The notes under the pieces are model-generated. The model worked only from the letters and a program-made list of their open reading frames with translations. It had not been told where the DNA came from and ran no database searches. The translations under genes were made by a program, and so were the position numbers. Below, one piece after another: positions 1 to 64,000 of a stretch of 64,000 nucleotides of DNA (its first letter is position 1; the number at the start of each line of letters is the position of its first letter). The DNA comes from Antedon mediterranea (lineage: Eukaryota; Echinodermata; Crinoidea; Comatulida; Antedonidae). The stretch lies in assembly GCF_964355755.1 (NCBI RefSeq), contig NC_092671.1, positions 13,434,501-13,498,500 on the forward strand. The letters run 5' to 3'.

Positions 1-251
1 CCTCCACTTTTTTTTTTTTCATATTGTTTTTCCACTACATTTATCGAGCTTCAATATTTCCTAAAGACCAGGACAAATGGTGGCAGCAAACTTCAAAAAA
101 TTAAATGAATTTATATTTTTCCCTATGTCTTTTATAATAGTGTGAATGTACATTATTAACACTGTGGCCACCACTCTGGTCTAATAAGATTCTTACCTTT
201 AAAGCAATAACCAAATGTTTAAATGTGTTTAAGTAAACAGTTGAAGCCTAC

Positions 252-392
252 CTTAATATGGCGTAGTATAGTGACTCCCATCTTATCAACAAACAAAGGA
301 ACATATTTTAAGTAGAGTCTTCTAAGTACAATAACTTGTTCACTCTCCATGTTGGCCAGTAAAAGTTGCAGTATCTCATCATATCTATTTAC
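252..392 (-). CDS. TTI2: TTI2 exon 8, last visible
   Basis: A 141-base phase-0 exon between CTTCACAG and GTAGGC. It encodes YDEILQLLLANMESEQ and LRRLYLKYVP, which align with human CDEVLRLILTHMEPEH and LLRRTYARNLP. The next exon lies outside the window. Confidence 0.9.
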
Positions 393-3300
393 CTGTGAAG
401 ATGAACAAATGTACTTTACAATTCGACACATATATTCATTTTATTTGTCCAAAAGGAATTCATGTTAACATACAATTGCTCAAAATTAGTTGAAGATCAA
501 CAACTAAGACAACAAATGGAAATTTATTCTAGATATTTGGTCTATAAAACAGGGTGCTTTCATTTCATCTTGTGTCACTCGACAATTCAGACGAATAAAA
601 GCCATCTGCGCATGCTCAGAAACATATGAGCATGTGCAGAATGACTCTCTAAAATATACAGCATAGAAAAACCAATAAATTAAGATTCATATGGAATGTG
701 GTATAATAGCAAAAACTTCCATTCTCTATAACTATACACATTTTTTTACCAGAAATTAAAACAACCAATTCCTAATTTCCTAAGCTTTGTTCCTACTTAA
801 TAATAATCAACAACATTTATTTAGAAACAGTTCATGAAAAAAAAAGAACTGTTTCAGGGATCAGAAAAAGAAGTAAAATATACCAACCCCTAAACAAAAA
901 CAACAAAAAAGCAACTGCATGACAAATCATTAGCTAATAATAGTAGATCTATAAATTATAATCCTAAAAAAATTCAAAAATGTTTTAGATATTTCATTTA
1001 ACAAATAAAAATTTAATTAACGGCACATTATTGGTACTTGGAAACAACGTAAGAACGTGAGCATGCCGCAAGTAATTTGACCAATAACAACACAATGAAT
1101 CTGAACTGGTGATTGTTCAACTCACGTGTGTCGTGTTACATCCAAGTGGGAATCAAGCTTTAGATAGCAATAATGCTTACATTTCTCACACAATTGTCTC
1201 GTATTGGCGATTTCTCAATGACTCCAAGTATAGACAACATGCATGGGATGACAACGTCTAAAAGATGGGCTTTGTTAGAGTAGATTTGGGAATGCACTGC
1301 GGAGTAGATGACACCAGCTCGATTATGCCACTTTAATTCTGTTGCATCCTGCAATAAATGTGTGAAAATATATTCTAATTTGGATTGATATTTTCAGACG
1401 ATGAGCAAGAGGTCTATATTTGTCAACAAATATTATACATATATTGACTGCTTAGAGGTTAAATATAAGATTTGACATCCCCGAGGGAATGATATTAAGT
1501 TCGAGGGAATATATATTTCCCGAGAACTTAATATCATTCCCGAGGGGATGTCAAATCTTATATTTAACCGATATAAAAGGCAATATCTGTTATATTATAT
1601 AGCCAAGAACAAGTCTGCTGGGTTGGGTGAAGCTAGGCTAGGCCTCCTATAGTATTTGTATTGTATTTAAACAAGCCTGCCTAGACACCTTACCTTGCGA
1701 AGAAGAATATACAGATAATTACTAATTAATGATTCCTTGGCAATAAAATATTCACTTAGGCCTAGGTCGTTTAAATTAACAGGAGAATTTCCATCAATAA
1801 GCCTATTAATAATAATATTATAATCAGGTAGGCCGAACAATTCGTCTTCTTCTCTTCGAGGAGCCGAATTACCGGATGTTCAGCGCGTACTAGTTACTAG
1901 GTTACTACCGTGAGTATTGACCAATCACAAACTGTGTTTCATCACATTTAGGGTGGACTAATAACAAATGAGGGCGCTATGTATTCATAGCTTAAATAGT
2001 TTAGAAGATTAATTTCTTCAAGCTCCGTGGCGCAGCAGTTGAAGCGTTGTCTTGTGATGGAGTGACAATTGCATCGCAAGTTCAAGATCCAGTAGATGAC
2101 TTTTGTTTATTTATCGGCAAACGCGAGTGTTGCACACGAAAATTACACAGTCAATATCATCGTACTCGAGAATTTATATGATTAATGACAGGGGACACGA
2201 TAATTACGCGAAAATTACACAGTCAATATCATCGTTCTCGAGGATATATACGATTTACGATCCTCGCAGCGGTAGTCATGTGATGCAGTTTCAACCAATC
2301 ACGTTCGCGTATTTACATAGGCTATGTAATATACACATTTAATTTGTATATTTGTGTGACTACTTGTGTTGTAGTCTTTGAGCATGAAAGGGGTTGCTAC
2401 CCAGTCAGCCAATGAAACCAGTGATTTCATGGTAGGCTATCTGCATACCTGACCTGTCTTGGCCAACTTTTGTCACTCTCACATATTATATCAGTCTAGT
2501 ACACATTATTACAGAATGTATATCAAATAATAACAAACATCCATTTGAGAAGCTGTATGCCTGTTTAATTTCAACCTATACATAATTCACAAAACTTACC
2601 ACTTCTTTTATTATATGGCAAAGGCATTCTATCCCTATGATCTTGTTTGGCACCTACAAACAATAATCACGAACAATATTTAATTAGTACAATTTTACAT
2701 AGTGAATGGATGTTGCTTTACTATGTTTTACAATGGCTATGATTCATTTAAAAGAATGGATATGTGTTCTAGTACCAAATTCAAAGGATTTACAAATTTT
2801 ATTAAAAGGAAATATCTGAACCACATCAGCAACCTCACACAAAAGTGTTTCTCAGTATAAATATTCAGAGAGGTTTCATAAAAACAGTAAAATCTATCTT
2901 TCTTGAATAAGTTTATACAAAAATACATTTTCTTTGATTAAACAAATTATTATCTAACAGGTGATAAATTAAGGTAAAACTGTTTGACAGCCTACAACAT
3001 ATAAATAGCAATTTTAGTATGTTCACAATTCAATTTTAGCCATATATGTAAATTATTGACATGTTAATGATTTATGACATAATAGCTTTCAATAGGTTGG
3101 ATTATTCAATTTAAGTATAAAAAGTACATTGTCAGTCAAGAAAATAACAGGAACTATAAAACAAATGATACAGCTTTCAATATTGATATATTAAAATTAA
3201 GTATAAAAATGAAAACATAACTGACAGAAATAGAGCTTCATCAATGTGGTAGTACATTGTGAAATCTGTTATGACTAATACGAGTCAAAGCTGGTGTTAC

Positions 3301-5875
3301 TGCCATTTGAAATTGAATGATAGGAGTTGTATTTATAGCTTGGTGCTTAAGATTCTTGGCTACAAAGAGTGGATTGCAATCATGTCTGATGTTCTGATTT
3401 TAAATTCTGCATCAGAAACACTGGATAACCAGTATATGCCAGCCAATGGATTTTTGGTTGAATTTAACGATTTATTTTGTCATTTTATTTTTTTTTTCTA
3501 CGGAAGTGTTTAACTTTATTAAAACTACAAAATAACCTATTCAAAGTCTGATTTAATTAATCTTCATTCTTCATGTTTTTGGGCGACAATACATCTTTAA
3601 GTTTTTTTAATTTACTGTACCTGATAGTCATCTGTGAATAGCAATGCTGATGGTAAAACAATATCAAGATGTTGTCCAAGATGAGGGTGCTGTAAAATAA
3701 AATATAACAATTGTATCACATCCACTATTTGAAATAAACACCATAAAATGATAATCTAAATACCCACTCAAACTTGTTATTTTTAGCTTTTTATGAATTC
3801 ATTGGTGTCTCTATTTTGTTACATTAATGTTTACACAGTATACGTTTCTGTAAATATGTATAGGGACATTTGACTACAGATTTAGATTTAAAACCTAGTA
3901 GTGCATTTCACTGACCATCATTTGTATAAGACACCATTTATAAACATGTTGGCAAATTGGTTCTTTTTTCCACGTTGATTTAGTTAGTTTCGGTTGTAGT
4001 ATTTTTAGAACTTGACTAAACATTTCCTGTGGCAGTATGCGATCCTTATCTGGTGTCTCAAGCGGACTTTCATATGTAAGTAGATGTCTGATAGAGGGCT
4101 CAGTACATGCATTGCACAGGACTAACTGCAAATCTAAAAATGATCATCAGTTTTTAAAACACACCATACTGTAGATCATAAAAATATTTAAACAAGTACA
4201 GTCTGTCATTAGGGAGGTTTCGCAACCTTACGAATACGATAACGAAAACGGATACGTCACACATTTGTGAAACTTTTGAGCTGATCCCCATTTCATATTC
4301 GTAAAGCGTATTCGTGTTGACAAATATCACCATCATTTTCGTAACTACAAAACGAGTATAGTGTTTGATCTATTTTGCACATTTTGCATTTGAATCCGGA
4401 ATGATTCATGATTGTAATATAATTATAGATTTATTGAAAGTAATTTACTAAAGTAATTTACTAAAATGCCAAGTAAATTTTGATAAATAGCAGTTTTTAA
4501 AGTCCTCACTCGCTTTGATGTTATGCTAGGCCTAGGCAGCCAAGCAACACGTACCTGCGCTTCGCTCAAATTTACCGCAGTCATATTTTGGACGCGCCTC
4601 AATATTTCATTGCCATGCGAAACAGATTTTTTATGGCTTACAAAAACGAATACGTGTGCGTGACGTATCCGTTTTCGTTATCGTATTCGTAAGATTGCGA
4701 AACCTCTCTATTTACTTGAGATTATTATATTGTTCAGTTACTGAGCAGATTTAAGTGAAAAATGTTACATTATATCCTATCTCGCCTTAATTCCAAATTC
4801 ACAATACATTGCAATGAGTTTTCTACTTTCAAGTGACAGATTGTGTCATTATATAATAATTTAATTTAACGCATGAGCATTTTATTTTTAAAAAGCAGTA
4901 CAATACCTTTAGATTCTTTGATTGAATATTCTGATGTCCACTGCATGAGCGTATCATGTGTAGCACACATAATAATAATGCGACTTAGACATATTCTTAG
5001 AAACTGTTTAAGTAATTGTTTTCCTGATAAATGAGGTAACTGTAGTACATTTCTTGTAAAGTACATAACAATGGCTGCCCGCTGAGAGAACTGCTTATTT
5101 GCAATATTATCCCAACCTGTAAATAAAGAGATCTTGTTATGTTGCAGGTACACGTTTTGGATTTTAAAATAAGGAGATGGAGAAATTACAATGGAATTAG
5201 GTTGTTACATCTCAATCAAAATCTTTATTTATTCACGAAAATATAAAATACAATAGTACAAAATATAAAGCTCGTTCACCATAAAATAAAGGTGTTCTTC
5301 CACAAGTTTGTGATAGGTAATGAAATATATAATATATACAAATAATACAGTGGGACCATGGAATATTTTCATAAATTCTGGGTTGGTACCATTCCTTAAA
5401 AGTGTAATAAATAGGTCTAGTGCTAGTTATTACTTAGAGAATATGTGGTTATGCTTACTTTTACCATCTTCATTGACAATGGTCTGGGCAGAGTCTAGCA
5501 TACACTTAACAGAATAGCAGAGAGCCCTTCCAACATCACTTGATATATCATTATCTCTCAGGTGTTTTAATATTTTTTCTGCATTCAAAGACTTTAAAAC
5601 AAAACGTTTACAGTATTTCAAATTATCTGACTTAATAACTATAATACTACTATAGTTTATAGCGAATAAGGTTAAGTTGGTTGTATGGTAGAGGAAGATT
5701 ATCCTAATCTATTCATTCTTATTATTATTACCATTATTAATAAGAATTTTACTGACATTATTCTTACTATTTCAGAAATGGGTGAACTGTTGTCAATATT
5801 TTCCTGCATTGCTGTGAACTGCTCAATAATTCCTTCATGTAAGGGTTCTGTTGTTTCCTTGTTATCCATTTTCAT
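252..5875 (-). CDS. TTI2: TELO2-interacting protein 2 (TTI2), 3' end outside the window
   Basis: TTI2 is the third subunit of the TELO2-TTI1-TTI2 (TTT) co-chaperone, which works with HSP90 to mature PIKK kinases such as mTOR, ATM and ATR. Eight exons are seen: 5768-5875 (coding part), 5459-5591, 4907-5116, 3916-4121, 3621-3689, 2600-2653, 1181-1348 and 252-392. They give 363 codons with compatible phases. Matches to vertebrate TTI2 are collinear: a PKLTKSTWKKEP block, the LFTDDYQ-PNKIIGIECL block, WHNRAGVIYSAVHSQIY, and YDEILQLLLANMESEQ followed by LRRLYLKYVPLFVDKMG. By comparison with the human protein (about 508 residues), roughly the last 120 residues lie before base 1. The start at 5875 is the first ATG after an acceptor at 5899; the exon is open further upstream, so a noncoding or longer 5' exon is likely. 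The family call is firm; the small exon edges are less so. Confidence 0.9.
1181..1348 (-). CDS. TTI2: TTI2 exon 7
   Basis: A 168-base phase-0 exon between TTTATTGCAG and GTAAGC. The NRAGVIYSAVHSQIY motif is the best TTI2 match in the window. Confidence 0.9.
1457..1569. repeat. Near-perfect hairpin at the left end of the composite repeat
   Basis: Arms 1457-1502 and 1524-1569 are 46 bases each and complementary apart from two adjacent bases. The short loop is itself AT-rich and nearly self-complementary. In the copy near 45.6 kb this hairpin has been partly deleted. Confidence 0.85.
2022..2096 (+). repeat. tRNA-like segment (possible Pol III promoter of a SINE)
   Basis: GCTCCGTGGCGCAGCAGTTG resembles a tRNA 5' end with A box, and GCAAGTTCAAGATCC about 50 bases later resembles a B box. 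The spacing fits a tRNA. The same segment at 46139 reads CGAGTTCAAGACCC, which is closer to the B-box consensus. It is probably a decayed tRNA-derived head rather than a working tRNA gene. Confidence 0.5.
2600..2653 (-). CDS. TTI2: TTI2 exon 6 (54-base micro-exon)
   Basis: Eighteen codons between TTTGTAG and GTAAGT: VPNKIIGIECLCHIIKEV. It matches human NKILGVHCLHHIV and sits in the right order and phase. Confidence 0.85.
3583..3600. repeat. Solo end of the AGATGTATTGTC transposon family
   Basis: GACAATACATCTTTAA here is identical to the right end of the element at 48306-49903. No matching second end was found nearby, so this is an end fragment inside a TTI2 intron, about 20 bases from exon 5. 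Confidence 0.5.
3621..3689 (-). CDS. TTI2: TTI2 exon 5
   Basis: A 69-base exon, phase 0 at both ends, between TTTTACAG and GTACAG. It encodes HPHLGQHLDIVLPSALLFTD, which aligns with the human segment ending in SDDYQ. Confidence 0.85.
3916..4121 (-). CDS. TTI2: TTI2 exon 4
   Basis: It encodes the PKLTKSTWKKEP-x-x-HVYKW block that matches the human LLKPDLYKESWKNNP region. The donor is GTCAGT. Two acceptors lie close together: GCAG before 4125 and TTAG before 4121. Only the TTAG choice keeps the frame with the upstream exon, so that one is used. Confidence 0.8.
4212..4708. mobile_element. 497-bp MITE with ~50-bp inverted repeats and TA target site
   Basis: The left end starts GGGAGGTTTCGCAACCTTAC and the right end is the near-exact reverse complement, starting GAGAGGTTTCGCAATCTTAC. 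Pairing continues through GAATACGATAACGAAAACGG. Both ends abut TA dinucleotides (4210-4211, 4709-4710), the target site of Tc1/mariner-type transposases. No transposase frame is present, so it is non-autonomous. It sits in the TTI2 intron between exons 3 and 4. Confidence 0.85.
4907..5116 (-). CDS. TTI2: TTI2 exon 3
   Basis: Acceptor TTTACAG, donor GTATTG, 210 bases. It encodes WDNIANKQFSQRAA and a helical, leucine-rich stretch, as expected for a HEAT-like alpha solenoid. Confidence 0.8.
5459..5591 (-). CDS. TTI2: TTI2 exon 2
   Basis: The acceptor is TTTTGTTTTAAAG and the exon begins in phase 0 with SLNAEKILKHL. Two donors leave the same phase: GTAAGC, giving an end at 5459, and GTAAAA, giving an end at 5465. 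GTAAGC fits the donor consensus better. Confidence 0.65.
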
Positions 5876-5898
5876 TTGTTGGGAGGGGCGTAAAAAAC
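5768..5898 (-). CDS. TTI2: TTI2 exon with start codon
   Basis: A TATAG acceptor precedes the exon and GTAAGA follows it. ATG at 5875 opens 36 codons ending in phase 0. A second ATG lies two codons further in. The frame stays open back to the acceptor, so bases 5876-5898 may be 5' UTR or coding. This part of the protein is poorly conserved; the call rests on phase and position. Confidence 0.65.
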
Positions 5899-5998
5899 CT
5901 ATAAAATAAAATTTAAAATATATATTATATAAAATTGGTGGTATACCCTATATTTTATTTGATAGTGGCCTAGGACTAATATATTAATATAAACAACT

Positions 5999-6670
5999 TT
6001 TTCAAATATGCGTACAGAGTAGGCCTACCTAGGCCTAGAGTATAACCCAACTAAGCCCACACACTACCAAGACTGAGGTCTGGGTCCACCCTAGGCTTAT
6101 TTAGCCACGTAGAGAGTATTACTATTAGTCATTGTAAATACAATTTACTATTTTTACTTAATTTTTTTAAATAGGCCTACTATGATCCTATCCTAGTTTA
6201 ATCTGTTTAAAACTAGCTAGACTAGGCCTAGTCTGGCTAGCCTACTGACTATGCTACTACTAGCCTAGTACCCAAGTATATTGATTGATAGACTAGCCTA
6301 TAATATATACTATTTTATATAGCCTATCCATGAAGGTATCTATGTTTATACCTCCATGATGGCCTATCCCTCCTGCTAGCCTATCCTGCCTCTGGCTAGG
6401 CCTAAGCCTAGTCTTATTAGAGGGTATACCCCTACTCACCAGGCCGATATTACTCTCTATTCTACTCTAGGCTAGTGGGCTACTAAATGTAAGTACTAGC
6501 TAGAGGGCTAGCCTAGGCCTAGCTAGGACTCGCTAGCTAGGCCTAGCTAGCCTACTAACTAGTACTATATTATTATTAGGGCCGAGACTCTAGGCTAGGC
6601 CTAGGCCTAGTTGTTGTTTTTTATTAATCTTTTTAATACCAGCCATATATTGATGAGGTAGGCCTATACA
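5999..6670. repeat. Island of AGGCCTA/CTAGGCCTAG motifs
   Basis: Dozens of overlapping CTAG, TAGGCCTA and GCTAGC words crowd about 650 bases, for example TAGGCCTAGGCCTAG near 6595. Similar smaller patches lie near 9100-9160, 10180-10500, 45740 and 48770. They do not form a fixed-period tandem array. Confidence 0.7.
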
Positions 6671-9410
6671 TCTCAAGCCTATCCACCTATCTATCTAAAA
6701 CAACCATGAAGAGATATTATAGAGACAAACAAAGTGTAATAATGATGACTACGCCTGTATTTATGTAGGCCCAGTCCCACGGCGACGTACCATGTGTATT
6801 GTTTTTATAAACAAAACAACATGGTATGCACCGCCCTCTATAGTAATTTAACTTAAAAGTTTAGTTCCTCTATGGAAAGCAGTTTGAAAATTGAGTTTAT
6901 ATTTCACTAAATTAAAAATGTTGTCATAATAATGCATAAATAACAAACTAACACAATAATGTTAACATTAAAACACTTAATTAAAATCTAAAAAAAATAA
7001 ATATTACCGAGGCTTAAAATAATAAAACAACAGTTTTAATACCAAAAAAACATAGACATTATAAATAAAATTGCAAGAGGACATCTGACACAAACAATAA
7101 TAATAATAATAATTGTCATAATCTATTTGAAATGTGTTAAAATAAATTACACAAAATACAAGTTCTTTAAAATGCTATGAGTACTGGGAATGTTTTTATT
7201 TTTACAATAATTTAGGGAAGGAATAAAAAGATGTAAATGAAATGGCAATATAATTTTTTTTAATGGAAAGACACACACTAACATTTTATTTCAAAATACA
7301 GGAAAATATATCTATGGTCTACGTGAAGAAAAACACAAACAAAGTCATTTTATTTATTCACATTTTTAACTGAAGTTTTTGTTTTAATTATATTGTAAAT
7401 AAATTTAATAAAATATTAATGAATCAAGTCTAGGATAATTAATAATTAAATTAATTAATACTACTACTTTGAATTTACACTGTTGGCTTTTTTTCTTGAT
7501 CTGATGAAATTATATTTGTTTTCTTTTTTTTCAAAGTAGACACAAACATTTGTGATCAAAGTTTAATCCATAAAAAAACAATTGTAGCCCATAATGCAAA
7601 CAAAAATATTTGTTAATCAGAATTACTGGAAAGAATTCACCATACTGGTTTTACACATTTACTATAGATTTGATTTTTGCCATGTTATAAGCAAATGAAT
7701 TGCGACCAGTCAAAAATTATACCAGGACTCATATCAAGAAACGACAAGGTAACTATATGAAGGCCATGGAAAGTTGTTAGACCAGTGGACAAAACAACCA
7801 CAAATTGAGGCCGCAAGATACCATCGGCATCATGGCAGCCATCAAAATGGGGTTATACTTCAATCAGTAACAATTGATGCAAGCAACCTTGACAACTATT
7901 GAAATACTAGCTATTTCCTATACACACAGATAACATAGATTTTGTTAATACTAATAAAGCAACCAAGATTCATGAAAACAAACCAGAAGTCCATGTAACT
8001 TCACTCTTTCTTAGTTAGATTAAAACTGATGCCGCAAGATGCCACTAGGCATCATGGCAAAACAGTATTAATGGTTGACAACCATGAGTTTTTTTTTATC
8101 TACGTACAAGCCTAGCAGCTAGTTACAAATATTGTTTTGAAGCTTGGATGCTCGAAGCGATGACTTGCTGCATTAGTAACCTACCTTTGTGTTTCCGTTT
8201 CAAAATAGGGCTAGAAATAAACCAGTGTGCAAGGAGTAATAGAGGACTGCACAGCTGCTGTTGTATCATGCATTATCTAAGTGTTAGTAAAAATCATCTG
8301 AAATATAATTAATTAAATAATGATTATTTTTTCTACCTAAATTATAGTTAATTTGAAGCTGGCTCAAAATTCCTGGTACATACATTTCTGTTGCATAGCT
8401 TTAGTGATATAATTAACAACACTTACGTATATATGAGTACAATATAATTTATAAACAATTAAAAAAATCATCTAAATAAAAAAAGATGCATGGATGGATA
8501 GAAATATCTTATTATAATATAGATATATAATATTTGTTTGTGATGATATGAAGTTGCACAAGATCAGGAACAGCTGTTCATTAACCTGTGAATAAATTTG
8601 CAATTATTAGTTTGAATCGGCGTTAATGGTGAGGTCTTACTATGTGTTGAATGCATTGTCCCATCAAAGCTGCGACATTTTATTTCCACATAGAGAACAG
8701 AAATGTTGTCAAAATATCAATGGACTTGAACACAACAGTATCAATGGTTCAATCAAGCAGGCAGATGAAAAGCTCAATTCTTTAGTAACCACTCTGCAAA
8801 AAAAAACATTAAACCATTAAATTTAAGTAGAGGAAGGAGTAGGCTAGCCACAACCTTCTGAGTACAGTATACCAACTTCAGAGGAAAACAGCTTGATAAT
8901 GCTTAGGCTAGGCCTACGCCTTCCACAGAACTTCAGGAGAGGACATATTTGTGACAACACCGGAAGAATACCAAACATGATCGCATCCTAGATGTTTAAT
9001 ACTTGAGAAAAATCCATGAAGTCAACTAAACACTTTAAAAAGGCAAATCAATACAGAAATTGAAAGGGTAGGATTTATATATTTTAATATAAGTTAGACC
9101 TAGACTAGGCCTAGCCTAGTAGGCCTAGCCTACCTAGCTAGGGCCTAGTAGGCCCAACCATAAATCAAATGAGCAATTAAGGTTTGTTTCAGGTATCAAT
9201 ATTTTGTTTTTAAAGACCATGCATGAACTACTGAAAATGTTTTCTTAATTAAAGTGTATAATTTCAAAAACAAAACACCTACCAATATAATTTCCAATCA
9301 TCTAGGCCTATTAATTAGTAACTTTTCATCGACGCTTTTCACTTCACAAAATGGCAGAAAGTAAATTCGCCTTCGCCACAATAATATAGAGGATAAGGTA
9401 ACCTAACTTT

Positions 9411-9510
9411 GATTGGTTGAATCTTTTGTAACTGCGTTGTTGTGAGTCGTTGATTGGCTTGCTACTGCGTAATCTGAACTCTCCTAATTGGACGTTTCAC
9501 AGAAAATTGG
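9411..9510. promoter_or_regulatory. Cluster of four ATTGG (inverted CCAAT) boxes
   Basis: ATTGG occurs at 9412, 9453, 9487 and 9506. Dense CCAAT boxes bind NF-Y and often mark promoters. The cluster lies 0.7 kb before the selenoprotein start and could serve it or an upstream noncoding transcript. No function is shown by sequence alone. Confidence 0.35.
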
Positions 9511-9737
9511 TTGGTGGAAAAAGAGGGCGCTAGACCTGTTTTTAATATATTCAGAAAGAATTAGAGAGCATTTTATTCCCACCGTACCCCCCCGCTCCCT
9601 CTTGATCTCCTCTCCTCTGAAATTAAGTGACATGAGAGACGTGAGCACAGCAGCAGCAGGTCAATTGGCAAGGAGTCACGACACGACGGATAACAACCAA
9701 GCATAATTTTTAATAATAATTATATAATAATATAAAT

Positions 9738-9938
9738 AAAGAATTCTTTGATTATAATATATACAGTACAGTAATCAAAAGAATTATTTTTTTGATTATG
9801 ATAATGACATATTTATAAATAAATGACCTAGGCCTCCTACTGGAAGTATCTATTGTTTATCATTACATCAAAGAATTCTTTGATTACTAATCAAAGAATT
9901 CTTTGGTATGACATGCTACTTCCTGTTATAGGTCATTA
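9738..9938. repeat. Palindrome-rich segment with three AAAGAATTCTTT copies
   Basis: AAAGAATTCTTT occurs at 9738, 9870 and 9893, mostly inside the longer palindrome TCAAAGAATTCTTTGA. Flanking 9821-9847 and 9917-9936 form a further imperfect inverted repeat around ATGACCTA and TAGGTCAT. It may be a short MITE remnant just before the promoter. Confidence 0.45.
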
Positions 9939-9974
9939 ATAATCGAACATACGTGAATAATGACCTTCAACAAT

Positions 9975-10140
9975 TACACTTCCGGTAAACTTCAGAAACA
10001 CTTCCGGCGTTTATCCGTGACCCTTGTCCTTTTCGATAATTTTCGTGAGCAGCTCGCAGCTGCTAGGTTCTCTCGCGCTCGAGTCGAGTGTTCAGCTAGC
10101 TGCTTCAGATAAATTCCGCTTCTCCATATACATCTCTCCC
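9975..10140 (+). promoter_or_regulatory. Probable core promoter of the selenoprotein gene
   Basis: Two ACACTTCCGG motifs (9976-9985 and 9998-10007), the ETS/GABP type typical of TATA-less housekeeping promoters, lie in locally GC-richer DNA some 230-260 bases before the ATG. A pyrimidine-rich stretch near 10120-10145 could be the start of the transcript. The exact start site cannot be read. Confidence 0.45.
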
Positions 10141-10238
10141 TCCGTCGGTTTTTGTTTTGTACTAAAAATAGTAATCTAGGCCTAACCTAGCCTACTAGGC
10201 TACTTCATAGATAAAAAACACTCTGCACAGAAGTGAAA

Positions 10239-10276
10239 ATGACGACAAATTCTAATAAAGTACATATTGAATACTG
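10239..10276 (+). CDS. SELENOW2: Selenoprotein exon 1
   Basis: ATG in context GAAAATGA, 12 codons plus TG of the first redox Cys codon, then donor GTAAGT. The protein start MTTNSNKVHIEY lacks the long N-terminal tail of human MIEN1. Confidence 0.88.
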
Positions 10277-11842
10277 GTAAGTTTGTTTTTTAACATGAAG
10301 CTCCCAATAAATCGTCAAAACAAGACGGTGGCATTTGCTTTTAATATTAGGGCTAGGCTCTAGCCTAGGCTAGCTCTCTTAGTTAGTTAGGCTAGCCTAG
10401 GCCTAGTCTCTAGAGGAACTAGCTTGGCTATTATTTAAAATATATAGGCCTGGCTAGGCCTATCTATAAATACTAGGCTAAACTACTATCTAACTTCTAG
10501 TGGCCTGCTAAATAATTTATAAAAGGTTTATGAATAATGATTGACGGGACCACGGATAATCGAGCTCACAAAGGTCAGGCCCAGAAAATACGGTTCCGAT
10601 CATCTTAGTTCTTACTTATGTGTTGGGCCTGATTCAATTCTCTCAAGTGTTTGTAACGGATCTTTGTAACCATATTGGTCCCGATCATCCTAATCATTGC
10701 GGACAATTGTCTTAGCACAGGGCCCGATCATCTCTATAATATGCCATATGGTGAGACACATAAAATCGTTTATTTATTTTGGTCCCAAAATCATCAACAT
10801 CCGGTATAAACTATATATTCTGTATTATATATGGAGCGCTATTATTATCAGGCTATTTTGAATGTGCTACTAGATAAAGTTAAAGTATTGGCTAAATACT
10901 GTAAATTTTATTTTGTAACTCCTGTTGCAAAAAGTGTCTTTGAATACTATACAGAAATACTAATAATCTTGTTATACTTATAGTGGTGCATGAGGGTACG
11001 AGAACCGCTTCCTGGAGCTGCAAAGTCACATACAGTCTGCAGTACCGGAAGTAGAGGTCTCTGGAAGTGTTGGTCGCAGTCGTAAGTAATCTAATACTCT
11101 TTTCACGGTCTGCAAAACAAGTTTGTTTGTATAGTGTGAAGAAAATTTTGAGAAAAACAAACCAATAAGAGGCCTGTTTTTTTTGTTTCAAGATGTTACT
11201 ATGCGCATGTGTATTGCCCTGGTATTAAGTGACCAATCGTAGTAATCAAATAACAAGAAACTATGTGTTGTTTTGCATATGCGTATATGAAAACGTCTAA
11301 CAAATATGTAACAAGTTGTAACAATGTATGCAGATGTGAAAAGGGTATTAAATATAAGCGTTTTTATTTTGATAGCATAAGCATCCCATAACATACTGAT
11401 ACAGTATATGCCTATTATTTGTTTAATGTTTTCAGATCATTGTTTTCAATTTGATAACTGCATAATTAAGAAAAATCACAAATTCAAAATTCATAATTTT
11501 TTGGGAATGGCTCTATTTACATATTTTATATAAAATATCTTTTTTTCAGAATCATTTGAAGTAACCTTAAATAATCAAACACTGTTTTCCAAGTTAGAGT
11601 CTGGAGGATTTCCAAATACTGATCAGGTAGAATACACTGTACATCATTTTTGCATACATATAATATATACATATTTATAATTCATATTTTAATCACACAA
11701 TAGCAATATCTAGCAATGTTTGTTTTATTATTGAAATAAATATTTGTATCTTTCATAGATTGTGAAGCAAATTGTTGATTATGATGGTGGGGGCGTTCAA
11801 CAAGTAACAGATATTTCCTTCCCAGGATGCAATATTTTATAA
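10239..11842 (+). CDS. SELENOW2: MIEN1/SELENOW2-type selenoprotein (Sec at codon 16)
   Basis: A small thioredoxin-fold redox protein of the Rdx family, 98 residues if TGA at 10991-10993 is read as selenocysteine. Exons are 10239-10276, 10984-11081, 11550-11626 and 11759-11842, phases consistent. Residues 11-18 read EYCGAUGY, the redox motif C-x-x-U after beta strand 1; FSKLESGGFP at 58-67 is the signature shared with MIEN1 (Rdx12/C35). The last four residues, CNIL, form a CaaX box ending in Leu, predicting geranylgeranylation and membrane attachment, as for CVIL in human MIEN1. Human MIEN1 has Cys in place of U; fish SelW2 has Sec. The SECIS in the 3' UTR supports recoding; with TGA as stop only 15 residues would be made and three conserved exons would be left unexplained. 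The symbol is by family; MIEN1 is equally fitting by orthology. Confidence 0.92.
10984..11081 (+). CDS. SELENOW2: Selenoprotein exon 2 with in-frame TGA (Sec)
   Basis: The acceptor is ACTTATAG and the donor GTAAGT. T completes Cys13; GGT GCA TGA gives Gly-Ala-Sec; the frame then stays open through GYENRFLELQSHIQ to the donor. Confidence 0.9.
11550..11626 (+). CDS. SELENOW2: Selenoprotein exon 3
   Basis: Acceptor TTTTTTCAG, donor GTAGAA. It encodes SFEVTLNNQTLFSKLESGGF, the central strand pair and GGFP turn typical of MIEN1/SelW proteins. Confidence 0.9.
11759..11842 (+). CDS. SELENOW2: Selenoprotein exon 4 with stop and CaaX box
   Basis: Acceptor TTTCATAG. It encodes IVKQIVDYDGGGVQQVTD and ends FPGCNIL-TAA. 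The Cys four residues from the end forms the prenylation box. Confidence 0.88.
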   Translation: MVKQIVDYDGGGVQQVTDISFPGCNIL

Positions 11843-12188
11843 AATACTATGTTAGGGTAAAGATGATTAAATAATATTGTTGGTTATTGCACTGAACAGT
11901 TTCTATTTGTGATAATGTATGCAAGTGTACAGTATTGTATTACAACAGTTTCAGTATTGTATTCTCAAATAGTGCTTTAACTGAATGCCAGTTTTCAATA
12001 TAATTATGCAGACGAATATGAATATTTCATGGTCAAATTAATAGAATCCCAATTATGGGGACATATTTAGAACCCAATAATAAGTCCCCTTAATAGGCCT
12101 GTCCTCTGAAAGTGAGGATCTACTGTAATTGGTATAGAAAACTAATAACAGCTTCAAATATAATGTTTACCAATAATTTTCTTTCCTC

Positions 12189-12250
12189 TAAGGCTCTGTC
12201 TACACTATTAAACTAGATGTGACAACAAAAAATGTGATGTGCCCATATGG
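12189..12250 (+). mobile_element. Terminal fragment of the AAGCTCTGTCTACACTAT family in the selenoprotein 3' UTR
   Basis: AAGGCTCTGTCTACACTATT followed by AAACTAG and, later, AATGTGATGTGCC matches the left end of the fold-back element at 32380. No right end is recognisable here. Confidence 0.6.
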
Positions 12251-12261
12251 ACATTATGTTA

Positions 12262-12345
12262 TATCACTACCATATTAAGGCATATAACTACCATATTTAA
12301 GTATATAACTACCATATTTAAGTATATACTGTAACTACCATATTT
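12262..12345 (+). repeat. Short tandem repeat, ATATAACTACCATATTTAAG type
   Basis: About four imperfect copies of a 20-base unit built on ACTACCATATT and AAGTATATA, inside the 3' UTR between the stop codon and the SECIS. Confidence 0.7.
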
Positions 12346-12489
12346 GTTTAGTTTACTAGTTTGATAATGAAAACAGAGCTTAAGAAATACCGGATTCTGA
12401 TGCTTATCTTTCAATATTATGTACAATTTACGTTGTGCTACCCTCCCACCTGTATACTAGGAATGGCAGATCATTTGGTACACAAATTA

Positions 12490-12557
12490 CTTGTAGCGAA
12501 TGATAGCTCACATATAAAGGATGTTTCCATGTGCAAGCTGGATGATTAGCCTACAAG
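12490..12557 (+). promoter_or_regulatory. SECIS element (form 2) of the selenoprotein mRNA
   Basis: The element recruits SBP2 and the Sec-specific elongation factor to decode UGA. Visible parts in order: basal helix CTTGTAG (12490-12496) with CTACAAG (12551-12557), both perfect; the SECIS core ATGA at 12500-12503 opposite TGAT at 12543-12546; upper helix AGCT-CACAT (12505-12513) with ATGTG-CA-AGCT (12529-12539, CA bulged); unpaired AAA at 12516-12518; mini-stem GGA/TCC closing a TGTT loop (12519-12528), which makes it form 2. It is about 650 bases after the stop codon, on the coding strand, before the poly(A) signal. Confidence 0.9.
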
Positions 12558-12605
12558 CTGTTTGTGTATGAAATGTACATAATTCTGTAACATTCAAAAG
12601 TTAAA

Positions 12606-12611
12606 AATAAA
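12606..12611 (+). terminator. Polyadenylation signal AATAAA of the selenoprotein gene
   Basis: AATAAA in an A/T-rich context some 50 bases after the SECIS, followed by T-rich DNA. Another AATAAA-like word overlaps a few bases on. Confidence 0.6.
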
Positions 12612-13010
12612 TAATAAATTATTAAATATTTATACATTGTCTATATTTTTATTATTGTATTTTAAGAATTGTATTGTAGTTCATGATATTGACAATTTTT
12701 ATATTGACAGTATTTATATAATTTTTAGTTGTGTTTTAAGCAAAATAAAAAACATCTCAATATTCTGTTGCTGATTTCAGTGTACCCTCTCCAATCCTGT
12801 CATGGTTTCTATTTGAAATTTATAAAATATGTCTGTTAATTTTGTCATCCATTTATCACCCAATAAGCTGTGGTGGTCGAAATTAAGTATATATCATGTA
12901 ATATTTAACGTTTACCAGAAAGAGTGAGAATGAACTTTTTCAATTAATTAGTCTTGCCAAGTTATTAAGTTATTCTTATATTGTTTGAAGATTTGCATGG
13001 CGAAATCAAA

Positions 13011-13132
13011 TGTTGGTATAAATTTTGCGGTACACCACATGTATTAGTTCTGCTTTGATCGAAACGTCGAGAAACTCAACAGTTCTTTTCAGAACTAATA
13101 CATGTAGTGTACCGCAAAATTCATATCAACAT
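13011..13132. repeat. Inverted repeat with 42-base arms and a 37-base loop
   Basis: Arms 13011-13052 and 13090-13132 share TTTTGCGGTACAC and ATGTATTAGTTCTG as reverse complements with about three mismatches. The loop holds GATCGAAACGTCGAGAAACT. It may be a solo MITE or a fragment of a larger element. Confidence 0.75.
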
Positions 13133-15210
13133 ACGTTATTCTTGTTTCTTTTTTTTATGTTGTTAGTCTTCCTTTACAAGGCATGCCTTTTGATTGTTGT
13201 TCAAATTCCAGCTCATTTAGGGGTATGACATGCCATGTGTGCAAAAATATTGGGGTTATGTTTTTTACGAATATTAGGCCGAATCGCTGTAATAATAATG
13301 AGATACATAATTGATTACACAGACAAAAACACATGATGACATGACATATATTTGACATAATAATTTTCCCAGAATTTCTACATATTTTAATTCATATTTG
13401 ATTAAACACTTTTGACATGTGCTTTAAAATGATGCTCTAAAAACATTCACATATATTTATTTCCATAAAATAGCTAAGTTAAACATAATATGAACATAAT
13501 TATTGGAAGATAAATTCCTGATATAAGCACAAAAATAAAACTGAAAATATGATTCAGCTTCCATTTTTAGATGTATAAATATGATATGAAAGGTGACTAC
13601 AATTTAATGATTTATGAATAATACAATTTACAGCGTAAACAGCACAATATGAGTCCAAGTTTCTAAGGAGCGACAGGAGGAAAAATGTGCCAATTTTAAC
13701 TTGAACCATTCATTTTCAAAAAGATAGCATCCATTACTGCTATTATGTGTGGTTGTGCATTTAACTCAACATTAAACAGTGTTAATTCATTCATAGTTAC
13801 TACTACAGACCAACATTTTCAAGATGACTGATTGCAGATATAAATGCATGATTTAAAAAAGAAGATGTAGGTATAAAACTATTCAGCAGCAACTCAAAAA
13901 GCACAACAATTGAATCTAAATAATATAGAAAATTAAGAAATTAAAAATAAATGAAAACATACATATGAAAAATGTAAAATTCTACATAATATTTGATAGT
14001 TACATATCAATCATATTTACAATTACATGAAAAAAAATAGGAAAAAAATACTGAAATAAATTGGATCAAATTTTATAAAGTGCAAAAAGCTGGTGTTAGG
14101 GAGGTTAAAAAATATGAGGTTGAACAATATACCAAGAAGACTTCAAATTATTGTGTTCAATCTGTTTATATACATTAATTCAATAAAATTTAAACAAGTT
14201 TTAAAACGCTACAACATGCTACAGAAACTTGCTACACAAACATAACATTTGCTTCCAAGCATTTTCAGCCAATTAACAGCTTTTCTGGGAAATAATAATA
14301 CATTTATAGAAATTTAATAATGATCATTTTAAAATGATACTTACTGTAAGTGAATAAACACAGCAAACGTATGCCTCTTATAATGCTATAGTGTACTACC
14401 TGAACATCAGAGTACTAAACCCCATTACAAAAAACATAGTCTAAAATGTGGAACTGAACAGCCTTTGAATAATCTACAATTTGGCACTAAACATTTTGTT
14501 GGTACATTAATGTCATTATTGGTGTATAAGCAAGACATGGGCTATCTTAGTACAATACAAATATGGTGATCAAAAGAGGTTTTGTGTTACATAAGGCAAA
14601 GCATACATATTCAGGAGTGAGAGAGTGCATATCAGAGGTTGGGAAAATTGGAATTAACAATACAATCACTACATTGTTTAATACAGTGGAGTGAATCTAT
14701 CCAAAATGTTTTTTAATAGTTCTAATTCGAAAACATTTTGTCGTACAAATAGTTTGATTGAATGACCCTGTAAGGTAATGCCCTAATCCAAAAATAAAAC
14801 TTTTTCTAAGATTTAGTAAAAACCAAGATTAATAAATACTAAAAGCAGAGAAATTTAATTATACTACTGACCATTTTCACACTAGTCATTGATTTGAAGG
14901 AGAATTGTCAATATATAATTAACGACTGCTTATCATTTACTAAGTATTAATCTAAGTGACCACTAAATCTTTAGTCTGAGGTATTTGATGTTTTTAAATT
15001 TGGTCAAATTTGTACCAATTATATTTGGATGAGGTTTCTCATCATAATTATTATTATTGAAAACCTTCATACATTCTAATCACCAAGTTGTATTTCTTTT
15101 TAAATAGTTTGTTATAGTTTAAATATTAGGAATTTAATAATATTTTTTTAAATCTAATTTAAATAAAGATTCAACCCTAATTTTAAAATATTATGATAGT
15201 TTTTGTTTTC

Positions 15211-15289
15211 CTGTCTACACATCAAACTTTATATGGGGATTTCATTTCATTTTTGTCACATAAAGTATGATAGTGTAGACAGAGCTTTA
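15211..15289. mobile_element. ~80-bp MITE of the CTGTCTACACTATCAAAC family
   Basis: Left end CTGTCTACACATCAAACTTT and right end ATGATAGTGTAGACAGAGCT are near reverse complements and match the tips of the large fold-back element at 32380-34783. Confidence 0.7.
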
Positions 15290-16561
15290 GTTTGAGTAGT
15301 ATATGGGTAAAATATTGATACTAATTATTGAATTTAAAGACATCTAAATAGGTGACAAAATCAAATATATAAAATGTCAAAATGCTCGTATTTAAAATTT
15401 ACATCATAAAATATCATTCACTTTAAAAATGTGTGATAAGGGAATGGAAATACATGTTAGGTCACATTAATCACATTCAAAGTTGTTTAAATAGTTTAAT
15501 CTAAATTGTTGTTTGAACAGCAAATTTGTATTTACAATAGATAAGTTCATATTCTGTCCACCAACATCCATTGAGAAATACGTATACCTCAACATCTTCA
15601 ATAAAAGTTGCAAATTGGTGATTTGTTGACTTAATAATTATAATGCTAACTATACATTTTTATAGTGTCTTATGGATGAAAGGGAAGAATGGGAAAGGGA
15701 GAGAATGCCTTCCATTTTAAGAAGCAAGCAAGTATTAATATTTATGATTCTTTTTTACTTATGACAGCCTAAACAATGATAATAAAAAAGTTGTATTTTA
15801 AGAAATCGCAAGAAGAAAATGGAAATAATTTCAGGGACGTGGAAATTCTTTTAAAAAATTGGACATTCACACACTTAATAATCGATGTACTTATTTACAA
15901 CAGTACAAATGACACTATCAAATCTTAAATTCCTAAATGTTAAAAATATAGATAATTTCTTTAATATCTTCATTCACAAGGTGAAGTCTGTATGTTACTA
16001 ATACCAATCATTGTAACGCACAGCTAAAATTTATTCTTTTATAGAATCTTCATCAAATACCTTTAATACTAGCCCAAAAATTCAGACCCATCAAATGTTG
16101 AAGATCTCTACCCCTATCACTATAAAATACACATCCTTTCTGTCTTATTAAAATTTGTCTTATAAAAAATTTTTTTTTCATATTAAAAAAGTTCCAAATA
16201 TTTTAATACTAATAATTGCCTTCATTCTACACGGGATATAGTAAAACCATCCCAGTAGTTAAAATAGGGGTTTAAAAGTCCCATCTCATATTAACATACA
16301 GTAGTCGTCCCTGGTCTTAAGTGCAATGATATCATACAGCACATAATGTATGAAAACCTACTTCAGTGAGAATCATAGAAACTACAATTTATAATACAAT
16401 ATTTTACACAACCAGTTTGCATCAAAAATATATGATGAGTTATTTGAACCTTTACAAACACACAGAGATTCTTGATATATAATCCCACAAAACATTTCAC
16501 CATGCATCTGTCTTCTCCTGATTGATCATGTGACTTAACGATTCAATAGCATTGGTTAATA

Positions 16562-16627
16562 TTAATCTGGTGGGAGGAGTTCATGTAACCTATAACGATC
16601 TCGCACTAATGGCCGAACATCACCCTT
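16562..16627 (-). CDS. CTDSPL2: CTDSPL2 last coding exon
   Basis: 21 codons plus TAA after acceptor [29 protein letters not shown] and D. The end is the same length as in the human protein. Confidence 0.94.
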   Translation of the reverse strand, partial: KGDVRPLVRDRYRLHELLPPD

Positions 16628-19600
16628 CTGCAAGAAATGAAAGAAAATGCTATTGAATTTCAGAAATATATACACACATTATTGAATTTAAATGGAATAG
16701 GAAATACACACTACCAAAAAGCCGCAAGGTCTTTTGATTAATAGAATTTCTGTTTTTCATCTGGCGTTACTTTTTGAGTTTTGCCCTCTTCCTTCATATT
16801 ACAATTTATATTGGATTTTTGTTCATATTGTATGTGGAAGAAATTTGCTTTGTGGTATGTTTAAAGCAAAGAATATAAATAGGTAAAGAATCAACAGTAC
16901 GCGCTGTTAAGCATAGAAGGATAGGAAACGCGGACGTGCTTTCATGGACGCGTAAGAATCCAGTAGCCGAATGACGGCGGGCTCTAGATATGGTTCCCGT
17001 CTAATCTAATTAAATCCCACATTTGGATGGGTCGTGTTGATCTGGATGTGTTCACGCGTCTGTGCTCTACTAATTTTGATATTATTAATATTTTGAAATG
17101 GTGATGTTGATAAATAATCATCATTTGCATTTTTATACATGTGTTTATTTTGGTGGTGTCGCACGTCATTCGCTGAAAGTTTTACCTTACCTACGCCTGA
17201 AGGTGGCGCACTTCTTCTAGCGGAAAAAGAAGTGCGCCACCTTCAGGCGTAGGTAAATAGTAACCCGGATGTGGTTTATGCCGCCAACGGAACTGTTGTA
17301 TCTTCTCCTTTTATTATCTTTGGTTTAAGTTCAATTATTTGTTACATACATAGAAATGAATTGGTTTAGTAAAAACAAATCAACTGTTGATGGTAAAAGT
17401 GGCAATAAGAACAGAGTCTACAACTTCATTTTTCATCATTTCAAAATTGTCATATGTTCTTTATTATTGATTTAATACCTTTGCTACAAGATCTTCCAAG
17501 AAAGGAATAAGCTTCAACAATTCTGTGTCTCCCTCATCAGTAAACCAACTCTCTATAGGGATGCCATTCTCAAGCTATATCAAGAAAACAAATACAATTT
17601 ATCATTGCAAGACATAAATAAAGTAGGAAGTTCATTAATTATAAGAGATTGTAAAGGTAAAGTACAGTATCAGACTTTTTAGTGAATTTTTAAACAGAAA
17701 TGGTGGCTTATTTTAGAATTCAAGGTGGTACTAATAAGAATGTGGTGGTGACTGGTATTATGTCATACTGACTGACAAATGGGGGCGTTTGCTCTGTAAC
17801 ACATTTTGGTTAGCAATATATAGTTGGTTTTAAAACTGTTCTACTTGCATCGGTTTAAGACAGAGGTTGGTTTTTATTCTTAACCCCATGTACAACCCAA
17901 TATTATCTTACCTGATAGCCAAAAGCTTGAGGTGAGTTATCAATGATAACCGTCTTAGTAAGATCTCGGCCTAGGATTGACAGATCTTTAATGTAGTTTC
18001 CCTGAACACAAATACAGTGATCCCTAAATAACCTGTGCCTGTAGAGATGTAAAAGAAATGATGTCACTCATTTGATTTTTTTTAAACACATCCAACAGCA
18101 AGTTAAAAACACCAAGCTACAGTTCCACTAATTATTACTACTAAATTCGTTTTAATCGTCAATAACTAATTATCTAACTTAATTTAATTAGTAAACAGGG
18201 TTACATCAGGTGGTTAAAATCAGTACCGAAAGTACGAACCAACTTTACATACCATCGAGTAAAAATTCTAGAAGTAAGGCGCGATTTACCGAATTTTGCC
18301 CTTACGTAAATTTATATATAGATACTTATCTTTTTTTTCCAATTGCATGAAATAAGTTTATGCATTTTTGAAAATTAATTTATGATTTATACCCTGTAAG
18401 ACAAGTATTCACATTAATGTTTAATGTGAATATGTTTTAAAGCAATTGTGTTCACAATAGAAAGCACTTACTTGACAAGTTTGTGTTCAGGATCTAATAA
18501 GTCCAGTAATTTGTTAGCGTAAACCTTCTTAGAAGCTGTAAACAAGATGATTTCATAGTATTTGGACATTCGTTCTAAGAACTCACGGTAGAACGGCCTG
18601 GTCCGTACATACACCTGTCAAAAATAAGATATTTGTAAGCATTGCTATATCAACTATAATATGCGTTTTAAGTCTTATACTATATTGTTGAATGTTGAGG
18701 AAATACATGTCCAACTCATGGTCTGTTAATGTTAAATTACTGTCTTTTTTGCCTACCATTATAAAACTATTATGTAGTGCAACTGTTTCATCAGTATGGT
18801 ATGCAAGGACTAGAACCCTGTGGCCGTATTGATCAATCACGCTTAAGCGAGATATTTCCCTTAAATATTAAGTATTTTACTTAACTCAATAAATGTTAAG
18901 TATTTTCCTTAAAATTAATTGTATTCACTTAGATAGATTTTTTTAATTTTAAGGGTTTCCCTTAGGCTAAGTGTGAATGGTGAATATTTGAAAAGAATCT
19001 GTCACTACTCTTCTCATCCTCATTTCCCTTCACTCTAACCTTATATCCATCGTATTGAACTTACTTGGTATGTCACATCCTGGAACAGGACTGGAAAAGA
19101 CATGTTGCAGTTGTCCATCTCTTGTAAGCTACAGTGTACAATAGTCTCATCCTTAAAAAAATAAAACAGTTATTATAAATACCTTAAACCGAAACATTAA
19201 AAGTGACTCATTCAGGAAGATGGCATCTTGTTTATATTCATTATTTCTAACAAAATTAATGTTACCAATTTCTCACCACAACTTACATCACAACTTTACT
19301 AATAAAATTTTTTTTTAATGTAAATTGTTTTTATCAAAATGCATTATTATAACACATAATTGCAGAAAATTCATTATAACTTACAATAGAAGAAAATGCA
19401 TTATAACACATAACAGCAGAGTAAGGCTAGAGATATTAAATATCCTTAGATAAATCAACATTGATGTAATGGAAACCTTCAACTTTTATTACATAATCAA
19501 TCATCCACAAATCAAATGGCAATATAAGTAGTGATAAAATAATTCCTAACCAACTGTAATTCATCCAATCATTGTAGATCTTGGACTACCATCATAACAG

Positions 19601-22600
19601 TATAACTAATAATAACTAGATACATTTTAAACACACATAAAAAGGCACTTAGCCAAATGTCACAGAGCACTGTCCCTGAAACAGGGACATTTTTAAGTTG
19701 ATTTTTTATTTAAATATGTGTTTGTATCTTATTTATATTTTTGGATGGAACAGTAGCAATACATTCTAATAATTCATCTTGGTTGGGGTGGCTTATTCTC
19801 ATTCTCACATATTTTATATATCTTAACTTTTAACAAATTAATTTCCAGTATATTAACCAAAATAATTAATGTAATGTAACCTATTAATGCAACCTAAATC
19901 TATATACCTGTTTCTAAACCACTTAAATAAACACACAAGAGATCCCATCAATTCAATAATATCTTATTATAGCCTGAATAGCATATGGTTTATCCATAAT
20001 CTACATAGGTCAAGGGGCATGTTTAACACATATATAATAAATAAAAGAAATAGTTCTATCACATAAATTGTAATAAGAGAATTTTCAGGCATGCTCTACA
20101 TTAATCATAACCAAATTACATAAAATTAACTCCTTTAGGCATGCAATATGTCTAGCCATATAGATTTTGTTCGTATTTAATGAAAATTAATCCCAACAAG
20201 TGCTCTGTTCTGAAACTGTAAGACCATTCAGGTACAGATTCAAGTCTTCTGTCATATAACAGGAAAAAACAAGACATAGGCACAGCTGTCATAGCTGTCA
20301 AAAGAACTTCCTTCCAAGCACGGTAAATGATTCACTCATTTCAATGTTAACTTTAACGGTCAAAAATTACATTGCAAATCTATTTCCTAATGTATTTTTA
20401 ATGTATTGTTAACAGATAAAAAGCGCAGGGTGGGTGCCAACAAGTTAGGGGGTGGTGTTTAAATAATATTAGGTTATAAAAGAGACTTGCTGGGTGTTAA
20501 TAACAAATTAAACCAGATGGAACAAATCTCTGCGGGGTGACTCCGCCCAGGACAACTTCAGTCATGCATAATGTTCTTAGCTTTATAAGAATAAGAACAA
20601 TAAATATCTTACAAATTTGGAGTGGCTTCTTCGGATAATGGTGATATTAGGCTGAGTAGATGAACTTAAAATAATGGGGGTTTTTTTTAGCTGGAAGAGG
20701 GAGTGAAGGCAATATAATTCTCATAATTAATTAATTAATTAACTACATACCTACATGTTATATAAACACTAGCAATGGAATCTTCATAAGTTAATGTTCA
20801 CTTTTCATTAATAAGACATTGCAATTTTCAATTACGTTTTGTGTGCAATATGGTTGTATAACATCCCTGTTTTACCCTAAATATGTAAAATTGTTATCAC
20901 TATTTATTCAAACATGCACTCCAACTAATTGTTTGGTGCACAAAACAAATAATATCCAGCTTGTAAATCTGTATACTGCCTTGCATACTTTTAAAGATCA
21001 TCTCAAGGAGGCTAGGGCTGGATGGCTGCACATTCATATTGGCAAATGCTCCTTCTTTCTAGGAATCCCTTGTATTGAAAAGTGTACTTTGCCAATTTAC
21101 TTATTTCAAATATACAGGCCTTTAAACACATTTTTTTGGGGTCGCCTGCACCTCATCCCATGTTAGCACTACCCACGACTCATACATGTTGTGTTTTGAC
21201 ATTTGTAAACTCACCAGGTCCACTACTAAACAGTATTCAGGTGCGCTGCGAGTCTTGAGGGGAAGTACAGGATCTCGGCTACTTAGGTCACAGACTTCCT
21301 GCAGTGGCGGAAGCTGCTTAATGAAATAATATCTAAGCGAAGAAAAAACACAGCAAAAAATAAACAAGGCTGCAAATTATATTGAAAGAATTGAAAAAAA
21401 AATGTTAGAAATTTAAAAATTATTGATTAAGACTAAATAATATTAATAGTAATAATTTATTTTTAATTGCTGGTGTCCAAAAAAAAGGTTCAGATGGCAA
21501 ATTTAAAATTGGCAAGAAAATAAACAATTATATATAACTAAAAATAATATAAAGTATTGACATGTGTGAATGACACCCAATAGACAAAATAAACAATAAT
21601 TATTCAATTTAATTTGTAAAGTTCTTCCTCAATACTTCCTTCAAGCCATGTCATGTCACTTGTTCTTTCTAATAATCCATTTTATCCCAGTTGGGTAATA
21701 ATTTTGTAATTAGTTTGCTTACGGATCAAAGACTTCCCATTCTTCAGGTCCACCAGTTGTATCCTCTTCATCGGTATAAACATTACTCTCTGGCGTTTCT
21801 TCGGTTGCTGTTCTCACGATTTCATTATCATTGTCATCTACAGAAAAATAAAATGTATTTATTCGATCGAATATAAAGCAATCGTTGGATATAAGTTAAA
21901 TTATATAAGTTTGTGGTCATTTTCAGGCAAAAGACAGTTCACTACATTTAGTATGTAAACTTATCCCACTGAAGCTTAAGTTTGGTCAGTTTGGTTGAAT
22001 TACCCTCAATGGCTAAATTGGCAAAAAAAAATGGTTATTTTGACTGTTCATTAGAACTTGCTACTATCTCGGTAAACTAACCATGCTATTATAAGTACAA
22101 TACCGCTACTAAATATTGGTAACGCTACCGAAAATGAAAAGCGTGACCTAAATAGAATAGTCAAAACCGCATCGCGTATAATTGGATCTGCACAATTGCC
22201 TTTGGAGAACATATTTTCAAATCGTCTTCTGAAAAAGGCAGTGGCTATCAAAGATGATCAATTTCATCCGGCCTCCAGTTGATGCGCAGCGGTCGGCAAT
22301 TTCGTTCTATTAAGGCCAATAAGGCAGGATTTACAAATAGTTTCTTTCCAGGAGCTATTAGAGCCTTAAACATAATGTAGACACTTTTTTGTAATGTTTT
22401 TGAGTTTGTTTTGTGTCCGTTGGATATTGTGCTCCGCCAACTTAGCAAACAGAATTTCTATGTTTTTTCTTAAAATAAATGATAATAAATGATACTTGAC
22501 TTGACTAAAACATAAATGTTATGCAAGAACAAGGCTGTATAATCAAGTTAGTTATGCAAATGTCACAGTAATGTCAAACATTTACCTCTATATGAATTAT

Positions 22601-25600
22601 CTTTTAAATCTTCGTTATATGTTTCGGTAATCATTTCAGTCGTAGTTAGTCCATCTACACACGGTGGTAGCTCCTCCTCCTCCGAGGTACTAGGAGGGCA
22701 ACAGGCTGGCAAACCTTGAGCTGCTTCAAAAACATCATCATTCATTTCATCACCTTCAACACCATTCTCTCCTTCCTTACTATCGTTACCAATACCTGTT
22801 GTAACCAAAATAAAAGTTTAATAGTGTTAATTGCTAGAGAATGTCGTACAATGAAATAATGTATACTATACTAATTCCAGAAACACTTTAACATAAGATA
22901 CTTTTACATATAACAATAAATATATCACTTAAGTATATTTTTAGATTTATAATTTCAATTGCATACAACATTATGGAGATTTTATTGTTTATAAATTTAT
23001 GCATAAACACATTGTAAAATATGCTGGTTATTTCTTTGTGTATTTAAATTGGTTTCTGTTAAAATAAAATATTACAGGGTGGTATATACTGTACCTACAT
23101 TACACAGGGTTTCTGATTTGAGCCACAAAATGTAATTGCAATGAGAATAATAAATAACACTGATGATAGGTACAATAAATCGTTCTAAACACATTATCAT
23201 TGTTATCATTGTATTATATTTAATTATATATAATAGGTATTAAAACTATTTTCATTTTAAAACTAATTTGGTTGCTTTATTTTTAATTTAGTAATTAATG
23301 GTGGAATAATTCTGTATAATAACAGGATAAAAAAAAATTTTTTTTAACTTAGGATGAATAATCTACAATGGAATCAAAATAAAACATGCAGTTTTTTAAT
23401 AATTTAATATTATTTGAATTAAAGTCAAATACATGTTTAAACAGTTTTTAAAAATAAATTTGGTGAATTATCATTTACCAAACATACTTCAGTAGGCTGT
23501 ACAGTTTGACAGTATTTTCATGAGTGTAATATTTACATTAATTATTCCTATTTATGTAGCCAGCCATTCAGTGATCATACAGTACAGCAAATTGAAGGCA
23601 ATTGAAATACTTGATAAAAGCAGCATTAATGTAACTATAGCAGTTTGTTTGGCACTGTCCCAAAATTGTCAATGCCAAATGTCACTGTGGTAGTAAAGGT
23701 CCTTTCACAAAGTGAGCTGCTGCTCAAACTCTTCATTACTACAAAATGGTCTTAAATTACTTGATGTTACAATATTCAATTATTAATATTATTGAAAATG
23801 TCCAGTCGTAATAATAGAGATACACCAGCTAATATAACAGGTCACATTATTCTACTATTCACACTTGGCATTTAGTCGTCACTCATCACATCAACTAAAG
23901 GGCAAAGAAACTGCATTTGTAATCATTTGGGAAACAATAGTTAAATTCAATAGTTGATCTAAACTGTATCATCTTACAGTACCTGTGGAAGGGGAGGGTG
24001 AACTATGTATAGAGGAAACACACACGAAATACTGAAATCTATTAAATTATACAGTAGTACATGGATAACTAAGTAGTTACAGTAGTTATCCATTACTTTG
24101 GATTTTATTTTTTATGCTTATTGTACTTATTGCTGCATTCATAAGGCCAGGTGCAAGCAAAACATTTCTATTGATCATACATTCCAATAATTATCGATCT
24201 ATAGTTTCCCCTATGTTTCATAATTTTTTGGATTTTATTTGTGTTACACAAGCTTGTTTAAAATAAGCACTTTATAGTTCAAATTACACAGTAAAATCTC
24301 TATTCTTTTGTACACACAGAGAGCCATTTTAAAAAGCTATGAAAAATAAACGGTGTGGTAAAAAATGTTATCAGATGACTAAATATAGGTAATATAAATT
24401 TTACATTTCTGGTATTTTTATTCAACTTCAGATTTTTATTTTCATTCTATAGCAAAAATTATCCACCATATATATCCACCATCTGTTTTCACCTTCTAGG
24501 GAGTCACCAGACATGTTATTATACATTAGGTTAAACTAACTACTGAAAAAAAAGTCTTGGTTTTTATAAATGATTTTGCCAAATTTTTTTATTTGACCAT
24601 ATTAAGGGAAATTTATGTTTTTCGTCTTGATTTCTGTTACAAATATTTGATTTATGTACAATTAACCAGATATTATATTTAAAATTCATGCCTGTACCCA
24701 AGCTTTAAGAAATCTGTGATAATACAACTCAGTACTTTACAATACAGTGTGATAACATCCTTAGATTAATATGATTACAGACAAATTCTAGACCCCTGCT
24801 GACCATCACTTGTACTTTTTTTTAAATTACTTTAGCCAGTCTGTACTTGTTCATATTACGGTCTACAAAGTTGTGGATCACAAATTGATCTTGGATATTG
24901 TGACTGTGCATGTCTGATCTCAGAGATTACAAAATAATCTGGAATTTAGAGGTTTATTCTAACTTCTATACTACTGAATGAATAGCAGAACCGCAGTTTG
25001 CTTAAATATTTGCAACCACATTTGATATTAATGCCAATATAATGATAGCACTTGCAAAGCAGAAAATATTTTGAACACCACCCCTCACCTCCCCCACCCT
25101 TTTTTTTGTTAAGACACTAAAGACCGGCATTTAAAAAAGGAATTCCCTTTAAAATAGGGTGTACAAATCAAACTGGCTTGATATTCAATCAATGGTAATT
25201 ATTTTCTTACCAAATAATTGGTATACCGGTGAAAAAATTGAGCCAAGAATACCAGTCCTGGTAGGGTTGTCATTAGCAGGCATTTCAGATGTTTTGGCTG
25301 CAACAGCATTCTTGGGTGCAACTGCAATTCAATCAAATAATTTTCATAACAAATATTAAACAGTATATCAAAATAGTAATTAGTATAATCTTAAAGACAC
25401 CTTCAATAACCAAAAATGTTTCCACTAAAATGAGAGGTCCCTTAATTAGCTATAGGGAATTTCGGCTTGTTTTGCCCCTGGCAATTGGAGACTTATTCTT
25501 GATTGGTTGGCAGGAATGGGTCTACTATAAAGTAAAATTATCCATTAATTTGCTTAAAAACGTATTCCAAATTACATGTATGTTGTCACAGCAGACTTAC

Positions 25601-28600
25601 TTGAGTTATTGTTCTCAAGATTGCAACCAGAATCTAAGCGACTCCTCTTGCCACAATTCACAGGTGTAGATGCAATCATATTTTCATCTTCATCCCTTCT
25701 TCTTTTTCGTGGCATTGTCTGTAAAATTGGAAAATAAATGTCTAATATTTTCATCTTTTGATTAACTACCAGAAAATGTGGTTTTCTTACATAATACAAA
25801 CCTCAATTTTTCAACCTGAATAATTATTCATTATTGATAATACAAACACATCCTGTGACATAAAGTGACCATTGGAAAATACCGGTATATTTTAGAGAGA
25901 AATTTACAGCTGGTATGAATATACATTTATAGACCATGAGCAAACAATAATAATTTCTACCAAGCTCAGAAAACGTGGGGGAAAAAAAGCGTTTATGTCT
26001 GGAATTTTATTTTTTATTTTTTTTTATTTTGATAAGGAGCTTAGTATTAGGTATTTTTAGCTTATGTTATGTATCAACATGAAAATGACTTTCCATTCTA
26101 ATAAGCATTACACATCTTAAAATGCTTATGACTGTGATCATGCAATTTAGATTTAAAACAAAAAGAACAAATAAATAATAATAGAAATAGCCATGCAGCT
26201 CAAAAATGTGATTGGGAAAATTATTTTGTTTTTGGTTTTGAGAATTGAATTGAGCAAAATGAATAGTAAAAAGCTAAGGTATAGGAAGATATTTATATGT
26301 TCACATTTAATTAATAAAAATAATGTGAACATCCACTTCTGTCATTCCTCTTAAACATAAAATTGGATGTTGTACAATTGTTTACACTAATGTTAATCAC
26401 AATATTAACTGTAAACGGTTTAGCATCAAATTATATTTATCAGGTTTAGCATAGAAAACAAAAGCATACGTTCAGTTTGAACAGAAAAAATTATACATAC
26501 GATAGATGTATTGTGAATTGCTTAATTGTAAATATTACTGCTGATGACATAATATATTATTAGAACATGAAAAACTGTCTTAATGGACTCTTGAAATATG
26601 CACTATACTCACTACAGACCTAATTACTGGAACAAATATAGTTTTCAGATAAATTCAGCAATGCTCACATTTATGACGATAAATCTCGTAAGAAAATTCC
26701 TATTCTACTACTAATAGTACTTAATATGTATTGGGTAGGAATACAGTATTAGGAAAAAGCTTCAACAAATTTCACTGATTCTGCATAGCAACAGCATAGC
26801 AACAGCATTTGCGTATCACATTTGCATTTGTAAGCTATAGTATATGGTGGTTGCATCCAAAAGAGTGTCAATTAGATCTGGTAATTGACTATCCAGTTCC
26901 TATTAAATTATATGTGTTAATAAAATTCTGAAAATATCTAAATTTATCCACATAGTTTCATTATTTTTATTCAAACTGATTAAAGACAGATACCAATAAT
27001 TTAAAGACCACATTCTTTTTAGATAGAAGGTGATTTTTAGAAACAAGACAAGTTTTTAATGCACCCTTTTTTCTTCAGTTCTCTTTAAATTGTGAACATT
27101 TTTGCTCCGATGTTTCACCTGCACATAATCCCAGTATGGATGAGCTTAAAGGGATCAATGCACCAAGTAAGACACCATTAACACTTAATATTTGGACCAG
27201 TCCAGGATCGGCCCTAGGTCGCCAATCGGTTAGTGTAAACACTCCATAAAGTTAGGCCAGCTCTTGGCCGGATGCAGATCTGGTTCACCTCTCAAGTAGG
27301 TCCTGGAGCGGCTTTTACATTTGGGCCGGCCTAGGATCCAATCGTAAGTCAATCAATAAACAAGACAAACATTGAAATAGGAAATATTGCACATAAATCA
27401 CGACACACAACAAAACCTTGGCATTATAATGTGTAATTAACATGGAATGTATGCAATACCATTTTAAAAATAGAAGTCTATAAATACTATAGAAACTAAT
27501 CTTTTTTTTTTAATTAACTAGTCATCAAAATGTCATTATAACCTATGTATGTATTCAATAAAATATAAATCTACTGCAATTGCATTCTTACATTTTTTGG
27601 TATATGATTAAAGTTCAAGGTTAGTGAGTAATGTTATGTTATTCAGTAATTGCGGTATCTATATCATTGACGACGACTGTGTACATCGCCGTTGACACTT
27701 TAGGCCATCTTAGTATTACATTTCAATTTGCATTGATTTGTACTGAATTACAATATAATATTAATTCTATATCGCATAATATTTACTAAGTAGTCGTATA
27801 ACATTTCTGTGTATAATTATGAATGATCATTGTTGAGGTCACACACAAGGTCATATAAATTATAAGGAAGTTGGATATTTAAATAAATGTTAACAAACTG
27901 TCAATAATCAATTTTCAAAATAATATTAATAATCAACCATGTACAGTATTTGTGGGGATGGTCAAATTGAACCATTTCTGGAGAGTGATGTTTAATTCAT
28001 ATTCTAATTTTCACAAGTTTATCTGGGCTAGTTGTCTGTCTATCTATCTAGGCACATAGACTCACCCAACAATTTTTTAGTGAAGGCGGAGGATTTTGAA
28101 ATCCGGGGCTCCTATAACCTACTGTAATAATTGTGAAATGAAGTGCTGAATTTAACCTACTGTAATAATATACCCTTTCTTTTGCATTGTTCTAATTATC
28201 AAAATATTGGTATTTTTCAGAATTTAACATTATTTATTTTTTATCATCTATAATATGATGATCTTCTTTATCACAACACTAGCCAACGTCCTTGTCGCCA
28301 TGAGCACTTAAAATTTAAAGAAAAACGCACTTGAAGAAAATCTTGAAGCTAAAAAGGTACGACAGTGGTACTGTAATTAATAACACAATGTAAATATTGG
28401 TGCAATAAAATGGTTTCTGTCTTCATTAATATTCAAGTACCTATAATATAGTAGTAATCAATGAAATAGACATAATATAAATCTAGTTCCATTAACCTAA
28501 TTGAAAACCTAATAATATAAAATAATAGCAATAAAAATATTATTATATAATATTCATTTCATATTATACAATAATACATATTTACATTTATGGATCTATG

Positions 28601-31600
28601 GTGGTACATAACTCAATGTAATACACTTTAAGTACCATGTAGTATATCCATGATATATACTAATCTGTAAAAATACTACTAAATAATATTATATGGTCAT
28701 TGGTAGTTTTTAACTATAGTCACTTTAATAAACAAATTGATCAAAATAAAAAATGTTCATTCTACAATTATAATTGGGTAATCTTGTTTAGATAGCCGAG
28801 GATTTCAGGTCAAGTCATATCAATACAATGTTTTGTAATTTATGTTTTGGCAAAAGAACACATTAAATGCAGATGAATGACTCAACTATTATTCCCTACA
28901 CTTCTTCAAGAAATTAAAGGTACTCAAATCCCATGTTGAAGCCGAGTCTACACTGCTATCAGTTTCAAGTATCAATTTCATCAGGAAAGTACAATATGTT
29001 TTATAAAGCATTTCCCTCAAGATGTGCTCTACCTGTAGTCTCATTTTCATAATATAAGCTCATCTGACATCTGGTGATTGACACATGTCAAAGGTGATTA
29101 GTGTCTTGATACACATATAGGAGGAATGTATGTTTTCATAATGCCTACAGTGAATATATTCAAGCCATGACTCATTATAGTACCGAATGAAGAGTAGTTA
29201 TTCAGTCACGACTTATTAGTATACTAAATCAACTACGTCAGTATCTCAGCATTCTATAATGACTTGATGTACAAACTTAACTGTGGCATTTAGTAAATAC
29301 TTGTTGCAAACTAAATTAACTGCAACTGATATTAAATTAAGTAAACGTATACCATCATCTTAATATCAATAATAGGGTTTTTGTTTACACAAATAATATC
29401 TTATTACTATTAGTAATAAGTAAGCCAACTTTACAACAAAATATTTTACCTCTGCTACTACAAGTGAATATTTTTTAAATGTAGTATTAAGGTAATGCGT
29501 TTAAAATGAAGGAAATTAGGTCTCTTGGTGGCTTACCTTTTTAGATGACCAGACAATGTTCTTAATTGATGAGATGAGAGAGGGGACAGCAAGGGAAAAA
29601 ACAGGGGTACTTGAGGCTGATTCCTGGTGGGTAGCAGAAAAGAGAAGTGGCTATGGTAATAAAACTAACAACCATGTTGTATACCTTGTGAATTATTATT
29701 AATTATACAATTTTATAATCAATTTTTTATTTATTTATATTGTACAATACTGTATTAAATATATAATTCTACCAATAAAGTAGCAGCTTTGATGAGATAG
29801 TGTATGTTTGTTAATGAGACTTTACATATAGTACTGTACATTTGAGTTTCAATACATTGTCAAGTCATACTCAATAAAAAGAAGAACTGAGAAAGAATTT
29901 ACATAAAATGATTCAAATTAAAATAATATTTAATAACAATTAGTCAACAAGAATTTTGTTTTCTTTTTAAATTAGCTGTATTATTCATGTGAATTGATTT
30001 TAAAATAATGAAACCAGAAAATGAAGAAATGTAACAATTTGTTAACGGAAACAGATTAGAAAATGAAATAAATATTAGGATTAAACAATAGTCTACAAAC
30101 AAATCATGTTATTAAGTAATCAGGTGGACATTAAACAACAATGAAACTGAAACAAAACGTATGTACATACCAAAGTCATCTTTCCTAGATAGTCAATGTT
30201 TACATATAGCAACTTTACTGTAAATGGTACTACTAATATCTACTGTATTACAGACATTCAAATAGAAGGTGTTACATTTAAGGCTTTAATTGTTATGCTA
30301 ATTAGATGTGTATTTTTGAATGTGGAAAGTTGCCAGCTTTTATAACTGCCTTCCAAATATTGATTATTAATTATGAGAACAAAAGACTTGACTGACATCT
30401 ACACTAAGAAGATCATGTTAGATCAAACAGATAAAGAAACTGTAAGTCTGTACATTATGATGGTAGGGTACTGTAGGTGAAATAATGGCTGACCTGTTGA
30501 CAAAGATAATAATTCTTAAAATTAAATATAAATATTGTACCTCTGTAAAAAACTTTTTTTATAATGTTTTTGTTGGATATGCCATTTAATGTCACAATAG
30601 CATCCTCCTTCTAGTATTTATAATATACGGTAAGTACTGTATTATGTTTACTTTGGCATTTGGAATACAGAAATAATAATTTACTATTATTATTATTTTT
30701 AAACTCCTTTGAAAACAAAATCATTGTCCAATTGGGCAATGGATTTGTATCACATACATTTTCAGAAACTGTACCTTTAAACTTGTTTTGAAATACTAAA
30801 CATATTTTATAAATCAATCGCAATTAAAATTTAAGAACAGGATGTACAGTAGTAAGAAAGATTTATGAGTCCTTACGAATTTTAGATCTTAGTTTAAAAC
30901 AAACATCTTGTGCCCCACAATTGATTCCATAAACAATAATAACAACATTATAATTTGTATTCTTAATCCCCTAATATTAATAAATTCTGTGCTTGTTACG
31001 AAAGAGGCTGTTAAATAGATACCTTTTTGTATATTATTTCTGAATAATTTAATTTTCTTGTAGAATATTAAACAGTCATATAAAAATCTAAATCTCATTT
31101 TAAATTCATTCATTTAAGATCCCATGACACAATTTAATAACTGATTGTAAATAATACGCTACATGCTTACATAGTCTCCCCAATGCAATGATTGTATAGT
31201 AATTCACTATGCGCGATCGAGTTTGTTACACACATTTTATGCATTGACGATATAAACAATTATGATAGTGGCCAGTTGCCAATATAATATTATGCAGTAT
31301 TCAACACAGAACATGTAATAATCGAACAGAGTCTATGCGGCATAATTTAAATATGCTGATTTCTTCCAGAGTATCTGATGAAAATTGCAGAGACCAATTA
31401 ATAATGGCGCATTCTATTGTAAGTCAAGTGTATGCAAGCTTTTTAATCTGTTCAGGATTGGTTTTTTTTATGAAGTGAATATTCGATATTTTAAATAAAC
31501 AAAGGCTGTTTTTATGAATAACTAAACAACTTACAAGTATGAAATGCAATCATAATTTATTATTTATTTTATTTATTTCATATACTTATTATATTTTTTA

Positions 31601-34600
31601 AATGAATTTATTTATAATAGCAGCACAGATTTCCAAAAACAAAAAAATTAGAGGGTGGGATTACAGTATTAATGGATTTGTGTTCAAATTTAGTCTAAAT
31701 TCAGAACAAAATGATTCTTTTTTTTTAAATGATGTTTTACATCATACTTTAGAATAGTTAAATCGAAAAAAGTAGCAGACTTTAAAAATGCTCAACATGC
31801 TCAATCTCTATACTGTACAATTAAAGTTTCAATATTTGTGCTTTTTTGTTAATTAATATCGATCATTTAGTCAAGTAATTAAAGATAATTCAAGCAATTT
31901 GTTTACTACACTACCTTATTATTTAATATCTAATATTATATAACACCTAAATAAATTCCTGACATTTGATTGGACGATTGTGGGTCACATGGCGTGCAAT
32001 AGTACGCACTATTAAACGATCGTTTAATATTACTTTTTGAAACATTTTTGTGTACGAAAAAAAAAATGTCTCGCGGATAAAAAAAAATCTAGTACACAAA
32101 TTATCCTATGATATGGCCATGTACCATTACACTCATAAACATTCATTATTTGTATACTAATAGACAATCTAACACTATAATTTCAATATCTTACTAAGTG
32201 TGAAATAGTTAATTACGGTACTTACACAGGTGTAATTAGGTCAAAAGTTAACAGAAATTTTAAAAATCTAAGTTTAATAATAATATTGAGTTTGTTACAA
32301 AACTCTAATAATTTTGACATTTAAAAACCATTCATATTCAGACTGTAGAGATGAAATGCAAATGAAAGCAACCTTTGTCTTAAGCTCTGTCTACACTATC
32401 AAACTAGTTTGACAAAGAAAGTGTGATGTGCCGAAATATGGTAGTGTATGGAAAGCCAAACCCGCCAAAAATACATAATACATACCATCCACCAATAATT
32501 AATTCGTACAAAATTCAAACCATCCAATATTATCTCATGCAGTTCAATGAAAACTTAAACCATTCACCTAGTATCTACACCATCCAATACAATGTGTGAC
32601 CATCTACCACTAGCCCAAACGACAGTACGCCGAACAAACTACCCATAACACAAACCATCTAAAGAATGTTGAGCCCAGGCAGCAATAATTGAATTAATCT
32701 AACGTTAATACAAGTATATATTAGCCAACTCATTTATCAACATTTCATGTAGTTCATGAACATTTCAAACAAAGCATCTTAATTATAGTTCATCGAATTC
32801 TAATTCTAATACATTGCCTGTTTTATACCCCGTTCGTCTGTTCAACAGTTTAAACAACTGTTTTGCACACGATACGCCCGTTCGTGAGTTCAAACCATGA
32901 TATTTGAAGCATCGACTTTCCAAACAGCGATTTTTCGCACCGAACGTATTTTCTTGAGTTAAAGTGGTTGCATTTCAATCACTTACTTTTGATTGGCCAG
33001 TATTACACACCGTTCGCTTGTTCGTGATTTCAAACCATGATATTTGAAGCATCGACTTTCCAAACGGCGATTTTTCGCACCGAACGTATTTTCTTGAGTT
33101 AAAGTGGTTGCATTTCAATCACCTACTTTCGATTGGCCAGTATTACACACCGTTCGCTTGTTCGTGATTTCATGTGATAACATTTCATTCGACAACTTTT
33201 CAAACGTTAGCTTTTGGCTCCGCTTACGTATATATCAATTGATATACTATTTTTTAATTTTCATACTTTCCATACATCAGTTTTGTACATCATTCGCATT
33301 TACGCATGTAAAGTGTAGATATTCCACTCGACAAGTTTTAAAACGGTAGTTTTTTTTTTATTGTTAAATTGTAACTGTTGGCGCCGATTTTATATTGGGG
33401 GGGGGGGGGGAGGTGTTCGGTACTGAATGTGAACAGTACACATTTTTAAATATGGTATCTCTACATGTCCGGAAATTACACTCTCTCAAAAAAAGGGGTT
33501 TTTTTTCCGTAGTGTGTAATATTAAATCAACCACAACCACAACCGTAAGATGAGAACATTTTAGGAACAATGGACATGTTAATTGTAACAGGCCCACAAG
33601 CTAAATTATATTATTTCATTCTGTTTTTTTTTTCATTATTTAAGTTTGTGATAATGTGTGTAACCAGGGAGATGTAAAATAAATTTATAAATTAGTTTAC
33701 ATCTCCCTGTGTGTGTAACGTAGGCCTAGGCCTAAGTAATTAAGTGTCATACAGTCGTAAAGTTGACATTCACCCCCCCGCCCCTCAATATTAAATCGGC
33801 GCCAACAGTTACAATTTAACAATAAAACAATAAATGTGCGAACAACTACCGTTTAAAACTTGTCGAGTGGAATATCTACACTTTACATGCGTAAATGCGA
33901 ATGATGTACAAAACTGACTATGGAAAGTATGAAAATTAAAAAATAGTATATCAACTGACATATACGTAAGCAGAGCCAAAAACTAACATTTGAAAAGTTG
34001 TCGAATGAAATGTTATCACATGAAATCACGAACAAGCGAACGGTGTGTAATACTGGCCAATCGAAAGTAGGTGATTGAAATGCAACACTTTAACTCAAGA
34101 AAATACGTTCGGTGCGAAAAATCGCCGTTTGGAAAGTCGATGCTTCAAATATCATGGTTTGAACACGAACAAGCGAACGGTGTGTAATACTGGCCAATCG
34201 AAAGTAAGTGATTGAAATGCAACCACTTTAACTCAAGAAAATACGTTCGGTGCGAAAAATCGCCATTTGGAAAGTCGATGCTTCAAATATCATGGTTTGA
34301 ACTCACGAACGGGCGTATCGTGTGCAAAACAGTTGTTTAAACTGTTGAACAGACGAACGGTGTATAAAACAGGCAATGTATTAGAATTAGAATTCAATGA
34401 ACTATAATTAAGATGCTTTGTTTGAAATGTTCATGAACTACATGAAATGTTGATAAATGAGTTGGCTAATATATACTTGTATTAACGTTAGATTAATTCA
34501 ATTATTGCTGCCTGGGCTCAACATTCTTTAGATGGTTTGTGTTATGGGTAGTTTGTTCGGCGTATTGTCGTTTGGGCTAGTGGTAGATGGTCACACATTG

Positions 34601-35936
34601 TATTGGATGGTGTAGATACTAGGTGAATGGTTTAAGTTTTCATTGAACTGCATGAGATAATATTGGATGGTTTGAATTTTGTACGAATTAATTATTGGTG
34701 GATGGTATGTATTATGTATTTTTGGCGGGTTTGGCTTTCCATAGTAGTGGTATACATAGTTTGATAGTGTAGACAGAGCTTAATAAAGGTAATCTATAGT
34801 CTTATTTTACATTAAAAAAACAACCATCTCACAAATACAAACATCACAAAAAACACTAATATAATGGTACGGTAATATTAATTACCATTGCTGAAATTAT
34901 ATTTATGTACACATTTTCAATCTATCACAATTCATTAGCACCTGTATTTAATTATAATATGTTGCCATGGTTTATTATTTGTTATTCAATTATTTAATAT
35001 TATTAAAGCTTTGCAGTGGTCAGATTGGTGTGGAAATATCCTTTTATTATGGCAATAATTAGACTTCACACTCCAAACAATATCACAGAAAATTAAACAT
35101 TATTTAAAAAAATATCTTCAACAAAGATAGTATACTGTATAGGGTGCCTGATGTAATTTGGGTTGGGGAAGTGAATTATGGCTGTGATGCTTGGATTAGA
35201 TAAGAGCATGAGATGTATTACTTTGCATCTACGGTATTACAATAGATTACAATTTACAATCACACATACAATGGGTTTTTTTTAAACACTTTCATCGTAC
35301 TATGATCAAGATTTTAATTAGTCTAAATTCCTGGATGCAAGAAAAGAACACATGATGGTATGGACAGTGACACCTGAAATAATTTGTTAGAATTAGATCA
35401 AGACAAATTTCAACAAATCATTACTACAAGTTACTACTACTACTGTACAACATTAAGAATAAATGTGTTAAGTTAATATAGTATTAATTTGTTGGATTTC
35501 ACAATATATAAATAATAAAACCAATAATAAACGTTTATGGTCTAAAAATCCCTATAAAGATTATATGAACCTACACAACTGATTTATGTACACAATACTA
35601 ATAAATGATGTGCAGTGTGACTTGTGAGTGAATAGATAGACCTTCATATTTATGTAATGTTGTTAGTTAAATATCAAAATAAGTTATTTTGTCACCAAAT
35701 TGCAAAATGAGAAAGTACTAGTTAGAATACAGTAGATCCACTTAGATGATCCTTTCATTTCTTGTTAATTTATTTAATTTAAGTATAGACTTAGATATAA
35801 TTACCTGATCTGTCTTTAATTTAGTAGTAGTTAAATCCTTATGTACTGTTGATACATCACCGTTCATCTTTTCTGGCGAACCTCTCGTCTTGCGGTTCTT
35901 TGATTTCACCCTCTTGCTTGCTCTTTGTCGACCCAT
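16562..35936 (-). CDS. CTDSPL2: CTD small phosphatase-like protein 2 (CTDSPL2)
   Basis: A nuclear HAD-family, Mg-dependent serine phosphatase of the FCP1/SCP group. Eleven coding exons: 35805-35936, 25601-25718, 25211-25321, 22586-22795, 21723-21837, 21215-21332, 19065-19151, 18472-18614, 17912-18038, 17479-17574 and 16562-16627. Phases agree at all ten junctions and give 440 residues (human 466). The N-terminus is Arg/Lys-rich (KRVKSK, RKRRRDE), likely nuclear signals; residues about 110-250 are acidic and low in conservation. DLDET at 267-271 is the catalytic DxDxT motif. Then come the conserved [54 protein letters not shown] (second acidic motif) and the C-terminus [11 protein letters not shown]. 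The long first visible intron (about 10 kb) holds a fold-back transposon. Confidence 0.93.
17187..17256. repeat. Perfect 30-bp-arm hairpin in a CTDSPL2 intron
   Basis: Arms 17187-17216 and 17227-17256 are exact reverse complements (starting TTACCTACGCCTGAAGGTGG) around a 10-base loop. The arms are GC-rich against the AT-rich intron. Complementarity stops sharply at both outer ends. It could be a very small MITE or a transcribed hairpin; the intron strand is minus. Confidence 0.85.
17479..17574 (-). CDS. CTDSPL2: CTDSPL2 coding exon 10
   Basis: 32 codons between TTGATATAG and [26 protein letters not shown] and [12 protein letters not shown]. Confidence 0.94.
17912..18038 (-). CDS. CTDSPL2: CTDSPL2 coding exon 9
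   Basis: Acceptor CTCTACAG, donor GTAAGA. It encodes [19 protein letters not shown] and [12 protein letters not shown], with the motif III Asp. Confidence 0.94.
18472..18614 (-). CDS. CTDSPL2: CTDSPL2 coding exon 8
   Basis: Acceptor TTTTTGACAG, donor GTAAGT. It encodes [16 protein letters not shown] and [20 protein letters not shown], the core of the phosphatase fold with the motif II Thr. Confidence 0.94.
18838..18990. repeat. TTAAG-rich imperfect repeat in a CTDSPL2 intron
   Basis: CTTAA/TTAAG words recur about eight times, including two TTAAGTATTTT-CTTAA units. The ends (CACGCTTAAGCGAGATATTTCCC and the reverse of GGGTTTCCCTTAGGC) are weakly inverted. A decayed MITE is possible but not certain. 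Confidence 0.3.
19065..19151 (-). CDS. CTDSPL2: CTDSPL2 coding exon 7
   Basis: 29 codons between TTTTTTAAG and GTAAGT, beginning DETIVHCSL, which completes the DxDxT motif split across the intron, and ending [11 protein letters not shown]. Confidence 0.93.
21215..21332 (-). CDS. CTDSPL2: CTDSPL2 coding exon 6
   Basis: Acceptor TTCGCTTAG, donor GTGAGT. It encodes [30 protein letters not shown]; the first Asp of the catalytic motif is in the last codons. Confidence 0.93.
21723..21837 (-). CDS. CTDSPL2: CTDSPL2 coding exon 5
   Basis: Acceptor TTTTCTGTAG, donor GTAAGC. The exon ends EEWEVFDP, the conserved lead into the phosphatase domain. Confidence 0.9.
22586..22795 (-). CDS. CTDSPL2: CTDSPL2 coding exon 4 (acidic linker)
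   Basis: Acceptor ACAACAG, donor GTAAAT. It encodes a Glu/Asp/Ser/Thr-rich disordered linker ([19 protein letters not shown] and later SEEEELPP). There is no strong homology, but the phase fits both neighbours. Confidence 0.8.
25211..25321 (-). CDS. CTDSPL2: CTDSPL2 coding exon 3
   Basis: Acceptor AATTGCAG, donor GTAAGA. It encodes [18 protein letters not shown], matching human TRGTIFSPVFNFFS. Confidence 0.85.
25601..25718 (-). CDS. CTDSPL2: CTDSPL2 coding exon 2
   Basis: Acceptor TTTTACAG, donor GTAAGT. It encodes [19 protein letters not shown], a bipartite-like basic stretch. The internal ATG at 25715 could start a shorter isoform. Confidence 0.8.
27186..27350. repeat. GC-rich patch with inverted GGCCTAGG-type ends in an AT-rich intron
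   Basis: Roughly half G+C in a region that is otherwise about two-thirds A+T. It contains CCAGGATCGGCCCTAGG, TTAGTGTAAACACTCC, and GGGCCGGCCTAGGATCC. The AGTGTAAACACT palindrome and GCCGGCC words also occur in the element at 46267-47330, so this may be a relic of the same family. Confidence 0.4.
32380..34783. mobile_element. 2.4-kb fold-back transposon with ~1-kb inverted arms
   Basis: The tips are TTAAGCTCTGTCTACACTAT at left and its reverse complement at right (ATAGTGTAGACAGAGCTTAA). Reverse-complement identity then runs almost unbroken for about 1 kb: left arm 32380-33410, right arm 33770-34783. Both arms carry the same internal ~130-base tandem duplication (with CGTTCGCTTGTTCGTGATTT and CCAAACGGCGATTTTTCGCA). 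The 360-base centre has a G-run (33400-33411) and a small hairpin at 33666-33711. The right arm lacks a few short segments of the left. No transposase frame is seen, so it is non-autonomous. Shorter relatives lie at 12189 and 15211. Confidence 0.9.
33666..33711. repeat. Hairpin at the centre of the fold-back element
   Basis: AGGGAGATGTAAA and TTTACATCTCCCTG are reverse complements around an AT-rich loop, between the two large arms. Confidence 0.75.
35805..35936 (-). CDS. CTDSPL2: CTDSPL2 coding exon 1
   Basis: ATG at 35936 opens 44 codons ([18 protein letters not shown]...) ending in phase 0 at donor GTAATT. An acceptor TATATACAG lies 18 bases before the ATG, so a 5' UTR exon exists upstream. 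Basic composition matches the human MRLRTRKAS start. Assignment rests on phase and composition because the stretch is poorly conserved. Confidence 0.75.
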
Positions 35937-35953
35937 TGATCTGCTAACCGTAC

Positions 35954-38900
35954 CTGTATATAAACAAAAACAATTACTGTATATCTAATTGCTTTCTCAT
36001 AATATACCAACATCTGGTATTAGAAGCTATCATTAACATTAATCATGTACACCATAGCTAGCACATTCATAATAGGCTAGATTGTTATCTGAACATTATA
36101 TGTGTAGTATTATTAGAGAACTTGTGTTATTTCTTACGATACTACAGCATCAGTCTGCAGCATTTCGCACATTTTTCACTTTTTGGCAAACTTGCCAAAT
36201 TCCATTTGAAATGGGAAGCTTCAATTTCCTGCTTATTGCATCAATCGGAAGTTTTTCTTTTTATGCATTACAAAAACTTGTTTTTTATACATAAATTCTA
36301 GTTTGTTATAAATTATCAAATGTCTATTTCGTCCATGTAATTGAGCTGGGCGGAAATCAATGGGGTCAGATAGCTCATTCTATCTAGCTTACAGTTCTAT
36401 AAATCTGTCCAAATGTATTTTAAATTGTCATCCCCCAACCACCTTGATCTTCACTACAAACCACATTGTAAAACAGTCTTTTTAAAACCTCCTGGTATCT
36501 TGCCAACGACAGTGCATACTTTCTGCCACCCACCCTAAAAATGTATTGAGCACGTTATTACTAAACATATCATTTAAAAGCGTGGGTTTCATATCCTGTT
36601 TGCCTTTTGATTTGTACAGAATTGGCTATTTTTTTACTATTAAATGTAGACTTAATAGTATAAATTCTTATAAAATGGTGACCAGAATACTATTGGTAAA
36701 TGATTCTTAAATTCACCTACTACCTAACTGAAGCTTAGGCAGAAATTAGGAAATAACATATTTATTATGTATAATGTTTTTTTTTTTTTTTATAGACTTA
36801 TTACTAATTACTATAAAAAAAGTAAGTACCACGATTTTATGGATGTTTATTATATTTAATGATAAAGTGAGCCCTGGCTGTACAGTATGCATGTTTGTTT
36901 CATCTTGAAATTTCAAAAACAAAAAGGAAGTGTAAATCATATCCGCAATGGTAAAACTGAGTCAGTACATTCTTCTAATATACACAAAATACGCAATGTA
37001 AATGTACAGTACTACGGTAACACTGAGGGTAATTTAACCTGAGCAAAATTAATATAATTAATGCATAATATATCGATTATGCACAGAAAGGGTACTGTTG
37101 TCAGTTGGATAGAGAGAATATAATATAGATACTGTACTAGTAGTAGCACCACCACCAACGACAAGTCATGTGATAAAACTACTCATGTGTATCATCTCAG
37201 TTGAGCAATCAGAATACACACATAGTAAAACAAACAATCAAAGGTTGACCCTACAGTAGGTCAAATGCAATATTGTAAGCATGATTAAATCAATAAACTA
37301 CAAACAACACTAACTACTGTATTCCAAATTTGTAATTGTGACAAATATTATCTCAGATTAATACACAGTAATAGAAATACTGTACTGTACAAATAATTAT
37401 GAGAATTTTAAAGATTTAATTTGAACTGACTGTTTAGGACTAATAATAATATAGATTATGGGTATTGTTGTATATAGTATTGTAAGCACTTTTAATGTTA
37501 TTTTTCTATAGTTGTAGTAGTAGCTGGGTGGGTGCAAAATGTAATATTGAAAAAAGTCATTTTATAAAGGAGAGTTGTATTAAGGAAAATTTAATGATAC
37601 TGATTGTAATAATGGTAATAACATTACATAGGGCTAGTAAAATCCACAGTTAGGTTTACAGTAAGTAGCCCTGGGTGTAGTGTCAGTTCTTTAGGTGGAA
37701 AATAAAGGTGTGGCAAGGCATACTAATTATGGTATTAAGTTGCTAGTAATCAATTTTCAATCAATTAAATTTCATAAAAACAAAAGAAACAACTTATTTT
37801 GTATAAATATCGTAATTTGTGACTGTTACAAAGTATACAAAAAATACTGCTGTTTTATCAGGGTTGAAATTTGCATATGACAATGTTGCATTGTTGTATT
37901 AAAGATACTGAATAAAGTATTGAATAGCTGTTCATAATGGAGACCCATTAACTCTCTCACTTTCAGTTATTTGTAATCAGTAACTGTAATTCTAATTATT
38001 AATTAATTTTTTAGTATTTATATTAATAAAAAACGATCTAAAAATTATTCCCAATTTGTTAATTCACATAATTGATAATATGAGGCTGATCAACAATCTC
38101 TCAACGTGCAGTATAGTATAGTATATATAGTATTTTTAGAAGGTTGAACAGCGCCAGTGAGTTATCATCAATTGTATTGCATTCCCAAGCAACATATCAA
38201 ATTGATGTTCTGAGCATAAATTTATAAGGGAATATCTTGAATGTTTAACTGTAAGTAGATGGTATAAAATGAGAAAACATACAAGAGCACAAATTCAAAT
38301 TATCAGCAAGATCTCCTGCTTGAGGGCATAGTTCATGGACTATACCATTTGTGGAAAGGGGTGTTCAATTAAAATTTCTACTTTTCGAGTTATATTTCAC
38401 TCTTGAGGAAAAATGCTAATTGTCGTGTTTATCCAGGTAAGCTAGGCATAAAAAAGTATTTCCAAAAGTAGATTATCTTTTGCTTTAATGAATCTAAATT
38501 AATACAAATGCCCTACCCACTAAAACTACACAAGAAATGTACAATGTCTTGTACTAAGCATTGGTTTTATTATACCTATGAATAATGTACTAAAGCTTTG
38601 ACACTGACAGTTCATATTGAAAACTCAATGAAATGTGTTTGGTTTCTAAAGAAGGCTTTGACGGTGTAGGAAACCACAATGGTGATCAATAATTTATAAT
38701 TTGGTTAGTGAGATGTAATGACCCAGTTAAAGGGCATCAATCGGTAGTATGACAGAATTGTGTACAAAATATTGCTTGATATCCTTACATTCAATTATTA
38801 ATACCGTCAGATATGATACAGTACTCATTATTGTTTAGTTATTGCAGAGTATCGATTACAAAGTAAACATCAGTCATTTTCATTTCTAATTCAGGATTTA

Positions 38901-41489
38901 GTAATTTCACTTATTTTAAATAATAGTTAATACTTTAATGAAAATATATAAAGCTAAATTTCTTAGAATGTCACAAAATGTTGGGGTGTTTTTTTGCCAC
39001 AAATAAATATAAAGAATTAATTCATGTGTCGAAAAAAGAGCTGATTGCATTACTATCTACTTCATTTCAGACATTGTATTATTAAAATTAATTGATTTCC
39101 TATGTAATGGTGTTTAGTTTATTATGTCTATAGAATTTATTATTAATACATCATATTCAGATTTTTTATCGCGAAATAATTAATATTACATGTATTTTAT
39201 GACTATCTTGTTTTTTAATATTATAATTTAAATCTAAATTAAATTATGTTAAAAAAAATTCTAGATTTTATTTTCCTCGGAGTTAAAAATATATATCCAT
39301 TTATATATACGTATAGAAAAATTGAAAATTTGTATTTATTATGATTAAGTTATAGTTAAATCATATATTATTTATTATACAGCTACAACACATCCTTCCA
39401 GCACTTAACAATAAGGGCGATGCTAAAATACTAAACTCGATTACTCAATCGTTATTGACAGGAAAGGAAAAGGATGTAATAGTGTAGTGTTATTTGATTA
39501 AATTATGTTGCTTTTTGTTGGCTTATTAATATTCATGAACAAGAGTACAGACATTATAATTACCTTGTGAAATCTTTCAAGCTTTAGTAGAATAATAAAT
39601 CAGCTGAATCAGTCTGAATACTGTACATTCTTAAAGAAACATGGCCTATATTTCAAAAATCAATACCACTATGTTTTTTTGTAGTAAAAATTAGGAATCT
39701 TCTGTAAGTGACTGAGCATGACTAATGAGCTGCTCAGCATTATGTTATATGGCCAATCTCCCACGAGTCCATCCGCCAATGACATTGATACAATTTTATC
39801 TTGTTGATAACATAACAATGAAGAATTTTTTTACATAGTAATTACGATATTATAATTATTATAGTACTGTAGTAGCAACATGGGTAGTTCAGCAAAATAT
39901 TTCTTTAGTTTTTATAAATTCAATTAAAAAAAATTTGGATTCAATTGAGATAAGTCTGTAGCAACAAAATTAATAAAGTAAACAAAAAGAAATCAATTTA
40001 ATTCCTTCTGGAAATACTCTTATTGTTTTGCCACTGCTTAATTCCATAATATTTATGTAATAATAGCTCAAAGTAGGAATAAATTAAATTCATAATACAC
40101 CTAATTACAAGCATTCGGTACTTAATTAGTTTATAATTTTTAAAAGTTAAAATACCTATAGCGAGGCATTTAATTAATAGGCAAACTGGTATAATTTTTA
40201 TCCTGAAATAATATTCATCCAATTAAAGCTTTAAATCTTAGCTTAAAATACAAAATATCAATTCTATTTATTTCTTGAATTTAAAAATACAAACCACAAG
40301 ATGGTTGACCTCTAACCCTGAAAATTGGCATGCAGCCAGGTTTTGTTTGATATTCTCTATTGATGATCATTTTCTATTGAATAAATATTGTGGAGTACTG
40401 TAATAATAGTATATTGATATAACAAACCATTTCAATTTGGATTTACTTTCCGTTTTATTTCGGTGACAATTTAAAAGTACCACATTTTTTAGAGTGTTGT
40501 ACTGTATAATTCTACATTATCTAAATACACGTCTACGGTATCTCTGAAATATTAACTATCATATCAACCTACCACCAAATTTTGTGTTTAAATGGAATGG
40601 TACATTGCCAAGTCAGTAGGTATTTAAAATCACATTTGTTGTACAATACTTAGAAGGCGGGGTACAGCTATCTTATAATATGTCGGACATGAATACTGAC
40701 AGCAAATTATATGCACGATTTGCATAATTTTAACGGAAATAGTCATTTCAGTGTGAGCACAATTTGAAAAAACAATGCAATTTAATTGTTAAACCACATA
40801 CAGTTATTTATAAAGATAAATTAAATGCATATATAATAAATAAGAGGATTATTCTGATACAAAGAACACAATGATTTACAATGTTTATTAGTAAAATATC
40901 ACAAACATACATCACAAACAGTACTTTCACGTACCATAGGAAGGATTAGGAAAGATGAAGGGGTTCGGACAATGTACACTAGGAATAGTATGTTATTCCG
41001 TTGCCCGCACTACATTCTTATTTATACGGTTTATGTAGCACATACAAATGAGGTGAGCCAGGACCAGGTACAGTATAACCCATGAATTTATGATGAATGG
41101 GCGGACGGAGGTGTCATTTAATATATCAATTAATAATAATTTAATGAAAAATGCTAAAAAAAAGACATTTTTATACCATAAAATCTTGATATCAACCTAC
41201 CAGTGATAAATGCACACTCCATCCATGCTGGTTAAACATAGTTTGCATTTTGACAATTTTTTAAACTTATCAAATACGTTTAGGCCTGACCTATCACTAG
41301 GCCCTATATCAAATAATGGCCAGCTCACTTGCCAATTGGCTATCTCCCAGCTCAGTCATCACTCACATTAACAGTGCAGTGAAACCACAGATCAGAAGGC
41401 GGTAAGGTACAAACATCGTAGGTAAAATGTCTTCAACTATTTGCATTATACAGAAAAAGATTGCAGTTGAATTATAAACAGAAACTTAC
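35954..41489. other. CTDSPL2 5' intron (presumed), no recognised gene
   Basis: This lies between the first coding exon and a likely noncoding first exon. It is AT-rich DNA with a long T run (36779-36791). I see no conserved exon, RNA gene or clear transposon. Confidence 0.4.
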
Positions 41490-41620
41490 CACACTAACAA
41501 ACCAAACTTTCTACGACCACTAGTAGTGTACATACGGCCCAGGGTCAACGCCTTTAGGCTAAGAATCTCGAAACAGATTGCGAACTTGCCATATCTCTCC
41601 CCTGCAGCTAGCGCTCCGTT
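41490..41620 (-). other. CTDSPL2: Putative noncoding first exon of CTDSPL2
   Basis: A consensus donor, GTGTG followed by GTAAGT, lies on the minus strand at 41488-41489. It is preceded by GC-richer sequence with CpG. Position and strand fit the acceptor at 35954. The 5' end of the exon cannot be set from sequence. Confidence 0.4.
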
Positions 41621-43282
41621 AGTCCGTTTCCTTCTTTGATCGGCAATGGTGTCAAATTTGAGTGGGAAAAGGCGCCACCTTGCGAACGAATCCGGCAGTC
41701 TAGTCCCTGTTTATTTTTTTCCAGAATATTTTATAAAACTCCAAAATTGTTTTTACGGGTGACGATCGACCCCCAATAAAATAACTGAACTAACTAAGTT
41801 AGTAGTCTGATTCATATATAGCGCGAAAATAGAAATCTATTGTTAAAAACGTAAAATTAAAGTTATATTAACTATAGTCATCTGAAAACATTTTCCCACC
41901 GACCGCTGGCCGTATTTATTTATTTTAAACATTTGAGTGTATACAAAAATAGAGATTAGGTGCTTATTCAAAAACAAATCCTAAAAATTATGAAAAATGA
42001 GAAATAATCATTAGAATTATGATCAATATACATTTTTGGCCTGCACTTCCTTATTATATCTGACCATAGAGATAAAGGTGTAGTTTTAATATTTGTAGAT
42101 ACTGCATCATCTGAATAACCTTACTTCAGACCTCTGAACCATGGACGTATAAATATAACTCCATGTCCCAACTCTCCAGATTATGACGATATTTCGATTC
42201 AACTCCCGCTGCTGATCCGCTAAAATTCATTTTTTACTATATTTTGGATATTTAAACCAACAAAATCTCCCGATAATTTATCGTTTTCTATTAGTAGACT
42301 ACTACTACTAGTACTACTGACTCTACTACAGAATCGAAAACATAATCAATTCATGCATAATAAGTTGGGACCGCATTCTTCACCTTTGGGTTTTATTTGG
42401 CTCGTCTGATATCTTTATAGCTCTGTTTTTTTTATAGCGCCCTCTTTCGTTTGATGTATTATTATAGCGTCCTCTATAGTTTCATAAAACCTCTTGTTTA
42501 ATTTTTCCAAGTTGCGAGGTCTGCAATTTTTCATATGCTGCCTCAATTGCTTGATGCACGTAATAACTCGTTTTCCATAAGATCAATAAAATTTGAATTT
42601 GTGCCAATTCCAAACGTAATTTCAATTTGTATCGACACTAAAATTGTATACAAATGTTTAAATAATAAATCCTAATCATATTGAAAACAAATATTGGTAC
42701 GTAGGCGCACCTACCACAGTTATGGTTTATTATTATTATTATGTATTATATCTAAAACGTTTGTTATAAATACTGTTTACTATGCTGCATGCATAAAGTT
42801 TAAATATAAATTTCTAAACTCTGTATTGTACATATTATTTTTCTTTGATTTTCTGATGAATTAATGTGTTCATATTCGTAATTCGTTATTTATATCGTTC
42901 GATTTTCTGATTTAATATTAAGGCTTAATTATCGCAAAATGTATCGCAAATAGTTAGGCCTGTCGATATAATTCGACTTTAACATTACTCTAAAATAATA
43001 ACGTAGGCCTTTGGTTGTTTTTTTAATCAAAATTGAAATTTAAACAAATAATTTTAATGGCAAACATGTTTAGCGCCCTCTAAATATTGAACTTAGATAT
43101 GGCATGTTTCATGCAGCGCATGTGTGAAACGTTCGTAAATGCACTGTTCGTGTTTTTCGGATATTTCATCCGGTTCACGCCCCGTATACTCACGAGAGAA
43201 TTTCAAGCCCCGTGACGAGTGTTGAGTAGAGGCCGATTTTGCACGATTTATCTACACAAATAAGGGGGAAAATACTGCCATT
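41621..43282. promoter_or_regulatory. Divergent promoter region between CTDSPL2 and CERS1
   Basis: Two genes start head-to-head within about 1.7 kb. CpG is more frequent near both edges (41560-41700 and 43090-43280) than in the AT-rich middle, as for two separate core promoters. No TATA box in a convincing position is seen. Confidence 0.45.
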
Positions 43283-43507
43283 ATGGGCGGTGAAGGTTTT
43301 TTATTTATTCCAGACTATATAGGACTATTTTACGGTCTGATTTTTGAACTTCCAGAGTATATACGCAATGAGCCCGTGGAGCCGGAGGGATTTATTGGCG
43401 AATTCAGAAAGTACGGCCGATACGAAAACACAGATTTGTTCATTATCGTTTTGCTAGCTTGTGTATGGACATTTGTAAGACATATCTTTACCAAATATAT
43501 ATTCAAG
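43283..43507 (+). CDS. CERS1: CERS1 exon 1
   Basis: ATG in context TGCCATTATGG opens 75 codons, phase 0, donor GTAGGC. A first membrane segment is visible (LFIIVLLACVWTFV). Confidence 0.88.
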
Positions 43508-46500
43508 GTAGGCTATATAATGTGTAGTGTTTCATTAAATTATACGCTATGTTTAGGTGTATTTTTATTTTAGTGTTATGTGTTTGAAATGATTTCCAGT
43601 GAGTGGCAGTCCATCCAGTGGCTGCTGTGTGTGTACCACACTGAAGTGGGTGGGTGTTTCCTCTGTGTGTGGTGATGATGGGTGGCACATTATTGAGTTG
43701 ATATGGATTGCTAAAGTAGAGGGCCAACTAGATTAGGCCTACCTACAATGTATCTAGAAAGTGCCTACTATTTTACAGTATTGATATTATCACGGTGCCA
43801 GGTAGAGTAGGCTAGAACGTACCTCCCTGGCCCTTGCTTGGTGGCAGCTTTACACTCGATGATTTGCGAATAGAGAAAAGGCAGGTGGTGTCAATGAGTC
43901 CCGATTTCCTTGTGTGCACTCGCCATACATAAAGGTAAGTGAGCCTAAAGACGATATGGCCTAATTGGCTTGATGTTTCGTTGAAGCTCAACTTGGCCTC
44001 GACTCAAAGGGTATAAGTCCTTTCAGCATCACAAGAAAGCAGAGGTACACTAGTATAGAATATCTTGTAATATGTTAATAATTGGGTTATAACTATTATA
44101 CTGTATAAAGGTTTTAGCAGCCAATCAAACAGGTAGCAATTGCGATATTGGTGAGTGTCACATTGGTGTCATCGTCACATTGCTGTCACCAAGGAGTTGG
44201 TAATTAACAACCCTCTTGCATCATGTAACTTTCAAATCTTTTAAAAAATTAGGGTGCATTAAAAACTTGATTTACCAAGAACAGGTAGACAAATGTTTGG
44301 GAATATTAGGAGTCTCACCAAAGCGTCCTGTTTTTAAAATATGACATGATTATTGATAAATCAATTTTCTTGAAATCGGAACACACACTCCAGAATGCAC
44401 CAAAATGTAGTTAATAGTAAATACCTCTTTTAGTGTTATAAGCAGAAAAATGCCGGTGCTACATTCTCAAAATAATTATTTCTCAAAATGATACAAAATA
44501 TTGTGTAAAAATTGAATTTTTATTTAAAATCTACTAAAATCCGTTTCCAAAGGTTATTATTAACAATACTGTAGATAAACGCAATCAATACACCAGTATT
44601 AAGTTTTCTATTGTAATTTTACAAGGATTTTAACTACAAAAAGAAGCATTCCTATTGTGCAGTGTGGCATGCCTTGTTCTTTACCAAAGATTTTCTTGTT
44701 TGTTATGCTGTTAGTTGTTTCAAGGTAACAAACTACTTTTTAAAATAATAGATGTACAGTGTAAGTCCAAATAGTACTATATGTGCTGCAATAAAATTTC
44801 TATATTTCCAGTTTATTTTCTTATTGCGATGAATTTTTAAGTCATATTTACTAACAACTTAAGCAAATATCAGTGGTACTGACATATGCCCCATGGGGCA
44901 TATGTCAGCATTGATCATCTTGAACCTGAAATGGGTTTACCTACATCACATCATTTGGGCTTGTTAGAAGTTTTAATCCCAGTTTGGACTTGGACCATGT
45001 TACAATTAGTTCCAGTTGATGATTGACCAAATGTCAATTTCACATGATAGCTTGACTAAGATGATAACAAATGACAATGATAAATCCACATATGGCGGCA
45101 GGGGTTCGACCTTCCCGATCACAGATTCCATTGTTATGTTCATTTTGGAAACAAAGGTTTATTGTTTATGTTGGGATGAGTTGTGTTTTCTGGGCTAGGC
45201 CATGTGATACTGATCAAAGTTGTTAACAAAAGGCTAAATTATTTAAATAATAATTTATTGAAACATATCTTTAAATTGATGAATGAATCAACTAAAACAA
45301 TTAATGCGCCAAACCAAGGTATATTATACGGACCACACTTAAACATGGAAGACTAAGTACGTACAGTAACATACTATATAACAAGAAACATGTAAGGACA
45401 GTAACCACTCCCATGTAGCCTACATAAAACAGAGTAAACTGGGTTTTGTCTTACTATATAAACACAATCGGTATTCAGAAACACACCAATGACTCAGTAT
45501 TCCAGTGCATGGTATTGAAATAATCCTACATTCAGACTACAGTTTAAATCAGGGATCTAAACAGAAAGATTCACAGCAAGTATTATAGATATTGACTGCT
45601 TAGAGGTTAAATATAACTTATATTAAATATTAACTTAATATCATTCCCGAGGGGATGTCTAATCTTATATTTTACCGATATAAAAGGCGATTTATCTGTT
45701 ATATTACATAGCCACCAACAAGTAGAATATCTGCTGAGTCGGGTTGCTAGGCTAGGCCTAGGCCTTCTTTTTGTATTGTGTGTAAACAAGCTGCCCAGAC
45801 ACCTTAACCTTTCGAAGAATAATATACAGATAATTAATAATTAATGGCAGTAAAATATTCACTAGCCTAGGTCGTTTAAATAATAACAGAAGAATTTCTA
45901 TCAATAAGCCCACATTAATAATAATATTATCAGGTAGACCGAATAAATAATAATTCGTCTTCTTCGATCGTGTGCCGAATCACCGGATGTTCAGTGCGTC
46001 GCGCGCGTATCGGTTACTACTGTGAGTATTAACCAATCACAAACGGTCTTTCATCACATCTAGGGAGGACTAATAACAAATGAGGGCGCTATGTATGCAT
46101 AGTTTAAATAGTTTAGTTGAGTAATTTCTTCAAGCAAGTTCCGTGGCGCAGCGCATGTAGCGTTGTCTTGTGATGTAGTGACAATTTCATCGCGAGTTCA
46201 AGACCCAGTAGATGACTTTTGTTTATTTATCGGCAAACGCGAGTGTTGCCACACGAAAATTACATAGACCCCATTTACACTTCAGCTTTTAGCGAGCCCG
46301 AGGCCGGCTCCGAGCCAAAAGTGCACAAGTGTAAACACTCTGGGAACAACCGAGCCGGCCTCGAGCCGGCTCAATTTTTAGCCTAGTCTAGAGTAGGCTT
46401 TGGGCCGGCAATTGCGGGCTTCGGGCCGGCACTTCGTATAGTGTAAACACTCGCGGTCATAAAATGAACGTTCTGGGTCAACCATAGTTTAAAGTTTACG

Positions 46501-49500
46501 AAACTTATTGCTGATGAACGGGAATTCTTCATTGAAAATAAATTGGTGAAGATGTATACGCCTTTTTCACGAAACGGAAGACATCTTCGATCGATGACAA
46601 ACAATGCCGTGCAACAAAGCGTAACCAACAGAAATAACATAGCGTTTTCAGGGGATTTCTGGACACCATGCTTATACACTGTGGTGTTTTTTTTCGATGG
46701 CCTTTAAGAAGTGAAAACAAATTTTCTAATTTTTTTCAATCACAGAGTTATGTAGGCTAATCTTTAAAGAACATTTTACAGGAAAAATTTGTCCATACGG
46801 CTGTCCGTTGAGGAGTTACGAATTAACGGAGTAACTTGTCCTCAGAAAATAGGCTGAAAACGCTATGTTATTTCTGTTGGTTACGCTTTGTTGCACGGCA
46901 TTGTTTGTCATTGATCGAAAATGTCCTCCGTTTCGCGAAAAAGGCGTATTGATCTACTACTATTCTTCAGAAAACGAGACGCAAACATTAGTAGTAAAGC
47001 AATAATACAATTGTTTTGATCCATATTAAATACCGTTATTTGATTCTTTTTTGCTAAATTTCGATACGGTCTAGGCCTAGTGTAGATCGACAACGTTTAA
47101 TAATATTAACTTTTTAAGACGGTTGGTGGGCGCACATGAGTGGATATGACGTGAATGTAGCGAAATCGTATCATCGAGCACTCTTCCGCGAGAGTAAGTG
47201 TAAACACAATAGTAGGGGCCCGAGGCCGGCTTTTTAGGTAAGTGTAAACACATTGCGGGCTAAAAAGAAAGCCGGCGTCGGGCCGACTTGGGGCCGGCTA
47301 AGAAATCGTCGATGAAGTGTAAATGAGGTCATAGTCAATATCATCGTACTCGAGAATTTATATGATTAATGACAGGGACACGATAATTACGCGAAAATTA
47401 CTCAGTCAATATCATCGTTCTCGAGGATATATACGATTTACGATCCTCGCAGCGGTAGTCATGTGATGCAGTTTCAACCAATCACGGTCACGTATTTACA
47501 TACCGTAGGCTATGTAATATATAAAAATACTACATACAGTATGCTTCTTAATGTGTAAAATAGGTGAACATTAAGCTTCTTAACACATTGACTGCCAAGG
47601 CATTTTCCATAATTTCTGTCCCAGTGCCAAGTCCCGTTTACATATTAAATTACAGTTTGAAAGTGTAACATCTGGTCACAGACTATCATGATGTCATTCA
47701 AAATATTTTTAGATTATCGTTTACGTACATCATTCATAAACTGCCATGCGATAATTCCTGTTCCAATCACCACTGCCAGCGATTCTACATACAATACAAA
47801 AGTGCTACGATTTTGACGTAGTATTACGTCTTGGCAAGTAGCGACACGCAATTTTTGACGTATAAATACGCCGTGGCAGTGAACGTGTTAAGTAGGTCTT
47901 TTTTTTTAACTCCTTTAAAGAAATTGAATAAATGAATATGTTATTGTAGTTGTCAGGCATGCAGTACACAACCAACAATTAATCTTTAGCCGGTTTAAAA
48001 GAAGTAGTACCCATTAAATCCACTCGATTATTTTTTTTCATTGTGAGGATTCTTTTCGAAGGTCATGAGATTTAATTGTTTGGAGTGGAAGGGGACATCC
48101 ATTCTCAGGCTCTGGTATTGTAGAAAAAGTACCATTTTTAAAAAGAATCGAAATGTTCTGCTTGTTATCAAGTTGTTCCCCATGTTATAGAAGATCCCTT
48201 GCTTAGGGACACATCCCTAAAGGCATTAAAGGCATATAGACAATTGAACATTAAATAAGGGGACACTTTGTTGTTGGATCGTGAATGTGTTCCTTTAATA
48301 TAATGTTAAAGATGTATTGTCTCTTTGTCAAATTCCAAAAAAAAAAAAAAAACGATTTCGAAAAAAAGTGGGTCATTTTGAAGTATCATAATAGTTATTA
48401 ATTTTCACCAAAAATGAGTCGGAAAAAAAATCATTTAAAATGGACCTGAAATGGAATTTCGATTTTCAAAAAATTCACACATGTTATTTAAATGTATCAA
48501 ATTAACACAAACCCACACAAATAAAAACAAAATGTATAGTATTTTGAGTAAAAACGAAATTTTAAGATACCATGGTAAATTAGCGAAAATTACTCACGCC
48601 ATTGCAATATTCTATTTCAACGGCCGTCGGAAGCCTCTATATTCACGACGTCACATATACATACGATGATATCGAGAGTATCTAATGTTGTTGAAATATA
48701 GGTCCCTAAAATGTACTTCGTTTGTTCTAAAACCCGAATTTAGAAGGCCTACCTCCCAAACATTTACTAGGCCTAGGCCCCCAATCCAGAGCGCGGAGTC
48801 GATCCACCACCCACATCATGCGTTTCATGTGCATCCAAGGACCAAAGCGATATCAACAACTTGCTGCGCTCATTGTCAAGCCAAAGTAAAATATGAATAA
48901 AATTCGTTTTCGAACTGCCTGATTCATGACAAATAAATTATCATCTCATATTACTAATTTAATTCTGCTAAACTAAAAACTAAAGAAACTAACACGTATT
49001 AGCAGTATAAATTACGAACGATATACAAAATACACGAACGGAAAATATGGATACGCATCATTGCGCACAGAGCTGTATCCCGGACAACGTTGCCAGGCCA
49101 ACTTCGGTATTGCCAGAAAAAAACTGTTTATTTTAAGATTTTAAATCGTCATTTACTTGATGAATAACCGTTTATACGGTAATAATTTTATCTAAAAAAT
49201 TTCTAAATACGTTTCTGCAAATGCACAAGCATTTTTTAGAAAATACTCCATAGATTTCAAGAGTTATAGCCAAAAAACTGCAAATTTTCCATTGGAGGGA
49301 TAGGAATATATTCGCAAAGTGACGTCACCCGCGAATTTTTTTGATTTTCAAATGGGGCATTCCCCAAAAGGGCCAATTTATATTTTGTAACAATATACAT
49401 TCTAGCAACACCTAATAGCCCCCAAAACATCATTCTAAAATGAAAAAAATTGAAAATCCATTTCAGGTCCATTTTAACTGAAATACAGACGTTTTTTGGT

Positions 49501-52500
49501 TCAAAAAATAACTTTGATTTCCAGTCAAAGTTTTCTATCAAAACATATATCTCATAATGCAACGCGCTTATTTGGCTACTCTGTATGCATAATCATAAAA
49601 CTTCTACGCGATCTGTGTAAGAAAACCTTCTCATCCGTGACGAGTTGACAGTAAATAATCCTAATTAGCATCATGCATAATGTATACTCATGGTTTGAAA
49701 TCTTTGTTTACTTTCGCTCGGGACAATTATCCAGATGAAATGTAATCAAATTAATTTAGCTGTTAATTACGTAAAATTGTTGTTTTTGGCTCGAATTTTC
49801 GACTTAAGGTGAATAACTTTAATATTACTTTGATATGGCCAATTTATATTTAGAATATTTTAAACCTCATTTTTTGGTGTTTCAAGGGACAATACATCTT
49901 TAAATTGATAATGAATAGTTATATAGCGCCATGTCCGCATGTGATTTCTTTAGTTTGGGGTGTTTTTTTCTTTTCTTTTTCCTTTGTTATGAGTTGTCCA
50001 AATGTAAATCTGAAAAGACTTGTTATGTTTTAATTAAATACTGTCCATACTGGGTGTGTAATATGTTAATTACTGATAAGAACATTGCATCTGTAAAAAT
50101 GATGGTAGTCTATATTTAGATTAGAGCAAGCCTTTTGAATGACAATATAATTTTGTTTTTGTTTTAATTTTGCAATTGTTCAGTACATAACAAAAGATTA
50201 GTAGTAGTAGTATCAGTAGTAGTAATGCTATAATAATCAACTACCCGTGTATATTATAGTTTATGTTAATGAGTTGACTGTACGTATGATAAGATAATAA
50301 TATCATTTCAAGTAAAAAAAATCTTTATTTTTTTAGCCTTTAACAAATCATCTTCAGTTGACACCTGTCAACGCAGCAAAATTTCCCGAGAGTGCGTGGA
50401 GGTTTACATTTTACACATTTTCATGGTCGTTTACAGCTTATGTAATTTTTTTTTGCGGATATGAAGTCTTTTACAAACCAAACATCATTTTCAAAGGTAC
50501 GTATTATTTTATAGTCACGTATTAAAATATTATGAAACACTGACAAATCATCTAGTCTATTGTGCCTAGCTTAACCTGGATAAACCAACAATAGCCTCTC
50601 CAAGGTGAGGAATACAATACAAAAAGAAGAGAAATGAAAAAGCATGCCCTGTAGTGTGGATCATCCCACATACAATCGTAACATCATTGTGTGTGTGCAG
50701 TATGTGTAATTCCATCCCCTATTTAGGTTAAATTTGGACACAAGGCTTGCTATTCCATTGTCTTACCCCAAATAAATTAATCCAAATATATTGCCTGGTA
50801 GTGGTTCAAAATTAGTTATTTGTACGTAACCAGGAAGTTGTGGTAAAATAATATTGCAGTGTAACTAAGGAGCTGAAGTTAGTACATTAAACATGTGACT
50901 ATTTTTTAATGTGTACTACTTTAATACACAAGAGTCAACATTTAATAAATGAAACAGTACAGATAACTAACTATTTAAAATGTAATATTCATCTTTCCTT
51001 CTTTCAGGGAACATTTTCGCCAGTGTAGCATAGCAAAAAGCTATACAAAACAACCTTATTGCTACACATTTTGAAAATTGTGTAGCAAAACATACTATAC
51101 AAAACTATGTTTCTCGACTTAAAAATCAGTTTGATTTGCAATATTACTAAACAAAATTTTTTAAAGAAAATTTTCCCTGTCTTTACAAGTAGAAACAGCA
51201 AAATCTTAGAACTTATTGCTGATTTGTTCATGCTTGTTTGATATCTGGTTGGGTATTTGTTATATTTTAATGCATCGCTAATCTCTAGATGCATTGATTT
51301 CTAAATCAATAATTAATACCAGTTTGGTCTACTCTATGATTATCTGTCTTTTATTATTATAAATCTTATTGGTATTAAAAATCGGTTATTAAGCCTCAAT
51401 GCATTTCATACATTTTTAATGTTTATGCTTCATTTGAGAAATTAATTTCTCATTGAGTATATAGTACACCTAGCATTAGTTTTGCCAAGCTGTCAAATGA
51501 CATGAACTTAATAATGAATTTTGTCAGACAGAATTAACTTCATAAAAACTTCAACTTAGACTCTATAATAATTGTCTGTATTACACCGAATTATTACTTA
51601 CAGTAATAACAATGGCCCTGTTTCTGCTGCCAAGAAAATACCGTATTTAATACGGTATTTTTTGAATACCGTATTTATACCGTATTTTTTTGGCAGCAGA
51701 AACTGCGCTCATAAAAAAAATACTACTAATAATTTTGTATACCGTATTTTCCCCACAAAATTTGTGGATAAAATACGGTATTTACAAATTTATACCGTAT
51801 TGTTTGTACCCATTTCTGCTTCCAATAAAAAATACCGTATTTTTTTTTACCTGCAACATGAGGTCAACATCGTTATTTTCTGTTGCTGTCAGCTGTTTTA
51901 CACACATGTATAGATATATTCGCCAAAAATGTGGAGCGAAGATGTTACAGTATTTACTATATAAATCTGTGTGGGGAGGGAGGAGGAGGGCAAGCTAAAA
52001 TGTCCGGCCAACTAAAGGTAATAAAAGGGACAACCGCATTTATAAAGACATTTCTAAAAATAAAGCAGGAGTACGGAATAGACTTGTCTCCAAAGCAAGT
52101 AAACTCAAAGCTGAAGAGCTGCGAAAGCAGTAACATTGCAAAAGACAATAACTCGGGGAGGAAACAAATTACTTGTCCCCATTACGATGTTTTCTGTGCT
52201 CTCACAACATCTGTGTCAATAGAGGATAGGCTGTTGAAAGTGAGGCGTAAAATTTCCTTTATTGCGACTTTTAATTATCGACCAAATAAATGAATGGCAA
52301 TTTGGGTAAAAATTATGAAATTTAACACGATCACCCAAGAAGAATTGTTAGCAGAAACGGGGTACTAAAAAATACGGTATAAAAAATACCGTATTTTATA
52401 CCGTATTTTGAGCAGTTGCAGCAGAAACAGGCCCAATAATTATCTTGTACAGTATTATTATTTTCAATATTGCAGTTTATTTTTGTGATGTTCAAAGTAA

Positions 52501-55500
52501 TATGACTTTACTATATGAATTATCAGTAGTTCCCAGTTTGTGGTATTTTGAGCACTGTAGGTATTACAGTAGTTACTTTTTTTGGATTTTGTAAAGGTAG
52601 AGATGTAGTACTGTAGACGTTAACGCGTCTACTTTGGTTTTGGTCTTGGCCAGCGGCTTGTTATAATTGTATCTTTCTTAATTTTCTACAGGTCTCTTTT
52701 GTCTTGATCCATAACAAAATCCCTGCAGAATTTAAAGTATTTGAGTTAAACTTCCATTTTCCGTCCTTTTTGTATTGGATATAAAACAAATTAATACAGC
52801 TTAAGTTGGCTCTGGTTATTTGACAGTGATACATCTAGGAAACAAAGGTCTAATTAAAAGAAAGATAACTGCTTATTGCATGTGTCATGAGGCAGCTATT
52901 GCTATATTATTGATTAGTGAATATGATTAATAATATTGTAGTCGAGTGGCCAAGCAGTTAAGGCACAGTGCTGCAAACCATAGCTATATATATTGTTCTG
53001 GTTGTAGTATTCTCGGGTAAGGACTTAAAACTGGATGTCTAATGTACACATCTGGCTCGTTTGCACCCAGTACATCTTTTGGAAGAGTAGGGGTTACCCC
53101 GGTGTACTGATCCATGCAGCCCCTGTCATTGTGGACAGACAAACGGGTGCCATTTGGTGGCAGCACTCGACGAGAAAGGCATCCCTTTGGAGAAGAAAGT
53201 TGTGACATGGGTTGTCCACACCAGTGCGCAATTCAGAAGAAGGCTGTAAGTCGCACTCTGTAGTATATACAGTATAATATAACACTATCAGTGAACTGTG
53301 TATAGAGCTTTTACTGGCAAGATTTTTTAAATACACTGTAGAGTTTAAAAAGTGGGTCACAGTTTACAACAAAAAGTGACCATTGGTTGACTAAAGCTAA
53401 ATTGACTTGTGTTCTATTGATTTTTCGTGGTACTCCTCAAGGTATAAAGCATATTAATTGATATCCTGTTTCTCATATTATTTAGAATCTAATGTCAATG
53501 TCATTGTCAATTTCCTATAGGGTCCAATCCTTCAATACCAATGTAATGCAAAATTACTTTTGTGTATGATTCAATGTATTTTGATTTCATACAGTGTTTG
53601 GTATTGTGGATGCAGTATTGACAAGAAGCTGAATGTAATCAAATGCTAGAACTTTAGTCATACTTTAAACTGTCTGTAAGATATTCTATGCACTGAACCC
53701 AGGTTCAACAATCCCAGAAACTTGTTCATTAGCATGACAAAACAGACACGAGACTAAATAAACTAAAAGGTTCATATCCTGGTCTCCACATCTTGCATCG
53801 CATACAGTACTTGTACTTTGTGTCCAGCTTCTCACATAAGTCGTAAATGTTTTTAAGTCCAACAAGATGAACATGGTTGTTTTAACTGTTTTGATAAAAA
53901 AAAATGGGATACAAACAGTGAACAAAAAAACATTGGCGCTTGAACAGGTCTAATCCAAGCTACTGTATAAGCAGCAGCATGTGTGGGCAAGTTTTAGCAA
54001 ACCACAATCAACAACAACTTTATTTTACTTTACAGTATATTATTTGTAGGATTGATCATCCTTGACTAGTAAAGACTAAATATTTAAGATTAAATGCATG
54101 CTTTTGTGATATTAATTTGTGTAATATAAAAAGAAATTTCTGTTTATTAAGAGACAATTTAGTGTCTAAGGTGCTGTACAGTATATAATCAGTATATTGC
54201 AGTATCCATTGTATATAAGAGAGTGCTTGTATGTTTTTTACTACTCCACACATCCATATACATGGGCTATCAACAATATTGGAATTGTACTGGGAAGGTT
54301 TTAAACTACTTTTAAAATCTGTCCATATGTGGGGAGAGGGAGGAAATGGGGCATGGTGGCATTCCCCAATTTAGAGCAGGTTTCTTTGCTAGTTTTATAA
54401 ATACTTTATACTCACTCATTACTAATTTCAGGCTGGACAGTTGGATCATTGGTTCCATCTGAAATTTACTGGTTGTATGCCGTGCAAGGATCATTCTATC
54501 TTCATAGTATGTTTGCTACTATTTTCTTGGATGTATGGAGAAGTGATTCCCTTGTACTATGTATACATCATGTTCTTACACTGATACTTATTACATTCTC
54601 ATATACTGTCAGGTAAGTGGGCTATCTTCTACCCTACAAGCTTTTTTTAAACTTTCGCTTTTTACAACTTACAATACTTACCAATGTACTGTATCTCTCT
54701 ATACAATCTTTTAACCTCAAATATGACCATTAATCATGTGAGAGATTCTCATGTGTCGGTTATTGCACTTTATACATTATTATACATTTAAACAAAAGGC
54801 ATCAGCCATGTTACAGATATCGAAACTAAAAGGATATAGAATAATGTTTTTATAGCTTCTTCAAACTTCTTTATTTCAGATATCATGTGTTAGGTTCTTT
54901 GGTTTTATTATGCCATGATTTTAATGACATATTCCTGGAATTAGCAAAATGTTGCGTTTATTCTAAACCAAGAAAAAATGGATCTAAAGTTGAGATTTAC
55001 GAAACACTTGGAAACATATGTTTTGGTGTATTTTTTGTGTCATGGTAAGTAGAACCCTCATAGTTAATGTCTTTTGTTAAGCTCACAAAAGCAAACATCG
55101 TTAACATTTAGGTTTGTAGCAGAAGATTTCCAATTATCACTAGGTGATCCAATCCACACTTACAATTTTGCACCGACCAATATCTAGGACTATGTTTGTG
55201 TATTCAAGGAATTTTGGACATCGCATTCTTTTCACTTATTTGTCTCTGATTTGCTAGTAGAGAATGCATCCCAGAAAACCTAGAATATAACCTGCCATAG
55301 AGGTGTTATGCAACTAGAGAGTAAACTCCAACCACACAATCTCGGCTCAAAAAGCGAGCCACCATCGAGAATGACCCACCCAATATGGCTGTATCAAATA
55401 AGTCAATCCGATAAACTGGTCATGCCCACTACTACATCACATACCACTATCACTATGTGACTCATGATGAATGTTTACCAACATTTTATTCATTGACTTC

Positions 55501-58500
55501 TTATAATTATAGAAACTGTACTGTATTTTGATGAGTCTCTGTTCTGTTGAAGACATCAATGTCCTATCACCAACTGTACAGTAGTTAACTCTCTTGTATA
55601 ATAAAAACACTATGTACTGTAATAGTTTATCCTAACTATAGTACAATCGAGTTAATTATATAATAATTCCTAATTTTATTGCAACAGGATAATTGATATT
55701 CCAATCTATAAACTTCCATTAAGAATTTTTTTTTTTTTTAATTTGTGTCATAATTTCAGTCCCATTATATAGCATTGCAAGCGAGCAAGAAATAATAATG
55801 CATACATACAATACACACTAATTTACATTTGCGTGATAGTGTAATAATATTCTATAATTTGACTACTTGTAATTTAATACAGTGAAGGTGCTATGTTTCA
55901 ATATTGCAGAGAGTATGATTGACTTTTTTAACAATAAAAATTGTAATACAAACTATATCCACTGATTAATCATAACAGAGTACGGTAACTCCGAAGAGTC
56001 AATTATGGTTTTCATTTTCCAGAGTTAATTGTTTTCTTTTACTATTTAAACCCAAGAATAGTTTTCATTTATTTGTTTAAGGAAGTCAGAAAAACAAGTT
56101 TAGTTTGAAATAATGATTGATATCACTTAAAAGCAGTTGATTTATGTGATATTATGTCCTGTTATTTACTTTTCTTTATTAAATTTAGACTAATGTTGTT
56201 ATGCCAACTAGATTTACATACTAAATATGATATTGTATGTAGTTACAGACAAAATGAGGATATTAGTACTATGGTAAGGGGTTATCTCAAAAACTTTTAA
56301 TAAGCATAAAAAAGGTGGTTGTAACTGACAGTTAATTGACGCATGATTGAATTATTCTTAATAAGGATAAGTCTAAAATGTTATTGATTTTTCAGTTTTT
56401 AAATCACAGATTAATGAAAAGCTAATAATTTGTATTAATCCGCCCATAGCCAAAGCATTGCATATAACAAAATTGAAAAAAAGCCCTATAAATGTATCGA
56501 AGATAATCAGTTTTCCCATATTAAACTATTAAACATTAAAAACAATATATTACCCAAAGTTAATCCAAAATTAACACTAATGAATATGTTCCATTACTAG
56601 ATGGGAGTATCATACTTGAAAATGATTGATTTTTATAATAGAAAAATTGACAGATTTATTTCTATATATATTTTTATTTTGCAGGTGTGTTACCAGAATG
56701 TACTGGTATCCATTCAAAGTATTGTTAACAATTCAACCCAGTGTAGCCAAAGTGTATTATTCAGATCATCTGCCATTTGGCTTGGAATTCAACCTTATGT
56801 TGTGGGCAATTATGCTGATGGATGTATATTGGTTTGTGGTAAGGAAGAAGTATAATTGAACACTAAATTCTTATTTGAGTATTGGATTTGTTTTTATCAT
56901 TTCCGAGTTATTCTCTGTTTTCATTCTAATAAACTTTTGCCACTTTGTTTCATTTTTTAACACTGTTGCTTGCAAAGTCCTTTGTCATCTTAAGAACATA
57001 CTTAACCACTAAATCCTCAATTTCAAATAATTCATCACCAAATCATTGTCATTATTATATATTCAGTTTGATCATATACCACTCCTTTACCATTTCCATC
57101 TACTATATAATTTTCTTCAGTAGTGTTTGTGTATCAGCATTGACATCATGTCATCAGTTTTTGTCCATTCTTAACATTTTCATCAATATTATTATCGATG
57201 TTATCATTATTCATTAATATCATCATTTCCCATATCTTCACCAGTATCAACATCGTCATTATTACTACTTTAATTAACATGTCCATCACCATCACATTCC
57301 TCAGTGATGGACAGAACTGTAAATATAATAAAGCTACTCTACTCCAAAATAATTATTAAATTATACAATACATTAGTACTATTATTAGTAAATTTATTTT
57401 TTAGTTGCTTCCTCTACTGAAAATTCATTTCTTTCTTTCTATCTAAATATATAATGAATAGTTATGAATGAAATACAGTCAAAGCTTCCTCGCTTCCCTC
57501 TCTTTACATCCATGTTTACCAGATCAGTTATTGGTTGTTTTTATTGCTGTCAAAATTAAGTTAAACAAACTTATTTTAGAGAATGACCTTTGTTCTGTTG
57601 ATATAAGTTAGGCAAAGTAAACGGCTATTTGCATTCATTGTGCCTGTTCTGCAGTAAATAGTAAAACACAATGGGACTACTTTATTACATTAGCTATTTT
57701 GAAAAGGGATCATGAATGTTGGTAATTCTTGTTTTGCAGCCTATGCATCTCTATACACTTAAATGCAAAAATCTACTTTGCATTTTAAAATTCTTAAAAG
57801 TCATCATCAATCAAATAGTCAATCATGATAGTGATGTAGTCAATTATTATACCACACCTTTTTCCCACTCCCTTTTTTTTATTCATGTGTGAGTAAATAT
57901 ACTTTCCTTTCCTATCCCATTCTTATACATAGTACATTGTTGGTCCTCTGCTACATACATTGTGCATGACTAAGAACGCCATATTTAAGAACATGGGATC
58001 ATCTCCGTCTATGCAGGCAATGCCAATAGAATTCATAATCCCAATTTTCTCGTTTTCCACCATTGCAATCAATCACAACAATTAAGGAAAATAGTATGAT
58101 AAAATCCATCTTGTGAAGATAATTTAAGAATGTTTCATCTCTTGTTACTTTATAACTTTATGGCTATGTACTTTAGTCGGTCTATAAATGTCTGTGGCAT
58201 CACGATCGTTTATTAGATTGGAAATGGGAATGAGCTAATACATCACTGTCTGCTGTAATTGTTGGAGTCTAATGAAAATGAAACCCATGTAAATGCACTG
58301 TTATGTTATTTTTAGCAGCAAAGGCACATTATTCACAAAAACAATGATAATCAAGTTTATCCCTGAACTCCTACGATGGTTGGGATAAAGTATTGAAAGG
58401 CCCATGTGGCCAGAAATGACACTAGTGTATAGTTTATGTTATTTTATAATACATTTCAGTTTTAGGCAATACAACCCTTTTGATTTATATTGTCACACAC

Positions 58501-61500
58501 AGGTTTTAGTATTTGTTTTCAATCATTATTATGGGCTTGTAAAAAAGTGTTTTTTTATCTACTAACTTTAGTTTAAGTGTATTTAGAGGTCATTTCATGT
58601 AGAGGTCCAGATATCTGCAGTACGTAGATAAATTTGTGAATATCAATTGGCTGATAATATAAAGTCCATTAGCTTTTAGAAGACCTCTCAGTATCATTAA
58701 CATGCACACTTGGTACTTATCATGCAAGAAACTGTCTGGTTTAAGTGGTTTACTTAGAAGCTATCCATTGCGTTGTTGCGGTGATTATGATTGTGTCCAT
58801 GAATTATGTCAACGACTTTCCTAATAAATTTTGTGATGATTAGCGCTTTTTACCATTGAAATAGTTAAATTTAATATGTTCTTCATAACCATTTTATTAT
58901 TATTTCCATATTTGAGGTAATATCCAACGAGTACAGAACTTGTTAAATCGAACATTTTTGTTTTTTACCAAATTTTATAATTGGTCATAGCTTCTGAAAT
59001 TAATATTTTGTGGTTGAGCTAGTATGTGTTGCCATGTTTTATCATTGGTTAAGCTAGTTGGTGTGGCCATGTTTTATCATTGGTTGAGCTAGTATGTGTT
59101 GCCATGTTTTATCATTGGTTAAGCTAGTTGGTGTGGCCATGTTTTATCATTGGTTGAGCTGGTAGGTGTGGCCATGTTTTATCATTGGTTAAGCTAGTTG
59201 GTGTTGCCATGTTTTATCATTGGTTGAGCTGGTAGGTGTGGCCATGTTTTATCATTGGTTAAGCTAGTAGGTGTGGCCATGTTTTATTCTTGGTTGAGCT
59301 AGTGGGGGTGTGGCCATGTTTTATTCTTGGTTGAGCTGGTAGGTGTGGCCATGTTTTATCATTGGTTAAGCTAGTTGGTGTGGCCATTTTTTATCATTGG
59401 TTGAGCTGGTAGGTGTGGCCATGTTTTTTATCATTGGTTAAGCTAGTTGGTGTGGCCATGTTTTATCATTGGTTAAGCTAGTTGGTGTGGCCATGTTTTA
59501 TCATTGGTTAAGCTAGTTGGTGTGGCCATGTTTTATCATTGGTTGAGCTGGTAGGTGTGGCCATGTTTTATCATTGGTTAATCTAGTTGGTGTGGCCATG
59601 TTTTATCATTGGTTGAGCTGGTAGGTGTGGCCATGTTTTATCATTGGTTAAGCTAGTAGGTGTGGCCATGTTTTATTCTTGGTTGAGCTAGTGGGGGTGT
59701 GGCCATGTTTTATTCTTGGTTGAGCTGGTAGGTGTGGCCATGTTTTATCATTGTTTAAGCTAGTTGGTGTGGCCATGTTTTATCATTGGTTGAGCTGGTA
59801 GGTGTGGCCATGTTTTATCATTGGTTAAGCTAGTTGGTGTGGCCATGTTTTATCATTGGTTGAGCTGGTGGGTATGGCCATGTTTTATCATTGGTTGAGC
59901 TGGTAGGTGTGGCCATGTTTTATCATTGGTTAAGCTAGTTGGTGTGGCCATGTTTTATCATTGGTTAAGCTTGTGGGTATGGCCATGTTTTATCATTGGT
60001 TGAGCTAGTAGGTGTGGCCATGTTTTATCATTGGTTAAGCTAGTTGGTGTGGCCATGTTTTATCATTGGTTGAGCTGGTGGGTATGGCCATGTTTTATCA
60101 TTGGTTAAGCTAGTTGGTGTGGCCATGTTTTATCATTGGTTGAGCTGGTGGGTATGGCCATGTTTTATCATTGGTTGAGCTAGTAGGTGTGGCCATGTTT
60201 TATTCTTGGTTAACTTGTGGGGGTGTGGCCATGTTTTATCATTGGTTAAGCTAGTTGGTGTGGCCATGTTTTATCATTGGTTGAGCTGGTAGGTTTGCTA
60301 GGCTCGCGCTAACCGCTCGCCAATTCGCCAATGGCGACTGGAGTCTCCATTTGGCGAAAATAATTATTGCCTCGTTCGCCAAATTGGCGAAAATACATTT
60401 CCAAGCCTAGGCCTAGCCTGGTCGGCGTGACTTCTTATGGGAGCGAGAATTCGCCACACTTCGGTACTTTCTGACTCGGGTACACTTTTTACCACAACAG
60501 CATTTTATGTGACGACGTCACGATCGCCGTGTTCATTTTTTTAGTTCTGTTTAAACATGCGCAGAGCGTGCCTCGATGACGTTTTAATGACACACAGTTA
60601 ATGTGATTGGTTCGTGGCCGGTCGTCGTCGACGTGATGATGAGCGAATAAAAGGGGAAGTCCCTATTCTTCGACGTAGAAAATGAACTTCGAGAAGAAAA
60701 TGTAAACAGAAACATGTGGACGAATACTTCCGTAAACGAGGCTGTTCTGTTATTTAAAAAGGGGAATTTTAAATTTAACAAAGTAATTACCTCAATAGTA
60801 TAATGTTAACATGTTTAATTTTATTTCCCTTTCGATTATTCTAACCGAAAGTTGCGCTTTAAATTGAATAGCTAAGAAACAACGTATACTACAACGGCAA
60901 CCCTGGCCAAAGCGCGTTTCGGCCGCCTTCATAGAATGGGTTACGGCCGCTGCATAGCAAATTCAAAGCTTCTTAAATTTCTGTGGTACATTTCTTCCTA
61001 ACGTACTTGTTTTATATAATAGATTGATAAATATTCCACTTATTAAATAATTTAATAAATCGGTAAAATTGACGTTTCGAAGCAAGTATTCCATGATGAG
61101 AGGCGACATTTTTCGACATGCCTCGTGTGCGGTGAATACTAGTTCAGAAAATGGAACAGTCCACTGTGCGGGGGTTATCCAATCATTAATTAACGCGCTA
61201 ATACCTAGGCGACGGTAATTTAGTAATAAGCGGAGAACTGAATCCCCCGTAAGGAAAATGGTAAACACTGATATTTATGGTAGGGATTATTTTTTTCAGT
61301 GGTTGGTCTTGTTGGCTTCTTCGCACCAGGTCCACGCAAAGTCAAATAAAACGATGTGGTTTATCAAACAGAAATATAAATTAGCTTTAATTCATTACTA
61401 AATTAGCCAGATTTTGATAATGAGAAAGGCTAAAAAATTGTTATCGTTAAAATTGACATATGAGGCGGATGTACATAATAATAATAACCGATTTACATAT

Positions 61501-64000
61501 CAAAATAAAGAGTATTTAAAGCCTGATAACATGCAACAAAAATTACTCCACCACCTATTATGGACCTCGTGCGATCGGGTGCGAAAATGGGTAGGTGTTT
61601 TCCGAAGTTATTTTTAGCGCGCAGATTTCGTCTCGCCGGCTTTTGTACCTCATTTTTAACTCGTGTTTTCTATTAAAATATTTAATAAACATAGATTAAA
61701 AATATATAAAAATAATCCCTTAAACAAGATCTTTCCAGGCATATAATTTTTATTCTCATGGGTACATAAGAAATAGTATATTTTTAACTTCAAAGACACG
61801 TCACTTTTTGAAATTTCACGAACGTGTTAAAATCGCGGTAACGAAAACCAGCTTCATTGGGATAAATAATAATAATATAAATGTAAAAGAAGTAAAATAA
61901 CAAACAAATACATGCATTATTTATTTAATAAACATTTTTGCGAATTTTTATGGTTTTTTAAATTTGGCTAAAGGATTTTCAATTTGGCTAATGTTTTTCA
62001 AAACCTTTCGCCATTTTGGCGAACGAAAATTTGACCTTAGCGCGAGCGTAGGGTTTGGCCATGTTTTATCATTGGTTAAGCTAGTTGGTGTGGCCATGTT
62101 TTATCATTGGTGGAGCTGGTAGGTGTGGCCATGTTTTATCATTGGTTAAGCTGGTTGGTGTGGCCATGTTTTATCATTGGTTGAGCTGGTGGGTATGGCC
62201 ATGTTTTATCATTGGTTGAGCTAGTAGGTGTGGCCATGTTTTATTCTTGGTTAACTTGTGGGGGTGTGGCCATGTTTTATTCTTGGTTGAGCTAGTGGGT
62301 GTGGCCATGTTTTATTCTTGGTTGAGCTAGTGAGTGTGGCCATTTATTTAGCCATTTTGTGCCTAATTTTTGAACTTGTAATTTATAATGTCTGTTAGTG
62401 TAGTTTAAAATTCAGACCATGTTTACAATCTCAACATATCTCAAGCAAACCGGTTTATAAATGATGTTTTTAATCATTGACTAGATCAACATGTCTGCTA
62501 TTCAGAAACCAGTTGACATTATTCGTATAATATTAATGTATAACAGTCATTTATACTATTGTGCAAGGTATTGTATTTTCGGTGATTTCAGCCAGAGTTT
62601 TGTTGTTTTGTTTGAAATAAATTAGTTCTTCAATATATAAACAATAAAATAACAAACTGTATATTAATTTTGTTTTTCAGTTTATTGTTATCCTACTTGT
62701 CAAAATATTGACAGGAACAATGAAAGAGATGGAAGACATCAGAGAAGATAACGATGGTGCGACAGCTGTTGGAAAACCTGTAACAAACGGCACAAGTACA
62801 GAGTACAGCACCAATGGGTAAATGTCTATAATTGTCATGCTATTATATTGCCATACTAGCTTTAATTTTTAAAAAAGCAAAAAAACATGCTAAATAATAG
62901 TGCTCTGTTTGAATAAGTACACTACCACCTCCTCCCCATCGTCGTACACTACCTCCTCCCCTCGTCATACACTACCTCCTCTTCTTGTCGTACACTACCT
63001 CCTCCCCTTGTCGTACACTACCTCCTCCCCTTGTCGTACACTTCCTCCTCCCCTTGTCGTACACTACCTCCTCCCTCTTGTCGTACACTACCTCCTCCCT
63101 CTTGTCGTACACTTCCTCCTCCCCTTGTCGTACACTTCCTCCTCCCCTTGTCGTACACTACCTCCTCCCCTTGTCATGCACTACCTCCTCCCCTTGTCGT
63201 ACATTACCTCCTCCCCTTGTCATACACTACCTCCTCCATTTGTCGTACACTACCTCCTCCCCTTGTCGTACACTACCTCCTCTCCTTGTCATGCACTACC
63301 TCCTCCCCTTGTCGTACACTACCTCCTCCATTTGTCGTACATTACCTCCTCCCCTTGTCATACACTACCTCCTCCATTTGTCGTACACTACCTCCTCCCC
63401 TTGTCGTACACTACCTCCTCCCCTTGTCGTACATTACCTCCTCCCCTTGTCATGCACTTCCTCCTCCCCTTGTCGTACACTTCCTCCTCCCTTTGTCGTA
63501 CACTACCTCCTCCCCTTGTCGTACACTTCCTCCTCCCCTTGTCGTACACTTCCTCCTCCCCTTGTCGTACACTTCCTCCTCCCCTTGTCGTACACTACCT
63601 CCTCCCCTTGTCGTACACTACTTCCTCCCCTTGTCGTACACTACCTCCTCCCCTTGTCGTACACTACCTCCTCCCCTTGTCGTACACTACCTCCTCCCCT
63701 TGTCGTACACTACCTCCTCCCCTTGTCGTACACTACCTCCTCCCCTTGTCGTGCACTACCTCCTCTCCTTGTCGTGCATTACCTCCTCCATTTGTCGTAC
63801 ACTACCTCCTCCCTTGCAACAATTAAGAACAATCCCATTCAGGCCCTCATTCCAAAACCAGTAGAAACAGGCCTTACAGTTTACATTATTGTTCATTTAT
63901 GCATAATATAAAACGAGTTGCTAATCATAATTTTAATTGTTTCACTTATTTCTTTTTCAGAATTGCAAATGGCAACGGTGTGAAGAGGAGGCAGGTTGGA
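43283..64000 (+). CDS. CERS1: Ceramide synthase, CERS1 class, 3' end outside the window
   Basis: A multi-pass ER enzyme that joins a fatty acyl-CoA to a sphingoid base to make (dihydro)ceramide. Seven exons: 43283-43507, 50337-50496, 54432-54612, 54880-55044, 56685-56838, 62681-62817 and 63961 to the edge; phases agree, 354 codons so far. AAKFPESAWRFTFYTFSWS (about 88-106) matches the CERS1 block AAKMPESAWKFLFYLGSWS. The Lag1/TLC motif is intact: HH at 174-175 in LCIHHVLTLIL and HDxxD at 201-205 in LCHDFNDIFLE. RMYWYPFKVL and MDVYWFV follow, then an acidic cytosolic tail (MKEMEDIREDNDG). There is no Hox-like domain between the first two membrane segments, as in vertebrate CERS1 and unlike CERS2-6. 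Introns are large and full of repeats. A few tail residues and the stop are missing. Confidence 0.92.
44879..44908. repeat. Perfect 30-bp palindrome
   Basis: Two exact 15-base halves around CCATGG (half-site CTGACATATGCCCCA). No spacer. No related copy was seen elsewhere in the window. Confidence 0.9.
45589..47520. repeat. Composite interspersed repeat, copy 2, interrupted
   Basis: Same order of blocks as copy 1 at 1441-2332, about 90% alike by eye, with the tRNA-like segment at 46139-46212. A 1064-bp element has inserted after 46266. The left hairpin is degraded: one arm is largely deleted. Confidence 0.75.
46267..47330. mobile_element. 1064-bp fold-back element nested in the composite repeat
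   Basis: Ends are GACCCCATTTACACTTCA and the reverse complement of GACCTCATTTACACTTCA. ATA flanks both ends (46264-46266 and 47331-47333), and removing the element restores the sequence seen in copy 1, so the 3-bp duplication is well supported. Subterminal GCCGGC-rich motifs and TGTAAACAC words are mirrored. An inner inverted repeat pairs 46555-46651 with 46853-46949 (CAAACAATGCCGTGCAACAA). No transposase is seen. A 3-bp duplication is typical of PIF/Harbinger, but the family is not proven. Confidence 0.85.
47580..47891. mobile_element. 312-bp TTAA-flanked MITE
   Basis: Left tip TTAACACATTGACTGCCA, right tip the reverse complement of TTAACACGTTCACTGCCA. TTAA at both outer ends suggests a piggyBac-type target site. 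No reading frame. Confidence 0.75.
48306..49903. mobile_element. 1.6-kb TTAA-flanked element with AGATGTATTGTC ends
   Basis: TTAA plus AGATGTATTGTCTC at left (48306) and GGGACAATACATCT plus TTAA at right (to 49903). Inside, TGGACCTGAAATGGA (48440) and its reverse TCCATTTCAGGTCCA (49458) show an inner inverted repeat. Several short open frames have no recognised transposase. A solo end of this family lies at 3583-3600. Confidence 0.75.
50337..50496 (+). CDS. CERS1: CERS1 exon 2
   Basis: Acceptor ATTTTTTTAG, donor GTACGT. It encodes KFPESAWRFTFYTFSWSFTA, the most diagnostic CERS1 block, then a membrane segment. Confidence 0.92.
51614..52434. mobile_element. 821-bp DNA transposon derivative with ATACCGTATTT repeats
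   Basis: Ends GGCCCTGTTTCTGCTGC and, reversed, GGGCCTGTTTCTGCTGC, each flanked by AAT (51611-51613, 52435-52437), a likely 3-bp target duplication. Just inside both ends are many AATACCGTATT/AATACGGTATT words in both orientations. The centre holds a decayed Myb/SANT-like frame. Together these suggest a non-autonomous PIF/Harbinger relative. Confidence 0.8.
52000..52293 (+). pseudogene. Remnant of a transposon Myb/SANT-like DNA-binding protein
   Basis: The frame starts MSGQLKVIKGTTAFIKTFLK. It contains IDLSPKQVNSKLKS, like the third helix of Myb/SANT-like domains, and later NSGRKQITCPHYD, like the conserved G-RKTCP-Y/F-E motif that follows those domains in Harbinger-type elements. The first helices and the rest are missing or altered, so it is a fragment of a transposon accessory gene, not a host gene. 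The call is by motif memory and moderate only. Confidence 0.5.
52938..53240 (+). mobile_element. tRNA-derived SINE
   Basis: GTCGAGTGGCCAAGCAGTTA resembles the 5' part of tRNA-Ser/Leu with an A box; a weak B box (GGTTGTAGTATTC) follows at about 53000. Then comes a ~220-base GC-richer body with no open reading frame of note. Ends are approximate and no target duplication was identified. Confidence 0.6.
54432..54612 (+). CDS. CERS1: CERS1 exon 3
   Basis: Acceptor TAATTTCAG, donor GTAAGT. It encodes YAVQGSFYLHSMFATIFLDV and the catalytic His pair in LCIHHVLTLILITFSYTV. Confidence 0.93.
54880..55044 (+). CDS. CERS1: CERS1 exon 4
   Basis: Acceptor TTATTTCAG, donor GTAAGT. It encodes LVLLCHDFNDIFLELAKCC with the HDxxD half of the Lag1 motif. 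Confidence 0.93.
56685..56838 (+). CDS. CERS1: CERS1 exon 5
   Basis: Acceptor TTTTGCAG, donor GTAAGG. Joined to the TG left by exon 4 it reads WCVTRMYWYPFKVLLTIQPS and ends MLMDVYWFV. Confidence 0.93.
59010..60297 (+). repeat. 35-bp minisatellite, left block (~37 copies)
   Basis: Units read GGTTAAGCTAGTTGGTGTGG then CCATGTTTTATCATT, with a second common variant GGTTGAGCTGGTAGGTGTGG. The two types partly alternate. A TATTCTTGG/GTGGGGGTG variant pair recurs near 59303 and 59691, about 388 bases apart, showing a higher-order duplication of some 11 units. Confidence 0.95.
60298..62051. mobile_element. 1754-bp transposon inserted in the minisatellite, 6-bp TSD
   Basis: GGTTTG is duplicated at 60292-60297 and 62052-62057; removing one copy plus the insert rebuilds an intact repeat unit. 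Ends are inverted: CTAGGCTCGCGCTAA and, reversed, CTACGCTCGCGCTAA. Subterminal words TTGGCGAAAA / TTCGCCAAATT recur at both ends. Short frames (65-101 codons) inside show no known transposase. It is locally richer in CpG than the host intron. Superfamily uncertain; non-autonomous as far as seen. Confidence 0.88.
62052..62345 (+). repeat. 35-bp minisatellite, right block (~8 copies)
   Basis: Continuation of the array after the insertion. It carries the same rare TTAACTTGTGGGGGTG unit (near 62242) found just before the insertion (near 60207), so this end was duplicated within the array. Confidence 0.93.
62681..62817 (+). CDS. CERS1: CERS1 exon 6
   Basis: Acceptor TTTTTCAG, donor GTAAAT. It completes the last membrane segment (FIVILLVKILTG) and starts the acidic tail. 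Confidence 0.9.
62917..63816 (+). repeat. 23-bp pyrimidine-rich minisatellite (~39 copies)
   Basis: The unit contains CACTACCTCCTCCCCTTG followed by TCGTA. Variants are CATTTG for CCCTTG, TTCC for TACC and TGCA for TACA. It fills most of CERS1 intron 6, ending about 145 bases before exon 7. Because 23 is not a multiple of 3, the same 23-residue peptide pattern is open in all three forward frames for some 280-308 codons; this is a by-product of the repeat, not a gene. Confidence 0.95.
63961..64000 (+). CDS. CERS1: CERS1 exon 7, cut by window edge
   Basis: Acceptor TTTCTTTTTCAG at 63949-63960. In phase it reads IANGNGVKRRQVG, a basic tail stretch, to the last base of the window. Confidence 0.8.

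Follow-up and report, generated by a model that had tools for sequence, protein, structure and literature searches.

The window analyzed here, that is, the whole 64-kb stretch of DNA (positions 13434501-13498500 of contig C2 in a 354-Mb assembly of 18 contigs), contains with a probability of about 0.9 a functional selenoprotein gene of the SelW2/MIEN1 type. In this gene, UGA at 10991 would be decoded as selenocysteine (Sec) by tRNA-Sec, eEFSec and a SECIS element in the 3' UTR. The product would be a 98-residue protein of the Rdx family with a thioredoxin fold and a CxxU redox site, and its C-terminal CNIL is probably geranylgeranylated by GGTase-I. The gene structure, the homology, the SECIS element and a part of the Sec machinery are established at the level of sequence.

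Four exons on the + strand, located at 10239-11842 and separated by GT-AG introns, join to 297 bases encoding 98 residues. The coding part of the gene has the following features:

10239..10276, + strand: coding exon 1, which begins with the ATG at 10239 and runs into the Cys codon of CxxU, holding its first two bases; gtaagt after; translation MTTNSNKVHIEY
10984..11081, + strand: coding exon 2, which carries the Sec codon; ag before, gtaagt after; the match of the window protein crosses the TGA
10991..10993, + strand: TGA, the predicted selenocysteine codon (C-G-A-U); a phmmer alignment to 2ljk places it at the last Cys of the MIEN1 motif CEPC
11550..11626, + strand: coding exon 3 (FSKLESGGFP); cag before, gtagaa after; match to the Rdx profile
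11759..11842, + strand: coding exon 4 with the TAA stop; tag before; match of the window protein
11828..11839, + strand: codons of the CaaX-like tail CNIL, the last four residues ahead of TAA, in the same place as human MIEN1 CVIL

The spliced product reads MTTNSNKVHIEYCGA-U-GYENRF...FSKLESGGFP...PGCNIL. Its frame is interrupted by a single TGA at 10991-10993, in the context Y-C-G-A-(TGA)-G-Y, and ends with TAA at 11840-11842 directly after CNIL. Three elements of the preliminary description are borne out: the four exons, whose splice sites are canonical, with an in-frame C-G-A-TGA, the signature FSKLESGGFP in exon 3, and CNIL at the C-terminus. Seven other stretches of the window were compared with Pfam, and none scored above the cut-off.

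Several repeats were observed elsewhere in the window. A long inverted repeat at 13017-13125, just beyond the gene, has a sub-cut-off match to mir-4798 on both strands and is perhaps a small mobile-element hairpin. A 35-base minisatellite forms two arrays, apparently of one unit, at 59011-60294 (36.5 copies) and 62051-62343 (8.3 copies), and a 23-base minisatellite with 38.4 copies, in which three + strand frames are open, occupies 62927-63813. Two pairs of 138-140-base tandem units, at 32880-33206 and 34027-34302, are apparently mutual reverse complements.

The encoded protein belongs to the Rdx family by two profiles: PF10262 of Pfam (residues 7-77, E-value 2.3e-20, 73.0 bits against a cut-off of 22.6) and TIGR02174, CXXU_selWTH, of NCBIfam (4.9e-19, 68.4 bits against a cut-off of 34.2). 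Its closest match in PDB is human MIEN1, also known as Rdx12 or C17orf37 (2ljk; residues 7-97, 3.5e-16, 62.5 bits), followed by mouse SelW (6.1e-5, 26.5 bits) and then by bacterial SelW-like proteins. The two proteins share the signature FSKLE.GGFP and the C-terminal C-x-I-L in addition to family membership; MIEN1 differs in a longer N-terminus and in having Cys in place of Sec. The latter difference, stated in the preliminary description, is seen in the alignment of the CxxU motif near the N-terminus, where C-G-A-TGA stands opposite C-E-P-C and the TGA takes the place of the latter Cys in CxxC of MIEN1. Identity over aligned columns is 35% to MIEN1 and 24-29% to three SelW1 sequences. In a tree of eight short sequences, the SelW1 group is split off (support 84/87), and the window gene and MIEN1 remain outside it with their own fork open.

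The same genome encodes two SelW1 genes, arranged in tandem on the minus strand at C10:18017500-18027400, each with C-G-G-TGA-G-Y-G and a SECIS element of its own. Their protein models are 85% identical, and the helix II and apical letters of their SECIS elements are the same. Copy A, whose model was assembled by eye (MPIAVKVLYCGGUGYGPRYQKL...AALK), matches mouse SelW at 3.2e-23 (84.8 bits) and MIEN1 at 6.5e-6 (29.6 bits). Selenoprotein W1, represented by the mouse protein (2npb) and by this pair, shares the Rdx family and the Sec site with the window gene; it is a weaker match to the window gene than MIEN1, and neither own copy has a CaaX box, the C-terminus being DAALK in both. Because the SelW1 genes of the same genome differ from the window gene in these respects, copy A being nearest to SelW, the window gene most likely represents the other branch, SelW2/MIEN1.

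The 3' flank of the gene carries two more features:

12490..12557, + strand: SECIS element of form 2; core ATGA 12500-12503 / GGAT 12540-12543, AAA 12516-12518, mini-stem GGA/TCC 12519-12528
12606..12618, + strand: two AATAAA poly(A) signals (12606 and 12613), found in a motif scan of 11843-13000, just 3' of the SECIS

In the same motif scan, AATAAA was absent between the stop codon and the SECIS, and ATTAAA occurred there twice, at 11866 and 12207. In the spliced message, the UGA and the SECIS core are 906 bases apart, assuming that the 3' UTR is free of introns. In the element at 12490-12557, the AAA and the mini-stem were found as described earlier, and two other parts of that description need correction. 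The basal stem, called perfect, is indeed unbroken for 7 bp (12490-12496 with 12551-12557); beyond them a 2x2 loop precedes further pairs, and helix II is in two parts. The core had been given as ATGA/TGAT. Its 5' half holds, but the partner in register, in both the Rfam alignment and our scan, is GGAT, as TGAT (12543-12546) lies three bases out of register.

The Rfam model SECIS_1 matches 12490-12557 from end to end with 23.4 bits (E-value 0.014 for a search space of 191 bases), short of the gathering score of 35 bits, and it is absent from the cmscan lists for 8 kb at E<=1 and for the whole window at E<=10. The SECIS elements of the two SelW1 genes score 24.0 bits (E-value 0.49 each in 9.9 kb), likewise under the gathering score; thus, 23.4 bits is similar to the scores of the two other elements seen here. 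The folding energy of 12470-12575 is -37.3 kcal/mol (z -5.03), and none of 200 shuffled sequences was equally stable.

We also scanned for SECIS elements by pattern. The strict version of the scan caught the window site and missed both SelW1 elements, and the rules were loosened once. The looser scan finds one site on the two strands of the window; in the 9.9-kb locus of the SelW1 genes it finds two, in the same positions as Rfam. Seven sites were found in 30 random 64-kb strands, none of them as good as 12490-12557. Random single strand generated with the dinucleotide frequencies of the window, 96 Mb in total, yields 396 passing sites, 16 of which equal the window site in energy and basal stem. 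The chance expectation is about 0.5 sites of any kind and 0.02 equally good ones for the two strands of the window, and 0.003 and 0.0001, respectively, for the 778 bases at 11843-12620; the rules were tuned with the known targets in view, and these figures are rough.

The genome encodes two tRNA-Sec genes with anticodon TCA (C10:7998743-7998828 and C1:4969541-4969626), SepSecS, and the eukaryotic SelB/eEFSec domain, the latter with one match above the cut-off and two weaker adjoining ones. Our assessment of the Sec machinery covers these three components. Decoding of the UGA is further supported by the sister SelW1 genes, which use TGA at the same site and have their own SECIS elements. As a separate observation, weak sub-cut-off matches to the tRNA-Sec model cluster at C10:14.38-14.39 Mb and C11:0.83-0.85 Mb; these are perhaps other long-arm tRNA arrays.

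Some sequences elsewhere in the genome bear on the kind of animal. For two of the 21 tektin matches listed, the encoded exons were compared with PDB, and in both cases a sea urchin chain (8snb) ranked first, at 174.7 bits versus 136.2 and 198.5 bits versus 136.7 for mammalian chains; an ambulacrarian deuterostome is therefore likely. A SALMFamide pattern matched the genome three times, never within a series of repeated amidated peptides in the frames inspected; these matches are attributed to chance and do not point to echinoderms in particular. COX1 was not found in the assembly.

Two readings of the locus compete with a selenoprotein of the SelW2/MIEN1 type. The presence of one in-frame stop codon would be expected if the TGA were a true stop and the locus a decaying copy of a Cys-type MIEN1 gene. 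Yet this sole stop sits exactly at the redox residue, the splice sites and the remaining frame are intact, a SECIS element lies downstream, and the genome search with the window protein recovers a single copy; a broken gene is thus highly improbable, the least probable of the readings considered. Marginally less remote, and still very improbable, is the possibility that the gene is an ordinary selenoprotein W, SelW1. Membership in the Rdx family is compatible with it, the small tree does not firmly unite the window gene with MIEN1, and in the window gene and both SelW1 genes alike an intron splits the codon of the first active-site Cys behind its TG, a position that may be taken as a sign of shared origin of the three. 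However, MIEN1 leads the PDB matches by 36 bits, the signature FSKLESGGFP and the CaaX-like tail are as in MIEN1, and the genome has the two separate SelW1 genes on C10 described above, of which copy A matches SelW best. The earlier claim of a MIEN1-type protein that keeps Sec and combines a CaaX-like tail with a complete SECIS is upheld by the ranking of PDB matches, the position of the TGA, the tail and the SECIS.

The third alternative accepts the SelW2/MIEN1-type selenoprotein and concerns its tail, which reads PGCNIL compared with PPCVIL in human MIEN1. If CNIL were not prenylated, the Sec would be genuine, the protein would be soluble, as is SelW1, and the resemblance of its tail to that of MIEN1 would have no function. 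Leu in the X position suits GGTase-I, as in CLVL of RhoA and CLLL of Rac1. PMC6738349 tabulates both of these tails and reports, for human MIEN1, prenylation of CVIL by GGTase-I and membrane attachment. Of a GGTase-I CaaX box with aliphatic a1 and a2 and Leu at X, CNIL has the Cys, Ile and Leu, and its a1 is Asn, outside the aliphatic set given in that paper. The non-aliphatic a1 thus favors a soluble protein; Cys, Ile and Leu, which match the end positions of CVIL despite an overall identity of only 35%, and the suitability of Leu speak against it. We regard a soluble product as unlikely, if clearly more plausible than the two readings above. With CNIL geranylgeranylated, which remains the preferred reading, the lipid tail would keep the selenoprotein at the inner face of the membrane, by analogy with human MIEN1, for which a thioredoxin-like fold and redox activity are reported (PMC3527542). 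Taken as a whole, the points against the preferred interpretation are the SECIS_1 score below gathering and its absence from the wider scans, Asn at a1 of CNIL, the 35% identity to MIEN1, the open fork in the tree, and the location of PGAP3 on another contig.

The last of these points comes from a search for PGAP3, a neighbor of MIEN1 in human 17q12. No PGAP3 match was found on C2, the contig of the window; five Per1/PGAP3 matches above the cut-off are on C1 and one weak match is on C10. This neighborhood is not a true defining feature across such an evolutionary distance. Further copies of the gene were also sought. A genome search with the window protein, with Cys placed at the Sec site, returned three matches, all within the window locus, and no Cys-type MIEN1 copy. 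The genome search for the Rdx family returned one match, exon 3 of the window gene, and missed both SelW1 genes, which surfaced just as weak matches to mouse SelW (E-values 0.029 and 0.059). Because the Rdx search overlooked these two real genes, the reach of the searches is limited, and another copy may have escaped them.

The evolutionary setting is provided by earlier studies. SelW2 is described as a selenoprotein of bony fish, frog and elephant shark (PMC3316567), in agreement with the preliminary description, which mentioned Sec forms in fish. A SelW2 is also listed for Ciona, where the number may merely denote a second SelW (PMC2874816), and SelW2 is named in flatworms and Trichoplax (PMC3828610). 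Given these listings, invertebrate SelW2 genes of the Sec type are already a known kind. What the window gene shares with these proteins is membership in the Sec-containing branch of the SelW family nearest to MIEN1/Rdx12; this likeness is taken from the published descriptions (PMC3316567, PMC2874816, PMC3828610), which in the passages concerned do not mention a CaaX box. Two further sources, on SelW gene counts in invertebrates (PMC3473315) and on MIEN1 in three species (PMC10878790), do not, in the parts considered, settle the age of the CaaX box. In the open-licence PMC literature we found no paper pairing SelW2 with CAAX and none with phrases such as 'prenylated selenoprotein'; four papers in which selenocysteine, CAAX and SECIS all occur are, judging from their titles, on other topics. 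The coexistence of Sec and a CaaX-like tail outside vertebrates seems to be less noted.

The preliminary description considered Sec to be ancestral and Cys to have replaced it later in the vertebrate line. The window gene fits this order of events, which had already been proposed in PMC3316567 in a different form: according to the passages considered, Rdx12 (MIEN1) is a Cys-containing duplicate of SelW2 that arose before the amphibian split, and frog retains both genes. The Sec-to-Cys change is therefore placed after a duplication, rather than being a simple replacement at one gene; one genome alone cannot date it. Since Sec and a CaaX-like tail occur together outside vertebrates, the anchor signal may be older than the Sec-to-Cys change. 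A broader scenario is that, in deuterostomes other than vertebrates, SelW2 is a membrane-bound selenoenzyme with a prenyl anchor, that Sec and the anchor are both ancestral to MIEN1, and that the vertebrate line kept the anchor and exchanged Sec for Cys after the duplication; we consider the odds of this scenario to be even.

In summary, the window gene connects MIEN1, a Cys protein linked to cancer, with a Sec form whose membrane tail is seemingly the same. Simple swaps would thereby make it possible to test how replacing Sec by Cys affects a redox adaptor at the membrane.
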